Origin: a virus
IMG/VR virus record: IMGVR_UViG_3300046507_000088
Coordinates: 1 to 45,075 of that record
Direction: 5' to 3' (one strand)
DNA length: 45,075 nucleotides
Positions 1 through 45,075 of the stretch are shown here, in pieces; position 1 is the first letter of the stretch, and each line of letters starts with the position of its first letter. The position numbers were made by a program, and so were the translations under genes. The notes beneath the pieces are model-generated. The model did not search any database. It saw only the letters and a program-made list of their open reading frames with translations, and had not been told where the DNA came from.

Positions 1-215
1 GTATCCGCGAGGTATTCAAGGCGGCGTGCAGGAGGGCGAAGATCGAGAACTTCAGAATACACGACACGAGACACACATGGGCAACGTGGCACTACCAAGC
101 TAACCGGGACATCGGCGCGCTTCAGAAGCTCGGTGGCTGGAGGACGCTAGCGATGGTAATGCGCTACGCTCATACGAACGTAGACGAACTCAGCGACACA
201 ATTGGGAGGCTCTGA
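1..215 (+). CDS. int: Tyrosine-recombinase integrase, C-terminal part (partial at window edge)
   Basis: Reading from base 3, the frame encodes about 70 residues ending at TGA 213-215. It has the C-terminal half of a tyrosine recombinase: HDTRHTWATWH contains the H-x-x-R catalytic pair, LGGW follows, and MRYAHTN places the nucleophilic Tyr after a short helix. The N-terminal part is at 44529-45075. Joining the two ends keeps the frame, but about 75-80 residues usual for the family, including the first catalytic Arg (the G-x-R-x-G-E region), would be missing. So either some sequence is absent between the window ends or the gene is interrupted. It should catalyse site-specific integration and, with an excisionase, excision. 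The next gene's ATG overlaps the stop (TGATG). Confidence 0.9.
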   Translation, partial: IREVFKAACRRAKIENFRIHDTRHTWATWHYQANRDIGALQKLGGWRTLAMVMRYAHTNVDELSDTIGRL

Positions 216-412
216 TGGCTAAGAGAATTGAGACTATAGACATGCCGCCTACGTGGTCAGGCGTTATGCCGATGCTCCTAGCCGCGTACAGCGAGGGCAC
301 AACGGCAACGGCTCGAAGCACTGCGTTCGAGGAATTGAAGAGGATGGCTGAACTGGCCGACCTCTATGTTTCCGGGGAAAAAGCGGGGACTGACAAGGCG
401 CAGGGTGGATAA
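215..412 (+). CDS. Small hypothetical protein downstream of integrase
   Basis: 65 residues, starting at an ATG that overlaps the integrase stop, so translation is probably coupled. No membrane segment or signal is visible. The middle is helical (FEELKRMAELADLYV), and the start PPTWSGVMPMLLAAY is typical of small proteins found next to phage integrases. I do not recognise a function. An 8-bp hairpin covers the stop codon and may end the integrase operon. Confidence 0.6.
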   Translation: MAKRIETIDMPPTWSGVMPMLLAAYSEGTTATARSTAFEELKRMAELADLYVSGEKAGTDKAQGG

Positions 413-420
413 CCCTGCGT
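398..420 (+). terminator. Hairpin at end of integrase operon (terminator-like)
   Basis: CGCAGGGT (399-406) pairs perfectly with ACCCTGCG (412-419) around a 5-nt loop, with a G-T pair outside. It overlaps the stop codon of the preceding gene. The following bases (TTCTCAATTG) are only weakly T-rich, so termination may be inefficient. Confidence 0.45.
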
Positions 421-670
421 TCTCAATTGCTTGTCGACTGGTTAGTTATCTACATAGTATTACAGGGCGGGATAGTCCATTTTGATAACCTTCTTATATT
501 TCAATTGTTTAGCCTAAGTTGGTCTGTTTACGTAACCCTGCAAACCGGCAAGAAACGGCAGCTATTTGAACCAATATCCGGGGAAATTCCGGGGACGGTA
601 TGCTTAACAGCACGGCGGGAAAAAGTGGCAGCTACCCGATTGCCCGTGTTCACAAGTGAACATTAATTAA
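421..670 (+). other. Intergenic region downstream of int with TCCGGGGA repeats; attP candidate
   Basis: No convincing gene. The only forward reading frame here uses a TTG start without a Shine-Dalgarno sequence and has an unconvincing composition. TCCGGGGA occurs at 577-584 and 588-595, with a further copy at 371-378 inside the upstream gene, and GGCAGCTA occurs twice (about 557 and 627). Short direct repeats beside an integrase gene are what integrase arm-binding sites look like, so attP may lie here. The core site cannot be identified without the host sequence. Confidence 0.3.
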
Positions 671-695
671 TACCCTCCCTATTTGGACATCCCGT
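671..695 (+). promoter_or_regulatory. Phage RNA polymerase promoter P1
   Basis: TACCCTCCCTATTTGGACAT matches the five-copy motif CCTCCCTATTWGGAGATACA, with GGACAT in place of GGAGAT. The core resembles T7's CTCACTATAGGGAGA, so it should be read by the phage polymerase encoded at 14379-16823. It points into the replication operon and is followed by two hairpins before the first gene. Confidence 0.75.
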
Positions 696-742
696 ATCGA
701 CGTATCGGTTTAAGACTATGTACGAAGTCTAGTCCTGTGTTA

Positions 743-803
743 TGTAGATAACTATATACGTAGTTATGTACAGAGCATAGGCTCTCGATAGGCATGAGCC
801 TAT
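743..803 (+). promoter_or_regulatory. Two hairpins in the P1 leader
   Basis: The first hairpin pairs TGTA and ATAACTA (743-754) with TAGTTAT and TACA (761-772): 11 bp broken by one G-G mismatch. The second pairs ATAGGCTC (777-784) with GAGCCTAT (796-803), 8 bp. The in-frame ATG at 794 lies at the loop edge of the second hairpin, which argues against its use as a start. The hairpins may stabilise or process the leader mRNA, or bind a regulator. Confidence 0.55.
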
Positions 804-838
804 TGATACAATTGATAGCTATAGGAGAAGCAAAAGAC

Positions 839-1405
839 GTGGTGACGAAACGAACAGCCGCTAAGCCTGTGGCTAAGAGCGGCAAGGACAAGACAACTGT
901 GAGCATCGAGAACGATCCGTTGGCCGACCTCGGACTGACTGACGAGACGCCTGCGCAGCAGCCTCAAGCTAAGGCTACTGCAAAGGCTCCGGCCAAGGCT
1001 ACCGAGAAGCCCGCTGCTACGCCTGCTCCAACTCCTGAACCGGAAACGGCTGCGGAGACGGAGCAGACGGAGACGCGTGAAGAGGTTGAGGTTGGCGAGC
1101 TTGAGTTCGGCTTCGTTGACTTCATCCCGACTGCGAAGCGTCGTACTGAAGGATCGAAGTACAAGTTCGATCAGCTTCAGGCTCCGCAGGTTGTTGACGG
1201 TAAGACCCGCTACGCTCAGTTCACCGTCAAGCTGCAAGATGGCGTCGATGCTGACAAGCTTCGCCGCTCCGTGCAGAGCGCAACAACGCAGGCGAACCGT
1301 CAGGGTTCGCAGGCTGGCAAGTACTTTGTCTCCCGCTCAGTGCAGGACGACAAGGGCGCGTTCATCGGTATGCAAGTCATCCGTACGGACGTGAAGCCGA
1401 AGTAA
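839..1405 (+). CDS. Ala/Pro/Lys-rich protein with acidic linker, unknown function
   Basis: First gene after P1. GTG at 839 (or 842) is preferred over ATG 794 because AGGAG lies at 823-827 and ATG 794 sits in a hairpin. About 188 residues: a basic N-terminus, the motif DPLADLGL near residue 25, a low-complexity Ala-Pro-Thr-Lys-Glu linker to about residue 85, then a compact C-terminal domain with YKFDQL, a central Arg/Gln-rich helix and MQVIRTD at the end. The DPLADLGL motif resembles the C-terminal DALAALGL of the putative ssDNA-binding protein at 11717-12709. A strong terminator follows, so this gene is largely its own transcription unit and probably highly expressed. A DNA-associated role is inference only. 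Confidence 0.7.
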   Translation: MVTKRTAAKPVAKSGKDKTTVSIENDPLADLGLTDETPAQQPQAKATAKAPAKATEKPAATPAPTPEPETAAETEQTETREEVEVGELEFGFVDFIPTAKRRTEGSKYKFDQLQAPQVVDGKTRYAQFTVKLQDGVDADKLRRSVQSATTQANRQGSQAGKYFVSRSVQDDKGAFIGMQVIRTDVKPK

Positions 1406-1449
1406 GAAGCAGGGAACGACAACAACAAAGTAATAGTTGAGTAGTGAGA

Positions 1450-1477
1450 GGGCGGTCCAGAACGGGCCGCCCTTTTT
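1450..1477 (+). terminator. Intrinsic terminator
   Basis: GGGCGGTCC (1450-1458) pairs with GGGCCGCCC (1464-1472), 9 bp with one G-T pair and a 5-nt loop, followed directly by five T. It separates the first P1 gene from the lysis and replication genes. Confidence 0.85.
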
Positions 1478-1563
1478 CATTGGCAGAGTATCAGAATGGA
1501 GCCCCCACATTATGAATGCCACTAACACACAACAGCATCACACTCACACAGCAGAGCAAAGCC

Positions 1564-2046
1564 ATGCACGGTACGTTCAACGATCTCTACACGAGGCCCG
1601 CGTTCGACATCGCAGACTTTAACGCGTTCATCGCCTCGCTCTACGAGAGCGGTGCGATACCTCAACTACACGTCATCAACGATGACGACGTTACGAACGA
1701 AGAATACTTCAAGCGCACGGGATGCGTTCCTGTGCTGCGTGAAGACGAGACCGAACGCTGCCCGCTGTTCGGAGATTGGGGCGCATACTACGCCTTTGAA
1801 GGCTGGCTCGCATATCGAGCGCTCTACAAGTCGGGCAACGAGTTTCAATTGATGGTGACTGACGTGCTGAACGCAAAGCCGTGGTCAACCGAGACTTCCC
1901 AGTGGATCAGCATGATCCACGCGCTTGTCACGGTACAGGAACTGTACGCCGACAAGTTCAAGAACTATCCGCTCGACATCGAGCAGTTCGTAAACGCTTG
2001 CATTCGGTACGGTCAAGAGACCGTGCTGCATGACGACATCTACTGA
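1564..2046 (+). CDS. Hypothetical protein, 160 aa
   Basis: Acidic soluble protein with no signal peptide or membrane segment. Start uncertain: ATG 1564 is given, and ATG 1516 in the same frame would add 16 residues; neither has an ideal Shine-Dalgarno sequence. Several aromatic segments (FGDWGAYYAFEGWLAYRALY) suggest a folded helical domain. Not recognised. It sits between the terminator at 1450-1477 and the lysis pair, 9 nt before the lysozyme gene. Confidence 0.65.
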   Translation: MHGTFNDLYTRPAFDIADFNAFIASLYESGAIPQLHVINDDDVTNEEYFKRTGCVPVLREDETERCPLFGDWGAYYAFEGWLAYRALYKSGNEFQLMVTDVLNAKPWSTETSQWISMIHALVTVQELYADKFKNYPLDIEQFVNACIRYGQETVLHDDIY

Positions 2047-2055
2047 AGGAACAAC

Positions 2056-2913
2056 ATGCCAACCTACGAGGCTACCCAAAAGGGGTACGCTAAAATGTGG
2101 AGTGGTATTCGCATCAAGCCGGGTAAGGACGATGCGAACGCCAGCTTCTACGCCAAGCTCATCATCAAGGGCGAGGATCAGTACAAGGCCGTTGAAGCTG
2201 CTACGGGCATTCCGTGGTTCTTCATCGGTGCTCTGCACATGCGAGAGAGCGGCTGCGACTTCAAGGGCGTGCTGCACAATGGCGAGAAGATCATTGGCAC
2301 CACGCGCAAGACGAAGCTCGTACCGAAGGGACGCGGCCCGTTCAAGACGTGGGTTGCTGCCGCTATCGATGCTCTCGACATGCGCAACCTGCGTGGCATC
2401 ACGTGGGCTCCGGCCCGCATGGGCTACGAGAGCGAAGGCTTCAACGGCTGGGGCTACACAGGCAAGGGCGTGAACTCGCCTTACGTGTGGGCGGGCTCGA
2501 ACTGGGAGCAGCCGGGCAAGTACGTGGCCGATCACGTGTGGGACAAGGACTTTGACGATCCGCAGATTGGCACCATGACGGTGCTGAAGCGGCTCAGCGA
2601 GCTTCGTCCTGACGTGGCTGCGGCTCTCGCAGAGAACCACGTTGCGCCCATGACTACCGGCAGCGTCATCAAGTCCGCTACTGCGGTTGTGATGAACAAC
2701 AAGAAGACCACTGCCGCAGTTACGGGTGCTGCTGCAACCGGCACTGCCGTGGCTAGCGATAGCTCCGGTACGCTCGATCAGTTGCAGCCGATCCTCGACA
2801 TCTTCCAGCAGCACGGTACGACTATTGGTCTCGTGTTCACGCTGGCAATCGTTGTCGGTGTCGTCGGCTGGCACTTCTATGAGAAGACGCAGACTGCCGA
2901 TGCTGCTTCTTAA
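2056..2913 (+). CDS. Phage lysozyme-family protein with C-terminal membrane anchor
   Basis: 285 residues. Residues about 40-200 resemble the phage lysozyme-like family of COG5526 type: GIPWFFIGALHMRESG carries the probable catalytic Glu at 64, followed by FKTWVAAAIDAL, MGYESEGFNGWGY and YVWAGSNWEQPGKY. It should cut peptidoglycan glycan strands. The last 30 residues contain one hydrophobic helix (about 256-273, GLVFTLAIVVGVVGW) after an Ala/Thr-rich linker, so the enzyme would be tail-anchored; there is no N-terminal signal. The 3-TM holin gene overlaps its end. Endolysins of T7-like phages are usually soluble and rarely membrane-anchored at the C-terminus. Confidence 0.8.
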   Translation: MPTYEATQKGYAKMWSGIRIKPGKDDANASFYAKLIIKGEDQYKAVEAATGIPWFFIGALHMRESGCDFKGVLHNGEKIIGTTRKTKLVPKGRGPFKTWVAAAIDALDMRNLRGITWAPARMGYESEGFNGWGYTGKGVNSPYVWAGSNWEQPGKYVADHVWDKDFDDPQIGTMTVLKRLSELRPDVAAALAENHVAPMTTGSVIKSATAVVMNNKKTTAAVTGAAATGTAVASDSSGTLDQLQPILDIFQQHGTTIGLVFTLAIVVGVVGWHFYEKTQTADAAS

Positions 2914-3301
2914 GCTAGGCTGGTCCTGGCTGACGAGCGGCGGCTTCACAGCGCTCACTGGTATCTACAACAGGTACAAGGACAGCACTGACGCTAAGGA
3001 GCGTCAGCACGCAGAGTGGGCCAAGTCGCAACTCGATGCCATGTCGCAGAACCGAAGTCAGACCTCTGGCTTTTGGGAAATGCGTACTCTGACGTTCATC
3101 ATCGGCGCATGCTTCACCGGGCATCTGATCGCTGTGACGCTCGATACGATCTTCCAGCTTGGCTGGCGGATCGCGAAGTACCCACCTCCCTTCGATCAAT
3201 ACGAGGGCTCTATCCTGCTGTCCTTCTTCGGACTGATGGCGGGCGTTACGACCGTGAGCGCAGTAGCGCGTACACTCACAAGCATCTTTGGACGCAAATA
3301 G
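2900..3301 (+). CDS. Putative holin with membrane segments (GTA-type 3-TM holin-like)
   Basis: 133 residues. ATG 2900 overlaps the end of the lysozyme gene by 14 nt. It has an N-terminal hydrophobic stretch, a charged cytoplasmic-type segment (YNRYKDSTDAKERQHAEWAK), and two strong hydrophobic helices around residues 58-80 (LTFIIGACFTGHLIAVTL) and 98-122 (ILLSFFGLMAGVTTVSAVA). Layout and neighbour fit the 3-TM holin family described for gene-transfer agents and phages. It should permeabilise the inner membrane for the adjacent lysozyme. A second holin candidate lies at 34473-34649. Confidence 0.75.
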   Translation: MLLLKLGWSWLTSGGFTALTGIYNRYKDSTDAKERQHAEWAKSQLDAMSQNRSQTSGFWEMRTLTFIIGACFTGHLIAVTLDTIFQLGWRIAKYPPPFDQYEGSILLSFFGLMAGVTTVSAVARTLTSIFGRK

Positions 3302-3310
3302 GAGGGCATT

Positions 3311-3409
3311 ATGCCGGAAGACGTTCTCGATCAGGAAGACAACATGAGCCTTGATGAACTCAGGGCTGCGGAAGAACAGGACGCTCGGTACGAGGAGACT
3401 GAGGATTGA
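3311..3409 (+). CDS. Small acidic protein, 32 aa
   Basis: ATG 3311 is preceded by GGAGGG at 3301-3306, an excellent Shine-Dalgarno sequence. The product is almost entirely acidic (MPEDVLDQEDNMSLDELRA then a Glu/Asp-rich tail). Its stop overlaps the TTG start of the next gene (ATTGA). Function unknown; small acidic phage proteins are sometimes DNA mimics or inhibitors, but nothing here shows that. Confidence 0.6.
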   Translation: MPEDVLDQEDNMSLDELRAAEEQDARYEETED

Positions 3410-3666
3410 GCAATATCCCTGAGGCTCGTCGGCTGCTGAACGAGGCATCGTCTCTGCACGACTGGGATATGGTTCAAGACGCGATCAAACTGCTTGATCG
3501 CAAGAAGCCCGACTTCGTTGCCAAGCGTAAGCTTAAGCCGCTTACTGACGACCAGCGCATGACTGCAAAGGCGTACCGCAGACGCGGTTACACCGTGCAT
3601 GAGATCGCTCAGGCGCTAGGTACGAACATCGGACGCGTCTCTGAGGCAATCAACGCGGGGCATTAA
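3406..3666 (+). CDS. HTH-domain DNA-binding protein
   Basis: 86 residues from TTG 3406, with AGGAG at about 3394-3398. The C-terminal half (about 50-84: MTAKAYRRRGYTVHEIAQAL followed by GTNIGRVSEAINAG) is a clear helix-turn-helix of the resolvase/sigma-like kind. It could be a transcription regulator or a replication accessory factor. It sits directly before the primase, overlapping it by TAATG, which favours replication. It is also one of the very few HTH proteins in this temperate phage, so a regulatory role is possible. Confidence 0.7.
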   Translation: MSNIPEARRLLNEASSLHDWDMVQDAIKLLDRKKPDFVAKRKLKPLTDDQRMTAKAYRRRGYTVHEIAQALGTNIGRVSEAINAGH

Positions 3667-4481
3667 TGGCAGACGATCCTGTATGGCTTGCTACCGCTAA
3701 GACACTTCAGGCGGGGCGGCGCATCAGGATCGAATGCTGCGCGCACGACAAGTCGCTGCTAGTGAGTAACGAGGAACGAGGATACCGCGCCTATTGCTTT
3801 AGGTGCGGGCCTCGCGGCTTCGTTGCTCACGGTGACTTCAGCATAGATCAGTTGCGCCGTCGTCGAGAAGAACTCGCCTTGTTGCAAGAGGCGAAGGTTC
3901 GACTACCGCATGACTTCACATTGGAGATACCGGCGAATGAAGCTGTTTGGTTATACCGTGCTGGCGTCAGTACTGATGTCTATCGTCATTACGGTTTTGG
4001 GTATAGCCCTTCACTCAGACGCGTCGTCTTGCCCATCTACAACGAAGCTGGTCTGGCTGGCTTCACAGCACGGAGCACAATAGGTGCGAAGCCTAAGTAT
4101 ATTGAGAGGATGGCTCAAGCTGCCTCGGCAGTTTTCATTGCTGATCCTGCTACTGCGTTGCCTGCCACGCCCGATTGGCCTGAAGGTAGTGGACCTGATC
4201 TGGTCATCACGGAGGACATATTGTCGGCGGTTCGTGTTGGCCGTCTCGTACGGCGCTGCGTGTCCCTCTTGGGTACTAGCGCGAATGCACAGCAACTATC
4301 AGCCGTACTTGAAGGCGTACGCAGGATTGCAATATGGCTCGATCCCGACAGGCCCGGTCGAGTGGCGGCGCACAAGCTTGAGCGAACGCTCGCGCTACAA
4401 GGATACGAGACCAAGCGCATCCGAACCGAACAAGACCCGAAGTACTACAGTAACCGGGAGATAAGGAGACTGCTATCATAG
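3666..4481 (+). CDS. DNA primase (zinc finger plus TOPRIM)
   Basis: 271 residues. The N-terminal zinc-binding module has ECCAHDKS and YCFRCG (Cys at about 18-19 and 39-42). The TOPRIM region lies at about 178-245: LVITEDILSAVRVG supplies the catalytic Glu, SLLGTSAN follows, and IWLDPDRPG gives the DxD-like metal-binding pair. It should synthesise RNA primers for the T7-type replisome. The helicase is a separate gene just downstream, so this phage has split primase and helicase rather than the fused T7 gp4. Confidence 0.88.
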   Translation: MADDPVWLATAKTLQAGRRIRIECCAHDKSLLVSNEERGYRAYCFRCGPRGFVAHGDFSIDQLRRRREELALLQEAKVRLPHDFTLEIPANEAVWLYRAGVSTDVYRHYGFGYSPSLRRVVLPIYNEAGLAGFTARSTIGAKPKYIERMAQAASAVFIADPATALPATPDWPEGSGPDLVITEDILSAVRVGRLVRRCVSLLGTSANAQQLSAVLEGVRRIAIWLDPDRPGRVAAHKLERTLALQGYETKRIRTEQDPKYYSNREIRRLLS

Positions 4482-4501
4482 ACGTTATCCTGCTGCGGAT
4501 C

Positions 4502-5731
4502 ATGCGCAGGAGAAGTGATTACAACAAGCTCAAGGACATGCTGCCTGTAGCGAACATCGATCCGCAGGCTATGGCTATCCTCGATGACTTCGGTAAGTAC
4601 TTCGAGAAGTTTCCTACGCATACTTCCGTGGACATGACCACGTTCCTGCCGCGCTTCAAATCGTGGCATCCTAAAATGAGCGACGAGAAGTTCAACGGCT
4701 ACAAAGCAATGTTGTTGAACTGTGTTGCAGAGCCTGACGAAGATCAGAAGCGCAACATCATGGACGAGCTATCGTCGCTTGAACTCATGACTAAGCTCGC
4801 GAACCTCGCTGAAGAGTTCAACAACGGTGATCTGCCGGACGCGTACGATGCTGTGAACCGGACAATGGACGGCTACAGAGAGCGTACTGGTAAGCGTGCC
4901 ATCGCGTACATCGACGTGCCTATCGGAGAACTGTTGCAAGACGAGTTCGACGACACAGGCGTTGCGTGGCGGCTCGATTGCCTGAGCGGTGCAATGCGCA
5001 AGCTGCGGCCGGGCGACTTCGGCATCATTGCCGGACGACCAGACAAGGGCAAGACCTCGTTCATATCGAGCGAGATCACGCACATGGCTCCGCAGCTACC
5101 GCCAGATCGAAACATCGTTTGGCTGAACAACGAAGGACCGGGCAAGCGCATCATTCCGCGTCTGTACCAGTCGGCACTAAATCTGACCATGACCGAACTG
5201 AAGGAACGGCACTCCGCTGGGGTGCTGGTCAAGCAGTATCGTGAAGCAATAGGCGGTCGTCTCGACAAGATACGCATCCTAGATGTTCACGGCTTCGCAA
5301 CTGGACAGATCGAAAGCATCCTCGAAGAGAGCAACCCAGGCTTGATCGTGTACGACATGATCGACAACATCAAAGGGTTCGGGGATGCGGCTCGTACTGA
5401 TCTGATGCTTGAGCAGATGTATCAGTGGGGACGAGAGCGCAGTGTCAAGTACAACTGCATCGGCCTCGCTACGAGCCAGATAAGCAACGATGGCGACGGG
5501 ATGCAATTCCCGACGCTCGGCATGTTGAAAGACAGTAAGACCGGAAAGCAGGGAGCATGTGACTTCCAGCTTATGATCGGAGCTTCGAACGACCCCGGCC
5601 TAGCCGGATCACGTTTCATCAGTCTGCCCAAGAACAAGCTGAGACGACCGGACGGCGCTAGTGATCCACGCGCCGAAGTCGTCTTCGATGCAGTCAGGGC
5701 GCGTTACAGGGACATCCCAATTGGCAGTTAA
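4502..5731 (+). CDS. DnaB-like replicative helicase
   Basis: 409 residues from ATG 4502. The RecA-type ATPase core spans about 145-400: IAGRPDKGKTSF is a Walker A-like P-loop, IVYDMIDNIKG fits Walker B, and GLATSQIS is the sensor/H3-type Gln motif. It should unwind DNA at the fork. ATG 4502 has no Shine-Dalgarno sequence, whereas AGGAG at 4464-4468 points to in-frame AUC 4475 or AUA 4478. That would add about eight or nine residues (IDVILLRI) continuing the helix of RRRSDYNKL, so the true start is probably upstream and non-AUG. Confidence 0.88.
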   Translation: MRRRSDYNKLKDMLPVANIDPQAMAILDDFGKYFEKFPTHTSVDMTTFLPRFKSWHPKMSDEKFNGYKAMLLNCVAEPDEDQKRNIMDELSSLELMTKLANLAEEFNNGDLPDAYDAVNRTMDGYRERTGKRAIAYIDVPIGELLQDEFDDTGVAWRLDCLSGAMRKLRPGDFGIIAGRPDKGKTSFISSEITHMAPQLPPDRNIVWLNNEGPGKRIIPRLYQSALNLTMTELKERHSAGVLVKQYREAIGGRLDKIRILDVHGFATGQIESILEESNPGLIVYDMIDNIKGFGDAARTDLMLEQMYQWGRERSVKYNCIGLATSQISNDGDGMQFPTLGMLKDSKTGKQGACDFQLMIGASNDPGLAGSRFISLPKNKLRRPDGASDPRAEVVFDAVRARYRDIPIGS

Positions 5732-6824
5732 GGCTAAGCCTACGTTCGTTACGGCAGAAGCCAAGCGCATCGTCGCACTACAGGATCAGGTAAATCGCCT
5801 GACCAAAGACTTGCGCAAGGCACTACGAGACGGCAACTCTAACGACGTGATCGCTGAAGTACTCGGCGGCATCGTGAATACGCCTAAGACTATCCCGGCA
5901 TGGGTTCGTAAGGCTGGCAAGCGAGAGCGCTTCCTGCCTGATCCTGAAGTCCCCGTTACCATGTGGGCCGACTGGCATCTTGGCGAAGTCGTGAACAAGG
6001 CCGAAGTGAACGGCGTGAACGAGTACAACGTGAACATCGCACAGGAGCGTGTTGAGCGTCTGTACGAAGCGACGGAGACGTTGTGTTCTGAAGTTCATAC
6101 CGGCAATTATCCCGGAATGGTCATCAACCTGACCGGCGACTTCGTGAGCGGTGGATTGCATCCTGAGTTGGTTGCGACCGACGACATGGAAGCTATCCCT
6201 GCTTCGATCAAGGCGTTCGAGTGGATAGCTGGCGGGTTGGCGCGCATGGTTGATCGCTTCGGTCATCTGTACGTACCAATGGTGCCCGGCAATCACGGAC
6301 GCACCACGCACAAGCCGGAGTTCAAGCGGTACTACCGCAAGAACTATGACTGGCTGATTTACCAGATGCTCATTCGGCACTTCGCTGACGACAAGCGCAT
6401 CCAGTTCGATGTTCGACCGTCGAACGAAGTTCAGTACCGTGTGTTCAACATCAAGTACCTGCTGCTGCATGGTGACATGCTAGGCGTTGCTGGTGGTGAC
6501 GGTATCATTGGTGCCATCGGTCCTATCATGCGAGGCGAAGTCAAGAAGTCTGGATCGTACAGTTCGCAAGGTACTCCGTTCGATAAGATGCTCATGGGGC
6601 ATTATCATCAGCGGCTCTGGTTGCCGCGCACTACGGTCGCAGGATCAATCAAGGGCTACGACGAGTACGTGAAGAACCGTCTCGGCGCGAAGCCTGACCG
6701 TCCTACGCAGCCTCTGTGGTTCGTGCATGAGCAGCACGGACAGACGGCGCACTGGGACATCTACGTGGACAAAGCGCCGAAGAAGTCGCAGCAGTGGCTC
6801 ACGGCTATAAACGAGGTAGCATGA
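5721..6824 (+). CDS. Metallophosphoesterase (calcineurin-like)
   Basis: 367 residues from TTG 5721, which has AGGGA eight bases upstream. The family signature is complete: DWHLGE near 84, GDFVSGG near 139, GNHGR near 190, HGD near 250 and GHYHQ near 293. It is expected to bind two metal ions and hydrolyse phosphodiester bonds. The position between helicase and nucleotide-metabolism genes suggests a nuclease or DNA-repair function. The N-terminal 60 residues are helical with a short coiled-coil stretch. Confidence 0.85.
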   Translation: MAVKAKPTFVTAEAKRIVALQDQVNRLTKDLRKALRDGNSNDVIAEVLGGIVNTPKTIPAWVRKAGKRERFLPDPEVPVTMWADWHLGEVVNKAEVNGVNEYNVNIAQERVERLYEATETLCSEVHTGNYPGMVINLTGDFVSGGLHPELVATDDMEAIPASIKAFEWIAGGLARMVDRFGHLYVPMVPGNHGRTTHKPEFKRYYRKNYDWLIYQMLIRHFADDKRIQFDVRPSNEVQYRVFNIKYLLLHGDMLGVAGGDGIIGAIGPIMRGEVKKSGSYSSQGTPFDKMLMGHYHQRLWLPRTTVAGSIKGYDEYVKNRLGAKPDRPTQPLWFVHEQHGQTAHWDIYVDKAPKKSQQWLTAINEVA

Positions 6825-7156
6825 AGATTTATCTTGCCGGTCCTATGGCCGGTCTGCCTGATCATAACTTCCCGGCGTTCAATGCGAAGGCCGCAGAGCT
6901 TCGCGCTCTCGGTCACGAAGTCTACAACCCGGCCGAAGTCGAGCCGGAGCAGTACCGCGTACGTAGCGAGGCTGCTGCTAAGGCATTCCACAACGGACGC
7001 TACCGCAACTGTCTGAGCCAAGAGCTTGTCTGGATCACGGACGAGGCTGAAGCCATGTACATGCTCAATGGCTGGGAGCACAGCCACGGAGCGCTGTCTG
7101 AGTTCTTCACTGGACGCGCTTGCCGCGTCAAATTCTTCTACGAGGCCACGCTGTGA
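6821..7156 (+). CDS. DUF4406 / nucleoside 2-deoxyribosyltransferase-like protein
   Basis: 111 residues; ATG 6821 overlaps the metallophosphoesterase stop (ATGA). It opens with MKIYLAGPMAGLPDHNFPAF, the typical start of DUF4406 proteins, which share the fold of nucleoside 2-deoxyribosyltransferases, and has a mid motif MLNGWEHSHGALSE. The likely substrate is a nucleotide or nucleoside. Position beside a dNTP pyrophosphohydrolase-like protein supports a role in nucleotide-pool adjustment. Confidence 0.85.
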   Translation: MKIYLAGPMAGLPDHNFPAFNAKAAELRALGHEVYNPAEVEPEQYRVRSEAAAKAFHNGRYRNCLSQELVWITDEAEAMYMLNGWEHSHGALSEFFTGRACRVKFFYEATL

Positions 7157-7824
7157 AGCACGAACCGAACCCAAAGAAGCTGATGGGCGACAAGAAGCCC
7201 CCGCTGCATCTGCTGCCGCTGGCAGGGATGATCCATCAGTCGCTCGCACATCTGGACGGCGACAACAAGTACGGCTTCGAGAACTGGAACGATAAGCCGG
7301 TTGAGAAGCTGACGTATCTCGGCGCATTGCTGCGTCATGCTGAACTGTACAAGTACGGCGAGAGCTACAGCCGCGATACCAACGTGCACAACCTCGGCGC
7401 TGTTATGGCGTGCTGCGCTATCCTGATCGACGCCGAAGTGAACGGCAACCTGATCGACAACACGAAGCACAGCAAGGCGACGTGCGATCTTATGCACCAG
7501 ATGGAAGCAACTGTTATGGCGCTGAACAACATGCAGCGCGAGCGTGATGCTGCGAAGGAGCAGGAGCGCAAGGATCAGTCGTGGGCCGATGCCGCGAATG
7601 AAGATGCAGACGGACGTTCACCATTCAACGCTGCGCAGTGGCGCGCAGACAAGTTCACGACGCTGCACACGGATGCTATGGCGCGAATGTATGGCAAGAA
7701 CACTGCCGGCTCTGATCGTCGAGAGACGACGGACGAGCCGCTGCGTACTTGCCGCGACTGCAAGTGCTGGTCGGCGTGCTCTCGTATGGGACAGTGTATC
7801 GGTGCTGAAGCAACACACGATTGA
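7153..7824 (+). CDS. dATP/dGTP diphosphohydrolase-domain protein with Cys-rich tail
   Basis: 223 residues from GTG 7153, overlapping the previous stop. Residues about 14-105 match the dATP/dGTP diphosphohydrolase N-terminal family (formerly DUF5664): KPPLHLLPLAGM, KYGFENW, YLGALLRHAE and HNLGAVMACCAILID. Known relatives hydrolyse dGTP or dATP to the monophosphate; the MazZ branch feeds 2-aminoadenine synthesis, but no PurZ-like gene is present here. A low-complexity linker leads to a C-terminal Cys cluster (CRDCKCWSACSRMGQC) that could bind zinc. Fusion to this tail is unusual. Confidence 0.75.
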   Translation: MKHEPNPKKLMGDKKPPLHLLPLAGMIHQSLAHLDGDNKYGFENWNDKPVEKLTYLGALLRHAELYKYGESYSRDTNVHNLGAVMACCAILIDAEVNGNLIDNTKHSKATCDLMHQMEATVMALNNMQRERDAAKEQERKDQSWADAANEDADGRSPFNAAQWRADKFTTLHTDAMARMYGKNTAGSDRRETTDEPLRTCRDCKCWSACSRMGQCIGAEATHD

Positions 7825-8119
7825 TCTTCGCATCGTCGGAGTACGTGAGAACAAGCGTAAGCCAGGTACAGCCTCGTACCTACTAGCGCAGTTCACTACG
7901 CTGAACGGTAGGTGCAGGCCGGTTACGACTGAGATTGCTATCGGTCCCGGTTACATGACTCCGCGCCAGCAAGAAGCGATTATCGCACTACAGAAGATGC
8001 ACCGCTTCATCCCGTACTATGCAGAAGTTCTGTACACCGACGACCCCAAGTTCGTGATCGGTAGTCCGACATTCAAGCGCTGGCGAACAGCGCAAGACGT
8101 TGCGAACTGCGCCGCGTAG
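7802..8119 (+). CDS. Hypothetical protein, 105 aa
   Basis: GTG 7802 lies inside the end of the preceding gene (22-nt overlap). The product is basic with alternating hydrophobic residues (TIDLRIVGVRENK, TSYLLAQF-type pattern), suggesting a beta-rich fold. No recognised motif. It is in the compact nucleotide-metabolism/replication operon. Confidence 0.6.
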   Translation: MLKQHTIDLRIVGVRENKRKPGTASYLLAQFTTLNGRCRPVTTEIAIGPGYMTPRQQEAIIALQKMHRFIPYYAEVLYTDDPKFVIGSPTFKRWRTAQDVANCAA

Positions 8120-8258
8120 GCCACGTAGACGCACTCATAGAGGAACCAGCACTCGGCGCTTCATACCCGAAATGATGGAGCTTGAAGAGTGCGAGTGGCC
8201 TGAAGAAGACGAAATTGAAGACTGGTACATCCACCAACCGAAACAAGGAACAACATGA
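8100..8258 (+). CDS. Small protein, basic N-terminus and acidic C-terminus
   Basis: The frame is open from TTG 8100 to TGA 8256-8258, 52 residues: an Arg-rich first half (RRPRRRTHRGTSTRR) and an acidic second half (MMELEECEWPEEDEIEDWY). Its stop overlaps the ATG of the lipoprotein gene (ATGA), the coupling pattern seen throughout this operon, which is the main support. An internal ATG at 8172 would give a 28-residue acidic peptide instead. Confidence 0.45.
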   Translation: MRTAPRRPRRRTHRGTSTRRFIPEMMELEECEWPEEDEIEDWYIHQPKQGTT

Positions 8259-8494
8259 AGAAGAAGATCATTGCAGCCGTTGCGCTGCTCGCTTTGGCGT
8301 GGGCCGGTATCTTCGGCCTCGCTGCTTGCGGCAAGCATCCTGAGCCCGTGAAGGTGCATGCTCCGTACACTGTCACGCCGACTGCCAAGCAGGCGGAAGT
8401 GAAGGTCATCAAGAAGCGCCCGCAGCGCCGTGTTGTGCACAAGGCGGCAGCGCCTACGTGCACTTCGTCCTTCCTCGGCATCCCTACCTGCTGA
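8255..8494 (+). CDS. Small lipoprotein
   Basis: 79 residues. The N-terminus MKKKIIAAVALLALAWAGIF followed by GLAAC is a lipoprotein signal peptide with the acylated Cys at about residue 25. The mature part is a basic, Pro/Lys-rich stretch ending in two Cys (CTSSFLGIPTC), which could form a disulfide. Possible roles are outer-membrane spanin or superinfection exclusion, but no inner-membrane spanin gene is adjacent. ATG overlaps the previous stop, and its TGA overlaps the next ATG. Confidence 0.7.
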   Translation: MKKKIIAAVALLALAWAGIFGLAACGKHPEPVKVHAPYTVTPTAKQAEVKVIKKRPQRRVVHKAAAPTCTSSFLGIPTC

Positions 8495-9051
8495 TGGATC
8501 AGGGGCGGGTTGTATCCGCTCTGGCCTTGTTGAGTAAGATCAACAAGGCTGGATACAAAGCGGTCATCTGCGGTGGCTACGTTCGCGACACGATCTGCGA
8601 CAAGCCAATCCGCGACATCGATCTGTACGTTGCTGAAGGCGACTACGAGGCAGTGTACCTGATGCTCTCAGGTACGCACGCATTCCTGTCAGAGATCAAC
8701 GAGAGCAGTCCTGAGTACGTGCACCAGAACGTAGCGCATCAGGAAGAGTTCGATCTAATCGACAATCTTCGCGCAGACCTTCCTACCGATCGTATCAACC
8801 TGATCGGGCTTCGGCATCACGAAGACAAGGCGCTGAACGTCGGAGCCGTTATCAGCAAGTTCAATCTAGGCATCTGCAAGGCTGGTATCGAGCTTACCGC
8901 AGGACGCATCGTCATCGGTGACGAGTTCAGGCGCGACTACAAGGACAAGCAGATCACGCTGTATCGAACGGACTGGGGGCACGAGGCCAGCCTCAAGCAG
9001 TTCATCAAGCTCCAAGAGAAGTATCCGTGGCCGTTACGAGTTCACAAATAG
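8494..9051 (+). CDS. CCA-adding/poly(A) polymerase-like nucleotidyltransferase
   Basis: 185 residues; ATG overlaps the previous TGA. Residues about 29-50 carry CGGYVRDTICDKPIRDIDLY, the class II polymerase-beta nucleotidyltransferase signature (GG, RD and D-x-D metal-binding Asp pair). Only the head domain is present; the body that CCA-adding enzymes use to hold tRNA is missing. So it may modify RNA ends, nucleotides or a protein rather than perform complete CCA addition. Nucleotide transfer is well supported, the substrate is not. Confidence 0.8.
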   Translation: MDQGRVVSALALLSKINKAGYKAVICGGYVRDTICDKPIRDIDLYVAEGDYEAVYLMLSGTHAFLSEINESSPEYVHQNVAHQEEFDLIDNLRADLPTDRINLIGLRHHEDKALNVGAVISKFNLGICKAGIELTAGRIVIGDEFRRDYKDKQITLYRTDWGHEASLKQFIKLQEKYPWPLRVHK

Positions 9052-9064
9052 GAAGGGATGTTCG

Positions 9065-9316
9065 ATGTTGTTTAGCGCCATCGACGACAAGCAGGCGGTG
9101 ATCCGCAACACGAAGAACGGTGTGTTCAAGCAGGTCAAGCTGTACGAGCGTAACGGTGACATCTACGCGGCTGCTGCTGGCGGCTTCATTCGACTTCTGA
9201 TCGATGGCCGCACGTCGCATCCGAACATGAAGTGGGATGACATCGAGGTGCGGTACGAGCCGGTGAACAATCTCTACGGCAGCATCAAGCTCGTTGAACA
9301 GCGGGCGGTGCAGTGA
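9065..9316 (+). CDS. Hypothetical protein, 83 aa
   Basis: ATG 9065 follows GGAAGGGATG at 9051-9060, which provides a Shine-Dalgarno sequence. The sequence (FKQVKLYERNGDIYAAAAGG, then FIRLLIDGRTSHPNMKWDDI) looks like a small beta-barrel or beta-sheet domain. Function not recognised. The stop overlaps the next ATG. Confidence 0.6.
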   Translation: MLFSAIDDKQAVIRNTKNGVFKQVKLYERNGDIYAAAAGGFIRLLIDGRTSHPNMKWDDIEVRYEPVNNLYGSIKLVEQRAVQ

Positions 9317-9444
9317 TGGACGAGGACGAGAGCATTGAGTGCGACCTGTGTGGCGAAGTCGTCGCACTGGACGAGCAAGAGCAGGGCACGTGCCTTGACT
9401 GCTGCGAGCGTGAGCACCAACGCTGGGAGCGAGTGACTGTATAA
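9316..9444 (+). CDS. 42-aa zinc-ribbon protein
   Basis: MDEDESIECDLCGEVV followed by CLDCC gives two CxxC knuckles about 17 residues apart, so a zinc ribbon is likely. Starts at ATG overlapping the previous TGA and ends at TAA 9442-9444, overlapping the DNA polymerase CTG start at 9437. GGGAG near its end (9425-9429) appears to serve the polymerase gene. Confidence 0.65.
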   Translation: MDEDESIECDLCGEVVALDEQEQGTCLDCCEREHQRWERVTV

Positions 9445-11698
9445 GGTATTCGACTTGGAGACGGAGACGCACAGTAGCTACAAGCGAAAAGCGTCTCCGT
9501 TCGACGAGCGCAATTGGGTGGTCGCTCGCGGATGGAAGAACCAAGGTGACAAGATTTGCTCTTGGACCTATCACCCTACGCACGACAGAACTACAACGCT
9601 GAAGATCGAACCGCACATCACTATGCTGGTCGGCTTCAACATCAAGTACGATCTGCTTTGGGAAATGTGCCAAGGCAACGAGGAGCTACGCGCATTCTAT
9701 AAGCGCGGGGGAAGAGTGTGGTGCTGCCAGTACGCAGAGTATCTGCTACGCGCTCAGCATCCCGACGCACATATGGCGTCGCTGAATGACACGGCACCGA
9801 AGTACGGCGGCACTACCAAGATCGATGAAGTGAAGGCCCTGTGGGATGCTGGCGTGCTTACGTCGGAGATACCCGAAGACCTGCTGATCGATTACTTGGT
9901 CGGCACGCCAGAGGAAGGCCGCAACGGCGGCGACATCCGCAACACGGAGCTAGTGTTCCTCGGCCAGATCAAGCGCGCCGTGGAGCAGGGCCAGATCAAG
10001 ATGATCCAAGACCGCATGGACGGTCTCTGCTGCACGACTGAAATGGAATACAACGGGCTCAAGGTAGACGTGCAGGAGGCTGCGCGCCGCCTGAAGGTGC
10101 TGCAAGCCGATCTGGCTGCGCAGGAAGCTGAGCTTGATACGTACGTGCCTGCTGACTGTCCCTTCGAGTTCAATTGGGGAAGCCGCGTACACGCTAGCTG
10201 CCTGATCTTCGGTGGTACTGTGAAGTACCAGAAGCAGGCACCGTACATTGACGAGGCAACCGGAGAGTTCGCCCGCAAGAAGGAAACTGCAACTCACTAC
10301 CTGCTGCACGACGGCGACACGACGGACCTAGAGCCCGGCGACAACAGCAAGCATCTGTACGTCACGTACCTGTCTGGCAAGAAGAAGGGCGAGTACAAGA
10401 CGAAGCAGGTTTCGGTGCTCGGTGAGATCAAGACCAAGTACCAGGACTTCTTCTACAGCTTCCCTCGCGCCACTGAGCCGAAGGAAGCGTGGGCCACGAA
10501 GAACAACGACGGCTACGGCGCTCCGATCTACAGCACAAGCGGCGACATCATCGTTGAGCTTGCTCTGCGCAACATCACGTTCGTGAAGGCTCTGCGCACG
10601 AAGCAGAAGCTCGATAAGGAGATCGGCACCTACTACGTCAAGCAGGACGCCAAGGGTGAGCTGTCTGGCATGCTGACTTGCGTGCAGCGTCACGACCATA
10701 TGATCCACCACAAGCTGAACCATACGAGCACGGTTACGTCTCGTCTGTCTTCATCTGATCCGAACGGACAGAACCTTCCACGCGGCGACAAGTCCGAAGT
10801 GAAGGCGATGTTCGTGAGCCGGTTCGGTGACGACGGCGAAATGATCGAGGCCGACTACAGCCAGCTTGAAGTCGTGGTGCAAGGCGTACTGACGAAAGAC
10901 GAACAACTATGCGAAGACCTACGGAACAAGGTGGACTTCCACTGCAAGCGTGTGGCAGCCAAATTCTTTTCCACCCGTCCCGAAGTGACATACGAGTATG
11001 CACTCGACTGGTGCAAGAACGAAGATCACCCGGACTACAAGGCGGGGAAGAAGGAACGGACGAAGTGCAAAATCTTCAGCTTCCAGCGAGCGTACGGAGC
11101 AGGCGCTGCGACTATTGCGGAAGAGACTGGTATGAGCCTTGAGGAAACTCAGGCTCTCATGCAGGCAGAGGACGAACTTTATCCAGGCGTTGTCACGTTC
11201 AACGCAGCAGTCGAAACTGCTGTCATCAAGTCAGCAGAACCTCTCCACGCTCTTGGAGACGATGGCAAGTGGAAGACTTACCGACGCGGATATTGGCAGG
11301 CTCCGACAGGAACTATGTACACATGGCGTAGCTATGATGCGCCTGAGTATGCACAGAAGCGTGGTAAGCTCGATACGTTCAATCCTCCTGAAATGAAGAA
11401 CTACCCGGTGCAGGGCACTGGTGGTGAGTTCGTGCAGAGTGCAGGAGGACGGTTGTGGCGGCAGTTCGTCGCTACAGATAACTACGGCGGCAAGGCGTTC
11501 CTCGTGAACACGGTGCACGACTGTAATTGGGCCGACAGCCACAAGACAGTGCGCGACCAAGTAGCCGCTGACATGAAGCGCATCATGGAAAGCATCCCCG
11601 AGTTCTACAACGAGCGATACGGCATGGACATCACTGTGCCGTTCCCGGTTGAAGTCGAGTGCGGTCCGAACATGAATAAACTATCCCACTGGCATTGA
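9437..11698 (+). CDS. Family A DNA polymerase with 3'-5' exonuclease domain
   Basis: 753 residues from CTG 9437. The CTG start is chosen because GGGAG at 9425-9429 is 7 nt upstream, and because MYKVFDLETE includes exonuclease motif I (D-x-E). The next possible start, TTG 9455, would remove the catalytic Asp. Exo motif II is GFNIKYDLLW. Polymerase motifs: A, EADYSQLE near 472; B, KCKIFSFQRAYGAG near 544; C, VNTVHDCNW near 692. It replicates the phage genome with the primase, helicase and 5'-3' exonuclease. A long insert between motif-bearing blocks (about 230-400) is Lys-rich. Confidence 0.93.
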   Translation: MYKVFDLETETHSSYKRKASPFDERNWVVARGWKNQGDKICSWTYHPTHDRTTTLKIEPHITMLVGFNIKYDLLWEMCQGNEELRAFYKRGGRVWCCQYAEYLLRAQHPDAHMASLNDTAPKYGGTTKIDEVKALWDAGVLTSEIPEDLLIDYLVGTPEEGRNGGDIRNTELVFLGQIKRAVEQGQIKMIQDRMDGLCCTTEMEYNGLKVDVQEAARRLKVLQADLAAQEAELDTYVPADCPFEFNWGSRVHASCLIFGGTVKYQKQAPYIDEATGEFARKKETATHYLLHDGDTTDLEPGDNSKHLYVTYLSGKKKGEYKTKQVSVLGEIKTKYQDFFYSFPRATEPKEAWATKNNDGYGAPIYSTSGDIIVELALRNITFVKALRTKQKLDKEIGTYYVKQDAKGELSGMLTCVQRHDHMIHHKLNHTSTVTSRLSSSDPNGQNLPRGDKSEVKAMFVSRFGDDGEMIEADYSQLEVVVQGVLTKDEQLCEDLRNKVDFHCKRVAAKFFSTRPEVTYEYALDWCKNEDHPDYKAGKKERTKCKIFSFQRAYGAGAATIAEETGMSLEETQALMQAEDELYPGVVTFNAAVETAVIKSAEPLHALGDDGKWKTYRRGYWQAPTGTMYTWRSYDAPEYAQKRGKLDTFNPPEMKNYPVQGTGGEFVQSAGGRLWRQFVATDNYGGKAFLVNTVHDCNWADSHKTVRDQVAADMKRIMESIPEFYNERYGMDITVPFPVEVECGPNMNKLSHWH

Positions 11699-11716
11699 GC
11701 CAAAGAAGGAGACTAC

Positions 11717-12709
11717 ATGACCAAAGCATTGAGCATTGCAGAACTCGCAGCGATGGCTGCGGAGCAGGAAGATCAGACCGTCGAACAGACGATCACGTTC
11801 GACAACGAACCGCCTCCTGCCGGTGTCACAGTCGGCCGCTTCATCGAGTACATCGAACTCGGCAAGCACGACGGCGGATCGTATCAGGGCAAGGCGAAGC
11901 CGCCTGCGGATTATCTGCGGCTTACTTTCGAGCTTCTGCATCCGACGAAGAACATCAAGGAGTACGAGCACGAGGGTGAGCAGCGCGTGCGTGCTGATCG
12001 TGTCTCGATCCGCATCAGCAAGAAGCTCTCGGACAAGGCGAAGTTCAAGAAGCTGTTCAACGCTATGACCTACGGTCGCGACATCAAGCACATGGCGCAG
12101 ATGCTCGGCGAAGCGTTCATCATCACCATCTATCACAACGAGGTCGAGAAGGACGGCAAGAAGCGCGTGTACGTGAACCTCGACGACGACGGTGTGTACG
12201 GCGTCAAGGCCCCGTTCGTGGAAGACCCGCTGGAAGGTACCCGCAAGGACGTTCCGGTTCGTGAGCCGATCAGTCCGCTCCGTCTGTTCCTCTGGAACAA
12301 CCCGACGCAGGAGACGTGGGACACGCTGTTCATCGACGGTACCCGTACCGTGAAGAAGGACGGCGGCGGCGAAGAGGAAGTCAGCAAGAACTGGCTTCAG
12401 GAAAGCATCCTGTCCGCGCTGAACTACGAGGGCTCGCCCTTGCAGGCCATGCTCGGTGGCGTTGCCGATCTGCCGACCGACGAACAGCCGGAAGGCGAAC
12501 CTGAGCAGGAGCCGGAAGAAGAGACCGTGGTGGAAGAGAAGCCCGCCCCGGCTCCGAAGGCTGCTGCCCCGAAGGCTGTTGCGGCCAAGCCCGCCGCTAA
12601 GCCTGCTGCGAAGCCCGCTGGTAAGCCTGCCGCTGCTGCGGTGTCCAAGGCCCCGGCGAAAGCTGCGGCTCCTGCTGACGACGCGCTGGCTGCTCTCGGC
12701 CTCGTCTAA
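11717..12709 (+). CDS. Putative ssDNA-binding protein with Ala/Lys/Pro-rich tail
   Basis: 330 residues; the Shine-Dalgarno AAGGAG sits 6 nt before ATG. The folded part (about 35-255: VGRFIEYIELGKHD, LRLTFELLHPTKNIKEY, KLFNAMTYGRDIKHMAQMLG, YVNLDDDGVYGVKAP) is a type commonly encoded between polymerase and exonuclease in T7-like phages and often called a ssDNA-binding protein. The last 75 residues are acidic, then Ala/Lys/Pro repeats (KPAAKPAAKPAGKPA), ending DDALAALGLV. T7 gp2.5 and bacterial SSB also have acidic C-terminal tails that recruit replication partners. Function from position and tail is inference. Confidence 0.65.
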   Translation: MTKALSIAELAAMAAEQEDQTVEQTITFDNEPPPAGVTVGRFIEYIELGKHDGGSYQGKAKPPADYLRLTFELLHPTKNIKEYEHEGEQRVRADRVSIRISKKLSDKAKFKKLFNAMTYGRDIKHMAQMLGEAFIITIYHNEVEKDGKKRVYVNLDDDGVYGVKAPFVEDPLEGTRKDVPVREPISPLRLFLWNNPTQETWDTLFIDGTRTVKKDGGGEEEVSKNWLQESILSALNYEGSPLQAMLGGVADLPTDEQPEGEPEQEPEEETVVEEKPAPAPKAAAPKAVAAKPAAKPAAKPAGKPAAAAVSKAPAKAAAPADDALAALGLV

Positions 12710-13782
12710 TGCAAATCAACGGCATCGACCTAGACGGTCTAGCGCACGATGCTGAGACGGTGGAGTACCCGGCGCAAGTCGCCGGGCGCACCGTCCACAT
12801 TGACGCTGACTTTCTCGCCTACCAAGTCACGGCAGAGAGCGCTGACGGTACTACCGACAAGACATACGAGGACATGCAACACAATGCGGAAGTGGCTGTT
12901 GAACATCTTCGTGGGCTCGCTGCTGCTGATGATGTGCATCTACATCTTACGCCGTCCACGTCGAACAAGGGTGATCGATATAATCTCGCGGTCATCAAAG
13001 AGTACCAAGGTAACAGGGTCGATAAACCCAAGCCACGATACCTTGGGATCATGCGAGAGTGGTTGGTTAAGCGATACCCAGGCACACTACATCAGTTCTG
13101 TGAGGCTGACGACGGGATGTCCTCTGCACAGTATGCTGCAATCGCACGAGGCGAACGCAACCTAAGCATCATCGCGTCCAAGGACAAAGACCTGAACATG
13201 GTGCCGGGTTTGCATCTGGACTGGAACACAGGACAGATCACCGACACGTGGAACGGTGAGAACGACTTCGGTGAAGTGAAGCTCGTTGAGCGCACGATGC
13301 CTAGCGGTAGCGTGAAGCTGCTCAAGGGATATGGTCACAAGTTCTTTTGGGCTCAGATGCTGATCGGAGATACTGCGGACAACATCAGTGGTCTGCCAGC
13401 GATCCCAGGTCATGTCCTGAACTTCATCAAGCCGACGAAGGCAATCCTCAAAGCGAAGGCTGTGCTTGAAGACGATACAGCGAGCGACGTGAAGAAGGAG
13501 AAGGCGCAGAAGGTACTGGACGAGCGGCCGGATGGGCAGTGCGGACCAGCCACCGCGATCCTGATCCTAGACGTGCTCGATAATGCGCGGACGGCGTATC
13601 ACACTGTCAAGAATATGTACAGACGATACGGCGAGAGCGTGGGCTTCGTGCATCACAAGACAGGCGATCCAGTGCAGTGGGGCAAAGCATTCGCATCTGA
13701 AGGACAGTTGCTCTGGATGCGGCAGAACTCCACTGATCCTAACTGCGTATTGAACTATTGGCGGGAGTGTGCAGCGGCATGA
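12709..13782 (+). CDS. 5'-3' exonuclease (T7 gp6 / FEN-like)
   Basis: 357 residues; ATG overlaps the previous TAA. PIN/FEN-type signatures: HIDADFLAYQ near 28 with metal-binding Asp, NLAVIKEYQGNR near 95, a CEADDGMSSA acidic cluster near 133, and IASKDKDLNMVPG near 157. LIGDTADNISGLPAIPG near 222 is the helix-hairpin-helix DNA-binding loop with Asp residues. It should remove RNA primers and degrade host DNA. Confidence 0.87.
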   Translation: MQINGIDLDGLAHDAETVEYPAQVAGRTVHIDADFLAYQVTAESADGTTDKTYEDMQHNAEVAVEHLRGLAAADDVHLHLTPSTSNKGDRYNLAVIKEYQGNRVDKPKPRYLGIMREWLVKRYPGTLHQFCEADDGMSSAQYAAIARGERNLSIIASKDKDLNMVPGLHLDWNTGQITDTWNGENDFGEVKLVERTMPSGSVKLLKGYGHKFFWAQMLIGDTADNISGLPAIPGHVLNFIKPTKAILKAKAVLEDDTASDVKKEKAQKVLDERPDGQCGPATAILILDVLDNARTAYHTVKNMYRRYGESVGFVHHKTGDPVQWGKAFASEGQLLWMRQNSTDPNCVLNYWRECAAA

Positions 13783-13997
13783 GGTATAGAAACGGCATCA
13801 TCGTCCTCGTACCTTGGTGCGACTTCGAGAACAACCGCAACCACTCACGCTTCGCCTTCGATGGCGACGTGGACAAGAGACGCGTTCGGCGCATGTTGCG
13901 CCGGGCGATGAACGAGATTGGTATCCGGCCGCCGAAGTGGTGGCTGGACTTCTACATCAAGCATCGGTCCTATGGATACGGCGACCCCGGCGCGTAG
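13779..13997 (+). CDS. Hypothetical basic protein, 72 aa
   Basis: ATG 13779 overlaps the exonuclease stop (ATGA). Rich in Arg and Trp (DVDKRRVRRMLRRAMNEIGI, PPKWWLDFYIK). No known motif. Its 3' end overlaps the endonuclease VII gene by 26 nt. Probably a small nucleic-acid-associated phage protein, but this is composition-based only. Confidence 0.55.
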   Translation: MRYRNGIIVLVPWCDFENNRNHSRFAFDGDVDKRRVRRMLRRAMNEIGIRPPKWWLDFYIKHRSYGYGDPGA

Positions 13998-14373
13998 GAT
14001 AAAGACTTCCGAGATACCGATTGTCAAAGCGGCTATGCTCAAGGAGCAGGACTACACGTGCGTCCTGTGTCCTGAGCAGATCACCGTCGCTACGTCATGC
14101 CTCGACCACAACCACCGCACGGGACTAATACGGGGAGTGTTGTGTCGCAATTGCAACGGCATCGAAGGAAAGATATTCAACCTCGCTAATCGCGCAAAAC
14201 GTAATATGCCCGTCAAGGATTTCTTAGGCAGGGTTATCCTGTACTGGATCAAGCACGAGACTAACCAGACAGGGCTGTATCATCCACTGCACAAGACGGA
14301 TGACGAGAAGCGAGAACGGCGAAACAAGAAAGCGCGAACGCGGCGCACACTACTTAAGGCGAAGGCCCAATAA
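13972..14373 (+). CDS. Recombination endonuclease VII (HNH/His-Me finger)
   Basis: 133 residues from ATG 13972. Endonuclease VII family pattern: CVLC near 25, CLDHNHRTGLIRGVLCRNCN near 40-60 (DHNH catalytic core plus the CxxC zinc pairs). In T4 gp49 this family resolves branched DNA; T7 uses the unrelated gp3. The Lys/Arg-rich C-terminus fits DNA binding. Located between exonuclease and RNA polymerase, as in many phiKMV-like genomes. Confidence 0.85.
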   Translation: MDTATPARRIKTSEIPIVKAAMLKEQDYTCVLCPEQITVATSCLDHNHRTGLIRGVLCRNCNGIEGKIFNLANRAKRNMPVKDFLGRVILYWIKHETNQTGLYHPLHKTDDEKRERRNKKARTRRTLLKAKAQ

Positions 14374-14378
14374 CTAAA

Positions 14379-16823
14379 ATGAAAACGATTGACGATCAGC
14401 TTGAACTCGAACGCAACATGGTTCTCAAGGGTGCAGAGTACTACGAGCGAACCACTAAGGAAGCAGAGGATAAAGGACGAGGCGCACAGACCTCGTACGC
14501 CAACAGACTACTGCAAGAGTTCATGCAGCCTCTTATCGAGGCGCTGACCTCATTCGTTGATACAGCCAAGCCAGGTAAGCACGGCAAGGCGCGCACGCTT
14601 CTCAAGCGTGTCGCACCGGACAAGGCGATGTATCTTGCGATGCAGGCGGTGTTCAACTCGTTCACTCACGAGGCACCGCTTGCAGGCATCGCTACACGCA
14701 TCGGAAGAATGATCGAGGACGAGGTACGGTTCTCTCGCTTCCAAGAACTCCACGGTGACTACTACTCAGCCATCAAGAAGGACTTCGCCCGCAAGGGTAC
14801 GAAGGACTACCGTTACATGCACCGCGTTCTAACGCACAAGGCTAACGAACTGGCCGACGAGTGGGTGGAGTGGACTGTTGCTGAGCGTGCTGAAGTTGGC
14901 ATGAAGCTGGTGGACGTGATCCTGACGGGCACGGACCTGATGGACAAGCGGCAGTTCAATCAGCATGGCAAGACACGCACGCTTCTGGTGCCGACCGAGA
15001 GCGCTAAGAAGTGGATCGAGGATCACAAAGAGTTCTCCAAGTTCCTCTTCCCCGATAAGATGCCGTGCGTCATCCAACCGGATGATTGGACAGGCTTGAA
15101 CCAAGGCGGCTACTACAGCCCTGAGCTTCGGCAGTCTACACCGATGGTGAAGACGAGCGGCAAGCGACACAGGCAGCATGTACAGGCCGGTGATCTTGGT
15201 GCAACGGCTGAAGCGTTGAACGCGCTGCAAGCCGTGCAGTGGACCGTGAACAGCGAAGTGCTGGCGGTCGTGGTCGCCTGCTGGAACGCGAACCTGCGTA
15301 TCGGCATGCCGCAGAAAGACCCGCTGACAATTCCACCGAGCCCTGTTGCGAAGCGCGACACGGAGCTTACGGAAGAAGAACAGGAGAAGCTCACTGACTG
15401 GAAGCACGAAGCAGCAGAGATACACACGCAGGAGAAAGAGCGACGCAGCAAGTCTTTTCAGACAGCACGGGTTATCCGTCTTGCCAGTGAATACCAGCAC
15501 CACGAAGCTTTCTGGTATGTCTGGTACGCTGATAGTCGTGGACGATTTTATCCCACCACTGCGGGCTTCAATCCTCAAGGATCAGACCTCTCTAAAGGAC
15601 TGTTGCGGCCGTACGTCGGTAAGCCGCTTGGCGTTACAGGCTGGTACTGGTTCAGAGTAACCGGCGCGAACAAGTTCGGTAACGACAAGATCAGCTATGA
15701 CGAAAGGGTGAAGTGGGTTGACGATAACAAAGAGTTCTTCCTGCGAGCAGCGAACGATCCGCTCAGTCATACCGACGTGTGGGCGAACGCAGACAAACCT
15801 TGGCAATTCCTCGGGTGGCTGTTCGAGTACAGAGACGCCATTGCGCTCGATGCACTCGGCATCGGAGCAGACAAGTTCGTCTCTCATACAGCCAATGGTC
15901 TCGACGGAACTTGCAACGGCCTTCAGCACTTCTCTGCAATGCTTAGAGACGCAACGGGAGGCGCTGCGACGAACCTTATTCCTGCCGCTGTACCTGCTGA
16001 CATATACACGGCGGTAGCCAGGGTCTGCACCAGCACATTGCGCGGCGCGGATGCGGAGACCGAAGACATCGACTGGCTCTCGCTATGGATCGCCTTCATC
16101 GACAAGCACGGTGACGGCACGATACCTCGTAAGTGTGCCAAGCGGCCGGTGATGACACTGCCATACGGATCGACCCGACAGTCATGCACGAAGTACATCT
16201 TCGAGTACATCATGGAGACCGACCGCGAACACTTTCCCGGTAACTTCAAAGCCGCATGCTGGCTGACGCCGCATCTTTGGAAGGCAATCGGAGAGGTGGT
16301 TGTCGCCGCTAGGGACGCGATGGGATGGCTTCAGAAGTGCGCGGGTGTATTGTCCAAGGGCAACGAGCCGATCACGTGGAAGGCTCCTGACGGCTTCCCT
16401 GTGTATCAGGGGACGCGGGTTATCCAGTCAACCAAGATCGACACACAGCTAGGCGGGCGCTTCCAGCTTCGCATTGGGAGCTTCACCGACGAGATCGACA
16501 AGAACCGCCAGCGCAACGCGGTGAGCCCGAACTTCGTTCACTCACAGGACGCTGCGCACATGCGGGCAGTTGTGAGGCGCTGCAAGGCGGAAGGCATTCT
16601 TCCGCTAGCCTTCATCCATGACGACTTCGGAACGCACGCCGCTGATACTGAGCGACTGCATGCGATCATACGTGAGACCTTCGTTGAGCTTTATACAAGC
16701 CACGATCCGCTGCGAGCGTTAGCTGCACAGTACGAGGATACGGAGTTTGAACTGCCGGAACTGCCTGCTTACGGCACGCTCGATATTCAGAGCGTCAAGC
16801 AGAGCGCGTACTTCTTCGGCTAG
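14379..16823 (+). CDS. Single-subunit T7-like RNA polymerase
   Basis: 814 residues. Catalytic motifs: A, GLDGTCNGLQHFS near 508 (Asp equivalent to T7 D537); B, RPVMTLPYGSTRQSC near 590-600 (Lys/Tyr region equivalent to T7 K631-Y639); C, FIHDDFGTH near 745 (equivalent to D812). It ends in an aromatic tail (AYFFG), as T7 RNAP ends in FAFA. It should transcribe from the five CCTCCCTATT-type promoters. Sitting just before the virion genes and after the replication genes is the phiKMV arrangement, so the upstream genes must be first transcribed by host RNA polymerase. Confidence 0.95.
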   Translation: MKTIDDQLELERNMVLKGAEYYERTTKEAEDKGRGAQTSYANRLLQEFMQPLIEALTSFVDTAKPGKHGKARTLLKRVAPDKAMYLAMQAVFNSFTHEAPLAGIATRIGRMIEDEVRFSRFQELHGDYYSAIKKDFARKGTKDYRYMHRVLTHKANELADEWVEWTVAERAEVGMKLVDVILTGTDLMDKRQFNQHGKTRTLLVPTESAKKWIEDHKEFSKFLFPDKMPCVIQPDDWTGLNQGGYYSPELRQSTPMVKTSGKRHRQHVQAGDLGATAEALNALQAVQWTVNSEVLAVVVACWNANLRIGMPQKDPLTIPPSPVAKRDTELTEEEQEKLTDWKHEAAEIHTQEKERRSKSFQTARVIRLASEYQHHEAFWYVWYADSRGRFYPTTAGFNPQGSDLSKGLLRPYVGKPLGVTGWYWFRVTGANKFGNDKISYDERVKWVDDNKEFFLRAANDPLSHTDVWANADKPWQFLGWLFEYRDAIALDALGIGADKFVSHTANGLDGTCNGLQHFSAMLRDATGGAATNLIPAAVPADIYTAVARVCTSTLRGADAETEDIDWLSLWIAFIDKHGDGTIPRKCAKRPVMTLPYGSTRQSCTKYIFEYIMETDREHFPGNFKAACWLTPHLWKAIGEVVVAARDAMGWLQKCAGVLSKGNEPITWKAPDGFPVYQGTRVIQSTKIDTQLGGRFQLRIGSFTDEIDKNRQRNAVSPNFVHSQDAAHMRAVVRRCKAEGILPLAFIHDDFGTHAADTERLHAIIRETFVELYTSHDPLRALAAQYEDTEFELPELPAYGTLDIQSVKQSAYFFG

Positions 16824-16825
16824 GT

Positions 16826-16850
16826 TCCTCCCTATTAGATAAAAGAAGTT
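16826..16850 (+). promoter_or_regulatory. Phage RNA polymerase promoter P2
   Basis: TTCCTCCCTATTAGATAAAAG directly follows the RNAP stop codon. It keeps CCTCCCTATTAGA but lacks the GGAG of the other copies, so it may be weaker or differ in start site. GTTCC (16825-16829 region) can pair with GGAAC around 16858, a loose hairpin around the promoter. It would drive the virion genes. Confidence 0.65.
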
Positions 16851-16866
16851 TTTCAAGGAACGTATA

Positions 16867-17022
16867 TTGAGCTACCAAGAATTGTCCGACGAGGACAAGT
16901 TAGAGGAAGCAATTCGTTTCGTCGCTATGGGCCAGCCTCTGCCAGAGACCTTAGATCGGTTTCTGAAAGAGGCTGGCTTGTACGAGGCGATCCTGCATCC
17001 AGTCCAATGCCTTCGTACGTAG
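16867..17022 (+). CDS. Small protein after RNAP, 51 aa
   Basis: TTG 16867 with AAGGA at about 16856-16860. The product is acidic and helical (SYQELSDEDKLEEAIRFVAM then PLPETLDRFLKEAGLY). It is the first gene after P2 and overlaps the next ORF by 16 nt. Unknown function; in T7-like phages this position often holds short proteins made together with the head-tail genes. Confidence 0.55.
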   Translation: MSYQELSDEDKLEEAIRFVAMGQPLPETLDRFLKEAGLYEAILHPVQCLRT

Positions 17023-17258
17023 GCGCAGTTGCAATACCCCCGGTATCAGAAGAGTTCGTGAAGGCGCTGTGTGCAGCCTTCCGACCATTCGAGATCAAAC
17101 CGGGTTTCGACCGTGACGAGCTTATGCAGTCAACGGGAGAGCAGCGCGTCATCGAGTGGATCATACATCACGCTGCACGTGGTCGCACCGTAACGGGTGA
17201 GCCGAGTGCACTGCGCGAGACCACTCCAACAGGAGCCATTGTAAAACTGGGGACGTAA
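17007..17258 (+). CDS. Conserved-type small protein upstream of virion genes, 83 aa
   Basis: Pattern VSEEFVKALCAAFRPFEIKP and GEQRVIEWIIHHA, reminiscent of a small protein often encoded just before the portal in T7-like podoviruses. No known function. Stop overlaps the acetyltransferase ATG. Confidence 0.6.
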   Translation: MPSYVGAVAIPPVSEEFVKALCAAFRPFEIKPGFDRDELMQSTGEQRVIEWIIHHAARGRTVTGEPSALRETTPTGAIVKLGT

Positions 17259-17701
17259 TGCTTCGTCCAATCAAGGTCGAGGACATCGGCCTTATCATTG
17301 AAATGCTTCACGCGTTACACGTCGAGAGCCCGCACTACAACAAGGTGCAGCCCGACGAAGAGTACGTTAGTACGACACTCGCTACTATGATTGAGCAGCC
17401 CAACTTCATTGGGTGCATTGATAGCGATCTTCGCGGCTTCATGTTCGGCACTGCGAACCTCACTTGGTTCGAGAACGAACTCAACGCCTACGAACTCTTG
17501 CTCTACATCCTCCCCGAATACAGAGGCGGTCTACTGGCCGCAAGACTGATACGACAATTCGAGAAAGACGCTCAGCGTCTGAATTGCATTCACGTACGCG
17601 CGGGCACTAGCACGCGCATTCGCACTGAGGAAGTTCTGAGACTGTACGAGCGGCTTGGCTACACGCGCGAGGCCAACACCGTATCTAAAAGGATAAACTG
17701 A
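17258..17701 (+). CDS. GNAT-family N-acetyltransferase
   Basis: 147 residues. GNAT fold: MLRPIKVEDIGLIIEML (beta1-alpha1), YILPEYRGGLLAARLIRQFE near 87-106 as acetyl-CoA-binding motif A (the R-G-x-x-A variant of Q/RxxGxG/A), and LYERLGYTREANTVSKRI at the C-terminus. It should transfer an acetyl group to a protein N-terminus or side chain, or a small molecule. Its place between RNA polymerase and portal suggests acetylation of a phage or host protein in mid/late infection; target unknown. Confidence 0.8.
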   Translation: MLRPIKVEDIGLIIEMLHALHVESPHYNKVQPDEEYVSTTLATMIEQPNFIGCIDSDLRGFMFGTANLTWFENELNAYELLLYILPEYRGGLLAARLIRQFEKDAQRLNCIHVRAGTSTRIRTEEVLRLYERLGYTREANTVSKRIN

Positions 17702-17702
17702 T

Positions 17703-17963
17703 TTGTGCGATCCACTTACCGGCCTCGTAGCCGGTGTTCTGCCGATGCTACTCGGCGGGAGCAAGGATACTCCTGCACCACCGCCGCCTGTGATCCAGCC
17801 CACTCCACCGTCAACCGCGCGTACGCCCGGTGCAGACGTAAAGGTTGGTGACGGTGCTGTGTCGTCTTCGAACGGCTCCACTCCTGACTACCAGGGCTTC
17901 AATGAGAAGCGGGTGTTCGGCAAGCCGCTCGGCGGTCTCGGTAAGGGCGGACTGGGCCTGTAA
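17703..17963 (+). CDS. Small virion/tail-assembly candidate, Pro/Gly-rich
   Basis: 86 residues from TTG 17703, with AAAGGA upstream. N-terminus CDPLTGLVAGVLPMLLGG is hydrophobic, followed by a Pro-rich stretch (PAPPPPVIQPTPPS) and a Gly-rich end (LGGLGKGGLGL). T7 has its small assembly protein gp7.3 at this position just before the portal. Overlaps the portal gene by TAATG. Structural role is inferred from synteny only. Confidence 0.5.
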   Translation: MCDPLTGLVAGVLPMLLGGSKDTPAPPPPVIQPTPPSTARTPGADVKVGDGAVSSSNGSTPDYQGFNEKRVFGKPLGGLGKGGLGL

Positions 17964-19543
17964 TGGCTGAAGCCTCCGCACCGAAGGGCTCGTTGCAGCA
18001 CAGGTGGGACCAACTAGACGGCAAGAAGAGTAGCCTCAAGACGCGGAGCGAACAGTACGCAAAGTGGACGCTGCCGTTCCTGTTCCCCGAACAGACTGGC
18101 ACGCAAGACACTTCCGAGAGACAACTGAGCAACGACAGCATCGGCGCACGCGCCGTGAACCATCTGTCAAACAAGGTCGTCACTACACTCTTCCGTCCGC
18201 AAGGTCCGTTCTTCCGTCTCACGCTGAGCCAAGAGCAACAGAAGAAGATCAGGGCGCTCACGCAGGGCCAAGACAAGGCCGCCATCGCTGAGCTTACCAC
18301 GAAGATCGACAACGAACTCCAAGCTTCCGAGAAAGAGGCGATGGAGTATCTGGACATGGTTGCGTACAGACCGCAGGGCACTATCGCTGCTCAGCTTCTG
18401 ATCACAACCGGCAACACTCTCATCTATCATCCAGAAGGCAAGCCTGTGCAGGTGTATAACCTGCGCGACTACTGTGTCGTGCGCGACCTTAGTGGCGTCG
18501 TCATCGAGATCATGACGCGAGAGTGCAAAGCGTTCGAGACCTTCAATACGAAAATTCAGGAACTGCTTCGAGGCAAGAAGCCTGAGTACGAGGACAGCAC
18601 CGACGTTACGGTGTACACTCAGATCAAGCTGCATGACGACGGCAAGTTCTATGCGAAGCAGGAAGCTGGCTTCGTCGAGATCGATACTGAAGATGCTAGC
18701 TGGCCTCGCGATGTTCTGCCGTGGGTGCCTCTGACGTGGACGCTTGTTCGCGGTGAGGACTATGGACGAGGACTAGTCGAGGACTACGCTGGCGCATTCC
18801 ACGCTATCGAAGTGCTCACGCAGTCTCTCGTGAACCTCGCTGCGATCATGGGTGACATCAAGTTCTTGGTGAACCCTGCGTCACTGATCGACGTGCCTAC
18901 GCTGAACAACTCAGATGCGGGCTCTTACCATAGCGGTAAGGAAGGCGACGTTACGGCTGTCAAGATGGACAAGTTCAACGACGCGAACTTCATCGTGACC
19001 ATGATCGAGCGCTACGAGAAACAGATCGCGCAAGCGTTCCTGCTGAACTCGTCTCTCACTCGTCAGGCCGAACGCGTCACTGCCGAAGAGATCAGGCTAC
19101 AGGCTAACGAACTCGAAATGTCCGTTGGCGGTATCTACTCGCGGCTGGCTCTGCAATGGCAGAAGCCTACGGCGTACATCACGCTAGACCATATCAAGTT
19201 CACTGGTATCTCGCAGGGCATCAAGCCTCAGATCATTACCGGCATGGACAGTCTCTCTCGACAGGGAGAGCTTGAGAATGTGGTGCAGTGGTTGAACTCG
19301 CTGGGCCTACTGAACAACGTGCCAGAAGACATTCGCGGTGTAATCGATCCGCTGAAGTTCGCTGCATACATGGCTACGAACCTGCAAGTCGAGCACGAGA
19401 AGTTCCTGTTCACTGAAACGCAGTTGCAGCAGAAGCAACAGCAGAACGAGACGATGCTCGCCAAACAAGAACAATACAAAGCTGCCGGTGCCGTTGCCCA
19501 AGAGGCCGGTAAGGCAGCAGTACAAGGATCACAAGCTGCATGA
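17963..19543 (+). CDS. Head-tail connector (portal) protein
   Basis: 526 residues, close to T7 gp8 (536). The family is recognisable from the N-terminus (WDQLDGKKSSLKTRSEQYAK, LPFLFPE), LSNKVVTTLFRPQGPFFRL, and the C-terminal Gln-rich segment (TETQLQQKQQQNETM). Twelve copies should form the ring through which DNA enters and leaves the capsid. Overlaps scaffold by ATGA. Confidence 0.92.
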   Translation: MAEASAPKGSLQHRWDQLDGKKSSLKTRSEQYAKWTLPFLFPEQTGTQDTSERQLSNDSIGARAVNHLSNKVVTTLFRPQGPFFRLTLSQEQQKKIRALTQGQDKAAIAELTTKIDNELQASEKEAMEYLDMVAYRPQGTIAAQLLITTGNTLIYHPEGKPVQVYNLRDYCVVRDLSGVVIEIMTRECKAFETFNTKIQELLRGKKPEYEDSTDVTVYTQIKLHDDGKFYAKQEAGFVEIDTEDASWPRDVLPWVPLTWTLVRGEDYGRGLVEDYAGAFHAIEVLTQSLVNLAAIMGDIKFLVNPASLIDVPTLNNSDAGSYHSGKEGDVTAVKMDKFNDANFIVTMIERYEKQIAQAFLLNSSLTRQAERVTAEEIRLQANELEMSVGGIYSRLALQWQKPTAYITLDHIKFTGISQGIKPQIITGMDSLSRQGELENVVQWLNSLGLLNNVPEDIRGVIDPLKFAAYMATNLQVEHEKFLFTETQLQQKQQQNETMLAKQEQYKAAGAVAQEAGKAAVQGSQAA

Positions 19544-20448
19544 CGACTGAAGCTACCGCCACTGAGAAGGCTCTTGCTTCGCAGGGCGCGACTGCTGAGA
19601 ACCTGGACGCGGGTGCTATCACTTCTGGTGATGGCATCCCGAAGGCTCCTCCTGAGCCGTCGAACGAGCCTGCTCCGAAGAAGGCCAAGCCGGAAGGCAT
19701 GGACGAGGAGCACGGCACAGACGGTAAGAAGGCTGAGCCGACCGCCGAAGAGAAGGCGGCTGCGGAGAAGGCTACAAAGGAAGCGGCTGACAAGGCTGCT
19801 GCTGCGGAGAAGGAAGCTGCGGGTCCGCTCAAGGACTACGTAGACTTCTCTGATAGCCCTGCTGCGGGCGCTGCGGTCAATCTGCTGAAGGAAGCAGGCA
19901 TTGGCCCGAACGAGGCGAACGGATACTTCGAGAAGGCGCTCAAGTCTGGCGACCTGAACGACGTGGACGTTAAGGGCCTCGAAGCCAAGCTCGGCAAGGA
20001 CAAGGCTACGCTCGTCATGGCCGGTGTCACTGCGCACTACAACGCGCTGGCTGAGAAGCATGCGGCGTCTGTCAAGGCAGTGCACGAAGTCTTCAATGGA
20101 CAGAAGAACTGGGAGACTGTGCGCGACTGGGCACAGGCTGCTGAGAAGGCTGACCCCAAGGTCAAGGCACAGGTCAATGCGATCCGTGGCATGCTCGACG
20201 AGGGCGGCTTCCGTGCAGAGGCGGGCGCTCGCGAGTTGCTGCGCATGTACAACGCTGCTCCGAACGTGAAGGGCCTCGGCACCGCGAAGCTGGCTACTGG
20301 TGACAGCACTGGCTCGGTGATCGGTACGCACCTCAATCGCGCTGACTATCTCGCTGAACTCAAAGCTGCGCATGGGCGCAATGCGTCGCGTGCTGAAATT
20401 CAGGCGCTCGATGCGCGCCGCCGCGCTGGTAAAGCTGCGGGCATCTAA
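19540..20448 (+). CDS. Capsid assembly scaffolding protein
   Basis: 302 residues, same size class as T7 gp9 (307). Strongly charged, with an Ala/Glu/Lys-rich coiled-coil region at about 60-100 and a C-terminal basic helix (YLAELKAAHGRNASRAEIQA) of the kind that binds capsid protein. Lies between portal and capsid as expected. It should shape the procapsid and then leave it. Confidence 0.88.
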   Translation: MTTEATATEKALASQGATAENLDAGAITSGDGIPKAPPEPSNEPAPKKAKPEGMDEEHGTDGKKAEPTAEEKAAAEKATKEAADKAAAAEKEAAGPLKDYVDFSDSPAAGAAVNLLKEAGIGPNEANGYFEKALKSGDLNDVDVKGLEAKLGKDKATLVMAGVTAHYNALAEKHAASVKAVHEVFNGQKNWETVRDWAQAAEKADPKVKAQVNAIRGMLDEGGFRAEAGARELLRMYNAAPNVKGLGTAKLATGDSTGSVIGTHLNRADYLAELKAAHGRNASRAEIQALDARRRAGKAAGI

Positions 20449-20464
20449 CCCAACCATTATGCAG

Positions 20465-20531
20465 ACTGGCCGCTGTACCTCCCTATTAGGAGATACAGCG
20501 GTTCCAGTGCGGAGAGCACGAAGCACTCCGC
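20465..20531 (+). promoter_or_regulatory. Phage promoter P3 embedded in a long hairpin, plus second hairpin
   Basis: The core CCTCCCTATTAGGAGATACA is at 20478-20497. 20465-20477 pairs with 20494-20508 (13 bp with a TT bulge), and inside it CTCC (20479-20482) pairs with GGAG (20489-20492) around CTATTA. A second hairpin pairs GCGGAG (20509-20514) with CTCCGC (20526-20531). Promoter for the capsid gene by position; in read-through RNA the hairpin would be a substrate for RNase III-type processing. Confidence 0.8.
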
Positions 20532-20557
20532 TGTGTACAATCCTATAGGATACTTTA

Positions 20558-21532
20558 TTGTCTTACGAAATTCCCGGTCCTGAGCTTTCTGACGTTGGCG
20601 TGGACCTGCTGCTTGATCAGTACGGCGGCGAAGTCGAGGCTCAGTTCAAGAAGTCCGCTATCATGCGGCAGTACGCGAAGGTTCGTCCTGTTCGCGGTAC
20701 TGACACCATTACGAACAACCGCGTTGGTCGGACCACGCTGAAGGCACTGACGGCCGGTGTTCGTCCGCAGGCTGACGCTACGCCGTTCGGTAAGGTCTCG
20801 CTGACCGTCGATACGGTCGTGCTGGCCCGTGACAATCGCTCGATGCTGAATGACCTTCAGATCCATTTCGATGCGCGCATGGAGCTTGCGCAGGATCACG
20901 GTAAGGAGCTTGGCTTCTTCTTCGATCAGGCGTTCATCATCATGGGCATCAAGGGCTCGAAGGCTGCGGCCCCGGTCCTCGGTGACGGCACTGCTTCGAA
21001 GCAGTCGATTGGCGCTGGCAAGAATACCACGCTCGCTTCGGCTGGTGACGAACTCGATCCCGACAAGCTGGCGAAGGCCATTCAGGGCATCATCGTCGCG
21101 ATGGAAGAGGAAGAAATTCCGGTTGAAGAACTGATCGTCTTCGTTCGTCCGACGCACTTTCAGGTGCTGCTCGACAACAACAAGCTGTTGTCCCGTGACT
21201 TCGCGGCCGGTAACGGTGACTATGCGAAGGGCATCATCTACGAGATCAACGGTGCGCGCATCGTCAAGACCGCCCGCATTCCCAAGGCTGCTATCGTTGG
21301 TCACTACCTGTCCAACGCTACCAACGGCAACGCGTACGACGTGTCCGCGACCGAAGCCAAGGCTGTGGCCGTGATCCTGCATCCGAAGTCGCTGCTCGCC
21401 GGTGAGACCATTCCGCTTACGAGCGACGTGTGGTTCAACCGTGAAGAGAAGCAGTGGTTCATCGATAGCTTCCTTGCGTTCGGTGTCTCGGTCAATCGCC
21501 CCGACGTGTGCGGAGCCGTGTTCAAGGCGTAA
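20558..21532 (+). CDS. Major capsid protein
   Basis: 324 residues from TTG 20558 (weak AGGA upstream at 20547-20550); no in-frame ATG is available nearby. T7 gp10-type features: SYEIPGPELSDVG start, the positively charged assembly region (FKKSAIMRQYAKVRPVRG), VLARDNRSMLNDLQIHFDAR, and KQWFIDSFLAFGVSVNRPD near the C-terminus. It forms the HK97-fold shell. It is preceded by promoter P3 and followed by a strong terminator, giving high expression like T7 gene 10. A TTG start for the most abundant protein is unusual. Confidence 0.92.
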   Translation: MSYEIPGPELSDVGVDLLLDQYGGEVEAQFKKSAIMRQYAKVRPVRGTDTITNNRVGRTTLKALTAGVRPQADATPFGKVSLTVDTVVLARDNRSMLNDLQIHFDARMELAQDHGKELGFFFDQAFIIMGIKGSKAAAPVLGDGTASKQSIGAGKNTTLASAGDELDPDKLAKAIQGIIVAMEEEEIPVEELIVFVRPTHFQVLLDNNKLLSRDFAAGNGDYAKGIIYEINGARIVKTARIPKAAIVGHYLSNATNGNAYDVSATEAKAVAVILHPKSLLAGETIPLTSDVWFNREEKQWFIDSFLAFGVSVNRPDVCGAVFKA

Positions 21533-21556
21533 GCCTGAACCTAACTACACCAATTC

Positions 21557-21589
21557 GCCCGGTCGCTCATTTGAGTGGCCGGGCATTTT
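21557..21589 (+). terminator. Strong terminator after capsid gene (T-phi-like)
   Basis: GCCCGGTCGCTC (21557-21568) pairs with GAGTGGCCGGGC (21573-21584), 12 bp including two G-T pairs, with loop ATTT. It is followed by ATTTTG. In T7 the T-phi terminator lies at exactly this position after gene 10. Confidence 0.88.
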
Positions 21590-21603
21590 GCATAGGAAAC
21601 AAA

Positions 21604-22227
21604 GTGGACCGCGCTACAATCATTAACTCGATGCTTTCCGTGGTTGGAGAGAGCGGAGTAAGTTCTATCACGTCAACGCATCCATCAGTGCAGACCGCTG
21701 CACGCATTCTGGAAACTGTTGACGTAGACTTCCAGCAGACCGGCTGGTGGTTCAACCGCGAATACAATCTAACGCTGGTCTCCAATTCAGAGGGACGCGT
21801 TACTGTCCCTGCATCCGCACTCGACGTTCGTATCTCGGATATCATGTGCAAGCAGCCGAACGAGAAGCTCCGCTACACGCGTAGGGGCAACTTCCTGTAC
21901 GACGCTATCAAGCACACGGACATTCTGAGTAAGAGTGTGCAGGTTGATCTTGTCGTGCGTCTGCCGATTGAGAGCCTGCCGTCCGTGGCCGCAAGCTACG
22001 TGATGCACAAGGCGCGTCGCGATATGTACCTCGACGACGACGGCGACAGCTTCAAGACGGAGAAGCTTGAGAACGATCTTGCGATTGCATTCCAGAAGGT
22101 GAAGGCGACTGAGCTTAAGATGCTCGCAGTAAACGCACTGGATAGCCCAGCGGCACGCACGCTGCTGTCAGGCATCGGCTCTGGCTCGTCCCGCAATCCG
22201 CGCCTGATCGGTGGGCTCATTCGATGA
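21604..22227 (+). CDS. Tail tubular protein A
   Basis: 207 residues from GTG 21604 with AGGAAA upstream; T7 gp11 has 196. The family pattern is present: ATIINSMLSVVGESGVSS near the start, VDVDFQQTGWWFNREYN near 40-56, and a basic MHKARRDMYLDDDGDSFKT block. It forms the upper ring of the tail tube attached to the portal. Overlaps the next gene by ATGA. Confidence 0.88.
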   Translation: MDRATIINSMLSVVGESGVSSITSTHPSVQTAARILETVDVDFQQTGWWFNREYNLTLVSNSEGRVTVPASALDVRISDIMCKQPNEKLRYTRRGNFLYDAIKHTDILSKSVQVDLVVRLPIESLPSVAASYVMHKARRDMYLDDDGDSFKTEKLENDLAIAFQKVKATELKMLAVNALDSPAARTLLSGIGSGSSRNPRLIGGLIR

Positions 22228-24656
22228 AGATCGATGGCTCGCTTGGTTCGCTGCTACAGGGTGTGTCTCAGCAGCCTGCACGAGATCGTCTCGACGGTCA
22301 GTGCACGCTTCAGGAGAACATGACCTCTGATGCAGTGGAGGGCTTGTCACGCAGGCCGCCTACCGATCTGGTGGGCTACCTCGGATCAGCCTCACAGATT
22401 ATCGGCTGGTACAATTTCCAGACGCGTGACGGCAAGAAGTTCTTGGCGATGTTCAAGCCGGGTGACGTTGACGTGTTCGATCTGAATGCTGAAGCGATCA
22501 CTACCACGGTGGACGTTGATGCTGCTGCGTACCTGTCAACTACAGCTACGATCAAATGCAGCACAGACGACGAAGACGACACGGTTGTTGTGAACACCGA
22601 TAAGGTCGTGACCATGAGCGCATCGCAGCCGGTGTACTTCAACACTGAAGGCTCAGGCGCTGCAATCTTTCAGGTGCTTGGCGGCGCGTACGGTAACACG
22701 TACAGCATCTACATCGACGGTGCACGGCAAGCTGCATACACGCCTCCTAGCGGCTCCGAAGCAGACGCGCGCTTCATCAGCACGCAGCTTATTGCGAACA
22801 AGCTTCTTACGGCGCTTACCACGAACATCGGCACCGTGAGCAATCCTGATGGCTTCACTACGGCAGGATGGATCGGTACTGGCTACTGCGCCGGTTGGGA
22901 AACTGGCATTAGCGGTGATATTTTCTATATAAAGAAACCTTCCGGTACGTTCACGATGACCGTCTCTGACGGCGCTGGCGGAGTAAATCTTAAGGGATGT
23001 ACTGACACCGTTACGGACGTTGCTGAACTGCCTCGTCTGTCACCGCATCTTTACGCAGTACGGATCGCAGAGAACACGGACAAAGAGAAAGACCTCTGGT
23101 TCAAGTTCGTTGCATCCAATCACGAGAACTCCGACGTGCCTGCCGCTGATGGCTTCGGTAATGCTGGCTACTGGAAGGAAGCCGTGTCACCAGATACTGA
23201 CACGCTGTTCACGCCAGAGACTATGCCGCACAAGCTGGCGTACAACGGTACGAGCTTCCAGTTCTCGCGGGAGACCTACGCTCCGCGTGCGGTTGGTACT
23301 GCGGTGTCAAACGCTGATCCTTCATTCGTTGGAAACAAGATCAATGACGTAAGCGAGTTCCAGGGGCGCACTGTGTTCTTGTCTGGCTCGAACGTGATCA
23401 TGTCTCGCACAAACAAGTCTACGAACTTCTGGCGAGGCTCTGCGTCCGCGCTGGTGGATACCGATCCGATCGACATTAACTCGACGGTCGAGAGTTCAGC
23501 CATGCTGGCTGCTGTGCAGTTCAACAAAGACCTCGCGCTGTTCACGCGCAAGGGGCAGCATATTGTATTCGGTCGTGCAGCGATCACGCCAATGAATGCG
23601 GCGCTTGTGCTGACGACCAAGTTCGAAGCTGAGCTTCAGGCGCATCCTGTTGGTGCAGGGCGCACGGTGTTCTTTGCATCTAACTTCGGACGCTTCACAG
23701 GCATCCGTGAGTTCTTCTCTGAGAACACTTCGGAGAGCAATGACAGTCGCCCTGTGACGCAGCACGTGAACCGCTACATCGTAGGCAAGGCTAAGCTCTT
23801 AACCGTGTCGTCGAACTACGAGACGTTGCTCGTGCACACTGACGCAACGCAGAACTCTGTCTACACCTACCAGTACATCTGGAACGATCAGCAGAAGGTT
23901 CTATCTGCGTGGTCTACGTGGAAGTTCAAGAACGATATCGTGTTCAGCTTCTTCGATGAAGACGTGCTGTACCTCGTACAGAAGGTCGGGACCGGCTACT
24001 ATCTTCTCCGTGCTCCGCTCGACGTGCAGGACAGCGAAGGCATCGAGTACCCTGTGTACCTCGATCAGCGCTTTGACGTACCGAACTGCGATCAAGCATT
24101 CGTTCTTCCATACGATTATCTTACGACCGACGAGCTTGTTGTTGTGCAGGGTGCCAACTGCCCGACGCCGGGATTGACCGTGGCGATCAGTAGCATCGTG
24201 AACGTGCCTGGCACCGGCTATGTCGTGACGCTCAAGAAGGACATGCAGGGCGGCGATCTTATCGTCGGCACGCGCTACAAGTCGCGCTACATGCCCACGA
24301 TGCCTTCAGTGAAGGATCAGAGCGGTGTCGTCATCGGCACTGCGAAGATGCGCGCTAAGGCGTTCCTCGTGTCGCTCAGCGATACCGGCAACGTCGTCGG
24401 TGTGGCTCGGTCCAAGTACGGTGACGGTGAAGAGGTGGCGTTCAATGCGCGCTTCGTCGGTGACGTGGACAACATCGTTGGTGAGCAGCCGCTCAGCAGC
24501 GAGCAGTTCACTATGCCGTTCCGTTTCGACGTTAAGGATGCAGAGCTTGAACTCTACACTGATAGCCATCTTCCCATGACACTGGCCGACATCGAGTACG
24601 TTGGACAGTACAGCAAGCGAGGTAGGCGTATCGCCAACTCAGGAGGTAAACAATAA
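22224..24656 (+). CDS. Tail tubular protein B (nozzle)
   Basis: 810 residues, near T7 gp12 (794). N-terminus GSLLQGVSQQPARDRLDGQC is the family hallmark; the long beta-rich body includes YDYLTTDELVVVQG and ends EYVGQYSKRGRRI. It forms the nozzle at the tail tip. Overlaps the next start by TAATG. Confidence 0.92.
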   Translation: MKIDGSLGSLLQGVSQQPARDRLDGQCTLQENMTSDAVEGLSRRPPTDLVGYLGSASQIIGWYNFQTRDGKKFLAMFKPGDVDVFDLNAEAITTTVDVDAAAYLSTTATIKCSTDDEDDTVVVNTDKVVTMSASQPVYFNTEGSGAAIFQVLGGAYGNTYSIYIDGARQAAYTPPSGSEADARFISTQLIANKLLTALTTNIGTVSNPDGFTTAGWIGTGYCAGWETGISGDIFYIKKPSGTFTMTVSDGAGGVNLKGCTDTVTDVAELPRLSPHLYAVRIAENTDKEKDLWFKFVASNHENSDVPAADGFGNAGYWKEAVSPDTDTLFTPETMPHKLAYNGTSFQFSRETYAPRAVGTAVSNADPSFVGNKINDVSEFQGRTVFLSGSNVIMSRTNKSTNFWRGSASALVDTDPIDINSTVESSAMLAAVQFNKDLALFTRKGQHIVFGRAAITPMNAALVLTTKFEAELQAHPVGAGRTVFFASNFGRFTGIREFFSENTSESNDSRPVTQHVNRYIVGKAKLLTVSSNYETLLVHTDATQNSVYTYQYIWNDQQKVLSAWSTWKFKNDIVFSFFDEDVLYLVQKVGTGYYLLRAPLDVQDSEGIEYPVYLDQRFDVPNCDQAFVLPYDYLTTDELVVVQGANCPTPGLTVAISSIVNVPGTGYVVTLKKDMQGGDLIVGTRYKSRYMPTMPSVKDQSGVVIGTAKMRAKAFLVSLSDTGNVVGVARSKYGDGEEVAFNARFVGDVDNIVGEQPLSSEQFTMPFRFDVKDAELELYTDSHLPMTLADIEYVGQYSKRGRRIANSGGKQ

Positions 24657-25168
24657 TGTGGCCTCTGATGGCCCTAAGCGGTGGACTGTCTCTTCTACGT
24701 GAAGGCATGGCGTACAGCGATGCCAAGAAGACTGCGGACGCAAAGAGAGCGTGGCAGGCTTACCGCAACACGATGGTTGAAATCTCTAACCAGACCAACC
24801 AGAACATCATCACCACGAACGAGAACATTGCTCGTGGTGCTAGTATCGATCAGGCGTTCAGTATCGAGCGCAGCGAGTACATCACTTCGGCTCAGGCTGA
24901 AGCGTCTGCTGCTGCGTCAGGTACTGGTGGTCGTTCGGTTAATGACGTGCTGTTCGACATCGACCGGAACGCATCACACGCACAGGCTCAGCGACAGCGA
25001 GACCTGAACGCGCAGTACTTGCAGTTCGACAACCAAAGACAGCAGAGCCAGATGCAGGCGGCTATGTCTAAGGACTACAGCCCGATACCTGAACCCAATC
25101 CAGCAACCTACATGCTGAACTTTGCAACAGATGCGTTCAAGCTCTACAAGAGCGGCACGCCGACGTAA
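24656..25168 (+). CDS. Internal virion protein (gp14-like)
   Basis: 170 residues, similar in size to T7 gp14 (196) and in the same position. A short hydrophobic N-terminus, then a long helical region rich in Ala, Gln and Asn (SAQAEASAAASGTGGRSVND, HAQAQRQRDLNAQYLQFDNQ), as in the gp14 family that inserts into the outer membrane during DNA ejection. Confidence 0.8.
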   Translation: MWPLMALSGGLSLLREGMAYSDAKKTADAKRAWQAYRNTMVEISNQTNQNIITTNENIARGASIDQAFSIERSEYITSAQAEASAAASGTGGRSVNDVLFDIDRNASHAQAQRQRDLNAQYLQFDNQRQQSQMQAAMSKDYSPIPEPNPATYMLNFATDAFKLYKSGTPT

Positions 25169-25176
25169 GGAATACT

Positions 25177-28100
25177 ATGGCGAATAACGAAGGGACGCGA
25201 GCGGTCGTACAAGACCCGCTCGCCCCTAACCCGCGCGAGAACCGTCCCGACCGTTCGCTACAGTTGGGCGGTGTACGCGCTCCCATGATCCCCAGTGATG
25301 CCAGCCTGACCAACAACGACGGTCTCGCACAGGCGCTAAAGGGTGTGGACGGAATACTCCAACAGGAGATCGAGAAGAAGAAGGACGAGTTCATCACTGA
25401 GGGCAAGGTTGCCTATCAGAGCGGTGTTACTGAGCAGCAGATGCTTGCCACTGGCAATGCGTTCACTGCTCAGGGCTACCGTACGCTTCAAGCTCGTGAT
25501 CAGGTGAACCAGTGGTTCACTAAGCAGTCTATCGCTATTGACGAGACTGACCGGCAGATGGACCCGGAGCAGTACAAGCAGAAGCTTGCACAGGATCGTG
25601 CTGGCATACTGGCTGGCATCACGGACCCGCATGCTAAGAAGGTTGCTTCGGCGGCGTTCGAAGATATGTCTCCGCGTCTCGCCTCTACACAGACGATCAA
25701 GAACAGCGAGTTCAATCGCGGTGAGCGCATCAACTCGTTCTCTACGATGCTTACCTCGACTGGACCGACTAGCTCTACGGCATCGCGCCGTGAGCCGGGC
25801 CAGCCGCTGCCGATGTCCCCGGTGCCGGTGGAAGCCGTCATGCAGCCTAGCGCTCGCGACCGGGACATTGGCATCCGTACGCTGCTTGGCGAGGCCGCCA
25901 ATGAGGGCGACGAAGGCATGGCCGCAGTTGCCCACGTCCTCAGAAACCGCGCCACGGATGGCCGCTGGCCTTCCAGCATAGAAGGCGTGGCGCTTCAGCC
26001 GAAACAGTTCTCGGCTTGGAATGCTGGGGCGGGTGGCAACTCGATCCCGACGAGCGTGAAGCCCGGCGATCCCATGTATGAGAAGGCCGGTGCAGTGTTC
26101 GATGCCGTCATGAGCGGCAAGCACGTTGATCCTACTGGCGGTGCTACGCACTACTACAGCCCGGCTGGTATGTCCAAGTTGGTTGCTGATGGCGATCAGT
26201 CGAACCTCATTCCGAAGTGGCTCGATACCGAGACTGCGAAGTCCGGTGGGCAGATCAAGATCGGCGGGCATATCTTCGTCGGCAAGGCGAACGATGCTGC
26301 TGCGCGTCCATCGGTGTCACCCCAGGTTACTGCCACCTCGCTTGCTGCCGGTACGCCCGGTGACGTGAATGCTATTCCTGCACAGGAAGGTGTTGGCGTT
26401 ACTGGCGTTGCACAGGCGAAGGGTGCGAACGAAGTCCAGCAGCTTATCCGTGGCTACGCTGGCCTGAACCCACAGGACAAGGCTACGGCTGTTGCTGATG
26501 CGATGCGTCGCGGTCTAGATGCTGGCGACGATACACTCTTCCGTGACGCTGGCGGCGTTGCTACTCTATACAGTCTCAAGGCTAAGCCGTCAGAGGTTGA
26601 TGAGGTTCTCAAGTCGCGTAAGCGATACGAGGACAAGCAGCAGACGAACTTCAGTTCAGCTAACGAGAAGTATCGAAGCGACATCCTTGGTCGTGCAGAG
26701 GGCGGCGAGCAGCTTGATAGCATCCTCGCTGACATCGAGAAGCGACACAAGGATGGACTGATCAATGACGCTAATGCTCGTGCGCTTGCACAGTCGGCTG
26801 CTGACAAGATCAGGGCTGAAGGCAAGGACACGTCGAAGCTCGGTAACGTTGACATGCTGAACGAGCTTGGCGGCTTGTATCAGCAGATCGCTACTGGCGG
26901 TGACTTCAAGACGCTTGCAGAGCAGGGCAAGAAGATTGCAGACAAGTACGGTGCGACCGAGAAGGACGTGCAGCACATCGTAGGCAAGATGTTCGCAGAC
27001 AGCCAATCGTATTTGAACACTCTGCGTTCTGATGCTAAGAGTGCAGCGAAGACGAAGCTCGAACAGGACGGCATTAAGGCCGGTGTTGAGCGTGCGTTGT
27101 CACAGGGCTACGGACTGAGCACCGTCACTGGAAGCGTGAAGGTCACTAACGACGCTGGACAACCTCAGACCGTCAGTGCTGAAGAGTACGGCATCCGTCA
27201 GATCAAGGACAAGTGGTCTAAGGAGTACAGCGATCAGATCAATGCTGGTAAGCTTACTGCTGAGCAGGCGCGTCCGATGCTTGAACGTCGTGTGATGCTT
27301 GACCTTCAGAACCACGGTGTCGTGGACAAGCAGACGCAGGCGCAGATGACCGGCGCTCTGAGCGGCAACATCATTAACAAGGATGGCACGCTCAAGGACG
27401 GTGCGAAGCAGGCGTATGACACGTGGCTCACTCTGAAGATGACGCCGGGTATCAAGCCCGACTATCTTGCTAAGGTGGTTGGTGACGACGCTACGCGCAA
27501 TCTGTTGGAGCACGCGTTCTTACTTGACGCTGGCGACCTCTCGAAAGAGCAGGCGCTGCTGAAGGCGCACGAACTGCTGAACGATCCGAACCGCGATCCG
27601 CAGGACAAGATCAACAAGGACGTTATCTGGAAACAGAAGCTCGCTGTTGACATGCCGAAGACGCTGCTCGAACGCACTGATCCAGGGTTCTTGAACCGTC
27701 TGTTCGGCACGTATGATCGTAGTGAGCGCGAGCGCATCCTGACGAACAACAGGACCGCAGAGAACTACGTGAACATGCGCGCAGAGGCGTACCACTTCCA
27801 GAACCCGAACGAGCGCGGCGAAGTCTCGCTTGAGAAGGCTCTACAGGATTTGCAGGCGCACTCTGTCCCCGTCATGGGCAACCTCATCATCAGCAAGCCC
27901 GGTAAGGAGCTTGACGTTGAAATGGGTGTGAAGGGCTTCGGCCCTAATGCCGCTGAAGATGCAATCTCGACTTACCTCCGCAGCAACGGAGAGAAGATTT
28001 GGGGCAAGTCCTATACGGACAGGCAGAGCAGCGGCATCGTGAACACGATCAAAGCGGCCGGTGACATCGAGCGCAGCTTGAGCCCGCAGGGCATTGCTCG

Positions 28101-28404
28101 TGCAATTGCTCCCGGCACGTTCGATAGTCCCGACAACTACAAGAACGAGCGCGCACACGAGCCGCCCATGAGCATCACGTACAACGCTGAACTCGGCGTG
28201 CTCACAGTCGATCTGTACAAAGACAAAGATATGAAGCAGACGCTCGGGCAACCGAAGCACTTCAATATCAAAAGCATTGGTGCAGAGTACACGAAGCAGC
28301 AGACGCAACCGGGAACGTGGGCGAAGGTCTGGAACGAAATGTTCAAGGGCACCGCGAAGGCGTTCAAGGGCGACACTGTGGAGAGTATCTACAACGCGAA
28401 CTAA
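25177..28404 (+). CDS. Internal virion protein with SleB-type cell-wall hydrolase domain
   Basis: 1075 residues, in the place of T7 gp15 (747). Residues about 228-370 form a cell-wall hydrolase of the SleB/CwlJ family (Hydrolase_2): RTLLGEAANEGDEGMAAVAH with the catalytic Glu, VLRNRATDGRWPSS, GVALQPKQFSAWN and GATHYYSP. The rest is helical and Gln/Lys-rich. In T7 the murein-cutting activity is a transglycosylase in gp16; here it has moved to the preceding protein and to another enzyme family. It should open peptidoglycan as the ejection tube is built. Confidence 0.88.
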   Translation: MANNEGTRAVVQDPLAPNPRENRPDRSLQLGGVRAPMIPSDASLTNNDGLAQALKGVDGILQQEIEKKKDEFITEGKVAYQSGVTEQQMLATGNAFTAQGYRTLQARDQVNQWFTKQSIAIDETDRQMDPEQYKQKLAQDRAGILAGITDPHAKKVASAAFEDMSPRLASTQTIKNSEFNRGERINSFSTMLTSTGPTSSTASRREPGQPLPMSPVPVEAVMQPSARDRDIGIRTLLGEAANEGDEGMAAVAHVLRNRATDGRWPSSIEGVALQPKQFSAWNAGAGGNSIPTSVKPGDPMYEKAGAVFDAVMSGKHVDPTGGATHYYSPAGMSKLVADGDQSNLIPKWLDTETAKSGGQIKIGGHIFVGKANDAAARPSVSPQVTATSLAAGTPGDVNAIPAQEGVGVTGVAQAKGANEVQQLIRGYAGLNPQDKATAVADAMRRGLDAGDDTLFRDAGGVATLYSLKAKPSEVDEVLKSRKRYEDKQQTNFSSANEKYRSDILGRAEGGEQLDSILADIEKRHKDGLINDANARALAQSAADKIRAEGKDTSKLGNVDMLNELGGLYQQIATGGDFKTLAEQGKKIADKYGATEKDVQHIVGKMFADSQSYLNTLRSDAKSAAKTKLEQDGIKAGVERALSQGYGLSTVTGSVKVTNDAGQPQTVSAEEYGIRQIKDKWSKEYSDQINAGKLTAEQARPMLERRVMLDLQNHGVVDKQTQAQMTGALSGNIINKDGTLKDGAKQAYDTWLTLKMTPGIKPDYLAKVVGDDATRNLLEHAFLLDAGDLSKEQALLKAHELLNDPNRDPQDKINKDVIWKQKLAVDMPKTLLERTDPGFLNRLFGTYDRSERERILTNNRTAENYVNMRAEAYHFQNPNERGEVSLEKALQDLQAHSVPVMGNLIISKPGKELDVEMGVKGFGPNAAEDAISTYLRSNGEKIWGKSYTDRQSSGIVNTIKAAGDIERSLSPQGIARAIAPGTFDSPDNYKNERAHEPPMSITYNAELGVLTVDLYKDKDMKQTLGQPKHFNIKSIGAEYTKQQTQPGTWAKVWNEMFKGTAKAFKGDTVESIYNAN

Positions 28405-28451
28405 TTCAACTGGCTGGCCTGCGCATGAGCGTGGGCCAGCATAGGAGTACA

Positions 28452-31400
28452 ATGGCAATAGATGATCCGGTGGAAGACCCGTCAGGGCTTCTGCCTAGTG
28501 CAAGTAGTAATCCACTCATTAAGGTGGACGAGAAGACCGATGCTGTAGGCCGCGAGCCTACGTCGGAGACTATCCGCCTTGAGAACGAGGCGAACACTGT
28601 TACGAACGGCAGCGCGATCATTCCTGATAGCGTCGAGTTGTTCGCAGACAGCGTTGGCAAGTCGTTCACGAGTGGCGGCAACTTCGCCTACGAGCTTTAC
28701 AAGCGCTACGAGCGCGAAGCATTGTCGCCTGCTCCCGACCCGACCTTTAACGCAGACGACTTCATCAAGCGCAATCGCACAGCGATCCCTCAACCGCTAG
28801 AGAGCCAGTACAGGCTAGCTACGTCGGAGAGAGAAGCTAACCTGATCCTGTCAGACATGACGGACGAACTCAGGAAGCAAGAGATACTGGCGCGGCGCGG
28901 AGGCTTCAGCACATTCGTGGCATCAGGGCTCGCAGGTATTGTAGACCTTGATACGCCGATGGCTGTGTTGTCCGGTGGCGCATCGTCCGTCTTCAAGGGC
29001 GGCATCCTCGGAACGAAGTGGGGACGGCTGGCTGCATCGAGCGCGCTCGGCGGTCTCGAACAAGCGACTGCACAGACCATCGCTCTGAATGCAGGCACTA
29101 CCGGAGACTGGACGAGCGTACCTGCTGCCGGTCTCGGCGGCATGGTGTTCGGCTTGGCCGGTGGTGCACTGAAGAAAGAGCGCACTGAGATCAAGGCTAA
29201 CGATGCCGTGCATTCGGTGGCAAAGGACTTTGACGAGTACGTGCACGATGGTGCGCCGCTTGCTAAGTCAGACCCGCGTACTGAGACGCATCTGCATGAC
29301 GATCCGTATGGTAGTCGTGCTGCGCAAGCGGAAGAAGAGTTTCATCAAGAGAACATCGTGATCCCTGAAGGACAGGACAAGCCGACGTTCGTGAAGCTCC
29401 AAGACCTTGGCGTGCATCCTGACGGGCTTGGCTCCGGTGAGCAGACGATTGCCGCTGGTAGCACCATGAAGGATGTTCAAGGTGAGAACGGCGGATCGAT
29501 TGGCGCTCGCCAGTTGCAGGCTCAGGGCTCTACCGCAACGATCCAATCATCTCGCATCCAGAGCATGATCATATCCGCGCGCAATTGGGCGAACCGCACG
29601 GGCATCGCTCAGGAGTACAACGACAAGTACGTCGGCATCACGAACAACGGCACGCTCGGTGACACGGTGGCGAAGTACGCTTCGCGCTTTCATGACATGC
29701 TCGCCGCGTCTCCGATGGCTACGGACTTCGACCGCATGTGGCGATCAGGTTCTGTTGTCGCTCAGCGAACTGCTTACGATCTATTCGAGAGCGCTAGCGG
29801 TATCGTTCGCAACAACCGCTCGGCTGCAATGCTGATGGAGTTGTACCGCAATCAACTCGGCTCCGTCTCGGAGCACTACGACTATACGCGTAAGCTCTGG
29901 AACAAGGAGCAGGGCCTAGGTGCTGTTGAAAGCCTCGATCCTGCGCACCGTAAGCGCTTCAATCGCGACGTGCTCACTGAGCTTCAGGGCAGGGCGTACG
30001 ACGCTCCAGGCACAGACCGTGGCGCATCGCCTGCTGTGAAGATGGCTGCGGATGCTATCGACGAGTTTCATAAGAAGGACATCGAGATCGGTCAAGGACG
30101 ACCGGGCGAAGGCTCGATCAAGGGCTACGAGAACTTCCAGCCGTACTCCGGGTACTTCTCTCAGAAGTGGAGCGGTGCTGCGATTGAGAACATGATCCGC
30201 ACTGGCGGCAAGACTGCGAAGGACATCGCGGATGCTATCGCTGAGCACTACGTTCATCAGCACGGTATGACTCGCGAGAACGCAGACATCTACGCCGCTG
30301 CTGTTGTGAACCGTGCCCGCCGTTCGGAGCAGGGGCTCGATACGAACCTGATAGGTATCTTGCAGCAGGACGGTAGCGAGTTCTTGGCTGACACTCTGCG
30401 CGCCAATGGCGTTAGCACCACTGAAGCGAATGCACTCGTGCAGAAGCTCAAGGGTGAAGTCGCAGAGCGCAGTCAGCAGGGACACACGAAGAAGCGCATT
30501 GACGTTGACATGCGCTACACTGCATCCAACGGCATCAACATGATGGACCTGATGGACAACGACGTTGCAGGCATACTGGCTCGCCGCGTCCGAAGTACCG
30601 CTGGCGCTGCCGCTCTGGCACGCAAGGGTATCTCGTCCAAGGCCGACATGAACGCAGTGATCGATGCGATCCTCGAAGAACAGCAGGCGCGTGGGCATAG
30701 CCTTCCGACCGGCACTTCGAAGTTCGATAAGTTCAATGACCTCGTGGACCGTGACAAGCACCTCACTCGCGAACACCTCGAAGCGATGTTCAGCAACTTC
30801 ACTGGTGGCGCTATCGCTGGCGGGCTCAGCCCGTTCTATGCGAACGCCAAGAAGCTGACAAACCTTGTGCTGCTCCCGCAGCTAGGTCTCACGCAGATGT
30901 CGGAGCTTGGCGCTCAGATGTCGGCTGTTGGATTGAAGCGTTGGTTCGAACACGCTGGCTACGCGCTGCGTGGCAATGCTGCGAACCCTACGTCACCGCT
31001 GGCGCAGGAGTTGAAGCACATGGGCGTGATGGTACCCGAAGAGAAATACTTCAGGAACGATTTGAACCTCGACATGGAGCGTCAAGGCCCTGGTGCATCG
31101 TGGCTCGCTCAGCAAGTGTCGAGCAAGTTGAACGACGCACAACACGTCATGGGCTACACGTCATTGTACTATCAGGTTCGTAACTTCCAGCAGCGCGTTG
31201 CTGTTACTTCCGCCGCTGACAAGATCATGCGGAACATGGCTGGCCTTGCAAACGATCTGAGCCCTGAGAGGGCTGCGGACATTGGGCTTGACCCGGCGCT
31301 GTACGCACGCATCCAGCGTAAGTACGCGCAGCCTGTCCGCGTCAATCAGCACGGCACTCGTCCGCCTGTTGTCGAGTTCGTCAACGGCACATTGCACAAG

Positions 31401-32030
31401 ACGAACTTCGATAAGTGGGATGCGCAAGATGCAGAGGACTTCGTGCTCGCGTTGAACAGGCACGTGAACCAGACTGTGCAGAAGGCAATGGCTGGCGAGA
31501 GCAGCGTATTGTTCCACAAGGATGGTATCGCGTCTCTCTTCTTCCACATGAAGACGTTCTCTCTACTCGCAGTCGAGAAGCAGGTTCTTCGTAACGTGCG
31601 TCTGCAAGATGGACAGGCGATGGGCACGTTCCTAGCTGGCCTTACGACTGCTGCTGCTGCCTACGCTGCTAAGCAGGCGATCAACGGCAACACGCAGAAC
31701 CTGACGATGGACAAGATCGCGCGTGGAGCCATCGGATACAGCAACATGACCGGCTGGCTTCCCATGTGGGTTGATCCGGTCGCGGGCATGCTCGGGCTCG
31801 ATGACTTGAAGATCAACTCGTACGGTGGAAGTCGCGGACAGGCGGGAGACATTCTCAGCACTCCTGCTGCTCTTAGTGCAATGAACGGTCTACTACACCT
31901 TCCAGCGATTGCTGGACATGCTGCTACTGGCGCGCTGTCTAACAACGACGTTCGCGCTATGCAGACAACTCCTATCTTCGGCAAGGCGTACGGTATGACC
32001 TACTTCCTTAACTCACTGAAGACCCAGTAA
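28452..32030 (+). CDS. Large internal core protein (gp16-like)
   Basis: 1192 residues from ATG 28452, with AGGAG at 28443-28447; T7 gp16 has 1318. Ejectosome features: helical, an N-terminal Ala/Gly hydrophobic region around residues 155-240 (FVASGLAGIVDLDTPMAVLS, AAGLGGMVFGLAGGALKK), and C-terminal hydrophobic stretches around 1050-1180. No transglycosylase domain was recognised, consistent with the SleB domain in the preceding protein. It is expected to span the inner membrane and ratchet DNA into the cell. Confidence 0.85.
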   Translation: MAIDDPVEDPSGLLPSASSNPLIKVDEKTDAVGREPTSETIRLENEANTVTNGSAIIPDSVELFADSVGKSFTSGGNFAYELYKRYEREALSPAPDPTFNADDFIKRNRTAIPQPLESQYRLATSEREANLILSDMTDELRKQEILARRGGFSTFVASGLAGIVDLDTPMAVLSGGASSVFKGGILGTKWGRLAASSALGGLEQATAQTIALNAGTTGDWTSVPAAGLGGMVFGLAGGALKKERTEIKANDAVHSVAKDFDEYVHDGAPLAKSDPRTETHLHDDPYGSRAAQAEEEFHQENIVIPEGQDKPTFVKLQDLGVHPDGLGSGEQTIAAGSTMKDVQGENGGSIGARQLQAQGSTATIQSSRIQSMIISARNWANRTGIAQEYNDKYVGITNNGTLGDTVAKYASRFHDMLAASPMATDFDRMWRSGSVVAQRTAYDLFESASGIVRNNRSAAMLMELYRNQLGSVSEHYDYTRKLWNKEQGLGAVESLDPAHRKRFNRDVLTELQGRAYDAPGTDRGASPAVKMAADAIDEFHKKDIEIGQGRPGEGSIKGYENFQPYSGYFSQKWSGAAIENMIRTGGKTAKDIADAIAEHYVHQHGMTRENADIYAAAVVNRARRSEQGLDTNLIGILQQDGSEFLADTLRANGVSTTEANALVQKLKGEVAERSQQGHTKKRIDVDMRYTASNGINMMDLMDNDVAGILARRVRSTAGAAALARKGISSKADMNAVIDAILEEQQARGHSLPTGTSKFDKFNDLVDRDKHLTREHLEAMFSNFTGGAIAGGLSPFYANAKKLTNLVLLPQLGLTQMSELGAQMSAVGLKRWFEHAGYALRGNAANPTSPLAQELKHMGVMVPEEKYFRNDLNLDMERQGPGASWLAQQVSSKLNDAQHVMGYTSLYYQVRNFQQRVAVTSAADKIMRNMAGLANDLSPERAADIGLDPALYARIQRKYAQPVRVNQHGTRPPVVEFVNGTLHKTNFDKWDAQDAEDFVLALNRHVNQTVQKAMAGESSVLFHKDGIASLFFHMKTFSLLAVEKQVLRNVRLQDGQAMGTFLAGLTTAAAAYAAKQAINGNTQNLTMDKIARGAIGYSNMTGWLPMWVDPVAGMLGLDDLKINSYGGSRGQAGDILSTPAALSAMNGLLHLPAIAGHAATGALSNNDVRAMQTTPIFGKAYGMTYFLNSLKTQ

Positions 32031-32040
32031 CATCCATCTA

Positions 32041-32083
32041 GTGGCTCCTTGTGCCCTCCCTATTAGGAGATACAAGGAGTTAC
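32041..32083 (+). promoter_or_regulatory. Phage promoter P4 embedded in a long hairpin
   Basis: The core CCCTCCCTATTAGGAGATACA is at about 32054-32074. CTCCTTGT (32045-32052) pairs with ACAAGGAG (32072-32079); extension to 32041/32083 uses G-T pairs. Inside, CTCC (32056-32059) pairs with GGAG (32066-32069) around CTATTA. Geometry is the same as P3, with different arm sequences. GGAG in the right arm could also supply the Shine-Dalgarno sequence of the tail fibre gene. Confidence 0.8.
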
Positions 32084-32086
32084 TAT

Positions 32087-33658
32087 ATGGCCTACTCACG
32101 GGTCGTAGCTATAGGTGACGGCTCTACCACGCAGTTCGCTGTGAACTTCGCACTAGACTACCTCAACGAAGAGGACGTTAAGTGTAGAGTTGATAATGAG
32201 ACTGACGGCAGCGGTGATCCGCTATATAGGCCGATTACCTTCTTATCTACGAATTTACTACAGGTCGGCGGTGCACCCGCTGGCGTTGGCTTGCGCGTCG
32301 TCTTCGAGCGCACGGTAGCCAAGGACAGTCTGCTGGTCGATTACCACAACGGTGATCAGATCGACGAAGACAATCTCTCGATCATGCAGAAGCAAGCCTT
32401 GATGGCTATGCAGGAGATCGCTGACGGACGCTTCAATGCGTTCTCGGCGGACCTGAACATGGGCGGCTTCAAGATCGTCGATAGCGGTTATCCGTCTGAG
32501 CCTACTGACGTTGCTACCAAAGCGTACGTCGATAGCCACGTCGGTCCCGCAGGTGTCGAGGAAGCTCTCGCTGCTGCGGCAGTGGCTACGGCTCAGGCGA
32601 CCCTTGCTGGTACGCATGAGACGACCACGCTTGGTTACAAGAACGCTGCGGCGGGCTCCGCTACGGCGGCGGCTGGCTCTGAAGCAGCCGCTGCGGCATC
32701 CGCCGCGTCGCTCGTCGGCATCATCGGCATGTCGCCGCCAGGTGGTCGGCTCACGCTTACCTCTGGTACGGCGTTCCCGATTGCTGACGTGGCGATGGCC
32801 TCGGTCATCTACTACACGCCAGCGCTCAGCGAGTGGATAAGGGTGTTCAACGGCACTGCCGATGACCTCACGCTGTTCTCTGAACTGAGCCTGCAACTCG
32901 ACAACGTGTCTACGGACACTGGCTATCATCAGGCCGGTAAGCAGTTCGATCTGTTCGTGTTCAAGTCGTCCGGCACCAAGCTCGGTACTGGTCCTGCATG
33001 GGCATCGGACAATTCTCGCGGCACTGGTGCTGGTACTACCGAGATCGAGTTCTTCAAAGGCCACTGGCGCAACAAGAACGCGATCACTCTACGTTACGGC
33101 TCTGCGACCGGAAACACTGTGTCGATACCTGCTCGTCAGGCGACCTTTGTTGGCTCGTTCCGTGCGACGTTCGATGGCGTAGCTACCGACACTATTCTGC
33201 GACGCCTGTTGTCGAACGCTTACAATCCCACTCCGCGCTTCCTGTTCGCGAACGCAGAGACGCTGGGTACTACGTGGAATTACACGATCCTCACGTGGCG
33301 GCAGGTCAACGCGAACCCACTGAACAAGATCGAGCTTCTACAGTGTCTGTCTGGTGGTCCTCTTGAGAGCACCGCGATCTCGTCTGCTGCGCACTCTATC
33401 GGCAACGCAACGAAGTACGTCGGCATCGGCGTCAACTCCATCACTACGAACAGTGGCAAGGATGGATTGATCGCGACGACCGGCGCGGGACTACTCGCGC
33501 AAGGCTTCTCGAACTACGCGGCTCCCGCGCAGCTTGGCTACACCTATCTGGCGTGGCTCGAAATCTCTGCGGCTTCTGGCACCACGTCTTGGTACGCGGG
33601 CGATGTCGCGGCTGCCTCTGTGTTCTCGAACGGCATCCGTGGCAAGATTTGGAATTAG
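32087..33658 (+). CDS. Tail fibre protein (T7 gp17 N-terminal domain)
   Basis: 523 residues from ATG 32087. Residues 1-150 match the T7 tail-fibre attachment domain: SRVVAIGDGSTTQFAVNFAL, YLNEEDVKCRV, FERTVAKDSLLVDYHNGDQI. An Ala-rich linker (about 165-220) then leads to a C-terminal beta-rich part with no known relative that I can name, presumably binding the receptor. It is immediately followed by an esterase gene that may belong to the same adsorption apparatus. Confidence 0.87.
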   Translation: MAYSRVVAIGDGSTTQFAVNFALDYLNEEDVKCRVDNETDGSGDPLYRPITFLSTNLLQVGGAPAGVGLRVVFERTVAKDSLLVDYHNGDQIDEDNLSIMQKQALMAMQEIADGRFNAFSADLNMGGFKIVDSGYPSEPTDVATKAYVDSHVGPAGVEEALAAAAVATAQATLAGTHETTTLGYKNAAAGSATAAAGSEAAAAASAASLVGIIGMSPPGGRLTLTSGTAFPIADVAMASVIYYTPALSEWIRVFNGTADDLTLFSELSLQLDNVSTDTGYHQAGKQFDLFVFKSSGTKLGTGPAWASDNSRGTGAGTTEIEFFKGHWRNKNAITLRYGSATGNTVSIPARQATFVGSFRATFDGVATDTILRRLLSNAYNPTPRFLFANAETLGTTWNYTILTWRQVNANPLNKIELLQCLSGGPLESTAISSAAHSIGNATKYVGIGVNSITTNSGKDGLIATTGAGLLAQGFSNYAAPAQLGYTYLAWLEISAASGTTSWYAGDVAAASVFSNGIRGKIWN

Positions 33659-33661
33659 TGA

Positions 33662-34456
33662 ATGTACGTACTAAGCGGTAGTCCTGATCCGTACTTCATG
33701 CCGGAGACGGACGATCCGAACAACGCATGGGGCCGCACGTCGTATCGTGCACCCGTACTACCGCAAGCAATTCAAGCTGGCGAGACTACGTTGGTCTGGT
33801 TGGCGTTAGGTCAATCGACCACTGCTAACCATGATCAGGTTGGGTACACTGCGACTAGCAGCAAGGTGCACAACTTCAATCCGCACGATGGTGCGATCTA
33901 CAAGGGTGACGCACCGCTTCTCGGTTGCTCCGGTCTCAGTGGAAACTGGATGCCGCGATGCGCCGACAAGATGATTGCTGCTGGCATGTGCCAGCGTGTG
34001 ATCATGGTGCCTCCTGCGGTTGGTGGTACGATCATTAGCCAGTGGCGTCCGCAGGGCGGTATCCTCTGGCAGCGCGTGCTCGCAGTCAAAGCGCGTCTCG
34101 ACAACAAGGGTCTCACTCCGAACTTCATCACCTGGATGCAGGGCGAGAGCGATCAGGTTGTCGCTACTACACAGGCTGCCTACGCAGCAGGACTTGCAGA
34201 CCTCATCGCAGGTCTGCGTGCACTGTGGCCGGGTATCGTGATCTTCATTTCGCAGACCACGTACAACGGCACCACGTCATACGCTCCTGTGCGTGCGGCT
34301 CAGGCCGCTGCGATCAACGTGCCTAACGGCATCATCGCCGGACCCGATACAGATGCTCTGAACGATCCTTCGTATCGCTTCGGCGCGCATTGGTCTGCGA
34401 TAGGTTCAGACCTCTGCGCTAGCGCGTGGAAGACTTCAATCGACACTGTGTTCTAA
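33662..34456 (+). CDS. SGNH/SASA-type carbohydrate esterase
   Basis: 264 residues. Motifs of the sialate O-acetylesterase/SGNH fold: WLALGQSTT near 45-53 with the nucleophile Ser, GNWMPRCADKM with the block II Gly/Asn, TWMQGESDQ near 157-165, and FGAHWSAIGSD near 240-250 with the catalytic His. It probably removes acetyl groups from surface polysaccharide. Position directly after the tail fibre suggests a tail-spike accessory enzyme that prepares the host surface. Confidence 0.8.
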   Translation: MYVLSGSPDPYFMPETDDPNNAWGRTSYRAPVLPQAIQAGETTLVWLALGQSTTANHDQVGYTATSSKVHNFNPHDGAIYKGDAPLLGCSGLSGNWMPRCADKMIAAGMCQRVIMVPPAVGGTIISQWRPQGGILWQRVLAVKARLDNKGLTPNFITWMQGESDQVVATTQAAYAAGLADLIAGLRALWPGIVIFISQTTYNGTTSYAPVRAAQAAAINVPNGIIAGPDTDALNDPSYRFGAHWSAIGSDLCASAWKTSIDTVF

Positions 34457-34472
34457 TTCAACGGAGGCTGCT

Positions 34473-34649
34473 GTGCAGACCAACGACTACATGGCCGCAG
34501 CAGCCTCATACGTTGCTGCGCTGTTGGCTCTATTCGTAGAGCACTCGAATACGATCATTCAGATTATGGGCTTCATCCTTTTGGTTGCACGTCTCGTGCA
34601 CGAAGTCCCGCGCGCATATAACTCCATCAGGAAGTGGTTCAGTGACTAA
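34473..34649 (+). CDS. Putative class II holin (small membrane protein)
   Basis: 58 residues from GTG 34473, with GGAGG at about 34462-34466. Two hydrophobic segments (AAAASYVAALLALFV and IIQIMGFILLVARLV) precede a basic tail (RAYNSIRKWFSD), as in T7 gp17.5-like holins, and it lies between the tail and terminase genes as gp17.5 does. Together with the 3-TM candidate at 2900-3301 the phage would have two holins, or this one could be an antiholin. Overlaps the terminase gene by 8 nt. Confidence 0.7.
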   Translation: MQTNDYMAAAASYVAALLALFVEHSNTIIQIMGFILLVARLVHEVPRAYNSIRKWFSD

Positions 34650-34965
34650 GGGTCCGGCTACTGAAGGACGGCTTGGCGACCTGCATAACAGGATCGCTGA
34701 AGTAATGATTACCGCCCTCGATCAAGTCGAGAAGGCACAAAAAGTATTTGAAGCTACGGACGTTGAAGTCCTAGCTGACAAAGGCATCAAGGCACCGGAG
34801 CTTAATCCGGCGCTGCTCTCCGTGATGGTACGCTTCCTCGACGCGAACAAGGTTACTTGTGCGCCTGAGGCTGGCAACAGCATGGGCGAGCTTGAACAAC
34901 GATTGGCCGAGAAGGCTAAGAAGAGACGTACCGTTGGGAACGTCTCGTATTTGACTGACGAGTGA
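34642..34965 (+). CDS. Small terminase subunit
   Basis: 107 residues from GTG 34642; T7 gp18 has 89. Helical, with LGDLHNRIAEVMITALDQVE at the N-terminus and LLSVMVRFLDANKVT in the middle, typical of the T7-type small terminase family. It should recognise concatemeric DNA for packaging with the large subunit. A 10-bp hairpin separates it from the large-subunit gene. Confidence 0.8.
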   Translation: MTKGPATEGRLGDLHNRIAEVMITALDQVEKAQKVFEATDVEVLADKGIKAPELNPALLSVMVRFLDANKVTCAPEAGNSMGELEQRLAEKAKKRRTVGNVSYLTDE

Positions 34966-34972
34966 ATTTATC

Positions 34973-35015
34973 AGGCGCACACACATAAGCACCATAGGGG
35001 CTACAGTGTGCGCCT
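34973..35015 (+). promoter_or_regulatory. Hairpin between terminase genes (RNase III-site candidate)
   Basis: AGGCGCACAC (34973-34982) pairs perfectly with GTGTGCGCCT (35006-35015). An inner stem pairs AGC-CC (34988-34993) with GG-GCT (34997-35002). No T-run follows, so it looks more like a processing or stability element than a terminator. T7 has an RNase III site in the equivalent gap before gene 19. Confidence 0.65.
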
Positions 35016-35044
35016 CAGTAAATCCATAACGTGAAAGGACAGCC

Positions 35045-36853
35045 TTGGCTGTACGAGAGACTACCGAACAGGCTCTCGAACGTTGGCATGAACTAGAGCT
35101 TCTTCAGAAGCACTATGCGAACTTCGAGGACTTCCTCGTGGATGTCATCGAAGACCTCATGGGCTTCATCTGTACTGAAGTGCAGATCGACATCGGACAA
35201 TATATCGCGCACGGCCCGAAGTACCGAATGGTGCAGGCGCAGCGCGGACAGGCAAAGACAACGATCACCGCTGCGTATGCAGTGTGGCGCTTCATCCACG
35301 ATCCAACTACCCGCGTGCTGATCTTGTCGGCCGGTGATACTCAGGCAACTGAGATCGCGAACTGGGTTATTCAGATCATCAACGGTATGCCTGAGTTGGC
35401 GTGCCTGCGACCGGACAGAAGCAACGGCGACCGCGCATCGGTTGAAGCATTCGACATTCACTACAGTCTGAAGGGGCCTGAGAAGTCTCCATCACTCGCG
35501 TGCGTCGGTATCACTTCGAACATGCAGGGTAAGCGAGCCGACCTTCTGATCGCTGACGACATCGAGAGCCAGAAGAACAGTCAGACGCAGCATCAGCGTG
35601 CACGCCTTGTGCATCTTACGCTCGACTTCGCGTCCATCTGTTCTACAGGTGACATCGTGTATCTCGGTACGCCGCAGAGCATCGACAGTCTGTACAACGG
35701 ATTGCCTGGACGTGGCTACGACATCCGCATCTGGCCGGGACGATACCCGACCGATGAAGAGTTGCCGGGCTACGGTACGTATCTCGCGCCATTCATTCGC
35801 AAGCGTCTCACGAAGGCGCTGCAAACTGGCGGCGGTCCTACCGGCGAACGCGGTCAACCTGTTGATCCTGTCCTGCTCGGTGAAGACATCCTGATCAAGA
35901 AGGAGATCGATCAGGGGCCAGCGTACTTCCAGCTTCAGCACATGCTGAGCACTACGCTGTCCGATGCGATGCGCTTCCCGCTGAAGCTCGCGAACCTGCG
36001 CGTCCTCGCGTACGACCGCGAACAGATGCGTGCACCTATGACGATCAACTTCGCTCGCACAGACGACGCTATTGTCACGATGCCTTCCGGCTTCCCTGTC
36101 AAGGATCGCCTGTACCGCGTCAAGTCGGCAGAGGACTTCGGTGAGATCACCGGCTGGCATATGTACGTTGACCCGGCCGGTGGCGGCCAGAACGGCGACG
36201 AGCTTGCTTACGCGATCACTGGCCTATGCGCCGGGCGTGTGCTGCTTGCAGCCGTTGGCGGTATGCCTGGCGGCTACGCTGATGCGCAACTCGACTGGCT
36301 AACGTCTATCGCTGTGAGGTGGAAGCCGCGCACAATCGACATCGAGAAGAACTTCGGCAACGGCGCTCTCTCGTCTGCGTGGCAACCTCGCCTACTCAAA
36401 GCACTCCGCGACGTGAACCATTCAGTTGGTATCGAGGACGTGTGGGAGAGCGGACAGAAGGAGCTACGCATCATCGACGTGCTTGAGCCTATGATCGGCG
36501 CAGGCAAATTCATCGTGCATGAAGACCTGATCTATGACGACTGGGCTGCATGTCAGCAGTACGCTGCCGACCTACGCAGCACGTACAGTTGGCTATGGCA
36601 GATGTCGCGCATCACGCGCGATCCCAAGTCACTGATCCATGATGACCGTCTCGACGCTATCGCTGGCTCTGCAAGGCACTGGGTTGAACTCATTGCTATG
36701 GACGAAGACAAGTCCAAGGCTATCGCCAAGACTGAAGCGTACCGCAAGCTCATGTCGAACCCACTAGGGGACGGTCGCAAGCTACCCGGCACCTTTGGCA
36801 AACAATTCCGTGCACCTAACGCACTGGACAAATTCACTCGCGGTCGCTTCTGA
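35045..36853 (+). CDS. Large terminase subunit
   Basis: 602 residues from TTG 35045 (AAAGGA upstream); T7 gp19 has 586. ATPase: AQRGQAKTTITAAY near 65 is a variant Walker A, and LLIADDIES near 167-175 is Walker B with catalytic Glu. Nuclease: MYVDPAGGGQNGDE near 375 with the first acidic residue, DIEKNFGNGA near 433, and DDRLDAIAG near 535. It drives ATP-dependent packaging and cuts concatemers. Confidence 0.94.
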   Translation: MAVRETTEQALERWHELELLQKHYANFEDFLVDVIEDLMGFICTEVQIDIGQYIAHGPKYRMVQAQRGQAKTTITAAYAVWRFIHDPTTRVLILSAGDTQATEIANWVIQIINGMPELACLRPDRSNGDRASVEAFDIHYSLKGPEKSPSLACVGITSNMQGKRADLLIADDIESQKNSQTQHQRARLVHLTLDFASICSTGDIVYLGTPQSIDSLYNGLPGRGYDIRIWPGRYPTDEELPGYGTYLAPFIRKRLTKALQTGGGPTGERGQPVDPVLLGEDILIKKEIDQGPAYFQLQHMLSTTLSDAMRFPLKLANLRVLAYDREQMRAPMTINFARTDDAIVTMPSGFPVKDRLYRVKSAEDFGEITGWHMYVDPAGGGQNGDELAYAITGLCAGRVLLAAVGGMPGGYADAQLDWLTSIAVRWKPRTIDIEKNFGNGALSSAWQPRLLKALRDVNHSVGIEDVWESGQKELRIIDVLEPMIGAGKFIVHEDLIYDDWAACQQYAADLRSTYSWLWQMSRITRDPKSLIHDDRLDAIAGSARHWVELIAMDEDKSKAIAKTEAYRKLMSNPLGDGRKLPGTFGKQFRAPNALDKFTRGRF

Positions 36854-36869
36854 CCGTACAAGGAAGAAC

Positions 36870-37199
36870 ATGGCTACTGAAAAGAAAGCTGCCCCTACGG
36901 TCTCTGCGAACCCGGCACTCGTCGAGTTCCCGCGTGACGAATGGGGCTTCACTACTGAACTGCGTAAGGCTGGTATCCAGGCTGCTCAGCGCATTCGCGG
37001 CAACGAAGAGAAGCACAAGCTCTACATCGAGACTATCAAGATACTCGTGCAGCACGCTCTCGCGCGCTTCGAGGGCGATGCTGCGGCGCTGATCGCCGAG
37101 ATCGCCGCTATCGCTGAACGCGATGCCTCGGCTCTGCATAGGCAGGTCGGGCACGTTACCACGGCTACTGCTTCCGCCGACGAGAAGCCCGCTGAATAA
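36870..37199 (+). CDS. Hypothetical late protein, 109 aa
   Basis: ATG 36870 has AGGAAG upstream. A helical centre (ELRKAGIQAAQRIRGNEEKH, LVQHALARFEGDAAALIAEI) is flanked by disordered ends. Not recognised. It follows the large terminase closely, so it is probably late and possibly virion-related. Confidence 0.6.
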   Translation: MATEKKAAPTVSANPALVEFPRDEWGFTTELRKAGIQAAQRIRGNEEKHKLYIETIKILVQHALARFEGDAAALIAEIAAIAERDASALHRQVGHVTTATASADEKPAE

Positions 37200-37204
37200 G
37201 CGAA

Positions 37205-37234
37205 CGGGGAACAGCCAGTTAAGGCTGCTCCCCG
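37205..37234 (+). terminator. Hairpin after late gene (terminator or processing site)
   Basis: CGGGGAACAGCC (37205-37216) pairs with GGCTGCTCCCCG (37223-37234), 11 bp plus one A-C mismatch. No T-run follows, so termination is uncertain. Confidence 0.5.
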
Positions 37235-37237
37235 CTC

Positions 37238-37357
37238 ATGCGCCCCAGTAAGACCTCGCGGTCAGTACAGGCGCTGTATCTACGTGGACTACCACGCAAC
37301 CCTTACGGGAAGCTTACACCACACGGGTTCCACAAGTGCAACCCATCATTTAAGTAA
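37238..37357 (+). CDS. Possible 39-aa basic protein
   Basis: ATG 37238 to TAA 37355-37357, filling an otherwise empty 167-nt gap. The product is basic with Pro, Gly and Tyr (RPSKTSRSVQALYLRGLPRN then PHGFHKCNPSFK). No Shine-Dalgarno sequence is visible because the upstream hairpin ends three bases before it. Support comes only from the open frame and the fit into the gap. Confidence 0.35.
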   Translation: MRPSKTSRSVQALYLRGLPRNPYGKLTPHGFHKCNPSFK

Positions 37358-37366
37358 GGATAAACT

Positions 37367-37711
37367 ATGTCGATCTTCGAAAATTCCTCCACCCGCGTGA
37401 CCCGTCGTCGGCGTGTGCGGTCGCAGGGCGCGGCCTTCACCATTGACGTTCCCGCGAACTGCGCGGTCTCCAAGTTCTACATCCGCAACAACACTGCGAA
37501 CGCCATCACTGGCGGTCTGAAGATTGGTACTACTCTCGGCGGCACTGACATCGTGGCTGCTCAGCCGATCAGCGCCTCGAACCTATACTTTGTCAATCCG
37601 ACTACCCCGGCGATCAACACCGCTGGTGTCCGTACTCTGTACTTCGATGCAGTGACCGCCTGGAACGCCGCCGTAATCGACCTCGTTGTCGAATACGTCG
37701 AGCTGAGCTAA
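37367..37711 (+). CDS. Putative virion/decoration protein, 114 aa
   Basis: ATG 37367 with AAGGA upstream (about 37356-37360). Beta-rich sequence with Thr/Ala/Asn-rich strands (FTIDVPANCAVSKFYIRNNT, TLGGTDIVAAQPISASNLYF) and a basic N-terminus (TRVTRRRRVRSQG). The pattern fits a small structural or decoration protein. Flanked by hairpins on both sides. Confidence 0.55.
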   Translation: MSIFENSSTRVTRRRRVRSQGAAFTIDVPANCAVSKFYIRNNTANAITGGLKIGTTLGGTDIVAAQPISASNLYFVNPTTPAINTAGVRTLYFDAVTAWNAAVIDLVVEYVELS

Positions 37712-37724
37712 GCACTGAGTTAAT

Positions 37725-37744
37725 GGCCGGGAGCAATCCCGGCC
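37725..37744 (+). terminator. GNRA-capped hairpin between late genes
   Basis: GGCCGGGA (37725-37732) pairs perfectly with TCCCGGCC (37737-37744) around GCAA, a GNRA tetraloop. The following TACACTCTGT lacks a T-run, so it may act as a weak terminator or a 3'-end stabiliser. Confidence 0.55.
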
Positions 37745-37759
37745 TACACTCTGTACACT

Positions 37760-38644
37760 ATGAGCGTCAATCAATTCCGTAAAGGGCTCCGTGGTGTCAG
37801 TAAGCAAGCATTGATCGGCGTAGAGCCTCGTGAACTCCTGCTGCTGACCTCTACCGATGCCAACACAATCTACGTGAACCGTCCGTCCTCTCACGGCACA
37901 GCTTGGTCCGCTCGTATGCAGCGTAACCTCGGCGGCTCTGACTCCACGGACCTCGGTGATCCTCACGCTAACTTCAGGCGCACCGGCAGCTACGAGCTAC
38001 CTTCAGTAACCTCTGACCCTACCGCACCACTGTATACTCTCGGTGCGGACATCGGAGCGTTCGATTACGCGCTACAGGAGACTACCACCGGCCTTACAGG
38101 CGGCTCGTACCACGGCGGCGCTGTCCCTGTGTTCGAGAACTGGTACGCTGACGATGTTCTAGTCGATCCGCTATCCGGTACTCTACGGGCTAAGGTGTTC
38201 AAGTTCGCCAATCAGGTCACTATCACCTATGGGCCGGGCATTACCGCCTTGGTTGACTACCTGCTGACGTTCAATGCCGATGGTACCTTGTACGAGGACA
38301 CTACTGTGACCTCTACTGCGGCCTTCGCGAACACCGCGTACATCCATATGGAGATCGTTGCGTATGCCTTCACTCAGGCTATCGCGGACGGCGGCGCACC
38401 AACTGACATATCGGCTATCACAGATCACGCCTTCGGTACTACCGGAGACCTCAAGCTACTCAATCCGAGTACAGGTCATAGCGTACGCGTCGTCACTGAT
38501 GCGAACCTAGTGCCCGGCTACAAGGACACGCTGATCCGCACTACAGCCGACCGGCAGAAGTTCTACTTTCATCAGGGCTCAACGGCAGGCGCTGCGTGGG
38601 GCACTAAGCGTGCTCGGCGTACAATCAGCTTCGCCAAGTCCTAG
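37760..38644 (+). CDS. Putative virion-associated protein, last late gene, 294 aa
   Basis: ATG 37760; no strong Shine-Dalgarno sequence. A short N-terminal segment (SVNQFRKGLRGVSKQALIGV) is followed by a Gly/Thr/Ala-rich beta-type body (FDYALQETTTGLTGGSYHGG, LVDYLLTFNADGTLYEDTTV) and a basic end (GTKRARRTISFAKS). This resembles phage structural or fibre-associated proteins. Not recognised. It is the last plus-strand gene before the gene-poor region. Confidence 0.6.
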   Translation: MSVNQFRKGLRGVSKQALIGVEPRELLLLTSTDANTIYVNRPSSHGTAWSARMQRNLGGSDSTDLGDPHANFRRTGSYELPSVTSDPTAPLYTLGADIGAFDYALQETTTGLTGGSYHGGAVPVFENWYADDVLVDPLSGTLRAKVFKFANQVTITYGPGITALVDYLLTFNADGTLYEDTTVTSTAAFANTAYIHMEIVAYAFTQAIADGGAPTDISAITDHAFGTTGDLKLLNPSTGHSVRVVTDANLVPGYKDTLIRTTADRQKFYFHQGSTAGAAWGTKRARRTISFAKS

Positions 38645-38659
38645 GCCGTCTAGGAGACT

Positions 38660-38722
38660 CGCCTGTGCGTCCGATTTCTCCCGGTCCCTTCACAGGGGGC
38701 GGGTTGATTTAACGCACAGGCG
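38660..38722. terminator. Long hairpin between convergent genes (bidirectional terminator candidate)
   Basis: CGCCTGTGCGT (38660-38670) pairs perfectly with ACGCACAGGCG (38712-38722). The 41-nt loop contains C-runs and G-runs that can pair further (CCC-GG-CCC with GGG-GGG around TTCAC). It lies between the end of the late operon and a convergent minus-strand gene. It has no clear T-run. Confidence 0.55.
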
Positions 38723-38729
38723 GACTCGG

Positions 38730-38966
38730 CTAGCTGTTCTTGCGGTCTCTAAAGCAGACCAGAAGGAATACACCCACGGCGACACCCAGGATCGCGAGGG
38801 ACAACCCGATATTCTCAAATCCAAGTCCGTTCATGGCGGATCGGTAGCACAGGTTGCTCATCGGGAAAACGACGGAATTTTTCGTGGGGGCATCTAACAT
38901 AGACCCGACGCGAGTTTCCCCCGTAGGCCCTCGGCTAATAGCCTTGCTATAAGATCGTATTAGCAT
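38730..38966 (-). CDS. Small membrane protein on minus strand
   Basis: Open frame of 78 codons. The N-terminal part is uncertain, and starts at internal ATGs (about residues 23, 36 or 45) are possible. The C-terminal part has one good membrane helix (ENIGLSLAILGVAVGVFLLV) and a basic end (CFRDRKNS). It is encoded against the rest of the phage, next to the leaderless minus-strand gene, and may be expressed from the lysogen. A superinfection or membrane-exclusion role would fit but is speculation. Confidence 0.45.
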   Translation of the reverse strand: MLIRSYSKAISRGPTGETRVGSMLDAPTKNSVVFPMSNLCYRSAMNGLGFENIGLSLAILGVAVGVFLLVCFRDRKNS

Positions 38967-39028
38967 CTGATTTGCAATCCGTAGGGTAATCCGTAGCCAG
39001 CCTAGTGTCGGTCTAGGTGCCGGGTATG

Positions 39029-39193
39029 CTACTTAGTCTTATCATCCTCTAACCATTCCTTGGCAGTACGTTCAGCATGCGGGTCGCCAGCTTCTCCGAA
39101 GTTAATCCACATAGTCCGCCCGATATACCCAACGATACTACCGCGTACCGTGTAGCGTATGGACCGTTTACCAGTTGGCTGTTCCGTATTCAT
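39029..39193 (-). CDS. Minus-strand small protein, apparent leaderless mRNA
   Basis: 54 residues from the ATG at 39193-39191, beginning MNTEQPTGKRSIRYTVRGSI then VGYIGRTMW. An upstream ATG would add 12 residues, but a host-type promoter sits so that +1 falls on the A of this ATG. Basic N-terminal half, then an acidic helix (AERTAKEWLEDDKTK). No helix-turn-helix is visible. Leaderless synthesis is known for lambda cI from PRM, so a lysogeny-maintenance role is worth testing. Confidence 0.55.
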   Translation of the reverse strand: MNTEQPTGKRSIRYTVRGSIVGYIGRTMWINFGEAGDPHAERTAKEWLEDDKTK

Positions 39194-39229
39194 AGCTAAG
39201 CTATAGCATGTAGCTAATCCCAGTGTCAA
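39192..39229 (-). promoter_or_regulatory. Host sigma70-type promoter on minus strand with overlapping palindrome
   Basis: Read on the minus strand, TTGACA (39229-39224) is followed after 17-18 nt by CTATAG/TATAGC (about 39206-39200). The predicted +1 is the A of the ATG at 39193. The 13-bp near-palindrome ATAGCT-A-AGCTAT (39192-39204 on plus) covers the -10 element and the start, as an autoregulatory operator would. Confidence 0.55.
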
Positions 39230-39365
39230 CTAGGGCAACAGCAATCGTAAGCGTGAGCATCTGTCTTTGTCGCTGTCTTTTGCTCTCGATGATGCTCATA
39301 GCTCCTAATCATAGTTATAGCTCAGCTAGTAGCTAGCTCGAACCTGATCCTAGCTAGGCTAGGCC
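39230..39365. other. Intergenic segment with hairpin and CTAG-rich repeats
   Basis: No gene. TGAGCATC (39254-39261) pairs with GATGCTCA (39291-39298), and its loop holds two CTGTCTTT repeats (39261-39268, 39273-39280). After it come dense AGCTAG/CTAGC repeats. CTAG occurs about a dozen times between 39226 and 39550, far above its frequency in the flanking genes. Confidence 0.4.
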
Positions 39366-39390
39366 ATTCCCTCCCTATTTGGAGATACAT
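39366..39390 (+). promoter_or_regulatory. Phage RNA polymerase promoter P5
   Basis: TTCCCTCCCTATTTGGAGAT followed by ACAT is a full match to the five-copy motif. It precedes the AT-rich block and the structured non-coding region. The stem CGATAC-CTA / TAG-G-GTATCG (39392-39414) follows at once and would be near the 5' end of the transcript. Confidence 0.8.
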
Positions 39391-39414
39391 ATCGATACCT
39401 AGCTTTAGGGTATC

Positions 39415-39570
39415 GGTATAAGAAGATTATATAATAATATCATATAGTTAGATACTAGTACTCTGAATAGATACTACTAGTATGTATATATCTAGCTACT
39501 GAATTAGGTACGGATCAGTAGTACAGAACTAGCTACTCATACTAGATAACATACTGATATATATACAATA
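39415..39570. other. AT-rich block, candidate replication origin
   Basis: The first 60 bases after 39420 are only about a quarter G+C (TATAATAATATCATATAG). A phage promoter lies directly upstream, which is the layout of the T7 primary origin (promoters followed by an AT-rich stretch). It contains ACTAGTA-type palindromes, two CTAGCTACT repeats (39492-39500, 39529-39537) and a hairpin CTACTGA/TCAGTAG (39496-39502 with 39515-39521). An extended -10 element (TG-A-TATATA, 39555-39563) could start host transcription near 39570. Confidence 0.5.
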
Positions 39571-40595
39571 TCTCTGCGCAGTCATTAAGCCGGAATGGCT
39601 GAATTAGATCATTCTACGTAGTATCGTACAGATACAGCACAGAGAATGTTCTGTAGTAAGATCAATCAGATAACTGCATATCATCCTACTGATCCAAAAT
39701 ACTGGTATCGGTACGGATGAAACGTGCTATTGTTCGGTTGTCGCAGCGATGCGGCGGGACTGACAGACTGCTTCGGCGACTTGTCCTTACCTGCTTCATA
39801 AGCCAGCGATAGCTACAGACTGGAATACATAGGCTGCACTAGCCTCAATAGTGACGGATTGCAGAACGAAACAATGGCTGCACTTGTGAGTGACTAGCAG
39901 GGGAATAACCGCTTAGGTAGCGCGTGAGCCATACGAGGTTGGCGCTACTGTTTGAACCGGATAAGCCGCGCGAAGTCCGATGCCTTGAGGCACCACTAGT
40001 ATTTGCTGATCTATGGAACCATACCGTTCCGAATGATTAGCGCGTGATTAGTGCACTGTGAGCCGCATAGGCGTTCCATCTTGGATGGCACAGAGTAAGA
40101 CACTGATTGAATGCGCGCTATCGCTAGGTGCAACGGGGAGCAGGCCGAAAGTCAGCAAGGTAACACACAAGCGCACTAGCTATCGCAACAGCCAAGCTTG
40201 CTAGTGGTGTGTACCAGTTAATTGCACTCTCTTTCAGCGTCATGACTGCTAGGCTTAGGCGCGGACACGCTACACACAAACGTAGAGCGGGTTTCATCTA
40301 AGCTATCTGCACGATTAGAGCGGGTTAGAGACCGGCACTAACTTCATAATTACGCAAATTGCATGGGCCAGCTAGGCACTGTGGAACGTAGGGATACGCA
40401 CCACGCTACAAGTGTGCCTAGTTGGTTATGCGAGCACAGAGCACGTAAGAACTACGGGTGAACGTGGGTAATAGGGAATACTGGCCTAGTGCCAAGACAA
40501 CCTATGAAGCGGGTCGAGAGTAGGCACGTTGAGAATGCACGGATGTAATGCGTTCTCTATTGGAAGCCTCTGTGCTCACGTAACCAACTAGTGAG
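39571..40595 (+). ncRNA. Large structured non-coding RNA candidate (about 1 kb)
   Basis: About 1 kb without a credible ORF in a genome where genes otherwise overlap. Nested helices: 39681-39696 with 39703-39720 (16 bp, two bulges); 39724-39736 with 39867-39883 closing a multibranch region; 39917-39923 with 39942-39948 (7 bp); 40038-40053 with 40101-40120 (16 bp, one bulge) enclosing 40056-40060/40089-40093 and 40076-40080/40084-40088; 40159-40168 with 40207-40215, stacked on 40174-40180/40200-40206; and 40418-40441 with 40568-40591 (22 Watson-Crick, one G-U, one mismatch), enclosing 40461-40466/40525-40530, 40482-40485/40491-40494, 40501-40504/40521-40524 and 40531-40539/40549-40557. Nearly all non-Watson-Crick pairs are G-U when read on plus, supporting a plus transcript. 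It may be transcribed from P5 or from an extended -10 near 39558. Ends are approximate and no known RNA family was recognised. Confidence 0.65.
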
Positions 40596-40601
40596 CAAGC
40601 C

Positions 40602-40799
40602 ATGAATACAGAAACGATTGCGGGAATGATCGTATACGGGAGCATGTTCGCCATGCTTCTTATTGTTCTATTCCTTATGGGTGGATGGCCAGCGGTTGCT
40701 GTCATCAATCTAGCCACGGGTAAGGTGCACATTCTCGGTACGTGCATCATGTACGCCATTGGTGCGCTCGTTGTGTACGCAATGGCCTATAGGATTTAA
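40602..40799 (+). CDS. Small membrane protein, first early gene
   Basis: 65 residues; ATG lies 10 nt after the last helix of the putative ncRNA. Two hydrophobic segments: IAGMIVYGSMFAMLLIVLFL (about 5-25) and ILGTCIMYAIGALVVYAMAY (about 45-63). No strong Shine-Dalgarno sequence, so the upstream RNA structure may control its translation. Function unknown; early small membrane proteins in phages often alter host membrane processes or block superinfection. Confidence 0.65.
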   Translation: MNTETIAGMIVYGSMFAMLLIVLFLMGGWPAVAVINLATGKVHILGTCIMYAIGALVVYAMAYRI

Positions 40800-40803
40800 G
40801 TAC

Positions 40804-41013
40804 ATGATGACACTACATGAGGCGCATCTGCGTCTGCAACAGAACGGCATGCGTATGACAGGACGGTATCGCGATTGGACGATTAACTTCGTTGAGGATC
40901 GCGACAACCGCCATGCGTACCACACTGACGACCTTGAGGACGCTGTTCTCATGGGCGGCACCATGCGGCGCAATCGGCGGAATGCTGTTGCTGCTCGCTA
41001 CGCCTTTGCCTGA
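40804..41013 (+). CDS. Early hypothetical protein, 69 aa
   Basis: Begins at ATG 40804 or 40807, just after the previous gene. Basic and polar (LHEAHLRLQQNGMRMTGRYR, HTDDLEDAVLMGGTMRRNRR). No recognised motif. Confidence 0.55.
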   Translation: MMTLHEAHLRLQQNGMRMTGRYRDWTINFVEDRDNRHAYHTDDLEDAVLMGGTMRRNRRNAVAARYAFA

Positions 41014-41079
41014 TCCGCACCTAGACGGCATCTAGGATCAACAGCCCGCGCCATTGAGGCGTTCAACCGGAGACGTGAC

Positions 41080-41607
41080 ATGACTGCCAATAAAACTGCG
41101 ACCGCTACCACTGCGCCTGCCAAGCCCGTCAAGGCTGCTTCCATGATGAAGCTGCTCGTCGGCACCAAGGCAATCGAAGATGCGCTCATGAGCATTCATC
41201 GGCGCGGGCAGACGCTTCAGCAGGATATGCACGTTGCTGCCTGCTCTGTGCTTCAGCACATCGGCCAGCACTCCGACATTCGCATGGCTGCGAAGCTCCT
41301 GAACGCGATGCCGGAGGCGGCTCGCAAGAATGCCATGCGGGATTGGCTCAGCGAGTTCGGCCCGATCATGTTCGATGGTGACAATCCGATCTTCGTGCAG
41401 GGCGGCAAGGTTCGGCTCGGTGACGCTCAGGCTAACCCGTTCTGGAAGTTCAGCCCGGAGAAGCCGTATCAGGCTATCGACGTGGCTGCGCTGATCGCTT
41501 CCACGATCAAGAAGCTCGAAAAGGACGCGAAGGAAACGAAGGCGAACCACGGCTCGCTGATCGCTGGCCTGGAAAAGCTGATCCCGGCTGCGCCTACCGC
41601 GCACTAG
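41080..41607 (+). CDS. Early hypothetical protein, 175 aa
   Basis: An Ala/Thr/Lys-rich N-terminus is followed by a helical domain with QQDMHVAACSVLQHIGQHSD and LLNAMPEAARKNAMRDWLSE. I recognise the pattern as a recurrent early protein of T7-like phages without known function. The C-terminus is Lys-rich. It is the largest early gene of the first transcription unit, ended by the terminator at 41648-41683. Confidence 0.65.
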   Translation: MTANKTATATTAPAKPVKAASMMKLLVGTKAIEDALMSIHRRGQTLQQDMHVAACSVLQHIGQHSDIRMAAKLLNAMPEAARKNAMRDWLSEFGPIMFDGDNPIFVQGGKVRLGDAQANPFWKFSPEKPYQAIDVAALIASTIKKLEKDAKETKANHGSLIAGLEKLIPAAPTAH

Positions 41608-41647
41608 CTATCCGTAAGCCTGTAGGCAGGCACGTATCTAATCAATG

Positions 41648-41683
41648 GGGCGCACGTAGTTCAATCTGCGTGCGCCCTTTTTT
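41648..41683 (+). terminator. Strong intrinsic terminator in early region
   Basis: GGGCGCACG (41648-41656) pairs perfectly with CGTGCGCCC (41669-41677), extended by TAG/CTG inside; a run of six T follows (41678-41683). It would stop or attenuate host RNA polymerase after the first three early genes. Confidence 0.9.
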
Positions 41684-41799
41684 GCGTTCTGCGAGTGCTG
41701 ATGCGCGCCGAACACTAGGGTTTTGAAATGGGCAAATGTCCCAACTCCGAAGTGAAGGCGCAACGATCAGCACTCACAAAACGCAATAGGAGCACGACA

Positions 41800-42009
41800 A
41801 TGGTTCGCACCACAAGACTACAGCGCGAGGCGTTGCTTCGCGTGTTCACTCGTCGTGATCCTAAGCCGGATCATCCTATCAACGTGCACGCATGGTGGCG
41901 CAGATACCGCGCGTTCCGCCGCACTGCGCACGCTGGCTATGACTGCATCATGATCCAATGGTGCGGCATGTGGCTCGGCATCGAGCCTGACGGTTACACA
42001 CACAGCTAG
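41800..42009 (+). CDS. Early hypothetical protein with MWLGIEPDGYTHS end, 69 aa
   Basis: ATG 41800 is chosen over ATG 41728 because AGGAG lies at about 41788-41792. RTTRLQREALLRVFTRRD at the start and WCGMWLGIEPDGYTHS at the end match a small protein that recurs in many phages without known function. Conserved aromatic and Cys residues suggest a compact fold. Confidence 0.7.
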   Translation: MVRTTRLQREALLRVFTRRDPKPDHPINVHAWWRRYRAFRRTAHAGYDCIMIQWCGMWLGIEPDGYTHS

Positions 42010-42020
42010 GGAGCACGACA

Positions 42021-42191
42021 ATGCCTGACGTTGGTATCTCGCTGGAAGCACTGCTGGTGCTTCTGTGCATCGCGTTCGCTGTACCATTCGCGGCGCTCGG
42101 CCTCGTTCTGCGTGGCCTGATCCGTGGGTATCGCATTCGCAAGGCGCATCAGCGCTTCGCTCGTGCTTATGAGCGGAGAATGTTCTCGTGA
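42021..42191 (+). CDS. Small single-pass membrane protein, 56 aa
   Basis: ATG 42021 with GGGAG at 42009-42013. One long hydrophobic helix (LEALLVLLCIAFAVPFAALG) followed by a strongly basic tail (RGYRIRKAHQRFARAYERR). Its stop overlaps the next GTG. Function unknown. Confidence 0.6.
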   Translation: MPDVGISLEALLVLLCIAFAVPFAALGLVLRGLIRGYRIRKAHQRFARAYERRMFS

Positions 42192-42427
42192 GCAATCCGC
42201 ACAACTACACGGGTAAGGTCACGCTACAGCGTGTTCGCTTGAACTCTCAGGGCTACACGAGCCGTGGGCAGTACTACGGCGTAGGTGCGCGGCTGTATTG
42301 GTTCTGCTGCGACGAGCCGTTCTATCCCGAACACCGAGAAGGTTTTCTTCGCGCGACTAGCCGCACCTCTGCCAAGGCAGCAGTACGCACTAGACCGCTC
42401 ATGTCTGAGTGCAAGTTCTACAACTGA
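42188..42427 (+). CDS. Early hypothetical protein, 79 aa
   Basis: GTG 42188 overlaps the preceding stop. Recurrent pattern QYYGVGARLYWFCCDEPFYP followed by RATSRTSAKAAVR, seen in small proteins of several phage groups. Function unknown; beta-rich. Confidence 0.6.
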   Translation: MSNPHNYTGKVTLQRVRLNSQGYTSRGQYYGVGARLYWFCCDEPFYPEHREGFLRATSRTSAKAAVRTRPLMSECKFYN

Positions 42428-42434
42428 GGGCGAC

Positions 42435-42638
42435 ATGAAAGACATCACAGAAGCGCTCGAAGCTATGATCGATGCGCACGGTCTGACGCACGTCGTCGTT
42501 GGTCTGTCTCTGATCTGCTCGGAGAAGGCCGAACACATTCGCCACAACTGGCAGGATCGCACCACGGCGAAGGCGTGGGACGCGGACGCTCGCACTCTTG
42601 AGAAGGCTGCACGTCTGATTTGTTCGGACAGTAGGTGA
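42435..42638 (+). CDS. Early hypothetical protein, 67 aa
   Basis: ATG 42435 with GAGGG upstream. Helical (DITEALEAMIDAHGLTHVVV, CSEKAEHIRHNWQDRTTAKA). Two Cys residues but no zinc pattern. Function unknown. Confidence 0.6.
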   Translation: MKDITEALEAMIDAHGLTHVVVGLSLICSEKAEHIRHNWQDRTTAKAWDADARTLEKAARLICSDSR

Positions 42639-42643
42639 GGGGC

Positions 42644-42928
42644 ATGACACTGCGAGATAAACTCACGCGGCGCTTGAATGTTCAGGCTGAGCACGAAGGC
42701 GAAGACGCGGTTAAAGACTGCCGCACTGTTCTCGCGCATTGCGCATCGGAGAACGAGTGGCGAGCACTGACTACCGTGCGTTGGCATCGCTATGGGCCTA
42801 TGTCGTATGAGGCTCACGCATTCTACGATTTGAAGCCGTTTGTGCGCGTTATCGCCGAAGCACTCACGGAAGAAACGTGCGAGCACTGCCGCGCGAAGAA
42901 GTACCTCGTTTGCTTAGGGTGCCACTAA
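42644..42928 (+). CDS. Early protein with C-terminal Cys pairs, 94 aa
   Basis: ATG 42644 with GAGGGG upstream. The last 20 residues hold CEHC and CLGC, a probable zinc knuckle. The body is charged (LRDKLTRRLNVQAEHEGEDA). Overlaps the ArdA gene by TAATG, so it may be co-translated with it. Confidence 0.6.
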   Translation: MTLRDKLTRRLNVQAEHEGEDAVKDCRTVLAHCASENEWRALTTVRWHRYGPMSYEAHAFYDLKPFVRVIAEALTEETCEHCRAKKYLVCLGCH

Positions 42929-43443
42929 TGAGCGAATACACAACGCCACGGCTCTACGTTGGCACGTACGCCAAGTACAACAACGGCTCGATCAAGGGCG
43001 CATGGCTCAATCTTGACGACTACAGCGACAAGGATGCGTTCCTCGAAGCGTGCAAGGAATTGCACACTGACGAGGCTGATCCTGAGTTCATGTTCCAAGA
43101 CTACGAAGGCTTTCCGCGTTGTTACTACAACGAGAGCCATGTGCCTGATGCGTTGTGGGAGTGGATCGAACTCGATGACGACGACAAGACGATGCTCGAA
43201 GCATACATCGAGCAGGTCGATCAGAGCGGCGACATTGACAAAGCGCGTGAAGCGTTCATGGGCAAGGCCGACACTAAAGCCGCGTTCGCAGAACAGTGGC
43301 TTGAAGATACATGCGCTCTTGAAGGCGTCCCTGACGTACTGAAGCGCTACTTCGATTACGAGGCATACGCTCGCGATATGGAGCACGAAGGAATTACGTT
43401 CGTGCGTCTGAACGGTGAACTGTGGGTATTCAACAACAACTAG
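42928..43443 (+). CDS. ardA: ArdA-family antirestriction protein
   Basis: 171 residues; ArdA proteins are usually about 165-170. The start TPRLYVGTYAKYNNGSIKGA followed by WLNL, FMFQDYEGFPRCYY, and very high Asp/Glu content throughout are the family pattern. ArdA is an elongated DNA mimic that inhibits type I restriction-modification enzymes. Expression in the early region protects incoming DNA, replacing the T7 Ocr strategy. Confidence 0.9.
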   Translation: MSEYTTPRLYVGTYAKYNNGSIKGAWLNLDDYSDKDAFLEACKELHTDEADPEFMFQDYEGFPRCYYNESHVPDALWEWIELDDDDKTMLEAYIEQVDQSGDIDKAREAFMGKADTKAAFAEQWLEDTCALEGVPDVLKRYFDYEAYARDMEHEGITFVRLNGELWVFNNN

Positions 43444-43456
43444 GGGAAGACTGACT

Positions 43457-43651
43457 ATGAAGCACGTTGCACACACTGAGTTCGATAAGATGATCTTGTC
43501 GTCATACCGCACTGAGGCGCAGCAGGTTCACGGCGAGCGCGTTGAAGAACGCCAGCGCGTGAATGGTCAGCCAAACGGTTACGCACCGACAAGCGAGGCA
43601 GACCTTCAAGCGCTGCGCACTCAATCGTTCGCCGCGCAGTACGAAGGCTAA
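43457..43651 (+). CDS. Early hypothetical protein, 64 aa
   Basis: ATG 43457 with GGGGAA upstream. Charged and probably helical (DKMILSSYRTEAQQVHGERV), with a disordered C-terminus. No known motif. Confidence 0.55.
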   Translation: MKHVAHTEFDKMILSSYRTEAQQVHGERVEERQRVNGQPNGYAPTSEADLQALRTQSFAAQYEG

Positions 43652-43677
43652 CAACAGTTTTAACGGAGACTATCACT

Positions 43678-44025
43678 ATGGCTAAGAAGCATACTCGGCG
43701 CGTCTCTCTGTTCGACGCAATCGCTCTGCACGCAGAAGCGAACAAGTCTGATCCGTTCGCTGCGAAGCGTATGGCTATGACGCTGCGCAATCGTAACGAC
43801 AAGCCGAAGGAAGTGCACGCTGAAGCTACGCGGCTGATCGCTTCTCGTGCTGCCAGCATTCATCGCAATGGCGCAGAGTGGCTGAAGCCGGAGCAGGAAG
43901 ACGCACTCGCTACGCTCAAGCTCGGCCTGATCGCGGATCGCAAGCCGAAGCGCGGCAAGCGTCAGCATCTGAGCATGAGCCAGTTCGTCAGCAAGGCTGA
44001 CCTCGAAGCGGCGAGGGCGGCATGA
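43678..44025 (+). CDS. Early basic hypothetical protein, 115 aa
   Basis: ATG 43678 preceded by CGGAGA. Basic, helical (LFDAIALHAEANKSDPFAAK, AEATRLIASRAASIHRNGAE) with a Lys-rich C-terminus (RKPKRGKRQHLSMSQF). May bind nucleic acid. Overlaps the next gene by ATGA. Confidence 0.6.
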   Translation: MAKKHTRRVSLFDAIALHAEANKSDPFAAKRMAMTLRNRNDKPKEVHAEATRLIASRAASIHRNGAEWLKPEQEDALATLKLGLIADRKPKRGKRQHLSMSQFVSKADLEAARAA

Positions 44026-44360
44026 TCGGCCGTACATTCATGGCGCTGGCCCGTCAGGGCCTTAGCGATACCGAACTGCTCGGACATCTGGCGCTGCTGC
44101 GTACGAGGCCGCACGTCTCGAAGCATCGTCAGTACGACAAGAACGGCAAGCACATTCCCGGTGCACGTACGCTCGCTGATAACAGTTCGCTCAAGAAGCG
44201 GATGCGCGTTGGCGAGTTCAAGGAAGTCAAGATGACGCCTGCGCGTCGTCGTCAGTTCTGGCATGCGTCGTTCCGGCAGAAGTGGGACAGCATCAGCGAT
44301 CTCGCTACGAAGCTTGAGAAGGATCGCGAGCGTCGTCGGCTCATGAGGCTTGCTGCGTAG
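44022..44360 (+). CDS. Early basic hypothetical protein, 112 aa
   Basis: Begins at ATG overlapping the previous stop. Very basic (HVSKHRQYDKNGKHIPGART, SLKKRMRVGEFKEVKMTPAR, REKDRERRR-type end), suggesting binding to nucleic acid or acidic protein. The stop is immediately followed by the TTG of the excisionase-like gene. Confidence 0.6.
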   Translation: MIGRTFMALARQGLSDTELLGHLALLRTRPHVSKHRQYDKNGKHIPGARTLADNSSLKKRMRVGEFKEVKMTPARRRQFWHASFRQKWDSISDLATKLEKDRERRRLMRLAA

Positions 44361-44361
44361 C

Positions 44362-44706
44362 TTGCCTGCACTGAACTTCACAGAAGCCGCCGCAGAGCTA
44401 CGCGTTAGCGAGCGGCGTCTTCGCGACATTGTACAGCGGCATCCGTTCTATTACCCGAACGGATGCCGCAAGCTTTTCACACAAGCGCATATCGCGCAGA
44501 TACAGGAAGCACTCACAGAGGAAGCTCGATGCTCAAGCTCAAGGAGCGACACGGCTCGCCGTACTGGTACTTGCGCGGCACCGTCAGGGGCATCAGCGTT
44601 GACGAAAGCACTGGCATTGCTATCGCAAACAAGCGAGCAGCAGAAGAGTTCAAGACGCGCCGTGAGAACGAACTGCTCGAAGAGAGCATCCACGGCAAGC
44701 GCGTAA
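44362..44706 (+). CDS. xis: Excisionase-like HTH protein
   Basis: Start probably TTG 44362 (TTG 44350 also possible). NFTEAAAELRVSERRLRDIV and KLFTQAHIAQIQEAL form the winged helix-turn-helix of MerR/excisionase-type proteins (HTH_17-like) that usually sit just before a phage integrase. It should bend attachment-site DNA and set integrase direction. The C-terminal 58 residues are encoded inside the integrase gene (178-nt overlap) and are Ser/Arg-rich, so they may be dispensable. Confidence 0.7.
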   Translation: MPALNFTEAAAELRVSERRLRDIVQRHPFYYPNGCRKLFTQAHIAQIQEALTEEARCSSSRSDTARRTGTCAAPSGASALTKALALLSQTSEQQKSSRRAVRTNCSKRASTASA

Positions 44707-45075
44707 CAGCGACATTCGCTCAGGCCGCACTGAGCTACTTGGAAAAAGGCGGACGACAGACACACAAGCTAGCCGAGATCATCAAGCACTTCGGTACAAC
44801 GAAGCTAACGCAGATCGGGCAGGCAGAGATTGACGACGGCGCGATTGCCGTGTTTCCAACGATGCAGAACTCTTCTCGTCGCACGTTCTACTACTCGCGA
44901 GTGTCAGCCATTCTTAAGCACGCTCATAAGCGCGGAATGTGCGACGAGATCAAGTTCGATTGGCCGCCGCTCGGTAACGGTGTGGTGCGCTGGTTGACCA
45001 AAGAGGAAGCGCACCGGCTGATTGACGAGGGCAGGCACATTAAGCCGCTGCTGATCTTCTTGTTCTATACCGGGG
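44529..45075 (+). CDS. int: Tyrosine-recombinase integrase, N-terminal part (partial at window edge)
   Basis: 182 codons from ATG 44529 run off the window. N-terminal arm-binding fold (MLKLKERHGSPYWYLRGTVR), then the core-binding SAM-like domain (TFAQAALSYLEKGG, RRTFYYSRVSAILKHAHKRG), and the start of the catalytic domain (WLTKEEAHRLIDEGRHIKPL then FYTG). The last base plus the first two bases of the window make a Gly codon, so the C-terminal part at 1-215 is in frame. About 75-80 catalytic-domain residues including the first Arg would be absent in a direct join. Confidence 0.9.
   Translation, partial: MLKLKERHGSPYWYLRGTVRGISVDESTGIAIANKRAAEEFKTRRENELLEESIHGKRVTATFAQAALSYLEKGGRQTHKLAEIIKHFGTTKLTQIGQAEIDDGAIAVFPTMQNSSRRTFYYSRVSAILKHAHKRGMCDEIKFDWPPLGNGVVRWLTKEEAHRLIDEGRHIKPLLIFLFYTG

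Follow-up and report, generated by a model that had tools for sequence, protein, structure and literature searches.

Evidence for a large structured RNA preceding the early genes of a temperate T7-like phage

A noncoding region of about 1 kb, lying between the late and early genes of a temperate, T7-like phage of the Autographiviridae, in all likelihood represents a genuine RNA that has not been described before, because relatives of the phage keep the same fold there despite different sequences. The location corresponds to the left end of the T7 genome, and the RNA is most plausibly viewed not as an independent gene but as the leader with which the early transcript begins; its last part is an arm adjoining the first early gene. 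Throughout, "the window" denotes the whole stretch of DNA analyzed (45,075 nucleotides), and the positions of features within it are collected in Table 1.

Table 1. Positions of features discussed in the text
Feature	Position	Strand	Basis or remark
Tyrosine integrase	6-182		Left edge of record
Phage-RNA-polymerase promoter-like site CCCTCCCTATTTGGAGAT	39369-39386	+	Placed like T7 phiOL; promoter identity inferred
AT-rich stretch	39390-39570	+	About 33% GC; candidate host promoter or origin region
Structured RNA, about 1 kb	39571-40598	+	Fold z -4.0, covariation, same-place homologues
Hairpin with UUCG tetraloop (39772-39775)	39762-39785	+	UCCG in homologues; outer pairs covary
P1 (40003-40009 with 40152-40158)	40003-40158	+	Paired in all six homologues; three pairs double-changed
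Core module, 5' side, AUGGAACCA	40013-40021	+	Invariant in homologues; also NMeng1, L035, RHph_X3_9, Alfirin
P2 (40024-40030 with 40127-40136, then 40035-40037 with 40120-40122)	40024-40136	+	Alignment, covariation
P3	40046-40053/40101-40108	+	Within variable-length outer domain beyond P2
Core module, 3' side, GCAGGCC	40140-40146	+	Homologues; also NMeng1, L035, RHph_X3_9, Alfirin
P4 hairpin (40159-40168/40207-40215 and 40174-40180/40200-40206)	40159-40215	+	Conserved loop GCCAAG
P5 (40216-40222 with 40337-40343)	40216-40343	+
Helix A (40361-40378 with 40415-40431)	40361-40431	+	96% and 95% of cells paired in two parts
Arm B (40418-40430/40579-40591 and 40432-40441/40568-40577)	40418-40591	+	Encloses variable domain
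First early gene, 65 aa, hydrophobic	40602-40799	+	Differs between near-identical genomes

Genomic setting, coding potential, and folding

The window encodes a single-subunit RNA polymerase and a terminase that is 63%-69% identical to those of Rhizobium, Agrobacterium, and Nostoc phages, and close relatives of the phage are prophages in Bradyrhizobium and Pannonibacter. The integrase gene appears to be split by the ends of the record. In three prophages, ~3-6 kb separate the RNA core from an integrase gene downstream, so that the early genes and the polymerase gene may sit at opposite prophage ends. An ArdA-type antirestriction gene is found in the early region (42877-43443); the related phage Pasto carries one too, third in its early region.

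An initial annotation, made without database searches, had read the region as a candidate new large structured RNA without a credible gene, and had named comparison with dinucleotide-shuffled controls, covariation in homologues, and an Rfam search as checks. The absence of a gene was borne out: no plus-strand open reading frame (ORF) of at least 50 aa exists between 38897 and 40602, and the two minus-strand ORFs (40124-40297 and 40502-40759) cover stretches with large nontriplet indels in homologues. Measured against dinucleotide shuffles, the whole region folds with z = -4.0 on the plus strand (32 kcal/mol below the shuffle mean) and z = -3.0 on the minus strand. The excess is largest for the 200-nt windows that begin at 39601, 40301, and 40401; values for flanking genes are mostly near 0 to +1.5. 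The extent first assigned to the RNA, 39571-40595, was correct, with conserved pairing spanning about 39576 to 40591.

Homologues and covariation

A search with the neighboring early protein led to a homologous region in one genome (L004), and a terminase search led to four more, in Bradyrhizobium sp. LTSP885 (L106), B. retamae (L105), a metagenome phage (L032), and Pannonibacter sp. SL95 (L107). In all, five other distinct genomes carry a homologous region in the corresponding location, and three of these are Bradyrhizobium or Pannonibacter prophages. The region in L004 is 74% identical over 1,198 bases, yet the early protein is only 54% identical; blocks of more than 100 identical bases alternate with blocks that have been replaced wholesale. 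A core model (R1) comprising P1, P2, P4, and the core module described below is met by all six sequences and, in full, by no other genome searched. Searched in 272 Bradyrhizobium and 87 Pannonibacter-family genomes, the model recovered known prophages only, and on other Rhizobium and Agrobacterium phages, with filters off, it found no core except a weak match in phage Alfirin (E = 0.083). When the region itself was compared with 50,697 phage records by blastn, no match resulted. Since the full core is available in only six distinct sequences, the consensus for 39571-40000 is weak, and this stretch remains poorly resolved. One further contig (L121), retrieved with a 20-base arm B pattern, was discarded as a chance match and appears to come from an RNA phage.

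Covarying pairs are present and strong. In the six-sequence alignment of the core, 33 pairs are held in 88% of cells, and 17 are double-changed, compared with 3-7 when partners are slid. The full five-sequence alignment supports 69 pairs in ten helices, with 94% of cells paired; 25 of the 69 pairs are double-changed, a count that falls to 2-5 when one arm is slid by 1-3 columns and that none of 500 shuffles reached. Because the pairs were selected manually, on the basis of RNAalifold output and inspection, the excess over the slid controls is partly built in; the double changes themselves are not explained by this choice. The arms of P1, for example, occur as TTGCTGA/TCAGCAA, CTGCGGA/TCCGCAG, ATGCGGA/TCCGCAT, and AAGCGGA/TCCGCTT, and P4, which together with P4b contributes nine double-changed pairs, reads GGTA-CACAC/GTGTGTACC in the window genome and GGAA-TAAGC/GCTTATTCC in B. 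retamae. In the Pannonibacter prophage, P5 has 19 pairs and arm B has 23, with hardly any of the sequence shared.

Judged from the alignments, then, the region is a structured plus-strand RNA, because paired cells are conserved, double changes exceed those of the slid controls, and a tetraloop stays UNCG across homologues, varying only at the N (UUCG to UCCG). The bias of G-U pairs to the plus strand, on which the initial annotation had based its choice of strand, is also seen among the chosen pairs (19 G-U versus 9 A-C cells), and the tetraloop change is the stronger strand argument. Of four long helices proposed from the single genome, two (40159-40168/40207-40215 with 40174-40180/40200-40206, and 40418-40441/40568-40591) proved exact and have covariation behind them, and a third (40038-40053/40101-40120) is partly right, corresponding to P2b/P3 and kept in three homologues. 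The fourth, 39681-39696/39703-39720, is present in this genome and not recognizable in homologues, and is therefore lineage-specific at best.

A core module shared among autographivirus lineages

In the core module of the fold, AUGGAACCA stands opposite GCAGGCC, flanked by two helices. Nine genomes contain the arrangement AUGGAACCA, P2, GCAGGCC with no mismatch, in each case on the phage plus strand within the left-end gap, against a chance level of 0.67 matches per strand at up to one mismatch (from shuffles of the whole 1.1-Mb set). These genomes include contig L035, Nostoc phage NMeng1, Rhizobium phage RHph_X3_9, and Agrobacterium phage Alfirin, the last three being cultured phages without overall similarity to the region. 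P1 beside the module appears, by inspection, to covary between NMeng1 and L035, and in Alfirin P2 has shrunk to a three-pair hairpin capped by GAAA. Taken alone, the E-value for Alfirin is weak, and the match draws weight only from its location and the identity of the motif. A pattern for the module was found in 29 IMG/VR contigs, including L125, which is L035; the other 28 were set aside as chance, as nearly all matches fall in long ORFs and the contigs show no relatives of the phage proteins. The RNA class extends well beyond the phage of the window, to several autographivirus lineages. An invariant module of this kind suggests a binding partner. The module is absent from T7.

Left-end gaps of 0.8-2 kb are common to many relatives. 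Such noncoding gaps fold better than shuffles on the plus strand in 41 of 43 sampled relatives, and the plus-strand excess is the larger in 38 of them; individual values are rough because each rests on ten shuffles. In other phage clusters, covariation between pairs of sequences points the same way without being decisive. Pasto (L122, 1-1051) and Percy (L153, 1-1401) have ~0.8-1.2 kb of noncoding sequence after the terminal repeats, without the core module.

Upstream elements and the first early gene

The motif CCTCCCTATT.GGA, which is probably a promoter of the phage RNA polymerase, occurs on the plus strand at 673, 20477, 32054, and 39369, all T7-promoter-like positions, and at the last of these CCCTCCCTATT.GGA is conserved in all six homologues. 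A TACAAT/TATAAT/TATACT hexamer is aligned among homologues at 39564-39569. No match to the sigma-70 consensus was found upstream on the plus strand, nor was the CtrA box pattern TTAA-N7-TTAA present. On the T7 map, phiOL lies at 405, the host promoters A1-A3 at 498-750, and gene 0.3 at 925, and the T7 early leader (L152, 500-920) folds with z = -4.0 on the plus strand and -0.4 on the minus strand relative to shuffles. The RNA of the window lies between the phiOL-like promoter and the first early gene, as does a T7-type early leader, with the host promoter not identified. Given the position of that promoter and the strand-specific folding of the T7 leader, we read the region as an enlarged T7-type early leader that is an RNA in its own right.

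Arm B is a conserved helix of 23 bp that ends 10 nt before the first start codon; the Pannonibacter arm, also of 23 bp and of different sequence, ends 20 nt before the first gene. The 98% identity to two near-identical genomes (L023 and L025) stops exactly at 40602, the start codon of the first gene, so that the RNA behaves as a unit ending at arm B. A 65-aa membrane-type ORF (40602-40813) is inserted between arm B and the following gene, and L025 has another gene there; in L004, L106, L105, and L032, the following gene adjoins arm B directly. Helix A and the lower part of arm B share 40418-40431 and are mutually exclusive, and each is kept in about 95% of cells across five sequences, which suggests a switch. 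In the window genome alone, the predicted fold strongly favors arm B (0.97 versus 0.03 for helix A). Arm B would be the last to form during transcription and could displace helix A.

Proposed function and alternatives

The best explanation, in which we place about even confidence, is a structured and processed early-leader RNA of ~1 kb that acts in trans. Transcription, processing, and function are all inferred here, and no transcript data stand behind them. The RNA would form the 5' part of the early mRNA, made by the host polymerase early and by the phage polymerase from the phiOL-like promoter later. Host RNase III would then cut arm B, a helix of about two turns beside the first ribosome-binding site and as long as RNase III substrates are, and so free the RNA, as in T7, where an RNase III site lies in a stem next to the first gene, before gene 0.3. 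Once free, the RNA, which would be among the earliest phage products in the cell, may act in trans, with the AUGGAACCA/GCAGGCC module as a docking site for a host or phage partner, and exchange between helix A and arm B would time its release. Our confidence falls along this series, from transcription within the early mRNA, through cleavage at arm B, to trans action by way of the module; cleavage by RNase III and trans action are proposals resting on analogy and position. Against the whole stand the size of the RNA, far beyond what an mRNA processing site needs, and the lack of direct support for a function in trans. More tentative still is the suggestion of a new class of large T7-family (Autographiviridae) RNA, made before any phage protein, that disables or redirects a host system in trans.

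The main rival is a purely cis-acting role, possible in our judgment and somewhat doubtful, in which the fold would govern how the first early genes are transcribed, by nascent-RNA antitermination, or translated, and helix A and arm B would serve as the two states of a switch beside the ribosome-binding site. The equal conservation of two mutually exclusive helices would suit it, as would an arm ending 10 nt from a start codon directly upstream of the early operon; however, 450-600 nt separate the gene from most of the conserved sequence upstream of it, near-identical phages carry different first genes after an unchanged RNA, and known cis-acting leaders of this type, at tens to a few hundred bases, are shorter than ~1 kb. 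If the RNA were instead free-standing and formed a homo-oligomeric particle, functionally like GOLLD and ROOL and unrelated in sequence, its comparable size, its phage or prophage origin, and its conserved core with variable peripheral arms would be accounted for, and those two RNAs are known to form RNA-only cages (PMC12286853). That reading is unlikely, as a terminator between the RNA and the first gene was sought and not found, no Rfam family matches, and the window has no tRNA genes.

The structure could also matter as DNA, in a replication origin or in packaging or terminal-repeat signals, given the AT-rich phiOL-like neighborhood, the annotation of terminal repeats (260-371 bp) at the corresponding end of Paso and Palo, and a minus strand that likewise folds better than shuffles. 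We consider this very improbable, because the UNCG loop change, the G-U excess on the plus strand, and a long-range, bulged, multidomain pairing that covaries all fit RNA, and 38 of 43 relatives show the same bias to the plus strand. The idea that a decayed coding region folds by chance can appeal to a folding excess that alone is modest and that appears on the minus strand too, but it is already contradicted by the covariation and by a core conserved across genomes, and is scarcely tenable.

Known phage RNAs and early functions

In an Rfam search, at gathering thresholds and at E ≤ 5, no family matched the region apart from a chance snoRNA match; GOLLD and ROOL, which had not been recognized by eye either, were not matched by their models. 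With the folding excess and the covariation, this supports the initial view of a new large structured RNA in a T7-like phage, its transcription being inferred. Our literature search, whose coverage left out most subscription journals, turned up no account of an RNA of this kind in T7-like phages. The transcriptome study of the temperate T7-like phage LUZ100 reports an antisense RNA that maps to the structural region, while an RNA at the left end did not appear in the searched passages (PMC10134795). A conserved RNA of ~1 kb at the genome end of many members appears to have gone undescribed although the Autographiviridae are among the best-studied phage families. Cultured phages such as RHph_X3_9 and Alfirin provide models for deleting a large phage RNA, probing it, and using it in pull-downs, so that the role of large ornate phage RNAs becomes testable; the exclusive helices and the shared core offer concrete sites for mutation.

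GOLLD and ROOL often, though not always, occur near tRNA islands. The RNA of the window resembles ROOL, whose function is likewise unknown (PMC12286853), as a large multibranched phage RNA of comparable size, and differs in position, in lacking a model match, and in lacking a tRNA context. It resembles GOLLD, which has about 800 nt or more and whose function is unknown (PMC12286853), in phage or prophage origin, in size, and in combining conserved and variable parts, and differs in that no model matches, no tRNA context exists, and early genes follow it. The put antiterminator RNA of phage HK022 is, as proposed for the window RNA, a nascent phage RNA located where an early operon begins; it is a short two-hairpin element, in contrast to ~1 kb. 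The early mRNA leader of T7 has the same left-end order of elements and a plus-strand folding excess, at about 175-430 nt as against about 1 kb. If the RNA does disable or redirect a host system in trans, it would be to this phage what the Ocr step is to T7, carried out by an RNA whose shared core serves as docking module and whose periphery evolves fast.
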